From positions 1,612,001 through 1,676,000 of the forward strand of contig NZ_CP140614.1 in assembly GCF_036556685.1 (NCBI RefSeq): a stretch of 64,000 nucleotides of DNA, written 5' to 3'. This DNA comes from Sulfurospirillum sp. 1612. Lineage in GTDB: Bacteria; Campylobacterota; Campylobacteria; Campylobacterales; Sulfurospirillaceae. How positions within the stretch are numbered: the first letter of the stretch is position 1; every line of letters starts with the position of its first letter. Shown here one piece after another: positions 1 through 64,000 of the stretch. The notes beneath the pieces are model-generated. The model did not search any database. It saw only the letters and a list, made by a program, of their open reading frames with translations, and was not told where the DNA came from. The translations under genes and the position numbers were made by a program.

Positions 1-511
1 GGTGAATATTTTCTAAGATACCCTCTCTTTTTTCTTGTTTCAATCGTTCCAAAGCATCTTGTATACGCTCATCATACGTTGCCATAAACAACTCCGTCTG
101 CATATATGCACCGGCTTGTTCATCATCATAGCGCTTTAGTTTTTTGATTTCTTCTTGATCTTCTTTGTCCAAAAAGGAGAGAATCTCTTTGGCTTGTTCG
201 CTATCTACATCTTCAATATCTTGGATTAAGTCAGTAGCATCATCGCTTTCCAACTCTTCAATGGCTTCTTTGAGGCTGTTTTTAGGAACATTTTCGATAA
301 TTTCTTTTAAAAATCGATCCGGAAGTTCCAGGACGATTTCACCCAAGATATCGCTTGGCATTTTTTCAAGATACTGAAAAAATAGCTCTTCATCATTTTT
401 TTTGATATTCTTGAGAATTTTTGCTAATTCGGTCGCAGAGATTTCACTGTCATTTTTATCAGCAATGAAATCATTAAGGATATCGATGTTTTTTTCAAAT
501 TCTTCATTCAC
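1..511 (-). CDS. mgtE: Magnesium transporter MgtE, N-terminal part (cut by window edge)
   Basis: Reading the minus strand from a GTG at 511 gives 170 codons that run off the window. They form the cytoplasmic MgtE N domain: acidic, leucine-rich helical repeats, then the linker RYDDEQAGAYMQTE that leads into the CBS domains. MgtE is a dimeric inner-membrane Mg2+ channel whose N and CBS domains sense cytoplasmic Mg2+. The membrane part lies outside the window, so channel residues cannot be checked. The GTG start is chosen because AAGGA lies 6 bases upstream and the preceding gene stops only 10 bases before it, so the two are probably co-transcribed. Family identity rests on the repeat pattern and the AGAYM linker; a magnesium or cobalt transporter of the same family is the only serious alternative. 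Confidence 0.84.
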   Translation of the reverse strand, partial: MNEEFEKNIDILNDFIADKNDSEISATELAKILKNIKKNDEELFFQYLEKMPSDILGEIVLELPDRFLKEIIENVPKNSLKEAIEELESDDATDLIQDIEDVDSEQAKEILSFLDKEDQEEIKKLKRYDDEQAGAYMQTELFMATYDERIQDALERLKQEKREGILENIH

Positions 512-520
512 GAAAAATCC

Positions 521-1705
521 TTATTCTACGAATTTGTCTTTCATTTGTAATCTTACAATATAGTCGAATTTCTTCTCTTTTGGAGGCTCTTTATGGCTTG
601 TCAATGCCAAGTTAATATTCTCTTTAACTTTGGCCGTATATTTTAAAAAGTCCTCTTTTTTCTTGCCGCTGAGGACACTTTTGACTAATTTGATGGCACT
701 ATCAGGATTAATCGCAAGAGAACCACGATAAAGACCAAAATGCAAGTGTGGTCCGGTACTCAAACCCGTAGATCCCACATAAGCCACAACTTGACCTTTT
801 TTGACGTGTTTTCCCCGTTTGATCCCTCTTTTAAACTTTTTAAGATGACCGTAGAGTGTTTTATATCCACCTTCGTGCGCGATGATGATGGTATTACCAT
901 ACCCACCTTTTCGCCCTGCAAATATAATCCGACCCGCGCGTGCTGCTTTGACAGGAGTGCCTCTAGGAGCTGCATAATCAATCCCTAAATGTGCGCGATA
1001 ACGATGCAAGATAGGATGCCATCTTTTATAGGTAAAGCGGTCTGATATTCGGGTATAGTGCACTGGTAAACTTAAGAAAAATCCTTCCACTTCTCTTCCA
1101 TGTGCATCATAATATCTATTTTTGTTATACAAAAAGACATAATGACGCTCTCCTCGTACCTCGACCATAGAAGCTTCGATTGTTGGTGATCCAAACTGTT
1201 GCCCTAATCGTATTTTTTTGGTGTAAAGGATAACGAGTTTATCGCCCTTTCTCAAATATTTAAAATTAACACTTTTTTTGTAAGATTGAATAAATTCATG
1301 AGCGAGCAAATAATTGTGTGTCGCATCGATGATATCTTGATAGGGAGATGTTTTAATATCAATCGTCAAAGTTTCTTCTTTGGTTTGATATGCGATGGGA
1401 GTAGTTGTCAAAATGTACTTATCCGCACTTTTTTCGATGTGCAGTTCTATCTCTTCTCCAACAGGTATCAAAACTTGTTCGATTTTGTCATTATCATCTC
1501 GTAGTATCTGAAACTTCGTACCTGCAATGATTTCAGTCGCAAGTTCTTTATCTTTTCCGTCTAAATCATAATAGATACTTGATGGTAGAGAATTTTTGCT
1601 TAAAAAATCAAGAAATGTTTCTCCATTTTTCCAAACAGATTCCTCCAAATACGCAGCATTTAAACAAGACGAAATAAATAAAACAAGACAGACCAATCTC
1701 CTCAT
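521..1705 (-). CDS. csd3: Csd3/HdpA-like M23 peptidoglycan DD-endopeptidase/carboxypeptidase
   Basis: This 394-residue protein has an N-terminal signal peptide or anchor (MRRLVCLVLFISSCLNA), a central beta-rich inhibitory region, and a C-terminal LytM/M23 domain. The zinc motifs are intact: HLGIDYA (HxxxD) and HLHFG (HxH), with the GNTIIIAHEGGYKTLYGHL segment between them. Length and layout match H. pylori Csd3 (about 400 residues), which trims peptidoglycan crosslinks and stem peptides and sets helical cell shape; Campylobacter Pgp3 is the equivalent. It should act in the periplasm. I start at ATG 1705 because AAAAGGG lies 5 bases upstream; a GTG two codons earlier overlaps that ribosome site. 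mgtE follows 10 bases downstream. A second, different M23 peptidase lies at 44705-45646. Confidence 0.83.
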   Translation of the reverse strand: MRRLVCLVLFISSCLNAAYLEESVWKNGETFLDFLSKNSLPSSIYYDLDGKDKELATEIIAGTKFQILRDDNDKIEQVLIPVGEEIELHIEKSADKYILTTTPIAYQTKEETLTIDIKTSPYQDIIDATHNYLLAHEFIQSYKKSVNFKYLRKGDKLVILYTKKIRLGQQFGSPTIEASMVEVRGERHYVFLYNKNRYYDAHGREVEGFFLSLPVHYTRISDRFTYKRWHPILHRYRAHLGIDYAAPRGTPVKAARAGRIIFAGRKGGYGNTIIIAHEGGYKTLYGHLKKFKRGIKRGKHVKKGQVVAYVGSTGLSTGPHLHFGLYRGSLAINPDSAIKLVKSVLSGKKKEDFLKYTAKVKENINLALTSHKEPPKEKKFDYIVRLQMKDKFVE

Positions 1706-1732
1706 AAGCACCCTTTTAAAATAATAATACCG

Positions 1733-1738
1733 ATTATA
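1733..1738 (-). promoter_or_regulatory. -10 box for the csd3-mgtE unit
   Basis: On the minus strand a perfect TATAAT lies 28 bases upstream of the csd3 ATG in a very AT-rich gap. No convincing -35 is seen. It faces away from the pgbA-like promoter about 50 bases further along. Confidence 0.5.
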
Positions 1739-1788
1739 ACTTAGTGTTTCTTATAAATTGCAAAAGTTTTATTTTCGTTAAGTTATTG

Positions 1789-1794
1789 TATAAT
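1789..1794 (+). promoter_or_regulatory. -10 box for the pgbA-glcD-yihY unit
   Basis: TATAAT lies 39 bases upstream of the TTG start at 1834, with T-rich sequence before it. The three plus-strand genes that follow overlap by 4 bases each, so this is the likely operon promoter. Confidence 0.55.
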
Positions 1795-1833
1795 TTGATT
1801 TTTAATAAAATTACGAGCTAAAAGGAGCACTTT

Positions 1834-2547
1834 TTGAGAAAAACCCTATTGATTTTATCCATTGTTTTTTCTGTTTTGAATGCGGATGGATTATACAAAG
1901 AGTATAAAACGGATATTATTGGAATCAATGGCAATACAGCCACGATTAAAGATTCAAACGAGATTGTTATCGGCTCAAGCGGTATCGTCGTCCACCATTT
2001 TGACGCCACAACTTCGAGTATTATCGCCAGCGTTGAAGTGCGTAAAAAATCAGCAGGAACCGCCTCGTTAAAGCTCACCCCATATCAAGGACTCAAACAA
2101 GATGCCCTGCCCCAATCGGGTGTCAAACCCTCAGCGGGAGATCGCGTGATCTTGAACTATCTTTATGACAGAGCATTAGTGGTCGCACCAAGTTATCCGG
2201 TCTATAACAAGATTGTCAATACTTACAAAAATATTACTTGGGTCAATCCTGATATTCCGGCCTCTTATCTTGCAAAAATGTACAAACCAAATCCTGACAA
2301 GAAAGTATTTCAGACCATGTGCTCACAAAATGTCGCGTCATTGATCTTATTTGCATTAGATAGTGGTACATATTTTGTGGATTGTCATGATTTCAAAATC
2401 GTGAAAAAAGACAAAGCAATCGCAACAAAATCTTATCAACTACCATTTTACAGCCGTGTCACATCCATCGAAGCGGGCTGGTTTGATTTTGGTGCCACCG
2501 CCATTGATAACTATGAAAAATATTACCAAGCATTGATACGACCATGA
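1834..2547 (+). CDS. PgbA N-terminal-domain (plasminogen-binding-like) exported protein
   Basis: This 237-residue protein begins with a signal peptide (MRKTLLILSIVFSVLNADG). The rest resembles the Campylobacterota-specific PgbA_N domain: an SH3-like beta-rich N-terminal half (IIGINGNTATIKD, a VEVRKKSAG turn), then a region with two cysteines (QTMCSQNV, FVDCHDF). PgbA and PgbB of H. pylori were described as surface plasminogen-binding proteins, but this protein lacks their long C-terminal extension, so host binding should not be assumed. The TTG start is supported by AAGGAG 8 bases upstream. It overlaps glcD by 4 bases (ATGA), so the two are translationally coupled. The true function is unknown; an envelope or redox-related role (cysteine pair) is possible. 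Confidence 0.68.
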   Translation: MRKTLLILSIVFSVLNADGLYKEYKTDIIGINGNTATIKDSNEIVIGSSGIVVHHFDATTSSIIASVEVRKKSAGTASLKLTPYQGLKQDALPQSGVKPSAGDRVILNYLYDRALVVAPSYPVYNKIVNTYKNITWVNPDIPASYLAKMYKPNPDKKVFQTMCSQNVASLILFALDSGTYFVDCHDFKIVKKDKAIATKSYQLPFYSRVTSIEAGWFDFGATAIDNYEKYYQALIRP

Positions 2548-3923
2548 AAACAGAACATATAGATTATTTTAAAAGTATTGTAGGGAAAGAGAATGTTTAT
2601 GATGATAAAGCGCATATGCTCGCATACTCTTATGATGCCACGCGTAATCATTATGAGCCCGATGCTGTCGTTTTTCCAAGAAACGAAGAAGATGTCAGTC
2701 GTGTTTTAAAATATTGTAATGACAATCGCATCGTCATTACCCCACGGGGCGCAGGAAGTGGCTTCACAGGAGGCGCATTACCGGCAAATGGCGGTATCAT
2801 CTTGGGGCTTGAAAAGCACATGAATCAGATTCTTGAAATCGACATGGAAAATCTCGTCGCCGTCGTACAACCGGGTGTGATTAACATGGATTTGCAACGA
2901 GCCGTAGAGAAAAGAGGACTCTTTTATCCTCCAGATCCTGCAAGCCAAGATTATTCTACACTTGGTGGCAATGTGAGTGAAAATGCAGGCGGTATGCGTG
3001 CTGCGAAGTATGGTATTACTAAAGATTTCGTAATGGCATTGCGTGCTGTTCTTCCAAATGGAGAGATTATCCGTGCCGGAAAGCGCACTATCAAGGATGT
3101 TGCCGGTTATAATATCGCCGGTATTTTAATAGCGAGCGAAGGTACACTTGCTGTCATCACAGAGATTACCCTCAAACTCCTTGCAAAGCCAAAACGCTCC
3201 AAAAGTGCTATGGGAATTTTCCCAAGCGTGCAAAAAGCGATGGAAGCTGTTTTTAAAACTATGGCTTCAGGTGTCACACCTGTCGCGATGGAATTTTTGG
3301 ACAACCTTAGTATCCGAGCTGTGGAGCAAAAATTTCACAAAGGCTTGCCCGTAGATGCCGGCGCCATCTTAATTACCGATGTCGATGGAAACTTAGAAGA
3401 AGAGCTCGATGGGCAGTTAGAAATCATTGAAAGAAGTTTTAAAGAGAACGGTTGTAGTGAATTTAAAATCGCCAAAGACCAAGAAGAATCCGCCGCACTG
3501 TGGTTTGCTAGACGTAATGCAAGCCAGAGTATCACCATCTATGGCAGTAAAAAGCTCAATGAAGATATCACCGTACCAAGAAGCAAACTCCCAGCACTCC
3601 TTGAGGCTATCGATAAAATATCTAAAAAATACAATGTTAAAGTCCCCTGTTTTGGGCATACTGGTGATGGCAATGTCCATACCAACGTCATGGTGGATGG
3701 CAGTGATGAAGCGCAACTTCGCATCGGTCATGAGGCCATTGTCGAGATTTTCAAAGCCACGGTCGAACGGGGGGGAACCCTCAGTGGAGAACACGGTATT
3801 GGTCTTAGCAAAGCCCCTTATATGAATCTGGCTTTTAGCGATGCTGAGATGGAACTGTTTCGATCAGTCAAAAAGGCCTTTGACCCCAACAACATACTCA
3901 ATCCAAACAAAATGGGATTATGA
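2544..3923 (+). CDS. glcD: FAD-linked glycolate/D-lactate dehydrogenase subunit GlcD
   Basis: This 459-residue protein has the PCMH-type FAD-binding domain (PRGAGSGFTGGALPANGG at about residues 68-85, and PDPASQDYSTLGGNVSENAGG, which contacts the FAD) and the C-terminal FAD-oxidase cap with HTGDGNVH and SGEHGIGLSK. It should oxidise glycolate or D-lactate to the 2-oxo acid and pass electrons to the quinone pool with partners. glcE and glcF (an iron-sulfur subunit) are not adjacent, so the substrate cannot be fixed from context; D-lactate is as likely as glycolate. It overlaps both neighbours by 4 bases. Family assignment is firm, substrate is not. Confidence 0.88.
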   Translation: MKTEHIDYFKSIVGKENVYDDKAHMLAYSYDATRNHYEPDAVVFPRNEEDVSRVLKYCNDNRIVITPRGAGSGFTGGALPANGGIILGLEKHMNQILEIDMENLVAVVQPGVINMDLQRAVEKRGLFYPPDPASQDYSTLGGNVSENAGGMRAAKYGITKDFVMALRAVLPNGEIIRAGKRTIKDVAGYNIAGILIASEGTLAVITEITLKLLAKPKRSKSAMGIFPSVQKAMEAVFKTMASGVTPVAMEFLDNLSIRAVEQKFHKGLPVDAGAILITDVDGNLEEELDGQLEIIERSFKENGCSEFKIAKDQEESAALWFARRNASQSITIYGSKKLNEDITVPRSKLPALLEAIDKISKKYNVKVPCFGHTGDGNVHTNVMVDGSDEAQLRIGHEAIVEIFKATVERGGTLSGEHGIGLSKAPYMNLAFSDAEMELFRSVKKAFDPNNILNPNKMGL

Positions 3924-4768
3924 TGGATTTCGCAAGATTGTGGAAAACGCTCAAAAAGATGGAGGATAAAGAGCTCGCTCATTATGCTTCCTCTCTTAGT
4001 TTTCACACTATCTTGTCTTTGATCCCGATTCTTTTGATTAGTTTTAGTATTTTTACCAAGATGCCAAGCTTCAAAGAGCAATACGGCAAAATTCAAGCCT
4101 TTATCTTCAATTCTATGATTCCCACACAACAAGATACTATCACCCAATATCTCAACAAATTCATGGAAAATACCGGCAGTATGGGTACGGTGGGGCTTAT
4201 TTTTGTTTTATATGTCTCCATCATGTTCTTTTTTGATTATGAGAAAATCGTCAGCTCCATCTTTAAGGTCAAAACGCGAACCTTATGGGAATCACTTACC
4301 ACCTATTGGACGATGATTACCTTGATGCCACTGGGACTGGCTATATCCTTTTACTTCTCCAAAGTTGCACAAGATTTTCTCTCCAAAAGCAGCTATACCG
4401 ATTCGATTAATATCTATGCCATTTTTCCTTATTTTATCATCTGGTTTTTATTTTTTATCATGTATATCATCTCCTCCAACGTTAAAGTCAATAAAAAGAT
4501 GGTCATCATCGCATCTTTTGTCGCCTCTTTAGTGTGGTATATCTCCAAGAGTCTCTTTGTCTTTTATGTGACTTACAATCAAACGTATCTTAGTATTTAT
4601 GGCTCTTTTAGTATTGTGATGTTTTTCTTTTTGTGGATCTACTTTTCGTGGTTGATTTATCTCTATGGCATGAAACTCTATTGTGTTTTAAACGAGGAAT
4701 ATGCCCAGGGCAAAGAGGAGTATCATGAGAGTAAAACGCCGATAGAAAATCCCCAAGACGGAGAGTAA
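3920..4768 (+). CDS. YihY/BrkB family inner-membrane protein
   Basis: This 282-residue polytopic protein has the family signature near its start (SLSFHTILSLIPILLISFSI) and about six membrane segments, including MGTVGLIFVLYVSIMFFFDY and FSIVMFFFLWIYFSWLIYLYG. The family was once called RNase BN by mistake; its members are membrane proteins of uncertain, possibly transport, function. The start overlaps the glcD stop by 4 bases. Its 3' end runs 81 bases into the convergent comEC gene, so each 3' end is antisense to the other. Confidence 0.86.
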   Translation: MMDFARLWKTLKKMEDKELAHYASSLSFHTILSLIPILLISFSIFTKMPSFKEQYGKIQAFIFNSMIPTQQDTITQYLNKFMENTGSMGTVGLIFVLYVSIMFFFDYEKIVSSIFKVKTRTLWESLTTYWTMITLMPLGLAISFYFSKVAQDFLSKSSYTDSINIYAIFPYFIIWFLFFIMYIISSNVKVNKKMVIIASFVASLVWYISKSLFVFYVTYNQTYLSIYGSFSIVMFFFLWIYFSWLIYLYGMKLYCVLNEEYAQGKEEYHESKTPIENPQDGE

Positions 4769-5938
4769 AAGATACAAAATCAAAAACCAAAACGGTGTCA
4801 TGATCTCATAAAAATGCGTCTTTAAATCGAGTAAATAGACGATCTCTTTATCCAATAATCCTCCATAACCAATCAAATGCAAAAAAAGCTCCAATGGATA
4901 AAACAGTGTAAATAGCATACTAAGAAGTGGCGAGAAGAGTTGCAAGGGAGTAAAGACAGGAAAAACATAATGAACAATCGGCAACATCGCAAGATAAACC
5001 CAAAAATTCAATAAGATGAAAACCCACACTTTAGGCAGTGTGGCAAAGTATTTTAAAAACAGAAAAATATAAAAAACACCACTGACTGAAAACCAAAATG
5101 CAATCGAAAACATCAATCCAGGAAAAAGTACCAAGATAAAACACACACTCAAAAGTAGCGTTAAAAATGAGATAATTTTAATATGCCGACTGAAAAGAAA
5201 AAAGCCGAAAACGGCCATCACAAATGAGCGTAAAAAAGAAGGCGAAAAATTAATCAAATCCATATAAAAAAAGAGTATAACAAAAATCACGATGGAGAGA
5301 TCTGCGGTGCGATTCCGATACGGAGCATAACGATTTTGAAAAAATGTATAAAGTGGTGTCAATAACAAAAACAAAATCATACTCAATAAACCCAGATGAA
5401 ACCCACTGATGGCAATCAAATGCGAGATACCAAGCTTTTGTATCTTATCGCGCGTTATTTTACTAATGGCAGAAGAGAAAAAGAGTGCCGCAAATATCTC
5501 TTGGGTCTCTTTAGTTTTGTGCTGATTTTTGACATAGTTTTTCACCTGATACAAGGCAGTTTTCGTGGTTGTTTTTATGGGATTAAGATAAATACTTTGC
5601 GCAAAAAAGCTTTTTAAATATCCCATGAAATCAATCTGATTGGTTTTGAATTTTACAAAAACGTTCTGCGCAATGGCGACGTTTTTAGGTTTCCATGAAA
5701 TCGTATAAAAACGATAACCATCATGACTTTTTAACTTGAAAACATCATAAGTCTTGCCATTTTTATTGACTTTTGTATAGTGATTTAAAACTTTGGCTTC
5801 TGTTGTATGCGTGGGATATTTGATCAGTTGTTTGTAGTGATAATATTCAAATCCTAAAGAGCATAGAAAGAGAAAACCCAATATGACAAAGGTGGCAATT
5901 ACCTCTTTTTTGTTGGTAAAAAGAGGTAGTGCTTCCAT
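4688..5938 (-). CDS. comEC: ComEC/Rec2-type DNA uptake channel (short form)
   Basis: This 416-residue protein carries the competence domain, with the hallmark LGISHLIAISGFHLGLL followed by several membrane helices, and an N-terminal soluble OB-like domain of about 100 residues after one transmembrane helix. ComEC forms the inner-membrane channel for transforming single-stranded DNA. The C-terminal metallo-beta-lactamase domain of Bacillus ComEC is absent. That is the usual Campylobacterota form (H. pylori ComEC is of similar length), not a truncation. It sits near two pseudopilin genes and priA, which suits a competence role. The start ATG at 5938 lies 16 bases after the dnaB stop. Confidence 0.87.
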   Translation of the reverse strand: MEALPLFTNKKEVIATFVILGFLFLCSLGFEYYHYKQLIKYPTHTTEAKVLNHYTKVNKNGKTYDVFKLKSHDGYRFYTISWKPKNVAIAQNVFVKFKTNQIDFMGYLKSFFAQSIYLNPIKTTTKTALYQVKNYVKNQHKTKETQEIFAALFFSSAISKITRDKIQKLGISHLIAISGFHLGLLSMILFLLLTPLYTFFQNRYAPYRNRTADLSIVIFVILFFYMDLINFSPSFLRSFVMAVFGFFLFSRHIKIISFLTLLLSVCFILVLFPGLMFSIAFWFSVSGVFYIFLFLKYFATLPKVWVFILLNFWVYLAMLPIVHYVFPVFTPLQLFSPLLSMLFTLFYPLELFLHLIGYGGLLDKEIVYLLDLKTHFYEIMTPFWFLILYLLLSVLGIFYRRFTLMILLFALGIFLV

Positions 5939-5954
5939 CTAGGATCGGGTCACT

Positions 5955-7385
5955 TTATATCTTTGGTATGGAGATATTGGCCTCTTTTTTATCAGAGTTC
6001 GCATAAACTATTTCAATAGGCACTCCACCGGCATCCACAAATCGGGTGCAATTTTTTTGAAATATCATATTGGCCACCCCAATAGGACCATTTCTATTTT
6101 TACCGATAATGACTTCAGCCTCTTCTTCGGGTTTTTCAAAAAAGTTACTTTTGTACTCTTTACCCTCTTGTCTCGCACGTTGCTCTTTTTCTTTCTCTTC
6201 TCTCACCCGATAAACATCATCACGATAAACAAACAAAATAATATCCGCATCTTGTTCAATCGCTCCTGATTCCCTAAGGTCACTTAGCATCGGACGCTTA
6301 TCACCACGACTCTCCAAACCTCGGTTTAGCTGGGAAAGCGCGATAATCGGAATCTCTAACTCTCTGGCTAAAAGCTTCAAACCCCGACTGATATCACTGA
6401 CTTCAAGGTGCCTATCTTTGTTTCCATTACCACTCATCAATTGCAAATAATCGATAATTGCCAAAGAGATTTCAGGATGTTGGGTCTTGAGTTTTCTTAG
6501 TTTGGCTCTGACTTTATGAATATCAACATTTCCATTATCATCAACATAAAACTCTTTTTGAGAGATTTCATCTGCTGCACCTGAGAGTCTGCTCCACTCA
6601 TCATCATTGAGATCACCGACTTTGATCTTCTGCAACGGGATCGATGTTTTGGCACTAAACATCCGTAACATCAACTGCTCTGCTGGCATTTCTAGGGAAA
6701 ATATAGCCACCCCTTTATTATCATCTAGAGCATTTTGAGCGAGATTGAGACAAAACGCCGTCTTTCCCATCGCCGGTCTTGCCGCCACGATAATAAGATC
6801 ACCATCTCCAAAACCCGTCGTAAGCTGATTGAGCTTATTAAAACCGGTATCGAGTCCTACCACGCCGAGGTTGCCACGTTTTTTCATCTCTAAAATATGG
6901 GCAATGGTAGCTTTTGACATTTCTTCGGCTTCTCGAAACTCTTTCGCTCCGGTTTCTTGCGTGATTTGATAGAGTTTTTGTTGCACCAAATCCACCACAT
7001 CATGAGAAGGCAAATCTTGCTCCACCGTGACCTCTTTGATTTGGGTGGTGAGCTCAATCAACTCTCGTTTGATTGATTTTTCTCGAATCTCTTCGATGTA
7101 AGCTTTGGTCGCAGGAAGCGGATTGGTGGAGATAATCTCCAACATCGCATCTTCATCAAAACGATTATCTTGATTTAATTTCTTTTTGATAAACTCTTCA
7201 TCAATCGGTAAATCTTCGCGCTCACACTCCAACATCGCTTCATAGATAAATTTATGGCTTGGGAGATAAAAATCTTGTGGTTTTAAAAGCGCGGCAATAT
7301 CTTCAAAAATTCCTGGATCAAATAAAATCGAACTTAAGACGGAGCGTTCAATATTGATATTATGCAAGTTTTGCATCTGCTTCAT
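5955..7385 (-). CDS. dnaB: Replicative DNA helicase DnaB
   Basis: This 476-residue protein has the N-terminal helical DnaB domain (residues about 10-110, [14 protein letters not shown]), a linker, and the RecA-like motor with Walker [10 protein letters not shown], Walker [13 protein letters not shown], and the arginine and glutamine motifs ([21 protein letters not shown]-like segment). It is the hexameric 5'-3' helicase of the replication fork. Two starts are possible: ATG 7385, which lies 1 base from an AAGGAG, and ATG 7376, with 10-base spacing. The second is also plausible. It overlaps the ispG 3' end by 26 bases, so translation is coupled. Confidence 0.95.
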
Positions 7386-8439
7386 ACTCCTTTGCTGCTT
7401 GTTCCACTTCTTCTAAAAAACGCGCTACTAATTCATCTTCTTTGAGTTTAGCTACAATCTCGCCCTTCCTCATGATAAGACCCTGCCCTTTTCCATAGGC
7501 AATTGCAACATCCGCACCTTTGGCCTCACCGATGGCATTGACCACGCAACCCATCACGGAGACATTTAGCGGCGCACTAATATGCCTCGTTCGCGCTTCC
7601 ACTTCAGTGACAGCTTTGACTAAATTAGCCTCAATCCTACCACAAGTGGGACAGGAGATGATATTGAGTCCACTTTTGGAAATACCACTATCTTTCAAAA
7701 TCGCTTTGGCCACTTTGATCTCTTCTTCTAATTCTCCGGTAATCGACACACGCATCGTATCGCCAATTCCTTCTAGCAATAAAGACCCAAGCGCGATGGA
7801 GGATTTCACGGTAGAGTGAAACAGCGTCCCTGCTTCTGTGACTCCTAGATGAAACGGATACGCCACCAAAGGGCGCAACATACGATAAGCCTCTACGGTG
7901 CGTTGCACATCACTGGCTTTGAGAGAGACTTTGAGATTGCTAAATCCTAAATCTTCAAGATATTTGATATTATAAAGTGCAGATTCTACCATCCCTTTGG
8001 GTGTCGCGCCATATTTGATCTCAAATTGCTCTTCTAATGAGCCACTATTGACACCGATGCGAATGGGGATATTGTTGGCCTCACATGCCTTTACCACTTC
8101 TTTGACTCTACTTTTTTCACCAATATTTCCGGGGTTGATACGGATACAATCGACCACTTCTGCGGCAATCAAGGCCAAGCGATAATTAAAGTGAATATCT
8201 GCAACAAGGGGGATATTAATCTGCTCCTTGATGGCTTTGAGTGCCCGGGCATCTTCATAATCAGGTACCGCAACACGCACGATATCACATCCGGCAAAGG
8301 TAAGTCGTCTGATTTGATCGACCGTAGCATCAACATCTCGTGTTTTTGAAAAAGTCATCGATTGCACCGGAATCGGCGCATCGCCTCCGATGGCAACCCC
8401 TCCGACATGAATCTGTTTTGTCTTGTATCTTTGAATCAT
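7360..8439 (-). CDS. ispG: 4-hydroxy-3-methylbut-2-enyl diphosphate synthase (MEP pathway)
   Basis: This 359-residue protein (also GcpE) reduces MEcPP to HMBPP in isoprenoid biosynthesis. It has the TIM-barrel N-terminus ([19 protein letters not shown]) and the 4Fe-4S ligands in SCPTCGR and [16 protein letters not shown], the three conserved cysteines plus the glutamate of bacterial IspG. Length is normal for the family. AGGGAG lies 7 bases before the ATG. dnaB overlaps its end. Nothing is missing in the catalytic region. Confidence 0.96.
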
Positions 8440-8446
8440 TTTAAGG

Positions 8447-8522
8447 CTCCCTGAACTTTTAAGTTCTAAATTAAATTAAATTATACGTTTTTTAAAGTAT
8501 CTTTTTTATCATGAGGATTATA
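8447..8522 (-). promoter_or_regulatory. ispG promoter region with leader palindrome abutting the ribosome site
   Basis: The minus strand has two TATAAT boxes, at 8522-8517 and 8485-8480. Between the second box and ispG lies the palindrome GAACTTAAAAGTTC (8453-8466), directly followed by the AGGGAG ribosome site at 8447-8452. The palindrome could form a small hairpin or be a dimer-binding operator. Confidence 0.42.
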
Positions 8523-8533
8523 CAAAAATTTGA

Positions 8534-10378
8534 TTAAGAGAAAGATAATGGGTCAATGTCAATTTCGAGAGGCAGCTGTTTACACGTATGTGCAAAACGC
8601 AACAATTCCTTGCTATCAGTGCTTCTTAGTAACATATCATAACGAAATTTTCCGGCGATTTTTTCGATATTCGCCCTACCGCCCCCGACCACTTCGATCT
8701 TGGGAAAATCACGAGCAATCCTCATGACTTTGTCCAACAATTCTTGCGCTTTTTCATCTTTTTTATGTGAGATCAAAATCTTTAGTAATTTGATGAAGGG
8801 AGGATAAATCTCCTCTCTGTGTTGCATTTCATCTTTGAGAAAGCGCTCATAATCATCCATAAAATTTTGAAATACTTCAGGATTTTGTGTTTGGATATAG
8901 ACCTCTCCCTCACCTGAACGCCCCGCGCGTCCTGCGATTTGGTGCACTAAAGAGACCGCTTTTTCTTTGGCTCTAAAATCTGGCATATTTAAAATCGCAT
9001 CAATACCCATGATAATGCTAAGTCCAATCGCGTGATAATCATGCCCTTTGGAGAGCATCTGAGTGCCTACTAAAATATCAATCGCTCCCTCATTAAAATC
9101 TTTCAAAATAGCATTGAGTTGCGTGATGGTACGCACTTCATCACGGTCAAATTTTCCGATAGTATTGTTAGGGAAGTGCGCTTTGAGTTCGCTCACAATT
9201 TGCGCCGTACCGATTCGGTTGGTATGCAGATTTTCACCCCCACACGTCGGACAGACCTTTGGAATGCGCTCTGCATAATGACAATAATGACATACAAGAG
9301 CATTTTTATCACGATGCAAACTCATCCCCACACTACAATAAGGACACATCACCGTCGCACCACAATCAAAGCAACTCACGTATTTGAAATTAGCCCGTGT
9401 GGGCACAAAGATGATGACTTTGTGATTTGCTGCAAGATGCTCTTGAATTTTCTCTACCATCCCTGTGGTAATATCGCTGATGGTATTTTCATAGAAAAAT
9501 CGCTTTTGTGAATCAAAATAGGTTCCCCTTAAGCGATATTTTGGAAGATTTTTGTAACTTCCAAGTGTCGGAGTCGCACTGCCTAGTACCACTTTAGCCT
9601 CATAGCGTTTTGCAAACAAAAGTGCGAGATCACGCGCATTGTAGCGGGGGCGCTGAGAGGATTTGTAGCTATCATCATGTTCTTCATCGACGACGATGAG
9701 TCCCAGCTTTGGGATGGGTAAAAAAAGGGCGGAGCGCGTACCAGCAATGAGAGCGATTTTGCCCTCGCTTAGACCTTGGATGATGGACTCTTTCTTGCTT
9801 TTGCTCACTTTAGAGTGCCAAATCGCAACGCGCTCACCAAACACAAGCATCAAGCGTTTTTTCATCTGAGGCGTGAGACCGATCTCTGGCATCAATAAAA
9901 TAGCATTGCGGCCGTTATTGAGTGTTTCGATAATCATTTTGATATAAATCTCTGTCTTACCGCTTCCCGTATCTCCAAAAAGCAAGGAACGCTCATGATG
10001 GGATAAAAATTCATATGCTTTTTCTTGCGCTTTGGAGAGTGTAAAGGGTGAGATTATTTTAGTATCAGTTGCAAAATCAACGTTACTTTTTTGATAAGGC
10101 ACAAAGAGTTTGAGGGCATCGCCTAGTGAACAGACGTAATAATCACTGATAAATTTAGCCAAAAGCAGTGTTTTTGGGGTATAAAATGCCTCTTTGACCC
10201 CCATAATCGTTTCACAATCAAACGCGGGTTTGGAAGTTTGTGAGAGTACGACACCCAGTCTTGATTTTTTATTCAGCGTCACTTCGACGATATTGCCGGC
10301 TTTCAAGTCGTATTCACTCTCATAAGTCAAAGGAGAAAGCGGAGAAGAAAGAAGCGAGATGAGAAAATAGTGTTTCAA
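8534..10378 (-). CDS. priA: Primosomal replication-restart helicase PriA
   Basis: This 614-residue protein is shorter than E. coli PriA (about 730), as usual in this phylum. It has an N-terminal DNA-binding domain, then the helicase core with Walker A GDTGSGKTEIY and DEEH, and the zinc-binding insert with eight cysteines in CFDCG, CPYCS, CHYC and CPTCG pairs. Motifs V and VI are seen in GTQMLSKGHDY and IAGRAGRSG. PriA reloads DnaB at stalled forks. The start codon is TTG, only 1 base after the pseudopilin stop and without a clear ribosome site, so translation probably depends on coupling to the upstream gene. Confidence 0.94.
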   Translation of the reverse strand: MKHYFLISLLSSPLSPLTYESEYDLKAGNIVEVTLNKKSRLGVVLSQTSKPAFDCETIMGVKEAFYTPKTLLLAKFISDYYVCSLGDALKLFVPYQKSNVDFATDTKIISPFTLSKAQEKAYEFLSHHERSLLFGDTGSGKTEIYIKMIIETLNNGRNAILLMPEIGLTPQMKKRLMLVFGERVAIWHSKVSKSKKESIIQGLSEGKIALIAGTRSALFLPIPKLGLIVVDEEHDDSYKSSQRPRYNARDLALLFAKRYEAKVVLGSATPTLGSYKNLPKYRLRGTYFDSQKRFFYENTISDITTGMVEKIQEHLAANHKVIIFVPTRANFKYVSCFDCGATVMCPYCSVGMSLHRDKNALVCHYCHYAERIPKVCPTCGGENLHTNRIGTAQIVSELKAHFPNNTIGKFDRDEVRTITQLNAILKDFNEGAIDILVGTQMLSKGHDYHAIGLSIIMGIDAILNMPDFRAKEKAVSLVHQIAGRAGRSGEGEVYIQTQNPEVFQNFMDDYERFLKDEMQHREEIYPPFIKLLKILISHKKDEKAQELLDKVMRIARDFPKIEVVGGGRANIEKIAGKFRYDMLLRSTDSKELLRFAHTCKQLPLEIDIDPLSFS

Positions 10379-10379
10379 G

Positions 10380-10859
10380 TTATTGGGTTAAATCTTTACA
10401 ATTTTGAGTGGAATGGTCACAATCAAAAATACCACTTGTGGCATTGTAATCAAAGGCCACGGCACTGTTGCTAATTTGAACAGAATACGCGTTGGCAGCT
10501 GTTTTCACCCATGAGCCATCATGATTTTTTTTGGAGTAGATTGGATATTCTAAGATATTGCTCGTGTTTCCATCAGCATAATTAAAAAGTCTTTGGTCAT
10601 TAGCATTGTAGGAAGTCACACTATCAAGATTTGCGGGGATAAAAGGCGTCGTGCCCTCAAGTAAATTTTTATTTTTTTGCATCGCGATACCACTACGAAT
10701 GGCCGATACTTGGCTTTTTACTTTGACCAGCACGGCATCATCACGGCTTGCAGCAAGTCTGGGTATGGCGATGGCGGAGAGGATGCCAATCACCACGATG
10801 ACAAAAATAAGCTCCATCATAGTAAAGGCAGGAGTAAATCCTGCCTTATTAGTTGTCAT
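10380..10859 (-). CDS. Type II secretion/competence pseudopilin with unusual leader
   Basis: This 159-residue protein has a class III prepilin leader and hydrophobic helix (FTMMELIFVIVVIGILSAIA, with Glu at +5), then RLAASRDDA, a motif shared with the next pilin, and a small globular domain with a C-terminal cysteine pair (FDCDHSTQNC). It should be cut by a prepilin peptidase and join a pilus-like fibre for DNA uptake or secretion. The leader is odd: residues KAGFTPAFTMME read as if the usual GFT/MME site had four extra residues (PAFT), and the same bases form a perfect hairpin. Start is ATG 10859 or TTG 10868; neither has a good ribosome site. It lies just downstream of a sister pilin gene. 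Confidence 0.8.
   Translation of the reverse strand: MTTNKAGFTPAFTMMELIFVIVVIGILSAIAIPRLAASRDDAVLVKVKSQVSAIRSGIAMQKNKNLLEGTTPFIPANLDSVTSYNANDQRLFNYADGNTSNILEYPIYSKKNHDGSWVKTAANAYSVQISNSAVAFDYNATSGIFDCDHSTQNCKDLTQ
10825..10847. repeat. Perfect inverted repeat inside the prepilin leader codons
   Basis: AAGGCAGGA and TCCTGCCTT are exact 9-base reverse complements separated by 5 bases (GTAAA). They lie inside the codons for the leader of the 10380-10859 pseudopilin, about 12 bases after its ATG, so the mRNA would carry a strong stem at the start of the gene. Confidence 0.8.
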
Positions 10860-10872
10860 TGGTTTCAAATGA

Positions 10873-11403
10873 TTACCACTGAACTTGCTTTCCAGCCATA
10901 GTAATATTGGCTTCTGTTAATGCTAAACCATTTGGATCCCAAAGCTGATTACACACATTTCCACCACTATTTGAATTAATTACTCTTAACACTGGCACAC
11001 CATCAGTCTTTATCCATCTACCATTAGTCGCATTAAAATCTGTATTAGACACTGCAACACCTATCTCTGTTGGTAGAGGATGTGCAGCTGTAATTGTAAC
11101 ATTCATATCCGATACTTGTAGAGTTACACACTCACCTGCATCATCACTCCAAACATATCTTTCATTGCTTCCATCTTTTTTCCATTTTGTGCCATCAAGT
11201 TGTATCGCCTGAAGAATTCTGGCATCTTTCTGACCTTGATACCAAGCTGGAACGGCTTGCATTGCTGAAGTCACATCTGTTTTGATACCTGCTAGTGTGG
11301 CATCATCTCTTGTTGCTGCTAGTCTTGGAATCGCAACCGCTGCTAAAATCCCTAAAATCACGATCACGAAGATCAACTCGATCATAGTAAAACCTTTTTT
11401 CAT
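10873..11403 (-). CDS. Type II secretion/competence pseudopilin (prepilin N-methylation motif)
   Basis: This 176-residue protein opens with the textbook leader MKKGFTMIEL, the hydrophobic stretch IFVIVILGILAAVAIPRL, and the conserved AATRDDA. The C-terminal domain has two cysteines (GECVTL, GNVCNQLW) that may form a disulfide. It should be a major pseudopilin for DNA uptake or secretion; C. jejuni has a comparable prepilin in its competence system. AAGGAG lies 6 bases before the ATG, a strong site, so this is probably the better expressed of the two pilins. The second pilin starts 13 bases after the stop. Confidence 0.86.
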   Translation of the reverse strand: MKKGFTMIELIFVIVILGILAAVAIPRLAATRDDATLAGIKTDVTSAMQAVPAWYQGQKDARILQAIQLDGTKWKKDGSNERYVWSDDAGECVTLQVSDMNVTITAAHPLPTEIGVAVSNTDFNATNGRWIKTDGVPVLRVINSNSGGNVCNQLWDPNGLALTEANITMAGKQVQW

Positions 11404-11505
11404 GGTTTACTCCTTTTTATAGTTTTTGATTGATACACTTATCAATACTAAATGTTATAGTAGTCTATTAAACTTAAATTGTTACTTAAACTTTAGTGAT
11501 TTGAC

Positions 11506-11537
11506 AAAAACAGTATCGGCACGTTGCTGATTTTTTT
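11506..11537 (-). terminator. Likely bidirectional intrinsic terminator
   Basis: An imperfect stem at 11511-11529 (CAGTATCG / CGTTGCTG, one mismatch, loop GCA) is followed on the minus strand by five T and on the plus strand by a run of seven T. It sits after the two small minus-strand genes and before the pilin genes, so it should end the transcript of the former. Confidence 0.55.
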
Positions 11538-11559
11538 GAGTAGTATTTGAGAGAAACGT

Positions 11560-11799
11560 CTAACTTTTTAGTTCGATTTCATCAAGTTCTGCGATTTTTG
11601 AGAGCATCTCTTGAATCTGTAGTTTGTTTTCATATTCATTATGTATTTTTTGCACATAAGCCGATAAAAGATCTTTGATATCAATGTTTCGTTTGCTCTT
11701 AAATGTCTTTTTCAAATCTTTTTCGAAAAATTCATAAAAATCTCCATCTACTTTGATATCAAAATCCTTCGTACCGATTTGAAGCGATATTTTGCTCAT
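11560..11799 (-). CDS. Small conserved hypothetical protein (uvrB-priA neighbourhood)
   Basis: This 79-residue acidic/basic protein has a short beta-like start (ISLQIGTKDFDIKVDGD) and helical remainder ending ELDEIELKS. It overlaps the upstream small gene by 4 bases. I do not recognise a family with certainty. The N-terminal strand-turn-strand followed by a helix is vaguely like ZapA, and the upstream gene is a short coiled coil like ZapB, which makes a division-ring pair conceivable, but this is inference from size and shape only. From memory, Campylobacter jejuni also has small unnamed genes between uvrB and priA. Confidence 0.7.
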   Translation of the reverse strand: MSKISLQIGTKDFDIKVDGDFYEFFEKDLKKTFKSKRNIDIKDLLSAYVQKIHNEYENKLQIQEMLSKIAELDEIELKS

Positions 11800-12029
11800 C
11801 TTCTCAAGACTTCCTCAATCTTGCCAAGAATATCATCCGCTTCGATATCTTTGCTGGTTAAATCAGCTTCAAGCTTTTGTATCTGTGCGGCTTTTGCTTC
11901 ATTTTCCGCTGTTAGTGTCATGACTTGTTGCATCAAGGATTCGTTTTGAGATTTGATTTCTTCGAATCGTCGTAACAAATCATTGATCTTTTCACTCAGT
12001 TTCCCCACGCTTATTTCTTCACTAAACAT
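11796..12029 (-). CDS. Small coiled-coil protein
   Basis: This 77-residue protein is almost wholly coiled coil: heptads run from LSEKINDLLRRFEEIK through IQKLEADL. No signal peptide or membrane segment. It resembles ZapB or a SlyX-like small coiled coil in size only. It is transcribed away from uvrB, and its 3' end overlaps the next small gene by 4 bases, so both are probably made together. A function in division or nucleoid structure is a guess. Confidence 0.72.
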   Translation of the reverse strand: MFSEEISVGKLSEKINDLLRRFEEIKSQNESLMQQVMTLTAENEAKAAQIQKLEADLTSKDIEADDILGKIEEVLRR

Positions 12030-12049
12030 ATCTTATCCTTTAACTTTGA

Positions 12050-12059
12050 TATAATTGTA
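12050..12059. promoter_or_regulatory. Overlapping divergent -10 boxes for uvrB and the coiled-coil operon
   Basis: Plus strand: TGA-TATAAT (extended -10) with the box at 12050-12055, 24 bases before the uvrB ATG. Minus strand: TACAAT at 12059-12054, 25 bases before the coiled-coil ATG. The two boxes share bases, so RNA polymerase can occupy only one at a time. Confidence 0.5.
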
Positions 12060-12078
12060 ACAAAAAAAAGTAAAAAAT

Positions 12079-14055
12079 ATGACAACCTTTCAATTAAATA
12101 GCAAATTTTCTCCCACAGGGGACCAACCAAAAGCCATCACCAAACTCGCAAATTCTATTAAACAGGGCAACCGCTATCAGACACTCATCGGAGTCACGGG
12201 CAGCGGCAAGACCTTCACGATGGCCAATATCATCCAAAAACTTCAGATGCCCACCCTTATCATGACACACAACAAAACACTCGCCGCACAGCTGTATAGT
12301 GAGTTTCGAAGCTTTTTTCCTAAAAATCATGTTGAGTATTTCATCTCTTATTATGATTATTATCAACCTGAAGCTTACATCCCAAGAGCGGATTTGTTTA
12401 TCGAAAAAGATAGTGCGATCAATGAAGAGTTAGAGCGCCTGCGATTGAGCGCTACTGCATCACTTCTTAGTTTTGATGATGTCATCTGTGTGGCTTCGGT
12501 ATCGGCCAATTATGGATTGGGAAATCCAAATGAGTACAAAAGCATGGTACAAGCTCTTGAAATCGGACAAAACATCAATCAAAAGAAACTCTTGTTGCAA
12601 CTTGTCGATATGGGCTACAAAAGAAATGATGCCTTTTTTGACAGAGGTTGCTTTAGAGTCAATGGCGATGTTTTGGATATCCATCCTGCTTATAGCGAAG
12701 ATGAAGCCATCCGCATCGAATTTTTCGGCGATGAGATTGAGAGTATTTACTACTTTGAAGTACTCAGTAATCAAAAAATTAAAAATGTTGACAAAGTCAT
12801 CATCTACGCCGCCAATCAATTCATTGTAGGACAAGAGCGCCTCAAAATTGCGATGAAACAAATCGAAGAAGAGTTAGAGCGAAGACTTGAGGAATTTCAA
12901 AGAGCCAATAAACTCGTCGAATACCAACGCTTAAAAAGTCGCGTTGAATTTGATCTTGAGATGCTCCAAGCCACGGGTGCGTGCAAGGGTGTGGAAAATT
13001 ATGCACGGTATCTCACCGGTATCAAAGAGGGAGAGACGCCTTATTCTTTGTTTGATTATTTTGAAGCCATGGGACGTGATTATCTGGTCATCGTCGATGA
13101 ATCTCATGTGAGTTTGCCACAATTTCGCGGTATGTTTGCAGGTGATCGCAGTCGTAAAGAGGTGCTGGTAGAGTATGGTTTTAGACTGCCTAGTGCGCTT
13201 GATAACCGTCCTTTGATGTTTGATGAGTTTATTGACAAAGCGCCACACTATCTTTTTGTCTCAGCAACACCAAAAGAGCTAGAGTTAGAACTCTCAGGTT
13301 CTCACACTGCCGAGCAAATCATCAGACCCACCGGATTGCTTGATCCCAAAGTGGAGATTATCGACAGTGAAAACCAAGTCGCTTGGCTCTTTGATGAGAT
13401 CAAAAAAACCGTAGCGGTCAATGAGCGTGTTTTGGTCACGGTACTCACCAAAAAGATGGCAGAAGAGCTCAGTCGCTACTACAACGAACTCGGACTCAAG
13501 GTCAAATACATGCACTCAGAAATCGATGCCATCGAGCGCAATCAAATCATCCGGGCCCTTCGGAATGGAGAGTTTGACGTGTTGGTTGGGATTAACCTAC
13601 TAAGAGAGGGTTTGGATTTGCCTGAAGTCTCACTCGTGGCCATTCTTGATGCGGATAAAGAGGGTTTTTTACGCAGTGAAACCAGCTTGATGCAGACGAT
13701 GGGAAGAGCGGCGAGAAATACACACGGTCGCGTCTTGATGTTTGCTAAAAAAATCACAGATTCCATGAAACGCGCCATCGAAACAACAGAAAAAAGAAGA
13801 AAAATCCAAGAGGCGTACAATCAAGAACATCATATCACGCCGGTGACGACAACCCGAGCACTTGATGAGAACTTAAAAGTCGAAGAGTTGGGTGATATTT
13901 ATAATACTTATGATAAAAAAGATAAGATACCCCCAAGTCAGAAAAAAGAGATTATCAAATCACTCAGCCTTCAAATGCATAAAGCGGCAAAGGATTTAGA
14001 GTTTGAAAAAGCGGCAAAATTGCGAGATGAGATCGCCAAACTCAGAAAATTGTAA
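12079..14055 (+). CDS. uvrB: Excinuclease ABC subunit B
   Basis: This 658-residue protein has Walker A GVTGSGKT at about residues 38-45, the DNA-clamping beta-hairpin region ([13 protein letters not shown]), the helicase motifs DESHVSLPQ and [19 protein letters not shown], and the C-terminal UVR domain ([20 protein letters not shown]) that binds UvrC. It takes the damaged strand from UvrA in nucleotide excision repair. Length is normal. The promoter leaves a leader of about 17 bases with no clear ribosome site. mfd, which recruits this pathway to stalled RNA polymerase, lies at 41.7-44.7 kb. Confidence 0.97.
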
Positions 14056-14074
14056 TATTTGTAAAACATAATTT

Positions 14075-14083
14075 TGCTATAAT
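14075..14083 (+). promoter_or_regulatory. Extended -10 promoter of ppk
   Basis: TGC-TATAAT with the hexamer at 14078-14083, 54 bases before the ppk ATG at 14137, in an AT-rich gap after uvrB. Confidence 0.55.
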
Positions 14084-14136
14084 TTGATTTTACTTTAATA
14101 CTGAAAATTTATATGGCATCGCGCCAAGGAGAAACC

Positions 14137-16236
14137 ATGTCCAATGTCAATGATTCAAGTTCCTATATCAACCGAGAACTATCTTGGCTCAGATTTAATA
14201 CCCGAGTCCTCGAGCAAGCAAGAAAACAAGAACTTCCATTACTCGAGCGATTGAAATTTTTGGCGATTTATATCACCAACTTAGATGAATTTTATATGAT
14301 TCGAGTCGCCGGTCTCAAACAACTTTTTAATGCCGGTGTTATCGTCACCGGTCCCGATCAAATGACACCTCTTGATCAATTAAGAGAGATACGAAACTAT
14401 ATTTCCACAGAAAAAGAAATCTTGCAAGAAACGTATCATGAGATTATCGATAAGCTCAAAGAAGAAAACCTTTTTATTAAAAACTATGAAGATTTAAGCG
14501 ATGAACTTAAAGAAAAAGCTGATACCTATTTTGCTTCTAATATCCTCCCTATTATCATCCCAATTGCTGTCAATTCGACGCATCCCTTCCCGCATCTGAA
14601 CAATCTCAGCTTTTCATTGGCGGTCAAACTCAGCGATGGCATCGATAGTGGGAAATTCAAATACGGAATGATTCGAATCACGCGCGTCTTGCCACGATTT
14701 TTCCAAGCCGATGACAATCACTACGTGCCGATTGAATCCATCGTGCATGAGCATGTCGAGACCATTTTTCCTGGCTACAAGCTCATCTCATCAGCGGCTT
14801 TTCGTGTCACAAGAAACGCCGATATCGTCATCGAAGAGGAAGAAGCAGATGATTTCATGATGATTATGGAGCAAGGCATCAAATTGCGTCGTAAAGGTGC
14901 TTTTGTGAGGTTAAGCATCCAAGCGGGAGCCGATCCTGATATCTTAGAATTTCTCAACAATCACATGCAGATTTTTTACAAAGATATTTATGAGTACAAT
15001 ACGCCTCTCAACTTAGGCGCACTTTGGCAAATTGTCGGGGACAAAGATCTTTCGCATCTGTGTTTGAACCCTTTGCACCCAAAAGTATTGCCACCTCTTG
15101 ATAAAAATGAATCCATCTTTAAAACGATTAGCAAAAGCGATGTTTTGCTCTATCATCCGTATGAGAGTTTTGATCCGGTATATCGTCTCATTAAAGAGGC
15201 ATCCAAAGACCCTAAAGTCATCTCAATCCGTTGTACGCTCTACCGTGTCGAGAAAAACTCACAAATTGTCCAAGCACTCATCGATGCGGCGAGTGATGGT
15301 AAACAAGTCACGGCGATGGTCGAATTAAAAGCCAGATTTGATGAAGAAAATAACCTGCACTGGGCCAAAGCTCTAGAGCAAGCCGGTGCTCATGTGATTT
15401 ATGGCATTACCGGTTTTAAAGTCCATGCAAAAGTCACTCAGGTCATCCGTCAAGAAGATGGTAATCTCAAATTTTACATGCATCTTGGAACCGGTAACTA
15501 CAATGGGGCTACTGCGAAAATCTACACCGATGTCAGTTTTTTCACATCCAATTATGAATTAGGTGAAGATGTCACGACATTTTTCCACATTTTATCCGGA
15601 TTTTCAAAAAACCAAAAGCTTAAAAACTTGAGCATGTCACCGACCCAAATCAAATCAAAACTGTTGGCGATGATTAATAACGAAGCAAAATTTGGTGAAG
15701 AGGGACAGATTATCGCTAAAATGAACTCTCTTGTTGATTCAGATATCATCAGAGCCTTATACAATGCCTCTAATAAAGGTGTCAAAATCAGTCTCATCAT
15801 AAGGGGAATCTGCTGTTTATTACCGGGCGTTCCGCAGTTGAGCGAAAATATTCGCGTCATCTCCATCGTGGGAAGATTTTTGGAACATGCCAGAATCTTT
15901 TATTTCAAAAATTCCGCACCTTGTATGTTTATCTCTAGCGCGGATTGGATGCCACGAAATTTAGAGCGTCGCTTGGAGCTCATGACACCAATCGTCGAAA
16001 AACAGTTGCAACAAAAACTCTTGGAGATTTTGCAATTACAACTCAATGATAATTATCTCGCATGGGAACTACAGAGTTCGCAAGAGTATAAAAGAGTTGA
16101 AAATGATGGCGTCAAAGTCATCAACAGTCAAAAAATACTCGAAGATTATATTAATAAAATATACAAAACCCTAAGACGCGATTCTACCTCGAATAAAGCC
16201 GAGCGTTTGACCAAAAAATTATTTAAGGAAAGCTAG
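14137..16236 (+). CDS. ppk: Polyphosphate kinase 1
   Basis: This 699-residue protein makes and degrades inorganic polyphosphate from ATP. The N-terminal signature [18 protein letters not shown] is complete. The phospholipase-D-like core carries the two catalytic histidines, at about H430 (FKVHAKV, the autophosphorylated one) and H584 (LEHARIFYF), positions that match H435 and H592 of E. coli. The start is ATG 14137, with AAGGAG 5 bases upstream; an in-frame ATG at 14113 lacks a ribosome site. The next gene starts immediately after its stop. Polyphosphate and the glycogen island would both be storage reserves of this cell. Confidence 0.96.
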
Positions 16237-16761
16237 ATGATTTTAGAATATCAAGGGATGAAACCAAAACTAGCTGAGGGCGTTTTTATAGCGCCCAGTG
16301 CTGATTTGATTGGAGATCTTCGTATTGGAGCACAGAGTTCAATTTGGTTTGGCTGTGTGATACGTGCGGATATTCACTCCATCTACATCGGAGCCAATAC
16401 CAATATACAAGATTTAAGCATGATTCATGTAGATCACTACACAAAAGAGGATAAAAGTGATGGCCATCCCACGTATATCGGTGATGATGTGACCATCGGA
16501 CATCGGGTCATGTTGCACGGTTGTACGATTGGTAATGCTTGCTTGATTGGGATGAGCACAACAATATTAGATGGAGCGGTCATCGGAACAGAGTCGATTG
16601 TCGGAGCAGGCTCGCTTATCACAAAGAATAAGATATTTCCTCCAAGATCACTTATCATGGGTGCTCCTGCGAAGGTCATCAGAGAATTACGTGAGGATGA
16701 AATCCAATCTATTTATGAATCTGCTCAGAATTATCAGCACTACAAGAATACTTATCTTTAG
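16237..16761 (+). CDS. Gamma-carbonic anhydrase-like left-handed beta-helix protein
   Basis: This 174-residue protein shows the hexapeptide repeats of a left-handed beta-helix (IGAQSSIWFGCVIRADI, IGDDVTIGHRVMLHGCTIG) and the metal-binding histidines in MIHVDH, IGHRVMLHG. It belongs to the YrdA/PaaY/CaiE group of trimeric metal proteins; bicarbonate chemistry is known for some members and not for others, so catalysis is not certain. ATG follows the ppk stop without a gap, so they are co-transcribed. Its last 53 bases overlap the convergent exonuclease gene. Confidence 0.85.
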   Translation: MILEYQGMKPKLAEGVFIAPSADLIGDLRIGAQSSIWFGCVIRADIHSIYIGANTNIQDLSMIHVDHYTKEDKSDGHPTYIGDDVTIGHRVMLHGCTIGNACLIGMSTTILDGAVIGTESIVGAGSLITKNKIFPPRSLIMGAPAKVIRELREDEIQSIYESAQNYQHYKNTYL

Positions 16762-17533
16762 TCTTTTTCTTTTTGCGCTTTATCGGCCTAGATAAGGCAA
16801 TCAACTCTTCAGTAGTTGCAATTTGACGGGGGAGATGTTCTAAACAATAACGAAATACATAATCTGCCATTTGCGCATCCACCAAGGCACGGTGTTGATT
16901 TCCAAATGATTTTTCAAAATACTCCATCAAATATCCCAACCCATATCGTGGGGCTTCAAAACATTTTTTAGAAAGCTCAATCGTACAAAGCTTACGATTT
17001 AAAAGCGGTCCAAAACCGGCTTGTTGCAAGGATGCGGAGATAAAATTATAATCAAAATTGACATTATGTGCTACAAATACGGCATCTTTAAGAAAGAGCC
17101 TGAATTGTTCTAATACAAAATTTAATGGCGGCGCATCTTTGAGATCATCCAGTGTAATCCCAGTCAAAATCGAAATCGATTCGGGGAGTTCATTGGCATT
17201 CACAAAAGATTCAAAGGTATCGATTTCTTGATTGTTTTGGATCAAAACTGCACCCACTTCAATAATCTGGTCTTCTTTAGGATTACTACCGCTTGCCTCA
17301 ATATCTACGATACAAAAGGTTTGATTTGCTATGGGCGTCTCTGCGGTTTCAAGTCGCACTTTATCCTCATCCTCACAAATAGGAAATCCCAATAATCTCA
17401 AGTTTTCAAAATCTTCCACATCGATATCTGCCAGTGCATTTTCATCATTGAGTTCTTTTATCAACGCCGCTTTATCAATCTCGTCTTTTAAAATCTTATA
17501 CACCAATCTGTCAATATTTTGCAATACGTTCAC
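16709..17533 (-). CDS. DnaQ-like 3'-5' exonuclease (DNA polymerase III epsilon type)
   Basis: This 274-residue protein has a short N-terminal helical region and a DEDDh exonuclease domain: CIVDIEASG (first Asp/Glu pair), FVAHNVNFDYNF, and HRALVDAQM (His and Asp). It may proofread replication or act in repair. The C-terminus is lysine-rich (RPIKRKKKKTKDK). The frame is open further upstream to 17629, but that stretch overlaps trpF; I prefer GTG 17533, which lies in the last codons of trpF after AAAGGC, giving an overlap of 23 bases. TTG 17524 is an alternative. Its 3' end overlaps the gamma-carbonic anhydrase gene. Confidence 0.84.
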   Translation of the reverse strand: MNVLQNIDRLVYKILKDEIDKAALIKELNDENALADIDVEDFENLRLLGFPICEDEDKVRLETAETPIANQTFCIVDIEASGSNPKEDQIIEVGAVLIQNNQEIDTFESFVNANELPESISILTGITLDDLKDAPPLNFVLEQFRLFLKDAVFVAHNVNFDYNFISASLQQAGFGPLLNRKLCTIELSKKCFEAPRYGLGYLMEYFEKSFGNQHRALVDAQMADYVFRYCLEHLPRQIATTEELIALSRPIKRKKKKTKDKYSCSADNSEQIHK

Positions 17534-18134
17534 CAGCCTTTTGTTTTGCTTTTTGTAAAAACTCTTTGATTTTTTCTGCATCTTTAAGACCGGGCGCTCG
17601 CTCCAAAGAACTGCTCGCATCAAAGCCATAAAAATCGTAGGCTTTTAGCTCAGCGATATTGGATGTATTCAATCCACCCGCCAAGATAATTTTGGAGCAC
17701 GCAATACCTTGAAACCAAGAGGGGTCCACGCGTTTCCCTTGCCCGCCATAGCCTTCTACAAAGGCATCGACCAGCCGATATTCATCATGATACTTCAACA
17801 TATCCTCAGGGCACCTCGCCCGAACGACTTTGAGATGGGGGATTGTGAGTCTCTCAAAAAAAGCAACATCTGCATCAAAATGGATTTGCGCCAATGTAAT
17901 CTGTGCTATTTGGGAGCGTTGATTGATCGTTTCTGCGGTTTCATTCACAAAAAGCCCTACCTTTTCAACAAAAGGGGGCAATTTTTTAATGATAGCAGCC
18001 GCTTTCTCAGGTGCAATATAACGAGGTGATTTTTCATAAAATACAAATCCCAGCGCATCAGCACCGCATTGCACGGCATGAAGCGCATCTTGGATATTAG
18101 TGATGCCACAAATCTTGACACGAGGTGTTGTCAT
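17511..18134 (-). CDS. trpF: Phosphoribosylanthranilate isomerase
   Basis: This 207-residue TIM barrel has the TrpF signatures VKICGIT (catalytic Cys), DALGFVFYEKSPR, and the C-terminal phosphate site FDASSSLERAPG (catalytic Asp, then Ser and the loop GLKDAEKI). It performs the Amadori rearrangement in tryptophan synthesis. No other trp gene is adjacent. The ATG overlaps the rpe stop by 4 bases, so the pair is translationally coupled. Confidence 0.95.
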   Translation of the reverse strand: MTTPRVKICGITNIQDALHAVQCGADALGFVFYEKSPRYIAPEKAAAIIKKLPPFVEKVGLFVNETAETINQRSQIAQITLAQIHFDADVAFFERLTIPHLKVVRARCPEDMLKYHDEYRLVDAFVEGYGGQGKRVDPSWFQGIACSKIILAGGLNTSNIAELKAYDFYGFDASSSLERAPGLKDAEKIKEFLQKAKQKAGERIAKY

Positions 18135-18769
18135 TTTAGACTTTTAATCGCATTCTCATAGCTAGAAGCACTAAAAACATAATTCCCCGCTACGACGATA
18201 TCAACCCCTGCAATGGCAAGTTCTTTGACATTTTTATCATTAACACCGCCATCCACTTCTATTAATACATCAAGATTTTTTGCTTCAATCATCGCACGCA
18301 AAACTTTGGCTTTTTCCAACACTGAATCGATAAACTTCTGACCTCCAAAACCCGGATTGACGCTCATCAACAGAACCATATCCAAATCTTCAAGAAGATA
18401 TTCTATCGCACTAGGAGGCGTGTGAGGATTGAGCACAATAGCGGGTTTAATACCATAACTTCGGATTTTTTGAATCAAACGATGGGGATGTTTTTCCTCT
18501 TCAATATGAAAAGAGATGTATTCGGGTTTAAAAGGTGCGAAAAGTTCTACAAAAAATGTATTGTTTTCTACCATTAAATGGATATCAAGTGGTTTTGTAG
18601 CTGCTTTTGCCACTGCTTTGACGACTACCGGTCCGATTGTCATATTAGGGACAAAATGTCCATCCATCACATCAACATGAACCAAATCACAACCGCCATC
18701 GCAGATATGTTTGATCTCCTCATCCAATTTTCCAAAATCTGCCGATAAGATACTGGGTGCGACTTTCAT
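18131..18769 (-). CDS. rpe: Ribulose-phosphate 3-epimerase
   Basis: This 212-residue TIM barrel interconverts ribulose-5-phosphate and xylulose-5-phosphate. It has APSILSADF, HVDVMDGHFVPN (metal ligands His and Asp), MSVNPGFGGQ and EVDGGV. The start is ATG 18769, 8 bases after AAGGAG; an upstream in-frame ATG at 18802 would put the leader hairpin inside the coding region and has no ribosome site. The leader carries a perfect 12-base-pair hairpin that ends exactly at the ribosome site. It matters for the Calvin, pentose phosphate or nucleotide routes. Confidence 0.95.
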   Translation of the reverse strand: MKVAPSILSADFGKLDEEIKHICDGGCDLVHVDVMDGHFVPNMTIGPVVVKAVAKAATKPLDIHLMVENNTFFVELFAPFKPEYISFHIEEEKHPHRLIQKIRSYGIKPAIVLNPHTPPSAIEYLLEDLDMVLLMSVNPGFGGQKFIDSVLEKAKVLRAMIEAKNLDVLIEVDGGVNDKNVKELAIAGVDIVVAGNYVFSASSYENAIKSLK

Positions 18770-18781
18770 ATTTAATTCTCC

Positions 18782-18836
18782 TTTATCTTGGGCTGGGCCC
18801 AAGATAAATTCCTCTCACTAAAGCTTCCACTTTGTG
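18782..18836 (-). promoter_or_regulatory. Two consecutive hairpins in the rpe leader
   Basis: Reading the minus strand, a first hairpin (18816-18836: CAC-AAAG / CTTT-A-GTG, loop 6) is followed by a perfect 12-base-pair stem with a 3-base loop (18782-18808: TTTATCTTGGGC / GCCCAAGATAAA). The 3' arm of the second stem runs directly into the GGAG of the rpe ribosome site. No T run follows, so it is not a plain terminator. Confidence 0.65.
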
Positions 18837-18904
18837 CAGAAATTTCATCTTTTTTTAAATTTTGAAGATTTTATCGTTAATTTCATAAAACCTTTATAAA
18901 TTTT

Positions 18905-18913
18905 TGGTATAAT
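18905..18913 (+). promoter_or_regulatory. Extended -10 promoter of rpmB
   Basis: TGG-TATAAT with the hexamer at 18908-18913, 33 bases before the rpmB ATG. It faces away from the rpe leader. Confidence 0.6.
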
Positions 18914-18945
18914 ATCAGCCTTATAAAAAATTCAAGGGATTAACT

Positions 18946-19134
18946 ATGGCAAAAAGATGCGCAATAACGGGCAAAGGTCCAATGGTTGGAAACAATGTAA
19001 GCCATGCTCACAATAAAACAAAAAGAAGATTTCTTCCAAATCTTAGAACCGTAAGAGTAGCACTAGAAGATGGTACCACGATGAAAATCAGAGTAGCTGC
19101 TTCAACTCTTAGGACAATGAAGAAAAACGCTTAA
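18946..19134 (+). CDS. rpmB: 50S ribosomal protein L28
   Basis: This 62-residue basic protein begins [20 protein letters not shown], the L28 signature, and continues with [10 protein letters not shown] and a C-terminal ASTLRTMKK. It is a structural component of the large subunit. No zinc-binding cysteine pairs are seen (only one Cys), so this is the C-minus paralogue type. AAGGGA lies 7 bases before the ATG. A hairpin follows 12 bases after the stop, so it is likely to be a single-gene transcript. Confidence 0.97.
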
Positions 19135-19146
19135 TCACATACAATA

Positions 19147-19184
19147 TTTGGAATTGGGTTCATGCTTGATTCCAAACCTGTTTT
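19147..19184 (+). terminator. Probable rpmB terminator
   Basis: TTTGGAAT (19147-19154) and ATTCCAAA (19169-19176) form a perfect 8-base-pair stem around a 14-base loop, followed by CCTG and four T. Its position just after rpmB and before argJ supports termination, though the T run is short. Confidence 0.45.
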
Positions 19185-19212
19185 AATCAAATCTATCAAA
19201 AAGAGTGTACAG

Positions 19213-20397
19213 ATGTTCAATATTATTTCGCTTCAGGGCGGACTTGACAATGTCGATGGGTTTTACTCAAGTGGAATAAATGCCGGTTTTAAAAAAGATG
19301 GTGGACTCGATGTCGCTTTTATCCGAAGTGAAAAAGCATGCGATGTTAGTGCACTGTTTACTTCTAATAAATTTCAAGCTGCCCCAATAAAACATGTCAA
19401 ACGCTATCCAAAAGATTTCAAGACCAATTTCATACTTATGAATTCCAAAAATGCCAATGCGATGACAGGAGTTGAAGGAATTGAGGATATTGATACCATC
19501 TTTCAAAATCTGGATAACCTCACGTTAGAGAATCCTATCATGAGCTCAACTGGTGTGATTGGATATCGTCTGGATACTCCAAAAATCATCCAAGCCGTAA
19601 AGCGTTTTGATTTCAATGAAAAAAACTCTGATGCGTGTGCCAAGGCTATCATGACAACGGATAGTTTCAAGAAAGAATTGTGTTTCAAAGTCGAATTGGA
19701 TAATGGAGAATATTATCATATCGCCGGAATCTGTAAGGGTGCGGGAATGATTAATCCGGCTATGGCCACGATGCTGTGCTTTATTGTCACTGATGCCAAC
19801 ATACCAAAATCGGATATGGATACGCTCTTAAGAGAAAGTGTTGAGCGCTCGTTTAATTCTATCAGCGTCGATGGGGATACTTCGACCAATGACAGTGTCT
19901 TTTTACTTAGCAACAAAACCCGCGCATGCTATGACCATGATTCTTTCAAGCAAGCCTTAGATCTCATCACTAAAAATTTGGCGATGATGATCTTAAAAGA
20001 TGGTGAAGGAAGCAACAAAGTCGTGGCGTTTGAAGTCAATGGCGCTGCCTCCACCCAAGAGGCAATGCATGCTGCGAAAAAATTAAGCAATTCACTATTA
20101 GTCAAAACTGCTATCTTTGGAGAAGATCCAAATTGGGGGCGCATCGCTTCGACGATTGGTGCTGCTGAGATTACGTGTGATGAAGCGTTGCTTGAGATTT
20201 ATTATGATGATGTACTGATTCATTCAAAAGAACAACCCTTACTTGATGCCGCAACAGAAGCAAAAGCGTGCGCTGTTATGAAGAAGGATTCCTTTAAAAT
20301 ACAATGCAATTTAAATGTCGGAGATGCTTCATTTACAGCCTATGGCTGCGACCTTAGCTATGAATATGTCAAGATCAATGCAGATTATAGAACTTGA
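19213..20397 (+). CDS. argJ: Bifunctional ornithine acetyltransferase / N-acetylglutamate synthase
   Basis: This 394-residue protein transfers acetyl from N-acetylornithine to glutamate, recycling the group in arginine synthesis. The self-cleavage site is present as GAGMINPAMATMLCF (cut before the Thr of ATM), with KGAGM before it and SVDGDTSTNDSV and EDPNWGRI downstream, so both subunits will form. The start is ATG 19213, with AAGAG 7 bases upstream. An in-frame ATG at 19162 would start inside the rpmB terminator hairpin and adds 17 residues absent from typical ArgJ. No other arg gene is near. Confidence 0.95.
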   Translation: MFNIISLQGGLDNVDGFYSSGINAGFKKDGGLDVAFIRSEKACDVSALFTSNKFQAAPIKHVKRYPKDFKTNFILMNSKNANAMTGVEGIEDIDTIFQNLDNLTLENPIMSSTGVIGYRLDTPKIIQAVKRFDFNEKNSDACAKAIMTTDSFKKELCFKVELDNGEYYHIAGICKGAGMINPAMATMLCFIVTDANIPKSDMDTLLRESVERSFNSISVDGDTSTNDSVFLLSNKTRACYDHDSFKQALDLITKNLAMMILKDGEGSNKVVAFEVNGAASTQEAMHAAKKLSNSLLVKTAIFGEDPNWGRIASTIGAAEITCDEALLEIYYDDVLIHSKEQPLLDAATEAKACAVMKKDSFKIQCNLNVGDASFTAYGCDLSYEYVKINADYRT

Positions 20398-20441
20398 AGC
20401 ATAGATTCGGTACAATCAATCACAAAATTAAGGAGGAAAAA

Positions 20442-20669
20442 ATGTTACCAGAATATAGAGAAATCATCTCTAGTCTAAAAGTTGAAAATGCACATTTTGC
20501 AAAAGTTTTTGAACGACACAACGAATTAGATCAAAAAATTGAAGATGTAGATAGTGGTAGAGAACATCTAGAACCATTAGAGCTTGATACTTTAAAAAGA
20601 GAAAAGTTGAAGCTTAAAGATGAAGCCTACGCCTTGATATTAGAATACAAAAAAGCTCACAATTTATAA
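20442..20669 (+). CDS. DUF465 (YdcH-like) small coiled-coil protein
   Basis: This 75-residue, wholly helical protein has the DUF465 pattern: LPEYREIISSLKVENAHF, then a short turn, then TLKREKLKLKDEAYALI. Members are short helical hairpins of unknown function, common in Proteobacteria. AGGAGG lies 5 bases before the ATG at 20442; a TACAAT at 20411-20416 may be its own -10 box. It is followed by a hairpin and a 130-base gap before the glycogen island. Confidence 0.85.
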   Translation: MLPEYREIISSLKVENAHFAKVFERHNELDQKIEDVDSGREHLEPLELDTLKREKLKLKDEAYALILEYKKAHNL

Positions 20670-20676
20670 TAACTTC

Positions 20677-20696
20677 GGAGATACGTTCGTGTCTCC
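20677..20696 (+). repeat. Hairpin after the DUF465 gene
   Basis: GGAGATACG and CGTGTCTCC pair with one G-U wobble around a 2-base centre. No T run follows, so it is at best a weak terminator or an mRNA 3'-end stabiliser. Confidence 0.4.
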
Positions 20697-20769
20697 AACT
20701 CACACCCTCTTCTCGCTTATATGATTATTTCATAAACATTTTTGCAACCGTTTATTTATAAATCTTCGG

Positions 20770-20775
20770 TATAAT
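20770..20775 (+). promoter_or_regulatory. -10 box for the alpha-glucan island
   Basis: TATAAT 29 bases before the first island ATG, with AAGGAG at 20793-20798. All twelve genes to 39042 lie on this strand. Confidence 0.55.
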
Positions 20776-20804
20776 AACCATAACAAAAATCCAAGGAGAA
20801 TATG

Positions 20805-21083
20805 ATGGTTAAGGTCACGAAAAAAGGTAACAAATCTTGGGTAACATTTACAATATTACCTCTAGAAGCTGAAACAGTAGCCCTTTGCGGAGATTGGAGT
20901 GATTGGAAGAATGAACCCATGAAAAGTAAGAAAAATGGAGAATTTTATCTGACAAAGATTTTAAAATCAGACAATGCCTATCAGTTTGGATACAAGATTA
21001 ATGGTGAAAATTGGATTTGTGATGATACGAGTGAGTTGATTGACTCCCCGTTTAATTCAAAAAACTCGCTTTTAAAGATATAA
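20805..21083 (+). CDS. Stand-alone CBM48 / isoamylase early-set glycogen-binding protein
   Basis: This 92-residue protein is one E-set (AMPK-beta/isoamylase N-terminal) domain and nothing else. It shows WVTFTILPLEAETVALCGDW, the sheet signature VALCGDWSDWKNEPMKSKKN, and YQFGYKINGENWICDD. The conserved tryptophans (WSDW, ENW) are those that stack on alpha-glucans in CBM48. It is cytoplasmic, with no signal peptide. It heads the island, so it likely binds glycogen and may tether or regulate an enzyme. Start is ATG 20805 (6 bases after AAGGAG), with ATG 20802 just before it. Confidence 0.85.
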   Translation: MVKVTKKGNKSWVTFTILPLEAETVALCGDWSDWKNEPMKSKKNGEFYLTKILKSDNAYQFGYKINGENWICDDTSELIDSPFNSKNSLLKI

Positions 21084-21114
21084 TAGTTTAAGACTTCTCT
21101 TGTACCCCAAGAGA
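21079..21114 (+). promoter_or_regulatory. Second island promoter overlapping a stop codon, with 5'-end hairpin
   Basis: TATAAT at 21079-21084 contains the stop codon of the CBM48 gene. A start about 7 bases later would place the perfect stem TCTCTTG / CAAGAGA (21096-21114, 5-base loop) at the very 5' end of the mRNA for the nucleotidyltransferase gene. No T run follows the stem. Confidence 0.42.
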
Positions 21115-21149
21115 CGGAACCATCTTGCCAAACTAAAAGGAGATAAATT

Positions 21150-23657
21150 ATGAAAGCCGTCGTAATGGCAGGTGGATTTGGCACCCGAATCCAACCCCTC
21201 ACACACTCAATTCCAAAACCAATGCTTCCTATTGTTAACAGACCGATGATGGAACACACGATGATGATGCTCAAAGATTTAGGCATCACAGATTTTATTG
21301 TTCTACTTTATTATAAGCCCGAGATTATCAAAGAATATTTTAAAGACGGCAGTGATTTTGGCATCACAATCAATTATATAACCCCTAATGATGACTATGG
21401 AACCGCAGGTGCAGTCAAACTCGCACAAGAATTGATAGGAGATGAAAATTTCATCATTATCAGTGGTGATTTGGTAACAGATTTTAATTTTCAAAAACTC
21501 TTTGATTTTCACAAAAAGCACAAAGCCAAACTCTCTATTGGCCTCACTTCCGTTGAAAACCCACTACAATTTGGCGTCGTCATTACCAACAAAGATCATA
21601 AGATAGAAAAATTTTTGGAAAAACCAAGCTGGGGCGAAGTCTTCAGCGATACAATCAATACCGGTATTTATATTATCGAACCTGAAATATTAAACTTTAT
21701 TCCAAAAAATGAAAATTACGATTTTGGCAAGGATTTATTTCCGAGTCTCATGAAAAGTGATATTGAACTCATGGGATATAATTTGAAGGGATATTGGCGC
21801 GATGTGGGTAATCCGGAGAGTTATCGCGAAGTGCATCAAGACATCCTCTATGATCGTTTTCATTTTACTATTCCGGGACAAACCCAAAAGTATCCCGATG
21901 GCATACTCTACAGCGACACCCCATATCAACTTGATAAAAGCATTGAGATCATCGGTAATGTTGTCTTAGGTAAAAATGTTACTATTGGTAATAATGTACG
22001 ATTGGGCAATGTCACTATTGGAGACGATGTCAAAATTGGCAGTGGCTCAAACATCCGTAACAGCGTTTTATGGAATCACATCACCATCGGTAAAAATGCA
22101 AAATTTGATGGTTGTGTCATCTGCTCGGATAATGTCATCGGCAAAAATGTCACCGCCAAAGCGGGATTGATATTAGCACAAAATTGTGAAGTTGGAGAGC
22201 TGGCATCATTTGAGCGAGACGTCACGATTTGGCCAGACAAGAAAGTAGAAGCCGCATCCATTGTCAGCCACTCTTTGATACTAGGAAGTAGATATAAAAA
22301 CGCCATATTTGAAGGGGGAAGTGTCTCCGGAAAAAGCAATATCGAGCTCTCTTGCGACATGGCAACAAAATTAGCTGAAGCCTTTGCCTCACAACTCCCA
22401 ATCGGCTCCAAAGTTGCAGTTGGTAGGGATAATGACAAAAGTTCACGAATGATAAAGCGCGCTTTTTTAGGGGGATTGCTCTCAGCCGGAATCAACGTCA
22501 TTGATATGAAAGGCATCGCCTCTTCGATTCTCAGATACGCCATAGCACGAGATGATTCCATCATCGCAGGAGCACATTTTAGACGTGACATCCTCGATAC
22601 AACCTGTTCACAAATCACTCTTTTTGATGAAGCTGCACTAAGGATTGATTCTAACTCCATCAAGGGAGTGGAAAAGGCATTTTTCACCGAGAAATTCAGA
22701 CGTGTGGATTATTCAAAAATTGGAGAGATTGAAGAATCCCTTCATGGCAAAGAGCTGCAATCATATGCAGTAGCAGTCGAAGAGAAAATCGACCATAGTA
22801 TCATCAAATGTGGTGGATTTAAGGTCGCTGTTGATGTTATGCATGGCAGCACTGCCGAAGTTTTTCCGCTTCTTTTAAATAATCTTGGTGTTGAAAATAT
22901 CGTCTTAGATGCTTATTATGATAATAAAAAACTCTCCAACATCGATAATCTCCTCAATCGCGCCAAATCCAATATCTCGAGCATTGTCACAAGCCTTAAT
23001 TATGATATGGGGATTATCATCTATCCTAATGCACAACGACTCTTACTCATCACCGATCAAGGTGAAGTCCTCGATAAGGTCAAAGGCTTATTAACCGTGA
23101 TGTATCTGCTTAATCTCACCACCAACGAAGGAGAGCGAAAGAAAAAGGTCTTTTTACCAACATGGTCGACTGATATGATTTATTTTGAAAATTTAGAAAT
23201 CGAACGAGGAAATTACTCCAACTTCAAAGCAGAAAAACTCAAAGAGTATGACTTAGTCGCCACGATGGATGGCAACTTTACCTTTACCGAATTTGGATTG
23301 AGTCGTGATGCGATGTATGCGAGCTTGAAAATCATGGAGATGCTCAGCTGTCACGGTATCAAACTCTCAGAAGTCTCTAAAAAACTTGATGACTTCTACT
23401 ATACCAGTCACAAAATAGAGTGTTCGCAATCGCTCAAAGGCAAGATGATGCGCAAATTTTTGGAAGATGCCATCGGCAAAAAATCTTCCTCAATCGACGG
23501 CGTTAAGATTTGGGAAAGTAAAACCGATTGGATTTTGATGATACCAGATCAGTACAGTGACCATCTCAATATCTATATCCAAGCGATTAATGAAGCAAAG
23601 GGAGAAGAGATTTACGAAAAATATTGCAAGAAAATAGACCTATGGTCGAAACAGTGA
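21150..23657 (+). CDS. Sugar-1-phosphate nucleotidyltransferase fused to a degenerate phosphomannomutase-like domain
   Basis: This 835-residue protein has three parts. Residues 1-230: nucleotidyltransferase fold with VMAGGFGTRIQPLT and PKPMLPI, GDLVTDF (metal Asp), GVVITNKDHKI, KPSWGEVFSDTINTGIY. About 250-370: left-handed beta-helix hexapeptides (VVLGKNVTIGNNVRLGNVTI). About 380-835: alpha-D-phosphohexomutase fold, whose phosphoserine loop is replaced by IIAGAHFRRD (about 471-480) and whose DGDGDR metal loop is replaced by NYDMGIIIYPNAQR (617-630). Such fusions are annotated as mannose-1-phosphate guanylyltransferases, but glucose-1-phosphate activation is likely here because the island has no glgC. 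AAGGAG lies 8 bases before the ATG. Its substrate and nucleotide are inference. Confidence 0.86.
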   Translation: MKAVVMAGGFGTRIQPLTHSIPKPMLPIVNRPMMEHTMMMLKDLGITDFIVLLYYKPEIIKEYFKDGSDFGITINYITPNDDYGTAGAVKLAQELIGDENFIIISGDLVTDFNFQKLFDFHKKHKAKLSIGLTSVENPLQFGVVITNKDHKIEKFLEKPSWGEVFSDTINTGIYIIEPEILNFIPKNENYDFGKDLFPSLMKSDIELMGYNLKGYWRDVGNPESYREVHQDILYDRFHFTIPGQTQKYPDGILYSDTPYQLDKSIEIIGNVVLGKNVTIGNNVRLGNVTIGDDVKIGSGSNIRNSVLWNHITIGKNAKFDGCVICSDNVIGKNVTAKAGLILAQNCEVGELASFERDVTIWPDKKVEAASIVSHSLILGSRYKNAIFEGGSVSGKSNIELSCDMATKLAEAFASQLPIGSKVAVGRDNDKSSRMIKRAFLGGLLSAGINVIDMKGIASSILRYAIARDDSIIAGAHFRRDILDTTCSQITLFDEAALRIDSNSIKGVEKAFFTEKFRRVDYSKIGEIEESLHGKELQSYAVAVEEKIDHSIIKCGGFKVAVDVMHGSTAEVFPLLLNNLGVENIVLDAYYDNKKLSNIDNLLNRAKSNISSIVTSLNYDMGIIIYPNAQRLLLITDQGEVLDKVKGLLTVMYLLNLTTNEGERKKKVFLPTWSTDMIYFENLEIERGNYSNFKAEKLKEYDLVATMDGNFTFTEFGLSRDAMYASLKIMEMLSCHGIKLSEVSKKLDDFYYTSHKIECSQSLKGKMMRKFLEDAIGKKSSSIDGVKIWESKTDWILMIPDQYSDHLNIYIQAINEAKGEEIYEKYCKKIDLWSKQ

Positions 23658-23664
23658 GCCCTCT

Positions 23665-25704
23665 GTGTTGAACTTAAGCTTCATCTGGCACATGCACCAA
23701 CCCGATTACAGAGATGACGCAGGCATCATGAAGATGCCTTGGGTTTTTTTGCATGCGATCAAAGATTATTTTGATATGCCCTGGATGCTAGCAAGACATC
23801 CCAATATTAAGGCCACGTTCAATATTACCTGTCCGCTCATAGAACAGTTAAAACTTTACTATGATGCGCCTGAGTCTCATGATTATTTTTTGAGCCTTTG
23901 GCTACAAGATACTAAAACGTTACATGAGAGTCAATTGCAGTGGATGATCAAGCTATGCAAAAGCGCACAATATGACACCATGGTCTCATCCCTGCCCTAT
24001 TTCAAAACACTCTATGAGAAGACAGAATATGAAAGTCAAGAGCTTTTTGATATGCAAGTGCTCTTTATCCTCTCATGGTGTGGCGTCTATTTGCGAGAGC
24101 ACAATGATCTTGTAAAAGAGCTGATTGCCAAAGAGAAAGATTTCAATCAAGATGATAAACAACGCCTACTCAAAGAATTGGCGCAATTTGTCAAAAGTAT
24201 CTTTGAATACTATATCTTACTCGCCAAAGAAGCGCGTATTTGTATCTCGACGACGCCCCTAAATCACCCGATTTTGCCATTATTAGTTGATATGAACAAT
24301 GCCCTTATTGCTAACAAAAGCACCAATATCCCTAAACAAAGTAGCTCCTTGAAAGAGGATGCCCTCTTGCAAATACAAAAAGCGCAAGCCTTGTTTGAAG
24401 AGACTTTTGGGTTTGCCCCTAGTGGTTTTTGGCCAGCGGAGGGAGCGGTTGATACGCAAAGCGTCCAACTCTTGCGCGACAACGGCATCCGATGGATTGC
24501 TACTGATGAAGCGATTTTGTTTAAATCACTCCAAAATAGTGATCGAAAAAATCTCTATTCTCCTTATTTATATCAAGACATGTGCATGGGCTTTCGAGAT
24601 CATGGACTCAGCGATTTGGTAGGATTTACTTATAGGTTTTGGGACGCGCAAAAAGCCAGCCATCACTTTATAGAAGCGCTCAAATCGATTAATAATGACA
24701 ATAAAAATGCCACTGTTTTTGTGATACTCGATGGTGAAAATGCTTGGGAATTTTACAAAAATAATGGATTTGATTTTTTTGATGCCCTCTATGATGGTCT
24801 CAACCACACTGCTTGGTGCCAGACGCTGCATATGGATGATGTGTTAAAATTACCCAAAAAACCCCTAGAGAGGCTAAGTCCTGGTAGCTGGATCAATGGT
24901 GAACTCAATACCTGGGTCGGACATAAAGAGAAAACCCGAGCTTGGGATCTTATCTATCTGACCAAACGCGATTTTGAACATCACCGAAGCAAACTGAGTC
25001 CTGAAGTGCTTGATAAAATCACTGATGAGTTTTTATTGGCAGAGTGTTCGGATTGGTTTTGGTGGTATGGCGATGACCATTACACCGACTTTGGCGGTGA
25101 GTTTGATGATCTTTTTCGAGCGCACTTGATTCATATCTATCTTTTGATGGAAATCTCGCCACCGACAGATTTGTTTGAGCCCATCACCAAACACAAAAGT
25201 TCAAAACACTTTTGGCTCCCTCCAAAATCCAATATATCTCCAAATCTCAATGGCATGCATCATTCGTTTTTTGATTGGATTGGATGTGGCACCGTTGATG
25301 AAGAGAAACTTTTTTCGACAATGGATAAAGCAAGAGGACCAATCAAAAAAATCCTTTATGGCGAAGATGAAGCATATCTCTATTTTGCATTTTTGGCCGG
25401 GGAAATTGGGTTTTCCACTTACAATCGGCTCAATATCATCATCGATCCCTTAGGCATCAATGAAGCCTTGCTTTTTGATACTGAGGTAAATCAAAATATT
25501 TCAAAACATCAAGGTAATTTAGAGATTGATTTTATTGTCAAAAATTGGTTTGATATCCGAATTAACAAAGCGGGATTAGAAGATAAATTGGTCAAATTTA
25601 GATTTGAATTGTGTCATGATCACAAAATCATACAGACCCTACCGGGATTTGGGGAACTTGATATGGATTTGACAAATAACTACACTGAAAATTGGTTTAT
25701 ATAA
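23665..25704 (+). CDS. GH57 glycoside hydrolase (amylopullulanase/alpha-amylase-like)
   Basis: This 679-residue protein opens with LSFIWHMHQPDYRDD, the GH57 conserved region 1. The nucleophile Glu lies in SGFWPAEGAV and the acid Asp in FVILDGENAW; WWYGDDHYTD follows. A C-terminal beta-sandwich of about 200 residues ends the protein. GH57 enzymes act on alpha-1,4 (and sometimes alpha-1,6) glucans by a retaining mechanism. No signal peptide is seen, so the substrate is an internal glucan such as glycogen. Start is GTG 23665 (next codon TTG), 7 bases after the previous stop, with a weak ribosome site. It might supply debranching, since no GH13 debranching enzyme is in the island. Confidence 0.88.
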   Translation: MLNLSFIWHMHQPDYRDDAGIMKMPWVFLHAIKDYFDMPWMLARHPNIKATFNITCPLIEQLKLYYDAPESHDYFLSLWLQDTKTLHESQLQWMIKLCKSAQYDTMVSSLPYFKTLYEKTEYESQELFDMQVLFILSWCGVYLREHNDLVKELIAKEKDFNQDDKQRLLKELAQFVKSIFEYYILLAKEARICISTTPLNHPILPLLVDMNNALIANKSTNIPKQSSSLKEDALLQIQKAQALFEETFGFAPSGFWPAEGAVDTQSVQLLRDNGIRWIATDEAILFKSLQNSDRKNLYSPYLYQDMCMGFRDHGLSDLVGFTYRFWDAQKASHHFIEALKSINNDNKNATVFVILDGENAWEFYKNNGFDFFDALYDGLNHTAWCQTLHMDDVLKLPKKPLERLSPGSWINGELNTWVGHKEKTRAWDLIYLTKRDFEHHRSKLSPEVLDKITDEFLLAECSDWFWWYGDDHYTDFGGEFDDLFRAHLIHIYLLMEISPPTDLFEPITKHKSSKHFWLPPKSNISPNLNGMHHSFFDWIGCGTVDEEKLFSTMDKARGPIKKILYGEDEAYLYFAFLAGEIGFSTYNRLNIIIDPLGINEALLFDTEVNQNISKHQGNLEIDFIVKNWFDIRINKAGLEDKLVKFRFELCHDHKIIQTLPGFGELDMDLTNNYTENWFI

Positions 25705-25718
25705 TGAAAGAGGAAAAT

Positions 25719-27752
25719 ATGAAAGAAGTCAGCTTACTTTTTGGAGTTCATCTGCATCAACCCGTCGACAATTTAGGCTTTGCCGTCGATGAAGCCATCG
25801 AAAAGTGTTATCGACCTTTTTTCGAGACAATGCTCAACTATCCAGAATTCAAATTTTCACTTCATTGTAGTGGTTGGCTTTTGGATCAAATCCGACTCCA
25901 TCATCCTGATATTTTTCAAGCGATGAAAACTCTCACAAAAAAGGGGACGATTGAGTGGATTAGTGCGGGATTTTATGAGCCCATACTCAGCGTTATCCCC
26001 TCTCATGATCGTGTCGCGCAGATTGAGAAACTCAACACCTTTATCAAAAAACATTTCAAGAAAGAACCTCACGGTTTATGGTTGACTGAGCGCGTTTGGG
26101 AATCCTCAATCGTGCCCGATCTCAATAAAGCAGCGATGGAATTTGCCCTGATTGATGATTATCATTTTTTAAGTAGCGGTTTTGATGCCAACTCGATGGA
26201 TGGGTATTTTCAAACTGAAGAGAGTGGCAAAAAACTCGCCCTCTTCCCAATCTCAGGGGCCTTGCGCTATGCACTGCCTTTTTTCAACACAAAACGCGCG
26301 ATTGATGCGATTTTGGATTGTAAAAAGCATGATGATTCTGCGGCGATTATCTTCGATGATGGTGAAAAATTTGGACTTTGGCCTAAAACTCATGAATGGG
26401 TTTATGAAAAAAAATGGCTTGAAAAATTCATCGAAGCGGTATTAGAAGACACCCGAATCAAAACCGAACATTTTAGCGATTATCTGAGACAAAACCGCTC
26501 TCGGGGTATCGCATATCTCAATAATACCTCCTATTTTGAGATGGGTGAGTGGAGTTTGAAAAGCGAACAAACGCTTGGCTTAGAAGCACTCAAAACGCAA
26601 GTAGGAACCGAATATTTTGATCATGAAGGCATCGCCTTTATCAAAGGGGGTATCTGGAAAAACTTTTTTGTCAAATATGAAGAGAGTAATTACTTACACA
26701 AAAGAATGCTCTATATGAGTCAAAGGCAAGCTCAACTCAAAACCAAAGCCAAAGAAAATCTCTACAAACTCCAAACCAATGATGTCTTCTGGCATGGGGT
26801 ATTTGGAGGATTGTATCTACCCAATCTCAGAGACAATGCCTACCATTATTTAATGGCATTAGAAAAAGAGTTTGCAACCAAAAACATCCAATATGAAGTC
26901 AGTGATATCGATATGGATGGGTATGATGAGCTCAAAGTCCTCAGCAAACAACTCTCATTGGTATTCTCATCCAAAAATGGTGCTCAAATGATAGAATTTG
27001 GCACTTTAGATGGGGGTTTTAATTGGCAAAATACGCTCACAAGAAGAAAAGAAGCCTATCATGATAAGATTTTAAATCCCTCCGCACCCGCCCCCATCCA
27101 AGACCATCATGAGGATGCCATCGCGACCATTCACCACGCGCCCGAACAGATTGATGAGAGACTGCGAGAAAATCTAATTTTTGATTGGCATTTGAAATAC
27201 TCTTTTGTAGATCACCTCTTGCTAGAACCCATCCAACTCTCGCAATTCAAAGCAGCAACGTTTAGAGAAATCGGTGATTTTGCCAATCAACCGTTTGAAC
27301 TTGATGCAAAAAACCAAACATTTACTCGCCAAGGGGGTATCTATCTAGAGCAACACTACCCAACAGAGTTGAGTAAAAAATTCTCTTTTTCTCACACCAT
27401 GGTCTCTTTAGATTGCCATGTGAAAACAGACTATAAAGGCGTGCTGTATTATGGTGTCGAATTCAATCTGCATTTTGCCCACCCCAAAGAGGTACGCTTT
27501 AATGGTGAAGCGATTCTAGATGGCCTTGTTTTGCACCACTTAGAACAGCTCATTATTTTCGATTCCTTTACCAACAAAACGCTCACCTTGAGCATGAACC
27601 AACCCTTTGATTGCACTGCATTTATCTTAAATACCGTCTCACAAAGTGAGAATGGATTTGATTTGGTCGCACAGCAAATCTCGTTTATCCTCACACTTCC
27701 ATGTCATGATGATGAGCATGTCACCTTGAGTTTAGGAGTTAAAGATGTCTGA
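25719..27752 (+). CDS. GH57 4-alpha-glucanotransferase/alpha-amylase
   Basis: This 677-residue protein has GH57 region 1 LLFGVHLHQPVDNLG, the nucleophile in LWLTERVWESS, the acid Asp in IIFDDGEKFGLWP, and C-terminal domains of the DUF1925/DUF1926 type seen in thermophilic 4-alpha-glucanotransferases. It should disproportionate maltodextrins released from glycogen, or hydrolyse them. It is unlike the neighbouring GH57 enzyme. I start at ATG 25719, 5 bases after AGAGG; an ATG at 25704 overlaps the previous stop codon and is the alternative. Its last 8 bases overlap the galT-like gene. Confidence 0.9.
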   Translation: MKEVSLLFGVHLHQPVDNLGFAVDEAIEKCYRPFFETMLNYPEFKFSLHCSGWLLDQIRLHHPDIFQAMKTLTKKGTIEWISAGFYEPILSVIPSHDRVAQIEKLNTFIKKHFKKEPHGLWLTERVWESSIVPDLNKAAMEFALIDDYHFLSSGFDANSMDGYFQTEESGKKLALFPISGALRYALPFFNTKRAIDAILDCKKHDDSAAIIFDDGEKFGLWPKTHEWVYEKKWLEKFIEAVLEDTRIKTEHFSDYLRQNRSRGIAYLNNTSYFEMGEWSLKSEQTLGLEALKTQVGTEYFDHEGIAFIKGGIWKNFFVKYEESNYLHKRMLYMSQRQAQLKTKAKENLYKLQTNDVFWHGVFGGLYLPNLRDNAYHYLMALEKEFATKNIQYEVSDIDMDGYDELKVLSKQLSLVFSSKNGAQMIEFGTLDGGFNWQNTLTRRKEAYHDKILNPSAPAPIQDHHEDAIATIHHAPEQIDERLRENLIFDWHLKYSFVDHLLLEPIQLSQFKAATFREIGDFANQPFELDAKNQTFTRQGGIYLEQHYPTELSKKFSFSHTMVSLDCHVKTDYKGVLYYGVEFNLHFAHPKEVRFNGEAILDGLVLHHLEQLIIFDSFTNKTLTLSMNQPFDCTAFILNTVSQSENGFDLVAQQISFILTLPCHDDEHVTLSLGVKDV

Positions 27753-28767
27753 AATACGATTGGATTTACTTAAAAACAGATATACCTTGATTGCTCCAGA
27801 GCGATTGCATCGTCCTGATTTTTATAAGCATCAAGAACAACCAAAAATCAGTGAAGCCGCCTGTCCTTTTTGTGAAGGCAACGAGACGATGACCCCTCCT
27901 GAAATCTTTGCGATGCGAAGCAATGAAGCCAATGCCCCTCATTGGCTCACGCGTGTTGTTCCCAATCTCTTCAAGGCTGTTCAAATCGAACTTGAAGACA
28001 GATCCAGACGCCAGGGATTATTTGAGAGTATTCCCGGAGTCGGTGCGCACGAAGTCTTGATTGACTCTCCTTCTCATACTCACGATTGTTCCAATTTAAA
28101 TGTCAATGAGATAGAAAATTGGCTCAAAAGTATCATACGTCGGATTACGGATTTGAAAAAAGATACCCGACTCGTTTATTTGAGTGTCTTTAAAAACCAT
28201 GGCATCAACGGTGGCGCCACACAAGAACACCCCCATACACAAATCTTAGCCTTGCCGATTATGCCCAAAACCGAATTGGCTTTTTTAAAGCACAATATGG
28301 AATATTATCGTTTGCATGGCAGAGGAAAACTCCAAGATATCGTCGAAAATGAAAAATTTTCTAAAGACAACAGAGTGATTGGTGAGCGAGGGAATTTTAT
28401 CGCATTTTGCCCATTTGCTAGTAGTTTTCCTTTTGAAGTCATGATTGCACCGACCAAAAATCTCGCCAATCTCGATGCTTGTGATTCTGATGACACCAAA
28501 GACCTCTCCGCTCTTTTAAAAGAAACATTTGCCAAACTCAACTCCCAATTGGGAGATTTTGATTATAATCTTTATTTCAAACTCTCTCCGCTTAATAGCA
28601 ATTTTGAAAATGAAATCTATATGCCTTATCTACAAAAGAATTTTCGATTTAGCCTGAGTATTATCCCTCGAAACTATCGGTTCGGTGGATTTGAACTCTC
28701 ATCAGAGATGATGATCAACCCAGTCGCCCCTGAAGAGTGCGCCAACCTTTTAAATGCAAAAGAGTAA
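27745..28767 (+). CDS. galT: GalT-like nucleotidylyltransferase (galactose-1-P uridylyltransferase or ADP-glucose phosphorylase)
   Basis: This 340-residue HIT-superfamily protein has the zinc-binding CPFCEGNE, the substrate segment KNHGINGGATQEHPHTQ with the catalytic His-Pro-His, and a second half that repeats the fold. The short form without E. coli GalT's long insertions is typical of archaea and thermophiles, and of a plant enzyme that turns out to be an ADP-glucose phosphorylase. No galK or galE is adjacent, while glucose-1-phosphate genes surround it, so nucleotide-glucose conversion fits the context better than galactose use. This is inference. Confidence 0.82.
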   Translation: MSEIRLDLLKNRYTLIAPERLHRPDFYKHQEQPKISEAACPFCEGNETMTPPEIFAMRSNEANAPHWLTRVVPNLFKAVQIELEDRSRRQGLFESIPGVGAHEVLIDSPSHTHDCSNLNVNEIENWLKSIIRRITDLKKDTRLVYLSVFKNHGINGGATQEHPHTQILALPIMPKTELAFLKHNMEYYRLHGRGKLQDIVENEKFSKDNRVIGERGNFIAFCPFASSFPFEVMIAPTKNLANLDACDSDDTKDLSALLKETFAKLNSQLGDFDYNLYFKLSPLNSNFENEIYMPYLQKNFRFSLSIIPRNYRFGGFELSSEMMINPVAPEECANLLNAKE

Positions 28768-28770
28768 CAC

Positions 28771-30165
28771 ATGAAGGTTTTATTTGCCTCAAGCGAAATC
28801 GTACCTTTTGCCAAAAGCGGCGGACTCGCCGATGTCGCAGCAGCGCTACCAAAAGCACTCAGCACATCGCTGACAATCGCACGCGTGATGCCACTTTATG
28901 GTTTCATCTCAAAAGAGAGACTCACACCAACGCCTTACAACTTTTCACTACAGCTAGGAGGTATTTCTTATGAGATTGTAATCTATCACAGTGAGCAAGA
29001 TGGCATGCGCACCTATTTCATCCAAGCACCGCTTTTGAGTGATACTCAACACTTATATGGCGATCATGAAGCCTATGCCAACAACGATCTGCGCTTTGGA
29101 ATTTTTAGTAAAGCCTTGGTGTATTTGGCCCAAGAATTACACATCGATATTTTACATCTCAATGATTGGCACAGCGCGCTTGCGGCGTTGTGGCTAAAGG
29201 AAATCTATCCGCAAGCAAAGAGTATTTTCACCATTCACAATCTCGCTTATCAAGGGATTTTTGAAAAAGAATCTTTGAAAAGATTAGGAATTAGTGAAAC
29301 CCACTTTACGATGGAGGATCTCGAATTTTACGGCCAATGCAACTTCATGAAAGCAGGCATCAAATACGCCAATGCCATCACGACAGTGAGCCCACATTAT
29401 GCCAAAGAAATCTTGAGCCCTGAATTTGGCTGTGGATTGGATGGATTTTTAAACCAACACAAAAAGAAGCTAACTGGCATCATCAATGGCTTAGATACTA
29501 CGCTTTTTAATGCCAAAAGTGATCCTGCACTTATTGCAAATTTTGATGAAAAGACGCTAAAAAATAAAAATAAAAATAAAAGCTACATGCTCAAAGAGAC
29601 CAAACTCAAAGATATCAAACGCCCTCTTTTTATCATGATAAGCCGACTCACCGAACAAAAAGGTTTTGATATTCTGCTTCAAAGTCTTGATGCACTCTTG
29701 GCACAAGAGCTAAATCTCTTGCTATTGGTCGATGGAGCCAGTCCTTATCAAACAGCACTGCAACAGGCCGCCGATACGCATCCTAATATGGCGTTGCGCT
29801 TGGGATTTGATGAAAACCTCTCCCATCAAATCTATGCTGCGGCGGATTTTTTCTTGATGCCTTCACATTTTGAACCTTGCGGACTCGCACAGATGATTTC
29901 GTATCGCTATGGCGTGATTCCCATCGTTAGAGATACCGGAGGATTGCATGATAGTGTGCATGAAAACAGCCGCCAATGCGGTCAGGGCATACGGTTCAAA
30001 CAAGCCACAGGCAATGCTTTAAAAAGAGCCATCAATCGGGCCTTAATACTCTATCACAACACAAAAAAGAAGCAAGAGATACAACGCTTCAATCTTCACT
30101 GTGATTTCTCCTTTGAGCACAGCGCACGGGAGTATCAAAAACTCTATCAAGCGGTACTATCATGA
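28771..30165 (+). CDS. glgA: Glycogen synthase, GT5 family (first copy)
   Basis: This 464-residue GT-B glycosyltransferase transfers glucose from ADP- (or UDP-) glucose to the non-reducing end of alpha-1,4-glucan. It has the nucleotide-binding KSGGLADV near the start, ILHLNDWHSALAAL, and the C-terminal RLTEQKGFD and PSHFEPCGL motifs with the catalytic Glu. It is 25 residues shorter than the second copy and is only about as similar to it as distant family members are. A lysine-asparagine repeat (KNKNKNK) lies at about residues 264-270, coded by a repeated AAAAAT. It overlaps the glucokinase by 4 bases. Confidence 0.92.
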   Translation: MKVLFASSEIVPFAKSGGLADVAAALPKALSTSLTIARVMPLYGFISKERLTPTPYNFSLQLGGISYEIVIYHSEQDGMRTYFIQAPLLSDTQHLYGDHEAYANNDLRFGIFSKALVYLAQELHIDILHLNDWHSALAALWLKEIYPQAKSIFTIHNLAYQGIFEKESLKRLGISETHFTMEDLEFYGQCNFMKAGIKYANAITTVSPHYAKEILSPEFGCGLDGFLNQHKKKLTGIINGLDTTLFNAKSDPALIANFDEKTLKNKNKNKSYMLKETKLKDIKRPLFIMISRLTEQKGFDILLQSLDALLAQELNLLLLVDGASPYQTALQQAADTHPNMALRLGFDENLSHQIYAAADFFLMPSHFEPCGLAQMISYRYGVIPIVRDTGGLHDSVHENSRQCGQGIRFKQATGNALKRAINRALILYHNTKKKQEIQRFNLHCDFSFEHSAREYQKLYQAVLS

Positions 30166-31004
30166 TACTCGCCATTGATGCGGGGGGAACCCATCTAAGA
30201 GCCCTACTTTTAGAGAAAGAAAAAGAGGTAGCATCTTTTGAGGCCAAAAGCAGTGAGATGCCACTAGGAAGTTGGTTGACCTCTCTTTTAGAAAAAAATC
30301 CTAAAATTCGTACCGTTTGTATCTCATTTGCGGGACAAGTGAACGATGGCACCATCACAGCCGCGCCTAATATGACTGTGGATATCCCCGATATCAAAAC
30401 CCACTTTGAGCGCCATTTTCCCATCACACTCTATATCGAAAATGACCTGAAATGTGCCGCAATTGCCGAGGCAAAAGCACACAAAAGTGCACATCTTTGT
30501 GCGCTTTATGTGGGTACGGGTATCGGACTTGGTGTCATCGAAGCAGGAAAACTCATAAAAGGTCATGATAATTTTGCCACTGAAATCGGGCACATCCCAT
30601 TTTCACCAGCACCATTTGCATGTGGTTGCGGCAGGGATAATTGCTTGGAACTCTTTGCGTCTGGTTCAGGTCTTCACAAATGGGCACGCTATTACAATCT
30701 AAAACCCAACCAAACGCTTGACTCATTAAAAACATCACAAGAACCCCACGCCCAAAAGATTGTCACACAATTTGAAAATGCGCTCTTACACGCAGCCGGT
30801 TGTGTGATTACGCTTTTTAATCCTGAGATTTTAGTCCTAGGAGGTGGGATTATCGAGGCCAATGGTTTTTTAGTCGATTTTATCAAAACCAATATTCACA
30901 CCACTGCATTGAAGCATTCAGTAAAAAATGTTATGATTGTCAAGAGCAATTTGAAACACGCCCCATTAACGGGGGCTACGCTATTAAAGGAATCTTATGT
31001 CTAA
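30162..31004 (+). CDS. ROK-family glucokinase
   Basis: This 280-residue protein has the ATP phosphate loop DAGGTHLR, the ROK zinc motif and glucose site EIGHIPFSPAP...CGCGRDNCLE, and VLGGGI. It phosphorylates glucose with ATP and so feeds hexose phosphates into the island. ROK proteins also act on other sugars, but this position between two glycogen synthases supports glucose. It is 4 bases inside the upstream glgA end and overlaps the second glgA by 8 bases, so it is tightly coupled to both. No DNA-binding domain is present, so it is not a ROK repressor. Confidence 0.88.
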   Translation: MILAIDAGGTHLRALLLEKEKEVASFEAKSSEMPLGSWLTSLLEKNPKIRTVCISFAGQVNDGTITAAPNMTVDIPDIKTHFERHFPITLYIENDLKCAAIAEAKAHKSAHLCALYVGTGIGLGVIEAGKLIKGHDNFATEIGHIPFSPAPFACGCGRDNCLELFASGSGLHKWARYYNLKPNQTLDSLKTSQEPHAQKIVTQFENALLHAAGCVITLFNPEILVLGGGIIEANGFLVDFIKTNIHTTALKHSVKNVMIVKSNLKHAPLTGATLLKESYV

Positions 31005-32466
31005 AGATAAATTAAAAGTCTTATTTGTCGCCGCAGAAGTTGTCCCCTTTGCCAAAACCGGAGGACTTGCAGATGTCTCAGGTGCCCTGCCAAAAGCTCT
31101 TAAAAAACTTGGGACTGAAATCATTGTCGTCATGCCACGATATTACAAAATCGACAAAAGCCAACTGCAAGCATTACCCGGTGCGCTAGGCGTTCCTATG
31201 GGACCCATTGGTGAGCTTTGGTGCGAAGTTTTTACCAGTTTTATACCCGGGAGCGATGTACCGATTTATTTCATCGATTATGAGGCTTATTTTGGTAGAA
31301 GTGCTTTATATGATGAAGAGGGCGAAGCTTATGAGGACAATGACAATCGATTTATCTTTTTATCAAAAGCCGCCTTACAACTCAGCAAAAAACTCTCCTT
31401 TCAACCCGATATTGTACACGCCAATGATTGGCATACGGCAATTCTTCCCATCTTGTGTCAAACACGCTTTTACGAAGATTTTGCCAACACGGCCTCCGTA
31501 CTGACCATACACAATCTCCAGCATCAAGGAGAATTTTTCAAAGGTGCGATGGATGTCATGGAGGTGGGTTGGGAACATTTCAATCCTATGGAATTTCAAA
31601 AATATGAGAATGTCAATTTTCTAAGAGGAGGAATTGCCACAACTGATGCCCTCACCACTGTTTCTGAAAAATATGCCCAAGAAATTCAAACACCCGAATT
31701 TGGATTTGGCTTAGAGGAGCATATTCGCGCTCATCGTGGAAAGTTATTTGGTATTTTAAATGGGGTGGATTATCATGAGTGGAACCCCAGTTGTGATGAC
31801 CATATCGCCGCCTATTATGATAGCGATGATATGAGAGGTAAAGCCCTATGCAAACGGGATTTACAAGAGTATTTTGGACTTAAAGTCGATGACAATATCC
31901 CGCTGATTGGTTTTGTTGGAAGATTTGCAGAACAAAAAGGACTCTCCATGATTGCTGAGGCAATCAGAGGACTTTTGGATTTAGACTTACAAATTGTCAT
32001 CTTGGGTACCGGAGAAAAATGGGCAGAATTTTTCTTTGGTGAAGTCGCAGCAAAACACAGAGACAAATTGGGCGTACATATTGGATATAGCAATACCTTA
32101 GCCCACAAAATAGAGGCAGGCAGTGATATGTTCTTGATGCCTTCTTTGTTTGAGCCCTGTGGCTTAAATCAAATCTATTCACTGCGCTATGGCACACTCC
32201 CCATTGTCCGTGCCACCGGGGGACTGGATGATACGATTATAAACTATGAAAATGACAATCCAAATAGTAATGGTTTTAAATTTTATGAACCCAGTGCTTG
32301 GGCACTGTATCATACCATCAAATGGACACTAGAGGTGTATCACAATGAAAAATCAGAATTTTTCCAAATGCAACAACGCGCTATGGCGTTACGATTTGAC
32401 TGGGAAAAAGCAGCACTTTCTTATATGAAAGTGTATCAGTTCGCACGCGACAAACATAATAACTAG
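30997..32466 (+). CDS. glgA: Glycogen synthase, GT5 family (second copy)
   Basis: This 489-residue GT-B enzyme has FVAAEVVPFAKTGGLADVSG, IVHANDWHTAILPIL, GRFAEQKG, and PSLFEPCGLNQIYSLRYG. These are intact donor-binding and catalytic motifs. It is more like the classic bacterial GlgA/starch synthase in length than the first copy. Two copies in one operon may divide labour, such as priming and elongation, or use different donors (ADP- and UDP-glucose). That is inference; the sequence shows only that both look active. glgB starts 9 bases after its stop. Confidence 0.93.
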   Translation: MSKDKLKVLFVAAEVVPFAKTGGLADVSGALPKALKKLGTEIIVVMPRYYKIDKSQLQALPGALGVPMGPIGELWCEVFTSFIPGSDVPIYFIDYEAYFGRSALYDEEGEAYEDNDNRFIFLSKAALQLSKKLSFQPDIVHANDWHTAILPILCQTRFYEDFANTASVLTIHNLQHQGEFFKGAMDVMEVGWEHFNPMEFQKYENVNFLRGGIATTDALTTVSEKYAQEIQTPEFGFGLEEHIRAHRGKLFGILNGVDYHEWNPSCDDHIAAYYDSDDMRGKALCKRDLQEYFGLKVDDNIPLIGFVGRFAEQKGLSMIAEAIRGLLDLDLQIVILGTGEKWAEFFFGEVAAKHRDKLGVHIGYSNTLAHKIEAGSDMFLMPSLFEPCGLNQIYSLRYGTLPIVRATGGLDDTIINYENDNPNSNGFKFYEPSAWALYHTIKWTLEVYHNEKSEFFQMQQRAMALRFDWEKAALSYMKVYQFARDKHNN

Positions 32467-32475
32467 GATTAGATT

Positions 32476-34389
32476 ATGACACATGAAATGTATTACGATG
32501 TGAGTCTCTTTAGTGAATTAGATATCTATCTTTTCAAAGAAGGCACCCATACACAACTCTACAAACACTTAGGCGCACACCCCATGATGCGAGAAGATGA
32601 AGCTGGCGTTTATTTTGCACTTTGGGCTCCCAATGCTGAAGATGTGAGTGTGCGTGGAGATTTCAATAATTACGATATACACGCGCATAAACTCAAAAAA
32701 AGAGAGGATAATTCGGGTATTTGGGAAGGCTTTATCACAGCAGTTCCACAAGGTTGTAGCTATAAATATCATATCTTTACCGCCACACAAAATGCTAATG
32801 CAGACAAAGCCGACCCGTATGCTTTTTATGCAGAAATTGCGCCCCACTCTGCCTCGCGTGTTTGGGATATCGCTAATTTTCAGTGGAGCGACGAAAAATG
32901 GCTCACCAAACGTCAAAAACAAAATTCACAGCGCGTACCGATTAGTGTTTATGAAGTGCACTTAGGCTCATGGAGAAGAAAAGTCGAAGAAGATAACCGA
33001 TTTTTAACGTATGAAGAATCGGCCCTTGCCTTGGCCCGTTATCTCAAAGAGATGCACTTTACGCATGTCGAACTCCTGCCCATCACAGAATATCCTTTCG
33101 TCGGCTCATGGGGCTATCAAGCCAGCGGATATTTCGCCCCCACAGCACGCTATGGTAGCCCACAAGATTTCATGACATTTGTAGATATTATGCATGCTCA
33201 TGATATTGGAGTCATTTTAGATTGGGTGCCCTCTCACTTTGTGACAGACGGTCATGGTTTGATGAATTTTGATGGCACTTGTTTGTATGAACATGCCGAC
33301 CCAAGAAAGGGATACCACCCACAATGGGGCAGTGCTATTTTTAATTATGACCGTAATGAAGTTCGAGAATTTCTCATTAGCTCCGCCATGTTTTGGTTGG
33401 AGATGTATCATATCGATGGCATTCGCGTGGATGCCGTGGCTTCGATGTTATATCTCAATTATGCGCGAGAAGATGGGGAATGGATTCCCAATGAATTTGG
33501 GGGAGACCTCAACCTTGGTGCTATCAAATTTTTACAACAACTCAACAAAACCATAGAAGCTTTTTATAGTGATGCCATGATATTTGCAGAAGAATCTACC
33601 AATTTCAATAAAGTCACCGGTGCGGTTGATGAGGGAGGATTGGGATTTGATTATAAATGGAATATGGGTTGGATGCATGATATTTTGAAATACATGAAAA
33701 ATGACCCGATTCACAGACAATATCATCATAAAGACCTCACCTTTAGTTTCGTCTATGTTTACAATGAAAACTATATCTTGCCATTGAGTCATGATGAAGT
33801 GGTGCATATGAAAGGCTCCCTCATCAACAAAATGCCCGGAGACAATAATCAAAAATTTGCCAATTTACGTGCCATGTATGCCTTGATGTTTGCGCATCCT
33901 GGCAAGAAACTTCTCTTTATGGGTGGAGAATTTGCACAATTTGCAGAGTGGCATTATGAGCAGAGTTTGGATTGGCATCTTTTAGATTATGCACCACACC
34001 AAGGTATCAAAAATTTGATTAAAACACTCAACACACTCTATCGAAGTGAACCAGCACTCTATGAGGGCGATACTTCACCGGATGGATTTGAGTGGATTGA
34101 TGAAAATGATGCACAGGCTAATGTCATCACTTTTATGAGAAAAAGTCACGATGATACGATTATTGTCATCTGTAATTTTTCAGATAAAACCCATACCGAT
34201 TACCCAATAGGATTGCCTCAAGAAGGAGAATATGTCGAGATATTTAACTCCCAATCAGCCGATTTTGACGGTTGGGAAGAGCCAAGAACAAGACGCATAC
34301 ACACCATCAAAAAAACACAACACGGTAGAGATTATATGGCACATGTGACCTTGGGGTCACTTAGCGTTATATATCTTAAAAAAGTTTGA
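32476..34389 (+). CDS. glgB: 1,4-alpha-glucan branching enzyme, GH13
   Basis: This 637-residue protein introduces alpha-1,6 branches. It has an N-terminal CBM48 (VYFALWAPNAEDVSVRGDFN), then the (beta/alpha)8 barrel: DWVPSHF, nucleophile Asp in IDGIRVDAVASML, acid Glu in IFAEESTNF, and PLSHDEVVH. It is shorter than E. coli GlgB (728), lacking the extra N-terminal domain. TAGGATTAG precedes the ATG, a moderate ribosome site. An 81-base gap separates it from the pgi gene. Confidence 0.96.
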   Translation: MTHEMYYDVSLFSELDIYLFKEGTHTQLYKHLGAHPMMREDEAGVYFALWAPNAEDVSVRGDFNNYDIHAHKLKKREDNSGIWEGFITAVPQGCSYKYHIFTATQNANADKADPYAFYAEIAPHSASRVWDIANFQWSDEKWLTKRQKQNSQRVPISVYEVHLGSWRRKVEEDNRFLTYEESALALARYLKEMHFTHVELLPITEYPFVGSWGYQASGYFAPTARYGSPQDFMTFVDIMHAHDIGVILDWVPSHFVTDGHGLMNFDGTCLYEHADPRKGYHPQWGSAIFNYDRNEVREFLISSAMFWLEMYHIDGIRVDAVASMLYLNYAREDGEWIPNEFGGDLNLGAIKFLQQLNKTIEAFYSDAMIFAEESTNFNKVTGAVDEGGLGFDYKWNMGWMHDILKYMKNDPIHRQYHHKDLTFSFVYVYNENYILPLSHDEVVHMKGSLINKMPGDNNQKFANLRAMYALMFAHPGKKLLFMGGEFAQFAEWHYEQSLDWHLLDYAPHQGIKNLIKTLNTLYRSEPALYEGDTSPDGFEWIDENDAQANVITFMRKSHDDTIIVICNFSDKTHTDYPIGLPQEGEYVEIFNSQSADFDGWEEPRTRRIHTIKKTQHGRDYMAHVTLGSLSVIYLKKV

Positions 34390-34442
34390 GTCGATGTACT
34401 CTATTTGTGCAGAAAACCTTTGGTAATGCATTAATATTTATG

Positions 34443-34466
34443 TATAATAAATTATAATCAGGAGGA
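34443..34466 (+). promoter_or_regulatory. Internal promoter before pgi-glgP-pgm
   Basis: Two TATAAT hexamers, at 34443-34448 and 34453-34458, 10 bases apart; AGGAGG at 34461-34466 is the ribosome site of pgi. This makes the last three genes of the island separately expressible. Confidence 0.5.
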
Positions 34467-34470
34467 TAAG

Positions 34471-35715
34471 ATGTTAAAATTTGATAAACAATTTAAAAAC
34501 AAAAGTGCACAGTCAAATGAGCAGATACAAGATGTCATCAAAATTCTTAAAGATGAGATGGACACCAATGCGGTAGGATACTACAAACTTCCAAGCCTCT
34601 CACAAGAACATATCAAGACTTTAGAAGGTCTTGATTTTTCCAAAGTGTCACAAATAGTTGTCATCGGAATCGGTGGCTCATCCCTAGGCATCAAAGCAAT
34701 CGATCAAATTTTGAGACCTTATAGTAAAACCGCTAAAGAGATGATTTTTTTAGAAAACTCTGACCCTGTGAGTATTAGCCAAAATCTCAATAAAATACAA
34801 AAAGAAAACGCCTGCTTTTTTGTCATTTCAAAATCAGGTTCTACTATTGAGACCACATCCATATTCAAGACTCTTATTAAGTTTTGCGATATTGATTTGC
34901 ATCTCAAAGCGGATCAACAAAGAGTCTATGCCATCACCGATGAAGGCTCAGCACTTTCAGATTTTGCTAAAGCCAATAAAATATTAGAATTTAATATCCC
35001 TGAGAATGTAGGGGGCAGATTCTCAGTGCTCAGTGCTGTTGGAGTGGTGCCTCTTTATATTGCAGGATATGATATGGCAAAAGTCCTCCAAGGTGCAGGC
35101 GCATTTGTGGAGCGTTTTTTCAATGGCGAAGAGACCCATCTCATAGAAAAAGCTTCTTATCTCGTCCAACAGGCCACCCACACTCCTATCAATGTCCTCT
35201 TTTCCTATGCTGATCGTTTGGAGCATTTTACCAAATGGTATGTGCAATTGTGGGCCGAATCTTTAGGCAAGGTGGATAAAAAAGGCAAACACGTGGGACT
35301 CACACCGGTCGGATTGATTGGTGCGGTAGATCAACACTCCTTCTTACAACTCATTATCGAAGGACCCCGTGACAAGTGTGTCACCTTTATCAAAATTGAT
35401 GATTTTAAAGCCGATTTGAGTATTCCGGACATCACCCTCAAAGGAATCGAAAAAACCAATTTTATCAATAAGAAAAAATTCAATCTTCTCATCAATGCAC
35501 AATGCGATGCTACGATGCAAAGTCTTATAGACACGAAAGTAGACACCGATATCATTACGATAGATTGTGTCACACCGGAAAATGTCGGTGCTTTGATTAT
35601 GTACTTTGAGCTACTGACCTCAGTGGCTGGAATCAAACTCAATATCAATACGTACGACCAACCTGGTGTTGAACTGGGTAAGCAAATATTATATAAAAAT
35701 TTACAAATCAATTAA
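34471..35715 (+). CDS. pgi: Glucose-6-phosphate isomerase (short form)
   Basis: This 414-residue protein interconverts glucose-6-phosphate and fructose-6-phosphate. It carries the SIS fold motifs VIGIGGSSLGIKA, FFVISKSGSTIETTS, and NVGGRFSVLSAVG, and HSFLQLIIEGP. It is much shorter than E. coli Pgi (549), as in many Campylobacterota. Its place beside pgm and the glycogen genes lets it draw fructose-6-phosphate from gluconeogenesis. It has the most convincing promoter inside the island. Confidence 0.93.
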   Translation: MLKFDKQFKNKSAQSNEQIQDVIKILKDEMDTNAVGYYKLPSLSQEHIKTLEGLDFSKVSQIVVIGIGGSSLGIKAIDQILRPYSKTAKEMIFLENSDPVSISQNLNKIQKENACFFVISKSGSTIETTSIFKTLIKFCDIDLHLKADQQRVYAITDEGSALSDFAKANKILEFNIPENVGGRFSVLSAVGVVPLYIAGYDMAKVLQGAGAFVERFFNGEETHLIEKASYLVQQATHTPINVLFSYADRLEHFTKWYVQLWAESLGKVDKKGKHVGLTPVGLIGAVDQHSFLQLIIEGPRDKCVTFIKIDDFKADLSIPDITLKGIEKTNFINKKKFNLLINAQCDATMQSLIDTKVDTDIITIDCVTPENVGALIMYFELLTSVAGIKLNINTYDQPGVELGKQILYKNLQIN

Positions 35716-35724
35716 GGGATAAAA

Positions 35725-37368
35725 ATGAATCTATTTTCATATGACATCAATAAAAAATATAACAAATCAGTCGCCTACTTTTCAATGGAATTTGCGATTG
35801 ATCAAACACTCAAAATCTACTCAGGAGGTCTTGGATTTCTTGCAGGCTCACATATGAGAAGTGCGTATGATTTACGCCAAAATATTGTCGGAATTGGACT
35901 GCTTTGGAGTTTTGGATATTATGATCAATCACGCAATGAAGACCGAACGCTGCGTCCTGTTTATACGCGAAAATTTTACTATTTTTTAGAAGAACTCGAG
36001 CCAAAAGTCACGGTTAAAATTCATGGTGAAGATGTTGTCGTCAAAGCATTTTTAGTCAAACCCGAAGTCTTTGGTGCCGCACCATTGATTTTGCTCTCAA
36101 CTGACACTGATGAGAATGACTACCTTGCACGAACCATCACACATAAACTGTATGATGGCAATGAGCGTACCCGAGTCGCGCAAGAGATTGTCCTTGGAAT
36201 CGGAGGGGTAAAAATCTTAGAGGCCCTCCAACAAAAGATTGATATTTATCATATGAATGAGGGTCATGCACTCCCTTTAGTGTATGAACTCTACAACAAA
36301 ACTCCCGACATGGAAGCCATCAAGAAACAGGTCGTTTTCACCACCCATACGCCGGAGAAAGCGGGAAATGAAGAACATAATATCAACTTTTTACATGATA
36401 TGGGATTTTTCAATGGTTTGGATATGCCAACCGTTCGCAAGATTACCGGCTACGAACATGAAGATAACTTTAGTCTCACCATAGGCGCTTTGCGTAGTGC
36501 TAAGATTGCCAATGCCGTATCTAAAATCCATGCAACCGTCTCCAATGAGATGTGGGCTCATGTCGAAAATCGTTGTGAGATTATCTCGATCACCAACTCA
36601 CAAAACAAAAAATACTGGACTGACAAAACACTCACAAGAAACCTAGATGAACACGAGGATTATGAACTCAATGCCAGAAAAAAACACCTCAAAAAAATCC
36701 TCTTTGATGTCGTAGCGGATCAAACAGGCAAAATGTTCAATCCAGAAGTGTTGACTATTGTTTGGGCGCGTCGTTTTGCCGAATACAAAAGACCCGGACT
36801 TTTAAAATATGATTTTGAACGTTTTGAAAAATTAATGAAAAATAGTGAAATGCCCATACAAATCATCTGGGCAGGAAAACCTTATCCGACCGATTATGGT
36901 GCGATTGATCTCTTTAATGAATTGATTAATATCAGTCATCATTACAAGAATATGGCCGTGTTAATTGGCTATGAACTCACACTCTCAAAGATGTTAAAAC
37001 AAGGCAGCGATGTCTGGCTTAATACACCAAGAATCACTCGAGAAGCCAGTGGAACCAGCGGTATGGCCGCGAGTATGAATGGATCCATCCACTTTTCTAT
37101 TGATGATGGATGGCACCCTGAATTTGCGCGCGATGGCAAAAATGCCTTCACGATTCCAGCGGTTGATCATACATTGCCCCTAGAAGAACAAGATCGCTTG
37201 GACAATCAACACATGATGGATATCTTGGAAAATAAAATCATCCCGACCTATTACAAAGAACACACACAATGGTTGGAGATTATGAAAAGTGCGATGACAG
37301 AGATCGAAATAGAGTTTGATTCAAGCAGGCAAGCCGATGAATATTATGAAAAAATGTTTAATTATTAA
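35725..37368 (+). CDS. GT35 alpha-glucan phosphorylase homologue lacking the PLP lysine
   Basis: This 547-residue protein is the short GT35 form, not the 800-residue E. coli GlgP. It retains SVAYFSMEFAID, MNEGHALPLVYEL, WARRFAEYKRPGLL (the phosphate- and nucleotide-contacting Arg and Lys), and REASGTSGM. The pyridoxal-phosphate-binding lysine that follows GTSGM (GTGNMK in classic enzymes) is replaced by Ala448: GMAASMNG. It ends with a family-like IDDGWHPEF. A phosphorylase without this lysine should not bind PLP normally, so it may not phosphorolyse glycogen; it could act as a different glucosyltransferase or a glucan-binding regulator. It lies 9 bases before pgm. Confidence 0.85.
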   Translation: MNLFSYDINKKYNKSVAYFSMEFAIDQTLKIYSGGLGFLAGSHMRSAYDLRQNIVGIGLLWSFGYYDQSRNEDRTLRPVYTRKFYYFLEELEPKVTVKIHGEDVVVKAFLVKPEVFGAAPLILLSTDTDENDYLARTITHKLYDGNERTRVAQEIVLGIGGVKILEALQQKIDIYHMNEGHALPLVYELYNKTPDMEAIKKQVVFTTHTPEKAGNEEHNINFLHDMGFFNGLDMPTVRKITGYEHEDNFSLTIGALRSAKIANAVSKIHATVSNEMWAHVENRCEIISITNSQNKKYWTDKTLTRNLDEHEDYELNARKKHLKKILFDVVADQTGKMFNPEVLTIVWARRFAEYKRPGLLKYDFERFEKLMKNSEMPIQIIWAGKPYPTDYGAIDLFNELINISHHYKNMAVLIGYELTLSKMLKQGSDVWLNTPRITREASGTSGMAASMNGSIHFSIDDGWHPEFARDGKNAFTIPAVDHTLPLEEQDRLDNQHMMDILENKIIPTYYKEHTQWLEIMKSAMTEIEIEFDSSRQADEYYEKMFNY

Positions 37369-37377
37369 GAGGTTATC

Positions 37378-39042
37378 ATGAGCACTACAATCCACCCCAA
37401 CGCAGGGAAATTACCACCCAAAAGCTCTTTGTGTAACATTCCTGAATTAATCAGTGCGTATTACACCCAAAAACCCGATATCACAGTAAGTGCAGAAAAA
37501 GTGAGTTTTGGTACTTCTGGTCATCGTGGAAGTTCTCTTCACAATAGTTTTAATGAAGCCCATATCCTAGCTGTGACACAAGCGGTATGTGAGTACCGAA
37601 AGCAAGCAGGGATTGATGGAATTTTATTTATGGGGATGGACACACATGCCCTCTCTTACCCCGCACAAATCACTGCACTTCAAGTGCTCACGGCCAATGA
37701 AGTGCGCGTTTATATCGCAAAAGATAGTGGCTATACCCCTACTCCGGTCATCTCTCACGCGATATTGACACACAATAAAGAAAACAACACCGCGCAATGT
37801 GATGGTATCGTCATCACACCCTCACACAATCCCCCCACAGATGGTGGGTTTAAATACAATCCGCCTCATGGAGGGCCAGCAGATACGGATGTGACAGATT
37901 GGATTGAAAAAAGAGCCAATGCTATCTTAGAAAACAATCTCAAAGATGTCCGCGTCCTCAGCCTTCATGAAGCACTCCAATCGCCTTACCTCACGCAATA
38001 TGATTACATCACACCTTATGTCAAGGATTTGGATACTATTTTGGATATGAATGCCATCAAAGAATCAAAAATACGCATTGGAGCTGATGCTATGGGAGGG
38101 GCAGGATTGGCCTATTATAGTGCTATAAAAGAGTATTATGGGCTCAATATGGAAATTTTTAATAACCATCTTGATGCGACCTTTTCTTTTATGCATTGTG
38201 ATAAAGATGGCAAAATTCGCATGGATTGCTCCTCTCCTTATGCTATGGCGGGTTTGATTGATATGAAAGATGACTTTGATATTGCCTTTGGGAATGACAC
38301 CGATTTTGATCGTCATGGTATCGTGACTAAAAGTGTGGGACTCATGAATCCCAACCACTACCTCAGCGTTGCAATCAACTATCTCGCTCAAAACAGGCCT
38401 CAATGGAGTAGTAAACTGGGTATCGGCAAGACCTTAGTCAGTAGCTCCATGATTGATCGTGTCGCACAAAGCTTGCACCGAAAAGTAATCGAAGTACCCG
38501 TAGGTTTTAAATGGTTTGTATCAGGGCTGATTCATGGTGAGATATTTTTTGGAGGGGAAGAGAGTGCGGGGGCTAGTTTCTTGAGAAAAGATGGCTCGGT
38601 ATGGACAACGGACAAAGATGGTATTATCATGACCCTTCTTGCTGCTGAGATTTTAGCCACCACACATAAGGACCCTGGTGTTCACTATCAGGAACTTACC
38701 CAAAAATTTTCCAATCCTATCTACAAACGTATTGATGCCCCTGCGGATGAAAAGCAGAGAAATATCCTCAAAAATCTCAAACCCCAAGACATCAAAGCAA
38801 CCACTTTGGCCGGAGAGAAAATTGAAGCAATTTTGACCAAAGCACCGGGCAATAACGCTCCAATTGGCGGGTTAAAAGTTCAAAGCCAAAATGGCTGGTT
38901 TGCGATTCGTCCATCGGGAACTGAGGCTATTTATAAGATTTATGCTGAGAGTTTTATCGATGAGGCACACTTAGCATCCATCCAGAAAGAAGCACAAGCC
39001 ATCGCCAATAGTGTATGGGGAAAGACAAAAGATACGCAATAA
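37378..39042 (+). CDS. pgm: Alpha-D-glucose phosphate-specific phosphoglucomutase
   Basis: This 554-residue protein converts glucose-1-phosphate to glucose-6-phosphate. The active-site phosphoserine lies in TPSHNPPTDGG, the metal loop is GNDTDFDRHG, and the sugar-binding GGEESAG is complete. The length is that of the E. coli Pgm type. It closes the island and links glycogen turnover to glycolysis. It ends 4 bases from the convergent fhlB-like gene, so no separate terminator fits between them. Confidence 0.95.
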   Translation: MSTTIHPNAGKLPPKSSLCNIPELISAYYTQKPDITVSAEKVSFGTSGHRGSSLHNSFNEAHILAVTQAVCEYRKQAGIDGILFMGMDTHALSYPAQITALQVLTANEVRVYIAKDSGYTPTPVISHAILTHNKENNTAQCDGIVITPSHNPPTDGGFKYNPPHGGPADTDVTDWIEKRANAILENNLKDVRVLSLHEALQSPYLTQYDYITPYVKDLDTILDMNAIKESKIRIGADAMGGAGLAYYSAIKEYYGLNMEIFNNHLDATFSFMHCDKDGKIRMDCSSPYAMAGLIDMKDDFDIAFGNDTDFDRHGIVTKSVGLMNPNHYLSVAINYLAQNRPQWSSKLGIGKTLVSSSMIDRVAQSLHRKVIEVPVGFKWFVSGLIHGEIFFGGEESAGASFLRKDGSVWTTDKDGIIMTLLAAEILATTHKDPGVHYQELTQKFSNPIYKRIDAPADEKQRNILKNLKPQDIKATTLAGEKIEAILTKAPGNNAPIGGLKVQSQNGWFAIRPSGTEAIYKIYAESFIDEAHLASIQKEAQAIANSVWGKTKDTQ

Positions 39043-39046
39043 AATC

Positions 39047-39307
39047 TTATTTTTTTGTTAGTGTATAGATAAACTGAAACACTTCCGCAACAGCCTTATA
39101 GAGGTTTTGCGGAATCTCTTGGTCGATTTCCACCTTGCTTAAAAGCTCCACCAAATCTTCATCTTTTTTGATAGGAAGTTGACACTCTTTTGCAATTTTA
39201 ATAATATTTTTGGCCACGTCACCTTTGCCTTTGGCTTTGATTCTAGGAGCTTTATCTTTGTCTTTGTTATATTTTAATGCGACGGCTTTTTGGATATCTT
39301 TAGGCAT
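39047..39307 (-). CDS. FhlB: FlhB C-terminal-domain protein
   Basis: This 86-residue protein resembles the cytoplasmic C-terminal domain of the flagellar export switch FlhB (VALKYNKDKDKAPRIKAKGKG, IPQNLYKAVAEVFQF). The NPTH self-cleavage motif is absent, as in stand-alone FhlB proteins, so it cannot cleave itself. In Campylobacterota this paralogue is thought to stand in for part of FlhB. I start at ATG 39307 rather than GTG 39325, whose extra residues lie in overlap with the previous gene. It follows directly on a FliK-like gene, consistent with flagellar export control. Confidence 0.83.
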   Translation of the reverse strand: MPKDIQKAVALKYNKDKDKAPRIKAKGKGDVAKNIIKIAKECQLPIKKDEDLVELLSKVEIDQEIPQNLYKAVAEVFQFIYTLTKK

Positions 39308-40256
39308 GCAGATTAATTCCCTCACCCGTCTGTAAAGATGTCACCATGGATTGGATTTCTTGTTTGATAGAGTGGTCTTTGCGAGCATCATACATATATA
39401 AAGAAGAGACAATAAGCCCTGCATTTTGGATGGCTTCTCGCAGCACATCGGAGTATTCATTCAAAAGTTTTAAAAAGTTTTTATTTTCAGTAAAAAAAGA
39501 AATTGAGGTATAAACATCATCAAAAAGCATCGCAAAAACATCAATATCCCCAAACTCTTTCAGCGTCAGATGAATCTCGCAAAAAAATCTTTTCTCTTTC
39601 AATTTTTTGATACTGATATTGCCACCTTGTAGCCCTTCCCATGAAAAAGGAAGGTATAATATCGTCGTGTGAGAACATAATGCCATCAACTGATAATAGT
39701 GAATACTCATCAGCACTTTGTCCACTTTTGCTAAAAGATCTAGCGGCGGGATGGGATTTTGTGTTTTTAAGTGCTCTTTTATCTGAAGGAGGGAGGCTTT
39801 GATATCTCCCAAGATACTCTCTTTTATAGCAGGATTTTGTAAATTTTCTTTAGAATTTTGCGCCAATTTGGATTCAAAAAAGAGACCCGATTTTTCGATT
39901 TGTTTTTGTAAACCTTGTGCATCTAATGTCTTAATATCAACGAAGAATTTATCCAAGTTAATCACCGTCTTAGATAAAAGCGCCTCTTGTTTGATCGCAT
40001 TCATAATGGATTGAATATCTAGCATTGTCGCTTTTAAATTCAAAGATATATCAATCTGTCGCAAACTGTTTAAGATATGCGCTTCAGATTGCGTTTTGGA
40101 AAACAACGCTTCAAAAAGCGCATCAAGCGTCTTTTGAATGGATTGCTTTGGTATGGAAGAGGAGGACAAGAGTGGATTTGGATTTTTATCAACGGTTGTA
40201 CTCTTTAAAACATTTGTATCATGATGGCCAGATACATTGGTTTTTGAAATATCCAT
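39300..40256 (-). CDS. FliK-like flagellar hook-length/export protein (divergent)
   Basis: This 318-residue protein has a disordered, Ser/Asn-rich N-terminus, a middle helical part, and a C-terminal region (residues about 220-290, FFCEIHLTLKEFGDIDVFAMLF) that resembles the FliK C-terminal domain. No signal peptide or membrane segment is seen. It overlaps FhlB by 8 bases, and this pairing of a FliK-like protein with FhlB is the main support for a flagellar role. The alternative is an unrelated conserved protein of this phylum. Confidence 0.7.
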   Translation of the reverse strand: MDISKTNVSGHHDTNVLKSTTVDKNPNPLLSSSSIPKQSIQKTLDALFEALFSKTQSEAHILNSLRQIDISLNLKATMLDIQSIMNAIKQEALLSKTVINLDKFFVDIKTLDAQGLQKQIEKSGLFFESKLAQNSKENLQNPAIKESILGDIKASLLQIKEHLKTQNPIPPLDLLAKVDKVLMSIHYYQLMALCSHTTILYLPFSWEGLQGGNISIKKLKEKRFFCEIHLTLKEFGDIDVFAMLFDDVYTSISFFTENKNFLKLLNEYSDVLREAIQNAGLIVSSLYMYDARKDHSIKQEIQSMVTSLQTGEGINLHA

Positions 40257-40265
40257 ATTACCCTC

Positions 40266-40931
40266 TCAATCAATCAGTGTGCTTACCTCGACATTTTTTC
40301 CTCTGCTATGCATTTTAGCATATTCTACAATTTTGCCATGAAACCTCGCATAGATTTCATGATCACTCATCGCACGGGAGTACAAAGCATCCACACGTTT
40401 TTTATTGGTAGCAATTCCCTCTATCATCCACGCTTTTAGCGCGTCATAACTCTCAAATTCAAACCCAAAAGCTGCTAATAATCGAGCCGTGTAACTATCC
40501 ACGACCAATTCATCTTTGAGACAACTATAACATAATATTGAATCCGCACTCTCCTCGCCCACACCTTTTTGGGACAATAACCACTCCCGTGTTACATTGT
40601 GTGTAAACGCTTCAAAACTGCCAAATGTCGCATCAATGGCTTTGGACAATCTTGAGAGATTTTTTGCTTTGGTATTATAAAATCCACTGGGTTTAATTAA
40701 AATCGATAATCTTCTCACGTCGATTTCTGCGAGAGATTTCAAATCCAAAACATTAGCATTTCTGAGATTGTCTAAACTTTTTTCAACCTTTTCCCATTTG
40801 GTTTGTTGCGTCAAAATCGCACCCACAACTACCTCAAAGGACCCACTATGAGGCCACCAAAACGGATCTCTTTGTGTCGCATCATACCCTCTATTTTTGA
40901 GGAGTTCTAACAATTCATAGCTATTGGTCAT
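40266..40931 (-). CDS. MagIII-type 3-methyladenine DNA glycosylase (HhH-GPD)
   Basis: This 221-residue protein has the helix-hairpin-helix motif GVGEESADS and the catalytic Asp in VVDSYTARLL. PFWWPHSGSFEVVVGAILTQQTKW and the C-terminal YARFHGKIVEYAK closely match H. pylori MagIII, as I remember it. The iron-sulfur cysteine cluster of endonuclease III is absent. The Lys of endonuclease III (GVGRKTAN) is replaced by Glu, so it should be a monofunctional glycosylase that removes 3-methyladenine. It overlaps the DUF815 gene by 4 bases. Confidence 0.85.
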   Translation of the reverse strand: MTNSYELLELLKNRGYDATQRDPFWWPHSGSFEVVVGAILTQQTKWEKVEKSLDNLRNANVLDLKSLAEIDVRRLSILIKPSGFYNTKAKNLSRLSKAIDATFGSFEAFTHNVTREWLLSQKGVGEESADSILCYSCLKDELVVDSYTARLLAAFGFEFESYDALKAWMIEGIATNKKRVDALYSRAMSDHEIYARFHGKIVEYAKMHSRGKNVEVSTLID

Positions 40932-41689
40932 AACAATCTCGAAAAATAGTTATAAAACTGTTTGGCGGTACGTCCACTGCGAGATGCACGGTGCGTTGCA
41001 AAAATCTTGGCTTCTTTATGAAGCAGGTCACGATCGCCTTGAAAATCAGAAAAATAAGAATCTACAATTTTGATGTATTGCTCAAAACTGCCTTGATAAA
41101 ATGAAATCCACAAACCAAACCGATCTGAGAGTGAAATCTTCTCTTCGATTGTATCGCCATAATGAATCTCATCTTCGGTGACACGGACGTCTTCATTATC
41201 TTTGTGTAATTCTGAAATCAGATGGCGCCTATTAGAACTTGCATAAATCAAGGTATTTTTAGGAGGCAATTCAATGGAGCCCTCTAATATCGGCTTCAAG
41301 CCCGTATAGCTACTATCCCCACTCTCAAAGGAGAGATCATCACAAAAGATGATAAATTTATACGGCAAATCACGAATATCATCAATAATCTCAGGTAAAC
41401 TCGTCAAATCCTCTTTTGAAAATTCAATAATTCGAAGTCCTTGGTCTTTAAAGTGATTAAAGACCGCTTTGATTAATGAAGATTTTCCCGTACCGCGTGC
41501 ACCCCAAAGTAGCGCATTGTTTGAGGGTGCTCCTTGTAAAAAGGCTTCTGTATTTTTAACCAATTGACTTTTTTGGTTTTCAACGCCGACAAGATCATCG
41601 AGTGTTATGGGGTCAATATCCACAATGGCTTTGAGGTCATTTTTTCTTTTGCGCCAAATTGCAGCGTGTGTGTGTTCCCAATCAATCAT
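40928..41689 (-). CDS. DUF815-family AAA ATPase
   Basis: This 253-residue protein has Walker A GARGTGKS at residues 63-70, Walker B KFIIFCDDLSF, and sensor ASSNRRHL. It belongs to the DUF815 family, conserved in many bacteria with no firm function. No transmembrane segment is present. It lies between mfd and a DNA glycosylase with overlaps at both ends (8 and 4 bases), so a link with DNA repair or replication is a fair guess. It is not a clamp loader: the sequence lacks the SRC motif. Confidence 0.86.
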   Translation of the reverse strand: MIDWEHTHAAIWRKRKNDLKAIVDIDPITLDDLVGVENQKSQLVKNTEAFLQGAPSNNALLWGARGTGKSSLIKAVFNHFKDQGLRIIEFSKEDLTSLPEIIDDIRDLPYKFIIFCDDLSFESGDSSYTGLKPILEGSIELPPKNTLIYASSNRRHLISELHKDNEDVRVTEDEIHYGDTIEEKISLSDRFGLWISFYQGSFEQYIKIVDSYFSDFQGDRDLLHKEAKIFATHRASRSGRTAKQFYNYFSRLL

Positions 41690-44663
41690 GATGTTTTAAT
41701 CCTTTTCTCAAATATTTCAGTACCGTATCTAGTATGTCATCATCATCTTTACTACGAGATTTTAACAAAATCTTCTGTTCTTTGTCATCTTTAATTGTGA
41801 TATTTTGGCCATAATTACTAATCAAAGTAATATGATTGAGTGCGGCTAAAATCTTGATGGTGATGACATCTAAAAACTGTTTGGTTATTATATCAATTTT
41901 TCCAAATCGATCCACCATCTCCTCTTCAATATCCAACACTTCTGTGATGGATTGGCACTTACTTAACCTACGGTAAAGCTCCAACCGTACGCGATCTTCA
42001 GCGATATAATCACTGTTGATATACGCCGTAACACTAAGCTTAATATCAATCTCATGATCTTGGGTACTTTTCTTGTTCAACAAAGTATTAATCGCATCTT
42101 CAAGCATTTTGAGATACAAAGAATAGCCGATATTTTTGATGTGCCCGCTTTGTGCTTCTCCCACGAGATTTCCCCCACCTCGAATTTCGAGATCATGATA
42201 GGCCAAAACCGAACCGCTTCCAAGATAAGAATTGGCCTCCAAAGAGAGCAAGCGTTTTTTGGAATCTTCGGTGAGTTTATCTTTGTTGTTGACAAGAAAA
42301 TAACAATATCCCTGACGTTTTGCACGCCCGACACGACCACGTAATTGATGCAAATCTGCCATCCCAAAGTTATCTGCCGCATCGATGATGATGGTATTGA
42401 CATTGGGAATATGAATACCTGATTCGATAATCGAAGTGCTCAACAATAGATCATATGCCCCTTCTTGAAATTGTAGCATCTCTTTTTCACTAATAGCTGG
42501 AGGCACTTTTGAATGCAAAACCAATATTTTCATCGATGGAATCATCAATTGCAACTCTTTTTTCTTCTGCTCAATAGAAGAGATACGATTATGCACAAAA
42601 AAGATCTGTCCACCCCGACGCATCTCTCTTAAGATAGCCTCTTTGATGACTTTTTCTTCATACTCTTTGACAAAAGTACGCACATCTTCTCGTTCTGCTG
42701 GTGGCGTGAGAAGTTTGGAATACTGCTTGATAGAACTCAGTGCCATATTGAGACTACGAGGAATCGGTGTCGCACTCATCGATAAAATATGAATATTCTC
42801 TCTCATGTTTTTAAGTTTTTCTTTTTGAGCCACTCCAAATTTATGCTCTTCATCAATCACAATTAAAGCAGGATTGTGCAAAGGTTTATCAAGCAAGGTG
42901 TGTGTTCCCACACAGACTTGCAAACTCCCCTCTCGCAACTCTTTGAGAATACGGCTTTTTTGATTTGTTGGGGTAAAGCGGTCTAGTTTTTCTACCCGAA
43001 TATTATAGGGTTTAAATCGCTCATTCAAGCTTTTAAAGTGTTGTGATGACAGTAGCGTCGTAGGGGCGATGAGGATGGCTTGAAACCCACTCATAGCAAC
43101 AGCAAAGATCGCATTCATAGCCACTTCTGTCTTTCCAAATCCCACATCACCACTCAACAAACGATCCATAATCTTGCCACTCTCAAGATCTGCATAAATC
43201 TCATCAATACATGTTTGCTGATCTTTGGTGTAAATAAATCCAGAATCTTCTTGAAATTGTGTTATTTCACTTTTGTGCGTGTCAATTTTCAAAGCATCAA
43301 TCATCTCACGTTTTGCCGCAGTCTCAATAATCTCTTTGGCAATCGCAAAAAGTTTCTCTTTGGCTTTGCTTTTGAGGCGTTGAAAACTTCCTTTCCCCAG
43401 CTTATCAACGACCGCCAAAGTACCACTACTAGCAATATAACGATCAATAACATGAAGATTTTCCACCGGCAAGAGTAGTTTGTCCTCTCCTTGATACAAA
43501 ATCAAGGCAAAATCACGAGTCGCGCCTAAAACGGTACAATTTTGCAAGCCTTTAAATACGCCAATACCGTAATTTTCATGCACAACATAATCTCCGACTT
43601 TTAACTCATCGAGTAAAATATTGGATTTTCGTACTTTTTTGATTTTGTGCTTTTTATTTAATGATATGATGATAGCCTCATCACTCATGATATTGACAAT
43701 CAAAGGACTCTCTTTAAATTTTACCGTGAGAGGGTCTAGTCCTGCTTGCTTCAAAAACACTTCATTTCTGGCTAAAATTGTGATTTTTTTATCCTGATGA
43801 AACCCTAGAAAATCCACCACAGAAGAGATAGCAATGGGGCGAAAAATTTTGGGTTCTGGGATGATGGGAACCTGAGATAAACGCGCTTTTGCAGGGGGAT
43901 CAAAGAGTGCTATTTCATCAATATCATTATGATAATCTTCTGCATATATGCTATCAAACGTCTCAAGATAATCATGAGAATAAGCCCCAATACCCCAAAG
44001 ACTCAAAGCATGTATGTCTTTTTCAAAACTGTCGCTTTTGATTTTTGAAATCTCTTGATTAATCTGTTCATATTGCGTCTGATTTAATGAAAAAAGAGCA
44101 GGAAATAGGGTTATATCTTCCAATTCTTCTTTCTCACTTTTTTGACTCTCACAATCAAAAAACCGAAGACTCTCTACTTCATCATCAAACAATGAAATAC
44201 GAATGGGTTTGTCAAGATTTGGCGGAAACAAATCGATAATATCACCACGAAAGGAGACTTCTCCTGAAGCCTCGACGATATCGGCACTTTGATATCCCCA
44301 ATAAAAAAGTTGATTTTGAAATGCATTTCTATCAAGTTTCATAGCAAATTCAATGACCTGATGTTGCAATAAACTCTCATCAGGTAAGGGCACAAGAAGC
44401 GTGCGAATTGGCACAATCAAAATCTTTTTTGTAGATTTATCTGCATAGTAATGATTTAAGACATTCAACAACTCTTTGATCTCAGCACCAAAAGGGAGTA
44501 AGTCATCGCCATGGCTCACTCTTAAATCTGGCAAAACATAACTCTTTTTCCCTAAGAATTCGAGAACTTGAGCGGCTAAAAATGCTGTTTTATCATTGTC
44601 GACACCCAAAAGTGATGTGGTACGATTTTTATTGTGAAAATATTCATAACATGTAGCTTGTAT
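41682..44663 (-). CDS. mfd: Transcription-repair coupling factor Mfd, with non-canonical start
   Basis: This protein of about 993 residues has the UvrB-homology N-terminus, the RNA polymerase-binding domain (VGDYVVHENYGIGVFKG), the RecG-like translocase with Walker A LLSGDVGFGKTEV and DEEH, and the C-terminal autoinhibitory domain. It removes stalled polymerase and recruits excision repair. The first canonical start is TTG 44609, which has no ribosome site. Upstream, the frame QATCYEYF matches the known C. jejuni start QARFYEYF. Between the in-frame stop and this point only CTG (44666) and ATA (44663) occur, with AAAGGAAA 7-10 bases before them. I place the start at ATA 44663. Confidence 0.9.
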   Translation of the reverse strand: MQATCYEYFHNKNRTTSLLGVDNDKTAFLAAQVLEFLGKKSYVLPDLRVSHGDDLLPFGAEIKELLNVLNHYYADKSTKKILIVPIRTLLVPLPDESLLQHQVIEFAMKLDRNAFQNQLFYWGYQSADIVEASGEVSFRGDIIDLFPPNLDKPIRISLFDDEVESLRFFDCESQKSEKEELEDITLFPALFSLNQTQYEQINQEISKIKSDSFEKDIHALSLWGIGAYSHDYLETFDSIYAEDYHNDIDEIALFDPPAKARLSQVPIIPEPKIFRPIAISSVVDFLGFHQDKKITILARNEVFLKQAGLDPLTVKFKESPLIVNIMSDEAIIISLNKKHKIKKVRKSNILLDELKVGDYVVHENYGIGVFKGLQNCTVLGATRDFALILYQGEDKLLLPVENLHVIDRYIASSGTLAVVDKLGKGSFQRLKSKAKEKLFAIAKEIIETAAKREMIDALKIDTHKSEITQFQEDSGFIYTKDQQTCIDEIYADLESGKIMDRLLSGDVGFGKTEVAMNAIFAVAMSGFQAILIAPTTLLSSQHFKSLNERFKPYNIRVEKLDRFTPTNQKSRILKELREGSLQVCVGTHTLLDKPLHNPALIVIDEEHKFGVAQKEKLKNMRENIHILSMSATPIPRSLNMALSSIKQYSKLLTPPAEREDVRTFVKEYEEKVIKEAILREMRRGGQIFFVHNRISSIEQKKKELQLMIPSMKILVLHSKVPPAISEKEMLQFQEGAYDLLLSTSIIESGIHIPNVNTIIIDAADNFGMADLHQLRGRVGRAKRQGYCYFLVNNKDKLTEDSKKRLLSLEANSYLGSGSVLAYHDLEIRGGGNLVGEAQSGHIKNIGYSLYLKMLEDAINTLLNKKSTQDHEIDIKLSVTAYINSDYIAEDRVRLELYRRLSKCQSITEVLDIEEEMVDRFGKIDIITKQFLDVITIKILAALNHITLISNYGQNITIKDDKEQKILLKSRSKDDDDILDTVLKYLRKGLKHHD

Positions 44664-44704
44664 CAGAGTCTGGTTTCCTTTCTTTTATATATTTTTATCA
44701 TTGA

Positions 44705-45646
44705 TTAGGGTATCACTTTTTGTGATTTTGGTGTGGTTTTAGAGGGTGCTGTAAATTGCTTGTAAAGATAAAATTTCTGGGTTACTGCCGCAATCAATGA
44801 TTCCCATGGCACACGCCTCTCTTTTTTGAAAATACTTTTAAAATCATTATTATTCCATTTTATAAAAGGATACGGATTCAATGGGCGTGAGATAAATCGT
44901 ACTTCATAGTGCAAATGTGGACCTGTCGATAAGCCACTGTTCCCTGTATAGCCGATAATCTGGTCTTTCTTGACAAAAGTCCCTGCTTTAACCCGCATTT
45001 TCTTACTCAAGTGCCCATACATCGTCTTGAACCCAAAATTATGGTCGATGATAATCAAATAGCCAAATCCACTGCTTTTATGATAGCCCGCATACTCCAC
45101 AACACCATCAGCTGGCGCGCGCACTGGCGTGTGTCTTCGCGCTTGCAAATCAATCCCTTTGTGAAATTCTTTTTTCTTCAAAACCGGATGAATTCTCCAG
45201 CCAAATTTTCCCGTAATTCTCTTCAAAGGTACCGGTGAACCATTGGGAATATTTCGGAGCAAGGCATGTTGTTGTTGGCTGGTCAATGTTAGCGTATCTA
45301 ATCTCACCGTGATTTCTTGTGTCGTATCCGGAGTGAGACCAATTAACTCTTCTATATTATTGATTTTTTCTTTGATTTCATCGTATTCTTGTGCTTTTTG
45401 CTCCATTTGTATTTTGAGTTTTTGGTTGTTTTGTTCTACTTTTGTATACTCTTGTACAACGCGATGCTTTTTGTTTTCTAACACCACAACTTGGTGCATT
45501 AAAAAATAAATTAACCCCGTCCCAACAACGCTCACAAAAGCCAAAAAAACGGCAAAATAAAGAAGCATTTTTTTGGTACTGCGTCTCATTTGATAATGCT
45601 TAGAACCTTTAGCATCTGAGATAGTGATGGTCAATTTATCCTTCAT
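44705..45646 (-). CDS. M23 peptidoglycan endopeptidase, Csd1/Csd2-like
   Basis: This 313-residue protein has one N-terminal membrane anchor (LLYFAVFLAFVSVVGTGLIY), a coiled coil (residues about 55-100), and a C-terminal LytM domain with both zinc motifs complete: HKGIDLQ and HLHYE. It should cleave peptidoglycan crosslinks in the periplasm. In H. pylori the same place between mfd and folC holds csd1 and csd2, whose products shape the helical cell. Only one copy is here, with intact catalytic residues (Csd1-like), and the bactofilin CcmA is not seen. It overlaps folC by 11 bases. Confidence 0.86.
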   Translation of the reverse strand: MKDKLTITISDAKGSKHYQMRRSTKKMLLYFAVFLAFVSVVGTGLIYFLMHQVVVLENKKHRVVQEYTKVEQNNQKLKIQMEQKAQEYDEIKEKINNIEELIGLTPDTTQEITVRLDTLTLTSQQQHALLRNIPNGSPVPLKRITGKFGWRIHPVLKKKEFHKGIDLQARRHTPVRAPADGVVEYAGYHKSSGFGYLIIIDHNFGFKTMYGHLSKKMRVKAGTFVKKDQIIGYTGNSGLSTGPHLHYEVRFISRPLNPYPFIKWNNNDFKSIFKKERRVPWESLIAAVTQKFYLYKQFTAPSKTTPKSQKVIP

Positions 45647-46790
45647 GATAAACTTTCAAAAATTGCTCCACCACACTAAAAGAACCAAAAACCAGATACG
45701 CTTCTTCTTGTTTTATCCCCTCAAAATCTATGACATCAATACTCATAGCATCGCAGATTTTTCGTATCTCTTTATCTGCCATACCCCGTGGATTATCAAA
45801 GCGTAATAGCTCGACTTTTTTGATAATAGGCGCTAATATATGCAAGATTTCTTCGTAGTTTTTATCGATAAAACTATTATAAATAAGATTGATTTTTTTA
45901 TCATGAAAATGTGCGACAATCGCCTTGGCCGCCATCGGATTATGTCCCACATCAAGGGTGACATTCTTGACAATTTTTTGACATCTCCCTGCCATCAACG
46001 TCAAGGCATCTTCATGAAAATGTGTCGAAAAACCCAATAATTTCATGACACACAGTGCACTGCTAAGATTGATGGTTTGGAACTTTGGCCACTGTTTTTT
46101 CTCAACAAGCGCATGCACACGTCGTGTCTCTTCTTCGTTTAATAAATCTTTTGTAAAATAAAGCACACTGTGTCTCTTTTTTGCAATCTCTTTAGCGATG
46201 GCATTCACTTCTGCGTCATACTGAGTGGCGACTAAGGCTTGAGAGGCCATACTGTTGAGTTTGGTCGTAGCAATCTCTTTGATTGTTGTGCCTAGAAAAC
46301 TTTGATGGTCCAAACCAATAGGCGTAAAAAGGCTCATGATTTTTGGGAAGATATTAGTGCCATCATGTTCACCTCCAAGTCCCGCTTCTAATACCACAAA
46401 TTCACAACGTTTTGAGAATACCATCATCGCTAAAAATGTCGTATATTCAAAATACGAGAGTGTGTCGATAAAAGTCTGAGACAAGAGCTGTTGCAACCTC
46501 TGATGCGATGTTTCTAATACATCATCGCTCGCATCATGACCATTGAGCCAAATTCGTTCATTAAACTTAAAGATATGTGGCGAGGTATAATGTCCAACAG
46601 TGTGTCCTTGGTCTTGTAGCATTTGCGCTAAAAATCTTCCACTGCTCCCTTTTCCGTTGGTTCCTACGATGTGTATGATTTTGGGCAGTGTAATCGACTT
46701 TTTAATCTCTTCATACGCCAAAGGCATTCTATCATAATCGATGGTATCATAATATAAGGGCTTGTTATCTAAATATGCTGCAAGTTTCAT
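45636..46790 (-). CDS. folC: Dihydrofolate / folylpolyglutamate synthase
   Basis: This 384-residue Mur-ligase-family protein adds glutamate to folates. It has P-loop VGTNGKGSSGRF and HYTSPHIFKFNERIW, followed by EAGLGGEHDGTN and the C-terminal domain with DVGHNPMA. Its short length is usual for this phylum. It overlaps the GGDEF gene by 4 bases and the M23 gene by 11, so it is translated as part of a coupled chain. Confidence 0.93.
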   Translation of the reverse strand: MKLAAYLDNKPLYYDTIDYDRMPLAYEEIKKSITLPKIIHIVGTNGKGSSGRFLAQMLQDQGHTVGHYTSPHIFKFNERIWLNGHDASDDVLETSHQRLQQLLSQTFIDTLSYFEYTTFLAMMVFSKRCEFVVLEAGLGGEHDGTNIFPKIMSLFTPIGLDHQSFLGTTIKEIATTKLNSMASQALVATQYDAEVNAIAKEIAKKRHSVLYFTKDLLNEEETRRVHALVEKKQWPKFQTINLSSALCVMKLLGFSTHFHEDALTLMAGRCQKIVKNVTLDVGHNPMAAKAIVAHFHDKKINLIYNSFIDKNYEEILHILAPIIKKVELLRFDNPRGMADKEIRKICDAMSIDVIDFEGIKQEEAYLVFGSFSVVEQFLKVYHEG

Positions 46791-48334
46791 GAAAAATCTG
46801 GCATCACCTTATTTCTTCCAGATTCTTTGGCTTTATAAAGCATTTTATCTGCATGTTCCACCGTTTCACTAAGAGATTGCATCTGACTTCGTTGTGACAA
46901 ACCACAACTCACCGTCACCACAATACGTTCATTTTTATAGAGAAATTTAAAAGATTCAATAATAGTACGTATTTTTTCTGCAAAATAAAACGCTTGTTCA
47001 TCAGAAATACTCGGTAAAATCACCAAAAATTCCTCTCCTCCATAACGCCCTACAAAATCTGAGCGTCTAATGTAACGTTTTAAAATTTTTCCGATATTGG
47101 AGAGGATGATATCACCGGCTTCATGTCCGTAGGTATCATTGACGACTTTAAAATGATCAATATCTAAAAAACAGAGTGAAAAATCAATCTTATAACGCAA
47201 GTACAAATCTTCCGTTCGTTTGAGTTCCTCTTCGAGTGCTCGTTTGGTAGCAGTATGCGTAGTAAAATCTTCACGCATCTCTTTTTTAGCAACCTTCAAA
47301 GCATTCTCAAGATTTTTGACTTTACTGTGCAACTTATGAATTGTCTCATGATTACTTTTCATTTTTTGGTTGAGACTTTTTGTTTCTCCCTCTAACGATG
47401 TCGCAATGCTGACAAGTTTAGCATGCACCAACTCAAAACTATCTTGTGAAAAATCAATATCTTGCAAATTTTTCTTTATAATCCCCACTTGGACATGACT
47501 GTCATCACTACTATTGATTAGGTTTATGATTCTTTTATTGATTTCATCAAGCAAACGATCTAATGAGGAGATTTTGACTTTGATTTCTTCTTTATCGAGA
47601 TTAATTCGCTTATTAATAAAACGTTTTATTTCTCGTTGTACCGCTTGGGTCTCCAAAGATGATGGTTCATTTCTTAGCATATAAGAAATATCAGCCAACT
47701 CATCATTCATGCTCGAGGCAATTGAAGGCACAAGTGAGGCGATAATCAGTGGCGCAAGACTATCATAAGCGGTTGAATCCTCATCTTTTTGTAATATCTG
47801 CTTGATATCCTGCACCATTTTTTGCAAATCATCTTTATGAACACTGCCATAGGCATCTAACTCTTTTAAAAAATCATCATTGTATTGGGTCACAAATTCA
47901 AACCACTTTTCTTTGAGGGCATCGATAGATTGAAGATTTTGACTAAAATCCAGACGAGAGAGAGAACTGTTGGCTAATTCTCTTGCATCTTTATCATGCA
48001 ACAACGTCACGGCTTGTAACACTCTTTTGGAGAGAAGCACCAAAGCATTAATGACCTTCGTACTATCGTGTTCATTGGCGCGATTAACTTTTGCAATCAA
48101 AAAAGAGATCAACTCTTCTATAGTTGATACCTTAAACTTTTTGAGGTCAGATTGATTTTTTTCATCGAGTTTTTTTGAGAATTTATCAATTTTCTGACAA
48201 TCTTCGACAATCAAACCCTTTTTTTTTGCAACATTACAAAATACGCGATGATAATTATCAGGTGTTAGATTAAGATTTTCACGTCGTAACTGTTCGATAC
48301 TCTCTTTAATAATCTCGCTAATAGCGCTGGCCAT
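46787..48334 (-). CDS. Cytoplasmic diguanylate cyclase with long coiled-coil sensor region
   Basis: This 515-residue protein ends in a GGDEF domain with the active-site GGEEF, DIDHFKVVNDTYGHEAGD, and an RRSD (RxxD) inhibitory site 5 residues before GGEEF, so it should make and feel c-di-GMP. The first 340 residues are helical, with strong coiled coils, and no membrane or PAS domain is seen. The same type of N-terminus occurs in other Campylobacterota. From memory, the H. pylori synteny block lacks this gene. It overlaps folC by 4 bases. Confidence 0.9.
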   Translation of the reverse strand: MASAISEIIKESIEQLRRENLNLTPDNYHRVFCNVAKKKGLIVEDCQKIDKFSKKLDEKNQSDLKKFKVSTIEELISFLIAKVNRANEHDSTKVINALVLLSKRVLQAVTLLHDKDARELANSSLSRLDFSQNLQSIDALKEKWFEFVTQYNDDFLKELDAYGSVHKDDLQKMVQDIKQILQKDEDSTAYDSLAPLIIASLVPSIASSMNDELADISYMLRNEPSSLETQAVQREIKRFINKRINLDKEEIKVKISSLDRLLDEINKRIINLINSSDDSHVQVGIIKKNLQDIDFSQDSFELVHAKLVSIATSLEGETKSLNQKMKSNHETIHKLHSKVKNLENALKVAKKEMREDFTTHTATKRALEEELKRTEDLYLRYKIDFSLCFLDIDHFKVVNDTYGHEAGDIILSNIGKILKRYIRRSDFVGRYGGEEFLVILPSISDEQAFYFAEKIRTIIESFKFLYKNERIVVTVSCGLSQRSQMQSLSETVEHADKMLYKAKESGRNKVMPDFS

Positions 48335-48352
48335 ATCTCTACCTCTTTTAAA

Positions 48353-48850
48353 CTATTTCATCATCCCGACAATCGAAATTTTTGAAATGATCTCATTTAC
48401 CGCATCAAGCGAGGCATATCTAATCGCATCAAATCTTTTGGTATCAGAGATAACACTGTTGGCTTCTATTGGGAAGTCGTATTCTCCTGTTGTTGTAAAA
48501 CTCTCTTTCTTGTTCAATTTCGTTTCATAGGTTGTATTTAACACCACTTTGGTTTTATACTCAATCACATAACCATCTGAATCATATACTGTTGGAACAA
48601 ATGATACCGAGGCAATGCTGATATAAAGATAAGAGCTGGCTTTATCTTTACTCACTAACTTGCCTCCGAATCTTCCGACAACGGCTTCGTTGAGTGCATC
48701 TTTGATAATCACACTGTTTTTAGGGTCTTTTCTGCTGATACTAACATCTACATAGATTTTTTCACCTAAAACTTTTTGAGTATAATAGGAACTTGGTTTA
48801 TAACCACAACCTAACAGAAAGACCATTAAAAAAACAGCTAAATATTTCAT
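48353..48850 (-). CDS. lptE: LPS-assembly lipoprotein LptE-like
   Basis: This 165-residue protein has a signal peptide with lipobox (FLMVFLLGCGYKPSS, lipidated Cys) and a beta-rich domain (KIYVDVSISRKDP, VIEYKTKVVLNTTYE). LptE plugs the LptD pore in the outer membrane and helps insert lipopolysaccharide. Identity rests on the lipobox, the GYKP start typical of LptE and the position next to leuS, as in H. pylori. It starts 2 bases after the leuS stop. Confidence 0.83.
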   Translation of the reverse strand: MKYLAVFLMVFLLGCGYKPSSYYTQKVLGEKIYVDVSISRKDPKNSVIIKDALNEAVVGRFGGKLVSKDKASSYLYISIASVSFVPTVYDSDGYVIEYKTKVVLNTTYETKLNKKESFTTTGEYDFPIEANSVISDTKRFDAIRYASLDAVNEIISKISIVGMMK

Positions 48851-48851
48851 T

Positions 48852-51302
48852 TTATTTCACGACCAAATTCACTAATTTTTTTGGAACCAAAATCTCTTTG
48901 ATAATTTGTTTGTCTTCAAGCCATTTTACAGCAGCCTCTTTAGCCATCTTGATGATATCCTCTTTTGCCGCGGTGGCATCTACTTCAATTTGGGTACGTT
49001 TTTTACCATTAATCGTCACCGCAATCACGATTTTATCCACTTCAAAAACTTCTTCAACCATATCAATCTTCGTGAGATTTTTCAAACCAAAAAGTTTAGA
49101 ACTGATTTCCCAACAAACATGAGGGATAATCGGCTCTAAGATATTAGAAAGGATATAATAACCCTCCGTCCAGACGGCTTTGTCTTCTTGTGTATTTAAA
49201 GCATTCAAAGCTTCCATAGAAGCAGCAATCAAGGTATTGAAAGCATAACCCCCTTGAAAGACTTCTTCTGATTTTTTCAATGCTTCATAAACTTTTTTCC
49301 TTGCAAATTTTGATTCTTTGCTAAGCGCATGGTGGTCAATCACCGGCAATGTGTCACACACCTCTGCTAGCTCAACTTTAGATACCAAACGTTTGATAAA
49401 CTTAAAAGCGCCTTCGACAGCATTGTCATTCCACTCTAACTCTTTTACAGGAGGAGCGGCAAAAAGGATAAACAATCGCGCCGTATCGGCACCATATTTT
49501 TTGATAATATCATCCGGGTCAACAGTATTACCTTTTGATTTACTCATTTTTGAGCCATCTTTTAAAACCATACCTTGGGTGAGTAGATTGGCAAATGGTT
49601 CACTGCATGAAACCCGACCCAAATCTCGTAATACTTTGGTAAAAAATCGAGAATACAAAAGGTGTAAAATCGCATGTTCGATGCCTCCAACATATTGGTC
49701 GACATTCATCCAATAGTCACTACTTTTTTTATCAAAAGCATTCTCTTCCCAAAGCGAAGGGTCTGTGGTATAGCGTAAAAAATACCAACTCGATTGAAAA
49801 AAGGTATCCATCGTATCGGTTTCACGCACGGCTTCATGACCACATTTTGGACACGTCGTATGTTTCCAAGTCGGATGCGACCAAAGCGGATTGCCTTCTC
49901 CTGTTAACTCAATATCATCAGGAAGTTTTATCGGTAGGTTTTCATCTTTTTCAGGTACCAAACCGCATTTTGGGCAATGCACCATCGGAATCGGCGCACC
50001 CCAATATCGCTGTCTGCTGATACCCCAATCACGAAGTTTATAATTGACCACGCGGTTACCTAAATGATTGCTTTCAAAATACTCTATAATCTTTGCTTTA
50101 GCCTCTTGCGAACTCAGCCCCGTAAAAGTATCTGAATCTACCAAATACCCATACTCGGTTGTCGCATGAGACCCATCAAAAACCTCTTTATCATTGCGGA
50201 TACTCTGCTTGATTGGCAAATCATATTTTTTGGCAAATTCAAAATCTCTCTCATCATGAGCCGGCACGGCCATAACCGCACCCCCACCGTATTCAATCAA
50301 AACAAAATTAGCCACCCAAAGAGGAACTTTTTGTTGTGTTAGAGGGTGAATGACATCAAGTTCAAGATACAGACCTTTCTTCTCAGCCATCGATTTTTCT
50401 CTTGAACTCAAAGATTGCATCTCTTTGATTGCTTCGATTTTTTCAGCAGGAAGTAAATTGTTTTTGATTAAATATTTGACAATATCATGTTCAGGAGCCA
50501 AGGCGGCATAACTGATACCATAAATGGTGTCAGGTCGGGTAGTAAAAACTTTAAATTGACTAAATTGTCCCTCTAATTTTTTGTTTGATTCATCACTAAG
50601 ATGAAAATCAAATTCTAGCCCTTCGCTTCTGCCAATCCAATTTTCTTGCATGGTCAATACTTGTTGCGGCCACCCCTCTTTGAGCTCTTTCAAATCATCT
50701 AGCAATTCTTGCGCATATTGGGTAATCTTAAGATAATATCCTGGCATATCTTTTTGAATGACTTCGTTATCACAGCGCCAACATTTGCCATCTTCCACTT
50801 GTTCATTAGCCAATACGGTTTGGCACGTTTCACACCAGTTAAGATTGGCGCTTTTTTGATAGACCAAACCCTTTTCAAACATCTCAATAAATATTTTTTG
50901 TTCGTGTTTGGTATAAAGCGGGTCACTGGTTGCAAATTCTCTTTTTTGGGAAAATGAAAAACCTAAAGAATTCAGCTCTTTTCGCATATAGTCAATATTT
51001 TCATAAGTCCATTTTTTAGGATGGGTATGATGTTTGATCGCGGCATTTTCAGCAGGCATTCCAAAAGAGTCCCACCCAATAGGATGTAACACATTGAAAT
51101 TTTGTTTTCTATAATGTCGTGCAATGGCATCACCGATACTGTAATTTCTCACATGCCCCATATGAATCTTACCACTAGGATAAGGAAACATACTTAAGAT
51201 ATATTTTTTCTTTTTGCTCATATCACTATCTGGCTCAAATGCATTGTGTTCATTCCAATATTTTTGCCATTTTTCTTCTATTTGCGAAACATTATATTCC
51301 AT
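48852..51302 (-). CDS. leuS: Leucyl-tRNA synthetase
   Basis: This 816-residue class I synthetase has [18 protein letters not shown] (HIGH motif), the zinc finger with CETC and CWRC, the editing domain ([20 protein letters not shown]), a second CPKCG pair, and [14 protein letters not shown]. It charges tRNA-Leu. I start at ATG 51302 because GGAG lies 5 bases upstream; ATG 51305 is just before it. No part is missing. Confidence 0.97.
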
Positions 51303-51352
51303 CATTTCTCCATAAATCTATATCATCAATTTTAAGAGGAAGGCTCTAAATA

Positions 51353-52327
51353 TTAGAGCATTCCTTTTTCATACATTGCACGAGCTTTTTCTTTCTCGAT
51401 TTTTCTTTTAGCTTTTAGCGCTTCTTTTGCCTTATAACTTTGCAAATCAAATCCTAACCATTTCAACATAGGTGAGGCCACAAATACTGAACTATACGTA
51501 CCAACAACAATACCGACTAAGAGGGTAAAGCTAAAGCTGCTGATAATCTCTCCTCCAAGGGCGTAGAGTGTCAGAATAACAAAGAATGTCGTCAAAGAAG
51601 TCAGAAGGGTTCTTGAGAGTGTCTTTGATACCGCATCATTGATTACATTGAAAAGATTCGTCTCTTTGGTATCGCCAATTCCCTCACGTATCCGATCAAA
51701 TACAATAATCGTATCATTGAGAGAATACCCCATCAAGGTCAAGAGAGCAGCGAGTACATCGAGATTGACATCTACTTGGAACAGCGCAATGGCTCCCATA
51801 GCAATCGAAACATCATGAACCAAAGCAAGCACAGATGCGACGGCAAATCGCCATTCAAATCTAAAGGCGACATATATCAAAATAACAATAATCGACATGA
51901 CCAAAGCCATCATCCCTTTTTCGCGCAGTTCGCCACCCACTTTTGGACCGACAATATCAACACGACGGATTTGAAAATCACCCGTACCTTTTAATAGTGT
52001 TTTTATCTTGTCACCGGCATCATTTTTGACGGTGCTATTCTCAGCAGTCGAAAAACGGATAATAACCTCTTGAGGTGAACCAAATTGCGTAATAGAAGCA
52101 TTTTCAAATGCCTTATCTTTGGTAATATTTTCACGCATCTGTTTAATGGGTGCTGTTTTATCATATTTTACTTGTACAATAGTTCCCCCGGCAAAATCAA
52201 TACCATAATTGAGACCTTTGGTGTACAAGAAAAAGTAAGAAGAGAGAATCAACACAATAGAGAAAGATATAAAAAAGTTACTTTTACCCATAAAATTATA
52301 GATTTTATCTTTTGAAAATACTTGCAT
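51353..52327 (-). CDS. secF: Protein translocase subunit SecF
   Basis: This 324-residue protein has six membrane helices, the NYGIDFAGGT motif of the first periplasmic loop, and VMGYSLNDTIIVFDRIRE-like sequence in the RND core (LLTLMGYSLNDTIIVFDRI). With SecD and YajC it uses the proton motive force to help export through SecYEG. Its ATG shares one base with the secD stop (TAATG), so they are coupled. leuS follows 50 bases later. Confidence 0.95.
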   Translation of the reverse strand: MQVFSKDKIYNFMGKSNFFISFSIVLILSSYFFLYTKGLNYGIDFAGGTIVQVKYDKTAPIKQMRENITKDKAFENASITQFGSPQEVIIRFSTAENSTVKNDAGDKIKTLLKGTGDFQIRRVDIVGPKVGGELREKGMMALVMSIIVILIYVAFRFEWRFAVASVLALVHDVSIAMGAIALFQVDVNLDVLAALLTLMGYSLNDTIIVFDRIREGIGDTKETNLFNVINDAVSKTLSRTLLTSLTTFFVILTLYALGGEIISSFSFTLLVGIVVGTYSSVFVASPMLKWLGFDLQSYKAKEALKAKRKIEKEKARAMYEKGML

Positions 52328-53907
52328 TATTTACCTCTTTTTATGCCAAACCAAAATGGAAGGCTTTTACTTTTTTCGATACGTGGCATCAAAAATTGAT
52401 AGATTCCATGCGTTCCTAAAATCGCTGTGAGCATTGAAGCTAAAATACCGATACTCATAGTAACAGCAAATCCTTTAATCGGACCCGTACCGTAAGCATA
52501 GAGCACAACAGCAGCAATTAATGTCGTAATATTGGCATCCAATATCGCACTCATAGCGTTGTCATAACCTTTTTCAATGGCTTTTGAAACACTCGCGCCA
52601 CTCCGCAGTAATTCACGTATCCGCTCATTAATAATCACATTGGCATCCACGGCCATCCCGACGGTGAGGACAATACCTGCCATACCCGGAAGCGTCAAGG
52701 TCGCACCAAAAAGTGCCATAATCGCCACAACTAAAAAGAGGTTGATAATCAATGCAATATCCGCAATAATTCCCGCCATACCATAATAGACAATCATAAA
52801 AAGCACAACCAATGAAAAACCTGTAATCAAAGAAATCAAACTAGCTTTAATACTATCAGCACCCAAACTTGGTCCAACACTTCTTTTTTCGAGTAATGTC
52901 ACAGGGGCTAATAGGGCACCACTTCTTAGTGCAATAGCCACATCATGAGCTTCTTTGACACTAAATCCGCCACTGATTTGTCCACTACCGCCACCGATTC
53001 GCTCGCGAATGACTGGTGCAGAATAAACCACATTATCCAGTACAATGGCCAAATGATTACCGACGTTTTTCGCCGTAAAATCACCAAATATCTTAGCCCC
53101 TTCACTGTTAAGCGTGAAGTTGATGACCGGTTGATTCATCTGACTAAATCCGACTTTCGCATCGGTGAGCATACTACCATCGAGTATGGGAACACTTTTG
53201 ACGATATATTTTTGTTTTGGATTGGTCGCATCAGGAAAAATCACATCACCATAAGCACGGGCTTCATCTTCGCTCATACTACCTGCTTGGTCTGCTCTTT
53301 TCTCATCCACAGCCATCAATTGAAGATGGGCCGCTTTGGCGATCAGTTCGCGCGCACGTTGTTCCTCTGCTATGGTTTTGATACCTGGAAGCTCGACGAG
53401 GATTTTATCCTCACCCTGCTTGGCAACATTTGGCTCAGAGAGACCAAATTGATCAATCCGATTTCGGATTGTCTCAACCGCTTGAGAGACCGCGAATTTT
53501 TTAGTCGCAACTTGTTCTGCCGCACTCAAACTGAGTGTATAAGAGAGTTGCTCTTTTTTGATTTGTAAACCTTGGATTTTTTTCAACATCGCATCGAGAT
53601 TTTTTTCTTCATCCCCATCTAAGAGTTTGAAGGTAATCAAATCATTGTGAACTCTTAAATCATTGATAATGATGTCATTGTTGTCTGTATAGAATTTGAC
53701 ACTTGAAGCGATTGATTTCATTTTTGATTTTATGGCTTCATCTGTTTTTACACCTAAAAGCATATGAAGTCCGCCTTGAAGATCAAGTCCTAAGGCAATT
53801 TTTGCTCCACCTTTAGTTTGGAGCAAGGTAGGCATTGTGAAGCCCACCCCAAAAATAATTGCAATGAAAAAAATCACCAAGCGGTAATTTAATCCACCCT
53901 TATTCAT
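52327..53907 (-). CDS. secD: Protein translocase subunit SecD
   Basis: This 526-residue protein has the N-terminal helix, the large P1 periplasmic region beginning GLDLQGGLHMLLGV, FGLSEPNVAKQGEDKILVEL, and five further membrane helices with VLTVGMAVDANVIINERIRE. It drives the late stage of secretion. It overlaps yajC by 8 bases and shares one base with secF, so the three are one translational unit, as in H. pylori. Confidence 0.96.
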   Translation of the reverse strand: MNKGGLNYRLVIFFIAIIFGVGFTMPTLLQTKGGAKIALGLDLQGGLHMLLGVKTDEAIKSKMKSIASSVKFYTDNNDIIINDLRVHNDLITFKLLDGDEEKNLDAMLKKIQGLQIKKEQLSYTLSLSAAEQVATKKFAVSQAVETIRNRIDQFGLSEPNVAKQGEDKILVELPGIKTIAEEQRARELIAKAAHLQLMAVDEKRADQAGSMSEDEARAYGDVIFPDATNPKQKYIVKSVPILDGSMLTDAKVGFSQMNQPVINFTLNSEGAKIFGDFTAKNVGNHLAIVLDNVVYSAPVIRERIGGGSGQISGGFSVKEAHDVAIALRSGALLAPVTLLEKRSVGPSLGADSIKASLISLITGFSLVVLFMIVYYGMAGIIADIALIINLFLVVAIMALFGATLTLPGMAGIVLTVGMAVDANVIINERIRELLRSGASVSKAIEKGYDNAMSAILDANITTLIAAVVLYAYGTGPIKGFAVTMSIGILASMLTAILGTHGIYQFLMPRIEKSKSLPFWFGIKRGK

Positions 53908-54172
53908 TTATTTTTTTCGCTATATATTCTTTTGAGACTTTTACAATTACACTCTCATTAAGTGAAACTTTGATAAAATTCTCTTCAGGTTTAACAACTT
54001 CACAGATGAGTCCTCCTGTCGTGACAACCTTGTCTCCTTTTGCGAGACCTTCGATCATCTCTTTGTGTTGTTTTGCCTGCTTTTGCTGTGGTCTGATGAC
54101 CAAAAAGTAAAAAATCGCAAAAAGAACGACTAATGGAAGCAATGAAGTTAACATACTGGTACCGCCTTGCAT
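53900..54172 (-). CDS. yajC: Preprotein translocase subunit YajC
   Basis: This 90-residue protein has one N-terminal membrane helix (SLLPLVVLFAIFYFLVIRPQ), the QKQAKQHKEMI amphipathic stretch and a small soluble domain (LAKGDKVVTTGGLICEVV). It associates with SecDF. AAGGA lies 5 bases before the ATG. The start of the lnt frame on the opposite strand overlaps the first 40 bases of this gene. Confidence 0.95.
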   Translation of the reverse strand: MQGGTSMLTSLLPLVVLFAIFYFLVIRPQQKQAKQHKEMIEGLAKGDKVVTTGGLICEVVKPEENFIKVSLNESVIVKVSKEYIAKKINE

Positions 54173-55416
54173 GTAAATCCTTTAATAAAAATTTTGTAAG
54201 TGGACATTTTACCACTAATTACATAATAAAAGGCTTTGTTGTAGCTTTTTGTTTGTCTCTTTTTATTTTTTTAAGATATTTTCAAATCGATGCCAAATGG
54301 CTTCACTCCATCATCGCAATCGTTGGCTTTTATGGACTACTAAAAAGCAACCGTTTTGAATCTTTTTGGATTGGTTTTTTCATAGGAATTTTCTGGTTTT
54401 ATTGGATTGCTTTAAGCTTTCGATATTATGGGCTCTCCTACCTGATTCCTTTCGTAATCCTCGCGATTGCACTCGTGTATGGCGTGATTTTTAGAGTTAT
54501 TGGTGCCTTTGAAAATCATCTTGTGATTAAAACGATTTTAATCTTTTTACTCAGTTTTATCCATCCTTTTGGATTCAATTGGTTGCAGCCCCAACTCATC
54601 CTCTCTTTTAGTTTTTTTAATCCGCTTTGGATGACTTATGCCGCATTTTTAATTGGCATATTATCATGGATAAAATTGCCATCTTATTATAAATTCATCG
54701 GACTCATTTTCTTACTTTTAGCAACATGGAATCCCTCCTATCAAACACCTAAAAATCCTCTAAATATTAAAATTACAACATCCAAAATCGACCAAGCAAA
54801 AAAGTGGGATCCTAAATATCAAGCTGAGATTTTATCTGAGAATTATCGCCAAATCCATGATGCCATCACCCATCATGATGACCTCATCATCTTGCCAGAG
54901 ACGGCTTTCCCCCTCTATCTTAATCAAAACCAAAATGCGCTCCAAAAACTCAAAAAACTCTCACACGATATCGATATTATCGCAGGTGCCCTCTCGTATC
55001 AAAATCAAAAAATCTATAATTCCACCTACTTTTTTCATGATGGTCATCTTCAAATCGCTAATAAAGTCGTCTTAGTCCCGTTTGGGGAGGAAATTCCACT
55101 GCCCTCTTTTATCGCCAACTTTATCAACAAAATTTTCTTTGATGGCTCAAGTGATTTTGACCATGCCAAAAAACCTCATGATTTTGTGATTGGGGGAGAA
55201 AAATATCGTAATGCCATCTGTTTTGAAGCCACTTCAGACCTGCTCTACCAAGGTGCACCACGCTTCATGATAGCCATCAGCAACAATGCATGGTTTTCAC
55301 CATCAACTGAGCCAATATTGCAAAATATATTGCTTCGATATTATGCTAAAAAATATCAGACTACGATTTATCACAGCGCCAATGATGGTCTCTCTGAAAT
55401 AATCAAACCCCAATAA
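54133..55416 (+). CDS. lnt: Apolipoprotein N-acyltransferase
   Basis: This 427-residue frame encodes a polytopic membrane protein with about six N-terminal helices and a C-terminal nitrilase domain with Glu in LPETAFPLY, Lys in NKVVLVPFGEE, and Cys in NAICFEATSD, the catalytic triad. It adds the third acyl chain to lipoproteins; the lptE product and the 63.4 kb lipoprotein are possible substrates. It is about 80 residues shorter than E. coli Lnt. The ATG at 54133 overlaps yajC on the other strand and lacks a good ribosome site; the hydrophobic sequence begins near 54220, so the real start may be a non-ATG codon further in. Confidence 0.87.
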   Translation: MEAMKLTYWYRLACKSFNKNFVSGHFTTNYIIKGFVVAFCLSLFIFLRYFQIDAKWLHSIIAIVGFYGLLKSNRFESFWIGFFIGIFWFYWIALSFRYYGLSYLIPFVILAIALVYGVIFRVIGAFENHLVIKTILIFLLSFIHPFGFNWLQPQLILSFSFFNPLWMTYAAFLIGILSWIKLPSYYKFIGLIFLLLATWNPSYQTPKNPLNIKITTSKIDQAKKWDPKYQAEILSENYRQIHDAITHHDDLIILPETAFPLYLNQNQNALQKLKKLSHDIDIIAGALSYQNQKIYNSTYFFHDGHLQIANKVVLVPFGEEIPLPSFIANFINKIFFDGSSDFDHAKKPHDFVIGGEKYRNAICFEATSDLLYQGAPRFMIAISNNAWFSPSTEPILQNILLRYYAKKYQTTIYHSANDGLSEIIKPQ

Positions 55417-55478
55417 AATTTTAATCTCAAATATATCTTTAAGAGGATAAAATTCATCAAAAAATTGGAAATATCATT

Positions 55479-55808
55479 ATGGATTTAGCCCTCAAAGCAT
55501 TACTCGGCGCTATTACGGTCATCATTATTCAACTTTTTGCTCAAAGTAAAAGTTTTTTTATCGCTGGACTCGCACCACTCTTTCCAACCTTTGCACTCAT
55601 TGCCCATTATATTGTCGGAAGCCAACGTGGTAGTGCGGATTTAAAAGAGACCATTCTCTTTGGTATTTTTTCTTTGATTCCGTACTTCTTTTATATGATT
55701 TCTTTGTATTTTTTCGTCGATAGATGGTCGCTAGGAGTGGCATTGATTGCCGCTACAATCGTTTGGTTGATTGCAGCGACAATCTTGGTTTTAATATGGC
55801 TGAAATAG
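55479..55808 (+). CDS. GlpM-family small inner-membrane protein
   Basis: This 109-residue protein has four membrane helices (ALKALLGAITVIIIQLF, a middle pair, and a last VWLIAATILVLIWLK) with the conserved HYIVGSQRGSADLKETI between helices 2 and 3. That fits the GlpM family, which is also 109 residues in Pseudomonas aeruginosa and linked there to alginate production, with no known mechanism. It is convergent with metK, 14 bases apart. Confidence 0.76.
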   Translation: MDLALKALLGAITVIIIQLFAQSKSFFIAGLAPLFPTFALIAHYIVGSQRGSADLKETILFGIFSLIPYFFYMISLYFFVDRWSLGVALIAATIVWLIAATILVLIWLK

Positions 55809-55822
55809 CCTTGTTTTTGGGA

Positions 55823-57064
55823 TTATTTATATATCTCTTTTAGAACTTCAAAAAGCTCCAATGCATCTAATCTCTCCCATGGATAATCACTCTGTCCCAC
55901 TTGTCCACGAGCCGCCACATCGGCGTATAAAAACGTCTCTTTACTTGGGGCATCAAGACCGAATTTTTTCGTAATCCAGCGAGGTGTCAGGCTGAAACTA
56001 TCCAAAACAAATTGTGAGAGAATATCATCACTCACATGATTATAAGTACCAAATGTATCCACGCTCACAGAGACTGGTTTAGCAACTCCGATGGCATAAG
56101 AGAGTTGTACGGAACATTTCTTTGCCAACCCACTGGCGACGATATTTTTGGCAATCCAACGTGCGGCATACAAGCCACTTCGATCCACTTTTGTATAATC
56201 TTTGCTCGATTGTGCTCCCCCACCAATAGGTGAATATCCACCAAAACTATCCACAATCAATTTGCGTCCGGTTAAGCCTGAATCATGAAGAGAACTGTGA
56301 CTAACATAACGTCCGGTTGGGTTGATATGAATGATGGTGTTCTCAGGGTCATACAAACGCGGAGGCAATGCCGTATCATCGATCAATCCCTTGATAAGCA
56401 TTCGCACCTCTTCTATAGGCATACTCTCAACAGAAGGCGCAGAGACAACAATCGTATGAATTTTCTGAGGAAGACAATTCTCAAAATTCTCTTTGGTGCC
56501 ATAATCCACAGTCACTTGCGTTTTGATATCTACTCCGAGTTTGTGATTGTGTTTGAGTGCATAATTATATACCTTATCACAAATCATACGAGCATACGTG
56601 ATAGCTGCTGGCATGAAATCAGCCGTTTCATTACTAGCAAAACCAAACATGATGCCTTGGTCTCCTGCGCCAATTTCACCATCTTCTTGGTCAACGCCTT
56701 GGTTAATATCTAAAGATTGTTGATTTAACAGCACTTGTACAGAGACATCATCAGGATAGAGACATTGTGCTCTACTAAATGAAGATTTTCCATCATAACC
56801 TATCTTAATCAATGCATCTTTTACGATATTTTTATAATCTTCTACATCTAAATCGGCTGTCGTTTTGACTTCACCCCCGATGATAATATTCTTGCCGGCT
56901 AGAAATACTTCACTGGCCACTCTTGAGTTTTTGTCTTCGATAATCAATCGATCGACGATACTATCAGCGATAATATCAGCACATTTATCCGGATGTCCCG
57001 GGCTGACAACTTCGCTGGTAAATAAATATTGTTGGGTATTGTTGTTTTGCATTTTGTTTTCCAT
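55823..57064 (-). CDS. metK: S-adenosylmethionine synthase
   Basis: This 413-residue enzyme makes SAM from methionine and ATP. It shows SEVVSPGHPDKCAD (ATP and Mg site), GAGDQGIMFG, and GGGAQSSKDYTKVDRSG (the phosphate loop), plus a C-terminal DVAARGQVG. I start at ATG 57064; ATG 57052 is also possible, as YLFTSEVV follows closely in most homologues. The frame is open upstream to 57166, but that stretch is a repeat-containing leader with no protein family features. The leader is about 180 bases long from the nearest promoter. Confidence 0.94.
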   Translation of the reverse strand: MENKMQNNNTQQYLFTSEVVSPGHPDKCADIIADSIVDRLIIEDKNSRVASEVFLAGKNIIIGGEVKTTADLDVEDYKNIVKDALIKIGYDGKSSFSRAQCLYPDDVSVQVLLNQQSLDINQGVDQEDGEIGAGDQGIMFGFASNETADFMPAAITYARMICDKVYNYALKHNHKLGVDIKTQVTVDYGTKENFENCLPQKIHTIVVSAPSVESMPIEEVRMLIKGLIDDTALPPRLYDPENTIIHINPTGRYVSHSSLHDSGLTGRKLIVDSFGGYSPIGGGAQSSKDYTKVDRSGLYAARWIAKNIVASGLAKKCSVQLSYAIGVAKPVSVSVDTFGTYNHVSDDILSQFVLDSFSLTPRWITKKFGLDAPSKETFLYADVAARGQVGQSDYPWERLDALELFEVLKEIYK

Positions 57065-57147
57065 TTCTTTGTTTTCCTGCTTACAGACGCAACGCTTACG
57101 CACCGTCTCTAAACTTGTTTTCCATCCTTTTGTTTTCCATTTCTTTG
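57052..57147 (-). repeat. Direct repeat of 20 bases around the metK start
   Basis: TTTTGTTTTCCATTTCTTTG occurs exactly at 57052-57071 and at 57128-57147, 76 bases apart; TTGTTTTCCAT recurs at 57115-57125. On the coding strand each copy contains AAATGGAAAACAAA, so the metK start region itself is duplicated. The segment between has an imperfect inverted repeat (AGACG...CGTCT). Confidence 0.85.
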
Positions 57148-57220
57148 AAGCGGTTTTAAAAACCAAAAAATAAAATTAAAAAGTTTGAATTTGAAGCATT
57201 TACATATCTTCAGTATTTGC

Positions 57221-57253
57221 TCACCTATTGTTTCTCAATGAGGGTGAATTATA
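57221..57253 (-). promoter_or_regulatory. metK promoter -10 box and 5'-end hairpin
   Basis: The minus-strand TATAAT (57253-57248) would start transcription near 57241. TCACC / GGTGA and ATTG / CAAT (57247-57221) form a stem with an asymmetric internal loop and a 5-base loop, right at the predicted 5' end. The promoter is 23 bases after the histidine kinase stop. Confidence 0.48.
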
Positions 57254-57275
57254 CAACTTTTAAATAAATATATTA

Positions 57276-58979
57276 TTAAGTATTAATCGCTAATTTTATC
57301 GTAAAGGTTGCCCCTTCATTTTGGTTTTGTACGCTGATGTAGCCATTCATATTTGCTTCAATGATGATTTTACTCATATACAGACCGATACCGGTCCCTT
57401 GCCTGGCGTGTTTGGTAGTATAATAAGGCTCAAATACCCGCTCCAAATTCTCCCCATGAATGCCGCCGGCATTGTCTTCTATCTTCACAAGAGCATATTT
57501 TTCACCTTTTTTTAGCGTGAGTTTTATAAAGGGGTGTTCTATTTTTCTCTCTAAAAGAGCATCTTTAGCATTGGACAAAATATTTAAAACCGCCTGTGCA
57601 AATTCTCTAGGATAGCCCAACACATCCAAATCATATTTGATATCGATATCAAACTCGATATTATTATATTTCAGCGAAGATTCAATGATATAACTAGCAC
57701 TACGGCATGCTTCTGCTAGGTTAAATTTTGTTTTTTCTTTAGACGGTTTAAAAAAATTCTGAAAATCACTAATCGTATTGGACATATGTGATAAAATAAT
57801 ATCACACTCTTCAATGCCTTTATTGAAAGTTTTCTCATCTAAATCATTATATTCTTGTTTCACTTGTAAATCTAGCAATATGGCATTGATTTCACCCAAG
57901 GGTTGTCGCCATTGGTGGGCAATATTTCCAATCATACTCCCCATCGCCGCGAGTTTACTCTGCTGTATCAGCAGTTGCTCTTGTTTCGTACGCTCTTTAA
58001 TCTCAAGCTCTATTCGATCTTCTAAATTGTCCAACATTTCATTCATCACCACTTTTAAAGTATTGAGCTCATGAGAACTGGCACTTTTTCTTAATCGTCT
58101 TTCTAGTCTTCCTTTTTTCAAATCGTCCATCACACTCGTAGCATCTTCTATCAATGCAATATCTTTTTTTAATTTGTCTCTTAATATCTCAACATTACGG
58201 TTTATCACCACGGCGATAGCACCAAATTCATCACGATTTTTCAGATGAATTTTAATCTTTTCATCTTTGTCAATAGTTCGTCCTAAGAGGTTAAAAAATC
58301 TTTTGAGACCATTTTGTACACGCTCTAAAGAAAAGACGATATTTCTAGCAATCAGATACCCAAATAAAAGTGTCAAAATGATGACGAGAAGGACACCTGA
58401 GGTTATCATAATCTGTTTTTTTGCAAAACTTTTTTTGGCATTAGTAAACGTCGCATACGACTTTCCTAATTGTGTCTCTTGCATTTTCTCAAGTTTTGAT
58501 ATCAAGATATAAAACTGTTTTCGCTCGACAACCTTGGTGTGCATTAATGCACCTTTTTTATAATCCTCTTTTAAATACCCATCCGAGATATAAACAAAGC
58601 GCTTATAATTTTTATATCCATCAACGACAAAAATTAAATCTCGATAATTTTTCCAAATCGTATTAATATGTTCATCAAGCATTGAGAAAGAGTAATTTAA
58701 TCGTTGGATTAAAGGAGTAATATTGCGCTCTATCTCTCTTTTGTAAACGCCATTAGGTGCTACGGTTAGCGACAAAGTCTCTTCTCGGAGTTTAAAAAGT
58801 GGCGTGATAAAATCTTGTTGAATCTTTTGAACTTTTTTGGAATTTTCAAACACTTCTTTGACTTTTTGAAATCCATCTTCTAAGATATTTTGTGCCAATA
58901 AGGACATCAAAACAATAGCAGCAACTCCGAGCATTGCCATGAGCAAAAATTTATATCGAATACTCAGGTAATTAATCAT
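57276..58979 (-). CDS. Membrane sensor histidine kinase
   Basis: This 567-residue protein has TM1 (FLLMAMLGVAAIVLMSLLAQ), a periplasmic helical sensor of about 160 residues, TM2 (VLLVIILTLLFGYLIA), a HAMP-like linker, the H-box AHQWRQPLGEINAIL with the phospho-His, and an ATPase domain with NILSNAKDALLE and GTGIGLYMSK. It should phosphorylate the adjacent regulator. The frame is open to 59075, but ATG 58979 makes a short 8-base overlap with the response-regulator stop, so I prefer it. The signal sensed is unknown; the neighbouring TorA-like enzyme suggests an electron acceptor. Confidence 0.92.
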   Translation of the reverse strand: MINYLSIRYKFLLMAMLGVAAIVLMSLLAQNILEDGFQKVKEVFENSKKVQKIQQDFITPLFKLREETLSLTVAPNGVYKREIERNITPLIQRLNYSFSMLDEHINTIWKNYRDLIFVVDGYKNYKRFVYISDGYLKEDYKKGALMHTKVVERKQFYILISKLEKMQETQLGKSYATFTNAKKSFAKKQIMITSGVLLVIILTLLFGYLIARNIVFSLERVQNGLKRFFNLLGRTIDKDEKIKIHLKNRDEFGAIAVVINRNVEILRDKLKKDIALIEDATSVMDDLKKGRLERRLRKSASSHELNTLKVVMNEMLDNLEDRIELEIKERTKQEQLLIQQSKLAAMGSMIGNIAHQWRQPLGEINAILLDLQVKQEYNDLDEKTFNKGIEECDIILSHMSNTISDFQNFFKPSKEKTKFNLAEACRSASYIIESSLKYNNIEFDIDIKYDLDVLGYPREFAQAVLNILSNAKDALLERKIEHPFIKLTLKKGEKYALVKIEDNAGGIHGENLERVFEPYYTTKHARQGTGIGLYMSKIIIEANMNGYISVQNQNEGATFTIKLAINT

Positions 58980-59664
58980 TGAGAATTCTGTATCCGACTC
59001 CTGAGAGATTTTTGATACATCCTTTTGGAAATTTTTGTCTGATATTTCGCACCAATGATTTGAGTGCATCATCACTCATGATATCATCTTGCCACACATA
59101 ATCTTGGATCTCTTGATAACTCACGACCCGATGTTTGTTTTGAATCAAAAGTTCAAAAAATAAAATTTCTTTTTTATTGAGCTTGATTTCTTCACCCTCG
59201 CGTGTCAGAATTTTATTATCAAAATCATAGCAAAAACCACAGGGTAATATCTCTGTTACAGATCTGACTTTTAATATGGTCTCAATGCATTTTTGCAAGG
59301 ATTTTTTTAAATCTTTTAAATTAATCGGCTTAATAATATATTGTTCTAAATGCAACTCAATAGCACTCAAAAGATAGTGCATATCGGTATGTGCGGTGGT
59401 GATGACAATCGGAATCTGATCGTCGCTTTGGCGCACTTGTTTGATAAACTCAATCCCATTCATCTTTGGCATTAAAATATCTGTGAAAATAATATCGGGA
59501 TTTTTTTCTTTATAGAGTTTCAAACCACTCTCACCATCGGTGGCCTCAAACACTTCTTTACTATAATATCTAAGGGCATCGGAAATCTTTTTCCGAATAC
59601 CCTCTTCATCTTCAACATAAAGAATCCGCAACGTTTTGAGCTTATTTAAAAAAAGATTATTCAA
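58972..59664 (-). CDS. OmpR-type response regulator
   Basis: This 230-residue protein has a receiver domain with the phospho-Asp in IIFTDILMPKMNG, the acidic pair YVEDEE, the Thr in VITTAH, and the Lys in YIIKPI, then a winged-helix DNA-binding domain ending SGVGYRILND. The start is TTG, with AAGGAG 6 bases upstream. It lies 74 bases from the cytochrome gene, which ends with a terminator, so it has its own promoter. The target is probably the adjacent torA-cytochrome pair, by position only. Confidence 0.93.
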   Translation of the reverse strand: MNNLFLNKLKTLRILYVEDEEGIRKKISDALRYYSKEVFEATDGESGLKLYKEKNPDIIFTDILMPKMNGIEFIKQVRQSDDQIPIVITTAHTDMHYLLSAIELHLEQYIIKPINLKDLKKSLQKCIETILKVRSVTEILPCGFCYDFDNKILTREGEEIKLNKKEILFFELLIQNKHRVVSYQEIQDYVWQDDIMSDDALKSLVRNIRQKFPKGCIKNLSGVGYRILND

Positions 59665-59712
59665 AGAAGACTCCTTTTATCAATAAAGAGATTTTACAAT
59701 GTTTTTTCTTTA

Positions 59713-59737
59713 TAAAAAGCATCAAGCACGCCTTGAT
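59713..59737 (-). terminator. Intrinsic terminator after the cytochrome gene
   Basis: ATCAAG / CTTGAT (59721-59737, loop of 5) is followed on the minus strand by GC and five T. The stem begins 1 base after the cytochrome c stop codon. A good, compact Rho-independent terminator that separates torA-cytochrome from the two-component genes. Confidence 0.75.
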
Positions 59738-59738
59738 A

Positions 59739-60296
59739 TTAATCACTTTGTTTCAAAATACCATCTTTTGCAAAAGCTTTTAGAAATCGCATAATCAACT
59801 GATCTTGTTTATGAGAGATTTTTGCCTTTGGCGCCATACTACTAAATATAGCACTCCACTCCAACATCGTGTGTTTTTTAATCACTTTCGCATGATGACA
59901 TTTTGTGCATTTATCATAAAAGAGATCAGAATTTTTCTCCCATGCCTCATCCATATCATCCGTCAATATTTTTTGGGGGACACTCAAAATGAGCACCCCT
60001 TTATCTTTGGATACTTGAATCTCATGCCTTTTACTTTTAACATGGGCGAACAAAAGACTGAGATTGCGAGTCGCAAACAATTTGGTATGATCGTCTTGAG
60101 CTACATATCCTATAATTTTAATCTGAGCTTGTTGCCCTTTTTTGGATATGATTTGAACAGGAGTACCATTATATAAAGCCACCCCTTGCTGGGTAACAAA
60201 AAGTGATTTTTTTCCTTGCGTATAGATATACGTGGCTCCTTGCATACTGATGTTCAAAAAACAACACGCTACTACCATCATGTAAAACAGTCTCAT
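59739..60296 (-). CDS. Periplasmic monohaem c-type cytochrome (TorC C-terminal-like)
   Basis: This 185-residue protein has a signal peptide (MRLFYMMVVACCFLNISMQG), a beta-rich region of about 100 residues, and one haem site CTKCH at residues 130-134 followed by a helical tail. The arrangement with a TorA-type enzyme immediately upstream matches Cj0264c-Cj0265c of Campylobacter jejuni, from memory, in which the monohaem cytochrome passes electrons to the molybdoenzyme. It lies 25 bases after the torA stop, so it is in the same transcript. Confidence 0.83.
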   Translation of the reverse strand: MRLFYMMVVACCFLNISMQGATYIYTQGKKSLFVTQQGVALYNGTPVQIISKKGQQAQIKIIGYVAQDDHTKLFATRNLSLLFAHVKSKRHEIQVSKDKGVLILSVPQKILTDDMDEAWEKNSDLFYDKCTKCHHAKVIKKHTMLEWSAIFSSMAPKAKISHKQDQLIMRFLKAFAKDGILKQSD

Positions 60297-60321
60297 ATCA
60301 CTTGTCCTCCCTGACTCGTAT

Positions 60322-62709
60322 TTAAATATTAGATACTTTTGGCATCAAATGTGCTTGATTGGGCACAATCTCACCTTTTGCTTTTCTAATCGCCACCAAT
60401 GCCGTATTAGCAGAACAAGATTGCGACATTTCAGAAGTTGGGCGTGAAGAGGTCAAAACATTGACATTCCCACTATTGCCACGACTGCCTTTTATGGCAG
60501 CATTTTCAGGACTATACCAAGCACCTTCTTCAATAGCTACGACACCTTCGCGGACATCTTCTGTCACGACAGCTCCTGCCAACAATGTTCCACGAGCATT
60601 GTATACTTCTACCAAATCACCATCGCTGATGCCATATTTTTTGGCATCTTTTGGATTGATTCTGACCGGTTCTCTCCCTTTGATTTTATAAAGTTCTGCA
60701 ATCCAGACATTATCCAATTGGGAATGTTTTCGATAAGTGGCATGAGGAGAGAGTAGATGCAATGGATATTGGTCTACTTCTTTGCTTCCCAGCCATTCAG
60801 CCGGTTCAAACCATGTCACATGCCCTTTGAAATCGTCATATCCATAATCAGCAAACTTTTTAGAAAAAATTTGAATTTTTCCACTTTCTGTTTTCAAAGG
60901 ATTTTTAATAGGGTCTTCTCTAAAAGAGCTATGTCGAACGTATTTATATGCCTCTTTTGGAATTTGATATTGAATAAAGCCTTTCTCCCAGAACTCTTCA
61001 AAAGGAATCGTTTTAGCCGCATCAGATTGTGCATAAAATGATTTAATATGCTCCATCACGCTTTTACCTTCTGTAAATTTTTTATAGTGTTTTTCACTGA
61101 ATTTTTTGGCTAAAAGCGCATAGATTTCATAATCATCTTTGGCCTCGTATGGGGTATCGACTACTTTACGCATCGCATAGATTTTATCACCTGAATAACT
61201 GCCGCTGAGCAAACTAATATCATCACGCTCCAATGTTGTGGTCGAAGGCAAGACAATATCGGCCATTTTTGCTGTTGGTGTCCACCATGGATCTTGTACG
61301 ATAAGTGTATCGAGTCGCTTAATCCCTTCGATGAGTTCATTCATATCTTGTTGATGACCGACATTGTTAGCTCCCGCTACATACATCAATGAAATCTTTG
61401 GTAATTTTATTTTTTCTCCGGTAAAATTAATCTCTTTGCCCGGATGTAACAATGCTTCGTTGATCCTCGACGCGGGGATAATCGCTTCGACTCTGTTTCG
61501 GCCTTGAGAAAATCCTCCTGGACCGGCTTTGCCAGCAGCGGCTTGTCCGCCTCCACCGTAATGCATTGAAAAACCAAATCCACCACCAGGAATTCCGACT
61601 TGTCCAATCATGGAAGCGAGTGTGATAATCCCCCATTGGGCTTGTTCTCCATGATGGGCACGTTGCAATGCCCAGTTTCCTGCGATAAAGGTTCTCTTTG
61701 AGACAAATAAATCTGCTAATTCTTTGATTTTACTAACGGGAACTTCTGTGATTTTCTCTGCCCATTGCGGTGTTTTAGCAATACCATCAGTTTTTCCTAA
61801 CAAATAAGGCACAAACTGTTCAAAACCATCGGTATATTTTTCAATAAATTTTTGATCATATTTTTTCGTAACATAGAGGTAATGCATCATCCCTAACATC
61901 AGAGCAACATCAGTGTTAGGACGAATATGAACACACTCGGCATCAAACATTTTAGCTGTTTGGGTTTTGATAGGATCAATTGAGATAAATTTGATATTAG
62001 ATTTTTTATACTTTAGATAATACGCATCATTCTTACGATTTGCCACGGCAAAATCGATTTTATTGGTTTTGAATAAATCAGCACCCCACATGACATAAAC
62101 TTGAGTATTGGCCAAGATTTGCTCATGGGTTGTTTGCAAGGAATATACTTCAATATCACCCACGATTGTTGGATTGGTACGAAGCGCTGCTCCGACACTG
62201 TAATCACCATCAGAATTAACTGATCCTCCTTTTACAATATTAAAAAATCTTCCCGCAAGAGTCGGACAATAATTGACCAATCCTGGATGAGCCCAACCAT
62301 CTGTTGTACCATTGTAGATTTGATCGCGAGGTGTTTTTTTGAGTGCTCCTGCTACAAGATCGAGCGCTTTTTCCCAACTAACGCGTACAAATTCATCATT
62401 GCCACGAAGCGCTTTATTGTCAGCTTTTCCTTCTAGATAGGTTTTTCTAACATAAGGATATTTGACTCTGGAATTCGAATAATTTCGATCTACCAAAGCT
62501 TTCATCATTCCCGGTCTATCATCAGATTCTTGTGGCTCAACATCCACAATCTTGCCATCTTGAACATAGGCATAAAATGCCCCAAAATGACTGGCACTTG
62601 GAATCTTTTTGACAGGAGAAAACAATTCGGTTGCACTCATGGTGGTGCTACCAAGTACTGCGGTCGCAGCAGCACTTCCTTTAAGAAAGCCTCTTCTTGA
62701 TATTTTCAT
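60322..62709 (-). CDS. torA: Tat-exported molybdopterin oxidoreductase, TorA/BisC type
   Basis: This 795-residue enzyme of the DMSO reductase family has the twin-arginine signal SRRGFLKG, and no N-terminal 4Fe-4S cysteines, as in TorA. The molybdenum ligand Ser is at about residue 171 (SDGDYSVGAAL). IIPASRINEALLHPGKE and QDPWWTPTAKMADIVLPSTT are typical. It should reduce TMAO, DMSO or a related N- or S-oxide in the periplasm. C. jejuni Cj0264c is a close parallel. Substrate is not fixed by sequence. GAAAGGA lies 7 bases before the ATG. Confidence 0.9.
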   Translation of the reverse strand: MKISRRGFLKGSAAATAVLGSTTMSATELFSPVKKIPSASHFGAFYAYVQDGKIVDVEPQESDDRPGMMKALVDRNYSNSRVKYPYVRKTYLEGKADNKALRGNDEFVRVSWEKALDLVAGALKKTPRDQIYNGTTDGWAHPGLVNYCPTLAGRFFNIVKGGSVNSDGDYSVGAALRTNPTIVGDIEVYSLQTTHEQILANTQVYVMWGADLFKTNKIDFAVANRKNDAYYLKYKKSNIKFISIDPIKTQTAKMFDAECVHIRPNTDVALMLGMMHYLYVTKKYDQKFIEKYTDGFEQFVPYLLGKTDGIAKTPQWAEKITEVPVSKIKELADLFVSKRTFIAGNWALQRAHHGEQAQWGIITLASMIGQVGIPGGGFGFSMHYGGGGQAAAGKAGPGGFSQGRNRVEAIIPASRINEALLHPGKEINFTGEKIKLPKISLMYVAGANNVGHQQDMNELIEGIKRLDTLIVQDPWWTPTAKMADIVLPSTTTLERDDISLLSGSYSGDKIYAMRKVVDTPYEAKDDYEIYALLAKKFSEKHYKKFTEGKSVMEHIKSFYAQSDAAKTIPFEEFWEKGFIQYQIPKEAYKYVRHSSFREDPIKNPLKTESGKIQIFSKKFADYGYDDFKGHVTWFEPAEWLGSKEVDQYPLHLLSPHATYRKHSQLDNVWIAELYKIKGREPVRINPKDAKKYGISDGDLVEVYNARGTLLAGAVVTEDVREGVVAIEEGAWYSPENAAIKGSRGNSGNVNVLTSSRPTSEMSQSCSANTALVAIRKAKGEIVPNQAHLMPKVSNI

Positions 62710-62747
62710 TTTATATCCTTTCTATAAATTTTAAAGTAGTATAAAAG

Positions 62748-62822
62748 AAAAAAGAGGCAAAAAAGAGGCAAAATAATTCACCTACGGTTGAGAACCATAG
62801 AGGATTATGAATGCCTCTTTTT
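62748..62822 (-). terminator. Large structured terminator with duplicated arm (dsrE/torA gap)
   Basis: On the minus strand, AAAAAGAGGCA pairs with TGCCTCTTTTT over 11 bases (62822-62812 with 62770-62760). Inside lies ATTCA/TGAAT and CTATGGTT/AACCGTAG (one G-U, loop of 3). The distal arm TGCCTCTTTTTT occurs twice in tandem (62770-62759 and 62759-62748). It ends the dsrE-like transcript 22 bases after its stop and lies before the torA promoter. Confidence 0.72.
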
Positions 62823-62843
62823 GTGAAGCATCATGATAGAAGA

Positions 62844-63269
62844 TTAGGGTCTAATGTATCGATAGCCTTGGTCTTCAAGTTGTACAATACGCACAACGCC
62901 AGCAGGAACCACTTCAACACCGTCACTCAAAGCGGGGAATTTGCCTGTTTTATTTTTAATTTTTTGCATCGTGTTATGGCATGCTGAAAACTTCACATCA
63001 CTCATCGCCAAACTCGATACGCGTTTTGAAAACTTACTCTTGCGCGTGAGGATACTCAATCCTGGACCATAGGCGACTATTTCTACCTTAACATTATCCA
63101 TACCATAAAATTTTTGAAGATTAACGGCATTATTTAATGCTAAATTTTGTGTTTTTAGATTACTACTATCCACCTGAATCACCACTTTTTTGATCGCATC
63201 ACTACTAGCATATATACTCGTGATACTGAGCATTAAAAGCACTAAGACGCTCCGAATCATGTTACTCAT
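62844..63269 (-). CDS. Periplasmic DsrE/DsrF-like protein
   Basis: This 141-residue protein has a signal peptide (IRSVLVLLMLSITSIYASS) and a DsrE fold (KKVVIQVDSSNLKTQNLAL, NVKVEIVAYGPGLSIL, VKFSACHNTMQKI with a single cysteine). The Cys-containing motif is shared with periplasmic DsrE-like proteins of sulfur-using bacteria; their function is not settled and may involve persulfide or redox handling. AAGGAG lies 7 bases before the ATG. Transcribed toward torA but separated by a strong terminator. Confidence 0.78.
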   Translation of the reverse strand: MSNMIRSVLVLLMLSITSIYASSDAIKKVVIQVDSSNLKTQNLALNNAVNLQKFYGMDNVKVEIVAYGPGLSILTRKSKFSKRVSSLAMSDVKFSACHNTMQKIKNKTGKFPALSDGVEVVPAGVVRIVQLEDQGYRYIRP

Positions 63270-63404
63270 AAAGAGACTCCTTAATTTTTTATTATCATAA
63301 TATTTTTTTATAAAATGATAGATTTGTTACATTAGTTAATATTATATCATAAGCATTTTATAAAAAATACAAATTTCAGAAAAATATCACTATTTAAAAA
63401 ATCG

Positions 63405-63413
63405 TGCTAGAAT
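63405..63413 (+). promoter_or_regulatory. Extended -10 promoter of the lipoprotein gene
   Basis: TGC-TAGAAT with the hexamer at 63408-63413, 26 bases before the ATG at 63439. The 169-base gap it lies in (63270-63438) is very AT-rich and must also hold the promoter of the divergent dsrE-like gene; I see no repeats or genes in it. Confidence 0.5.
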
Positions 63414-63438
63414 TATAGTAACAATCAAGGAGGTTTAC

Positions 63439-63954
63439 ATGCTCAAATATTTTAAATTTCTCTCTTATGTGCTTTTGGCACTCTTTATGTTAGCAGGTTG
63501 TAGCCACAAGATTAATCCTCAAAGCATTAACACCAATATTTTACTCAAAGATGCTATCAGTATCCCCGATTTTATGGCATCAAAAACGTACAGTACCTAT
63601 GATAGTCAATCCGAGAAAATCACGATGTATCATTTTAAGAAGATTGATGGAGCACTGCAAGTCTCTGAGGTAATTTCTTATATTCCTTTTGATTTTTATC
63701 ATGAATTGTACCGTGAGTTTACCGATGTTCCTATGACACTAAGATCCCTCACCCACGGTCAAGAGAGCACGTTGGAGAGTGCGCTAGAGGCTGAGGCTGC
63801 AAGAAATCACTACACGCGACTCTTTAAGGATAAGGATGAGTTTATCATCGGCAATAACTTTGCCTTTGAAATTCAAACGGCTATTCGAAGATATAAAGAG
63901 AGAATGCAACGATATGAACGAGAAGATGACCGAGATAGGATCCGTCAACTCTGA
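63439..63954 (+). CDS. Putative lipoprotein of unknown function
   Basis: This 171-residue protein has a lipoprotein signal (VLLALFMLAGCSHK, lipidated Cys at about residue 21) and a mixed alpha/beta domain. A highly charged helix ends it (RYKERMQRYEREDDRDR). I do not recognise a family. AAGGAGG lies 7 bases before the ATG. The gene is divergent from the dsrE-like gene. No catalytic motif or haem site is seen. Confidence 0.85.
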   Translation: MLKYFKFLSYVLLALFMLAGCSHKINPQSINTNILLKDAISIPDFMASKTYSTYDSQSEKITMYHFKKIDGALQVSEVISYIPFDFYHELYREFTDVPMTLRSLTHGQESTLESALEAEAARNHYTRLFKDKDEFIIGNNFAFEIQTAIRRYKERMQRYEREDDRDRIRQL

Positions 63955-64000
63955 TAGTATGAGACCATTCTAAAATTTTGCTCTTTATGAGGAGGCACAC
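63955..64000 (+). other. Gap leading into a gene beyond the window
   Basis: The last 46 bases contain a possible TAAAAT -10 box and, near the edge, GAGGAGG, a strong ribosome site. A plus-strand gene probably begins just outside the window. Confidence 0.35.

Follow-up and report, generated by a model that had tools for sequence, protein, structure and literature searches.

A short GT35 clade that lost the pyridoxal phosphate lysine: candidate PLP-free glucan enzymes in several bacterial groups

Introduction

Can a member of the glycogen phosphorylase family GT35 work without the lysine that carries pyridoxal phosphate (PLP)? It has long been asked why glycogen phosphorylase depends on PLP when similar reactions are carried out by other GT-B enzymes that lack it. 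The question is raised again by a gene of Sulfurospirillum sp. 1612 (35725–37368, forward strand) lying in the window analysed here, a stretch of 64,000 nucleotides. The anchor lysine of the encoded protein is gone and every glucose and phosphate residue that we examined is kept, which makes it a natural experiment on the need for PLP. The initial annotation of this locus held that a protein without PLP could not perform normal phosphorolysis and might be a non-phosphorolytic glucosyltransferase, a glucan sensor or a partner of another enzyme. On balance and with modest confidence, we think that a branch of GT35 dropped PLP entirely and stayed a working glucan enzyme, in which a free phosphate or pyrophosphate ion, or else a nucleotide, would take the place of the cofactor phosphate.

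Results

The gene encodes a short GT35 protein of 547 aa. It matches TIGR02094 (NCBIfam) with 447.8 bits (cut-off 191.7) and PF00343 with 52.4 bits (cut-off 27), both above the thresholds for GT35, and it is the sole GT35 gene of the complete 2.38 Mb genome. Codons 37042–37083 (forward strand) translate E-A-S-G-T-S-G-M-A-A-S-M-N-G. In the alignment Ala448 (GCC, 37066–37068) pairs with K646 of E. coli MalP, which is the PLP-carrying lysine of that enzyme, where K534 and K540 are also named (Chem. Rev. 2024, PMC11046441). The Schiff-base lysine of a PLP-dependent glycogen phosphorylase (EC 2.4.1.1) is thus replaced by Ala448, and no substitute lysine is found at the aligned position within EASGTSGMAASMNG. 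The initial annotation had therefore read the site correctly: codons and alignment confirm the missing lysine, the search for an alternative one leaves the claim standing, and the ARRFAEYKRP and EASGTSG motifs are intact as it had said.

The absence of lysine is not a local mutation. Lysine-less short GT35 (TIGR02094) proteins form a widespread monophyletic clade with hosts in Campylobacterota, Bacteroidota, Verrucomicrobiota/Akkermansia, Gastranaerophilales and Pseudomonadaceae. The site is occupied by Thr or Ser, rarely by Ala and never by Lys in 90/90 non-redundant clade members, as compared to Lys in 54/54 members of the sister groups, a split that is far beyond chance. Within Campylobacterota close short orthologues (at least 58% identity) are present in about 37 of 298 genomes, and the 30 that were retrieved all have Ala, Ser or Thr. 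A motif scan of the whole collection gave at least 119 places with a non-Lys codon at the site, using a pattern that allows every codon except those with A in the middle and thus excludes Lys by design. The matches listed come from Bacteroidota, Campylobacterota, Gastranaerophilales, Verrucomicrobia/Akkermansia, Halopseudomonas and a Desulfurellales MAG, and the readable residues among them are Thr or Ser. Because of the design of the pattern, sampling with the family HMM was added. Forty further short genes, picked by a two-piece HMM signature without the motif, have Thr (25), Ser (14) or Ala (1) and no Lys. Ala was seen in two genes only, the one described here and a gene of Pseudomonadaceae (L322). 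A catalytic role of the hydroxyl is unlikely given Ala in the Sulfurospirillum protein, and the second gene shows that more than one lineage can do without a hydroxyl here.

Phylogenetic analysis points to a single event. In the IQ-TREE tree, calculated with the trait column removed, the loss of Lys is one change on one branch and the non-lysine branch is monophyletic (support 100/100). FastTree on 146 sequences is concordant with a single origin and has a long clade stem (0.79 changes per site). The initial annotation had suspected an under-studied subfamily with members in Bacteroidota instead of a mutation and had proposed a tree of GT35 with lysine and non-lysine branches; the motif scan and both trees agree with this suspicion. 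Sequencing error or recent mutation is ruled out, as Lys is absent clade-wide. Short protein length is ruled out as the cause of the loss, since a second short TIGR02094 group (L288–L296, 569–690 aa) keeps Lys in all members; Lys is also present in all retrieved long TIGR02094 paralogues (about 690 aa and more). Current public records name the clade genes ordinary glgP. We found no description of a lysine-less GT35 clade in the open-access literature, a scope outside which most subscription papers fall, and the clade may have been described elsewhere already.

In Bacteroidota the lysine-less gene occurs in 24 of 198 sampled genomes, none of which has another GT35, while 146 others have one; the same holds for 15 of 115 genomes in Verrucomicrobiota (0/15 with another GT35, 98 others with one) and for 8 of 148 in Pseudomonadaceae (0/8 and 80, respectively). 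The expected overlaps are 17.7, 12.8 and 4.3 genomes, with one-sided p-values of 9e-17, 6e-17 and 0.0016, all uncorrected for relatedness. In Flavobacteriaceae the exclusion is not significant, the test being without power there. Both forms coexist in ten Campylobacterota genomes, which means that one cannot always stand in for the other. Lysine-bearing and lysine-less genes share one operon in at least three Campylobacterota, with Pgm and Pgi between them. Most Bacteroidota with the lysine-less gene have GlgA (GT5) or, when GlgA is absent, often GT3. As a synthase is usually present and another GT35 is absent, the missing function is that of a phosphorylase and not of a synthase. A role as glycogen synthase is unlikely for the same reason. 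The 547-aa protein itself scores 19.8 bits with Glyco_transf_5 (PF08323), below the cut-off of 22.7, and PF05693 (GT3 glycogen synthase) has no match anywhere in the Sulfurospirillum sp. 1612 genome.

The conserved glucose and phosphate residues of GT35 (GGLG, H, N, RxxxxK and EASGT) are present in the Sulfurospirillum protein and in 90/90 clade members. Specifically, the phosphate loop G34-G35-L36-G37 (35824–35835; G114-G115 in MalP) is kept in all 90. The stretch R349-R350-F-A-E-Y354-K355-R356 (36769–36792) holds the phosphate-binding RxxxxK together with the basic residue for the PLP phosphate (K534, R535 and K540 in MalP); R350, Y354 and K355 are kept in 90/90, whereas at R349 89 members have Arg and one has Lys. 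E440, G443, T444 and S445 of the EASGT motif are invariant. In rabbit numbering, the equivalents of E88, G134, G135, D339 (as Glu), H341, H377, N484, R569, Y573, K574, K608, E672, G675 and T676 are invariant in the 90 members. The contact assignments follow the rabbit enzyme, where K568, the counterpart of R349, contacts the PLP phosphate.

The clade-specific changes cluster in the alignment around the pyridine ring. Apart from Thr, Ser or Ala at the site of rabbit K680, the R649 site has become Glu417 and the A653 site Ser421 (both 90/90), and site 657 is Lys425 in 90/90 clade members and in 0/54 members of the lysine-bearing groups, most of which have Val there. E417, S421 and K425 (36973–36999), which are absent or rare among the lysine-bearing groups, form one helix face at the pyridine-ring pocket. 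After T290-N291 the clade has AQN where others have GVH, and V346-W347 and W61 are further clade-specific changes. With the glucose and phosphate residues and the Arg for the PLP phosphate kept, the changes restricted to the ring side and a new Lys425 gained, the active site looks re-tooled rather than decaying, and the clade looks catalytically active.

The AlphaFold2 model of the protein (pLDDT 95.8, pTM 0.94) has the phosphorylase GT-B fold. Its best PDB match is the glycogen phosphorylase of Segatella copri (9l6i, TM 0.92, 29% identity), and the next matches are other phosphorylases; no solved structure from the lysine-less clade was among those found. The Segatella enzyme, a TIGR02094 member ('alpha-glucan family phosphorylase'), shares with our protein the fold (TM 0.90–0.92), all the glucose and phosphate residues and the RR...YKR and EASGTSG motifs. 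Unlike our protein, it carries the PLP lysine, its N-terminal part is long, and it has an additional segment near profile positions 325–365 and other residues around the PLP ring. The TIGR02093 enzymes of GT35, i.e. E. coli MalP and GlgP and animal glycogen phosphorylase, have a homologous catalytic core with the GT-B fold, but they are about 800 aa long, carry PLP (on K646 in MalP) and are 15–17% identical to the protein.

The gene lies in a glycogen operon, as had been noted before. All genes of the run are on the forward strand. It includes a sugar nucleotidyltransferase fused to a phosphohexomutase (21150–23657), a GH57 glycoside hydrolase (23665–25704), a GH57 protein with 4-alpha-glucanotransferase domains (25692–27752), a GalT-like nucleotidyltransferase (27745–28767), two different GlgA (GT5) glycogen synthases (28771–30165 and 30997–32466) and the branching enzyme GlgB (32476–34389). 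Glucose-6-phosphate isomerase (Pgi, NF003016; 34471–35715) ends 9 nt upstream of the GT35 gene and phosphoglucomutase (Pgm, TIGR01132; 37378–39042) begins 9 nt downstream. Elsewhere in Campylobacterota the gene often directly adjoins Pgi, Pgm, a ROK kinase, the fused nucleotidyltransferase or 6-phosphofructokinase.

Discussion

The sugar and phosphate residues are kept and the gene stands where the normal enzyme is missing, hence the protein is probably a working enzyme that acts in a different way. The explanation that we prefer, if tentatively, is that a distinct GT35 clade lost covalently bound PLP once and that its members are probably active, PLP-free retaining alpha-1,4-glucan phosphorylases. 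The terminal glucose of glycogen or maltodextrin would bind in the unchanged glucose site (E22, E179, H181, H208, N291 and E440), phosphate would be gripped by the GGLG loop, R350 and K355, and glucose-1-phosphate would be handed on to the neighbouring Pgm and Pgi. The role of the PLP 5'-phosphate may be taken by a free anion, either pyrophosphate or a second phosphate, in the pocket of R349, K355, T444 and S445, which has been kept. Alternatively, this role may not be needed at all, as in the trehalose phosphorylase of GT4. The clade-specific set of E417, S421, K425 and Thr or Ser at position 448 would occupy the space that the ring has left.

There are precedents for such chemistry. The GT4 trehalose phosphorylase is PLP-free, and in glycogen phosphorylase reconstituted with pyridoxal a free anion reportedly replaced the missing 5'-phosphate. 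Both lend chemical plausibility to a glucan phosphorylase without covalent PLP. A front-side mechanism has been assigned to GT4 and GT35 alike (PMC8950772), trehalose phosphorylase acts through RxxxxK (PMC12018205), and early chemical rescue by phosphate analogues on pyridoxal-reconstituted glycogen phosphorylase is cited in the latter work. The retaining trehalose phosphorylase of Schizophyllum commune (PMC8950772, PMC12018205) has the RxxxxK that is seen here as R350-FAEY-K355, which is a functional likeness and not membership: it belongs to another family, acts on trehalose and is no sequence relative at the family level. With this example of retaining GT-B phosphorolysis, the conclusion that loss of PLP excludes normal phosphorolysis is not supported. 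Nor do the data support a non-phosphorolytic transferase, a sensor or a partner, because one genome after another has the clade gene in place of the classical phosphorylase, the phosphate and glucose ligands examined are kept and Pgi, Pgm and phosphofructokinase adjoin.

The main doubt concerns Lys425. It could hold PLP from another side, and the enzyme would then still be PLP-dependent, either through this new anchor or with PLP held non-covalently through its phosphate. Lys425 is as invariant in the clade as it is absent from the lysine-bearing groups, and it entered the pocket helix on the same stem branch. Together with E417 and S421 it has i, i+4, i+8 spacing at the modelled helix 418–427; in rabbit phosphorylase this helix touches the PLP ring with its first turns. 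The ligands of the PLP phosphate (R349, K355, T444 and S445) are kept as well. Several ring contacts, however, have changed too (Glu at the R649 site and Ser at the A653 site), and we know of no moved Schiff-base lysine in GT35. Retention of PLP is an unlikely alternative.

It is an established idea that the PLP of GT35 enzymes imitates a part of the nucleotide used by GT-B synthases, and a pocket freed of PLP might bind a nucleotide. The enzyme would in that case carry out NDP-glucose chemistry, as a glucan synthase or by making NDP-glucose from glycogen and NDP, like sucrose synthase does with sucrose. G415-Y416 and S421 resemble the GY...S of E. coli GlgA, where lysine-bearing GT35 proteins have D/N-Y and A, and this counts against a PLP-free phosphorylase; the operon also holds a sugar nucleotidyltransferase and the GalT-like gene. 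GlgA shares the GT-B fold, but it is a nucleotide-sugar enzyme and lacks the basic residue that precedes the catalytic Arg in GT35, having Ser or Gly where the clade retains R349. Most of the genomes already have a GT5 or GT3 synthase, two copies of GlgA are in this very operon, and the mutual exclusion is with phosphorylase and not with synthase. With synthases present and R349 kept, we regard the use of nucleotide sugars as rather improbable. Still less probable is a non-catalytic protein that senses glucan, has a regulatory role or teams up with another glycogen enzyme. The path to a pseudo-enzyme typically starts with the loss of a cofactor residue, and the Campylobacterota with both forms would permit a regulatory division of labour. 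Pseudo-enzymes normally lose their catalytic and substrate residues, though, and all those examined here are invariant across several phyla; moreover, most of the genomes have no active GT35 that could be the partner.

If a PLP-free phosphorylase is the right explanation, a textbook PLP family of glycogen breakdown has a PLP-free branch in several bacterial groups. Relatives labelled as ordinary glgP, including those of Akkermansia and many Bacteroidota, may enter metabolic models as a putative PLP enzyme.

Several features of the gene surroundings deserve mention. No canonical GlgC was found in any sampled Campylobacterota genome, Sulfurospirillum sp. 1612 included, although GlgA is present; the nucleotidyltransferase–phosphomutase fusion that heads the operon may supply the glucosyl nucleotide. 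The GalT-like protein inside the operon is kin to DUF4931/DUF4921, and a ROK-family sugar kinase (glucokinase-like, 30162–31004) separates the two GlgA genes. At two loci in Flavobacteriaceae the gene is accompanied by GH31 together with GlgB or an alpha-amylase. Most other copies in Bacteroidota lie among unrelated neighbours away from glycogen genes; the neighbours vary, and no conserved partner gene was found in this phylum. Two copies are on plasmids, in Runella rosea and Pontibacter actiniarum, and the gene next to the Runella copy bears the annotation of a pyridoxamine 5'-phosphate oxidase family protein. Widespread among Bacteroidota is a stand-alone half of GlgA, about 260–300 aa long and made up of the N-terminal GT5 domain alone. 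It is ruled out as a specific partner, being present also in genomes without the lysine-less GT35 (four examples). In Chryseobacterium-type genomes this GlgA half is located about 10 kb from the lysine-less gene.
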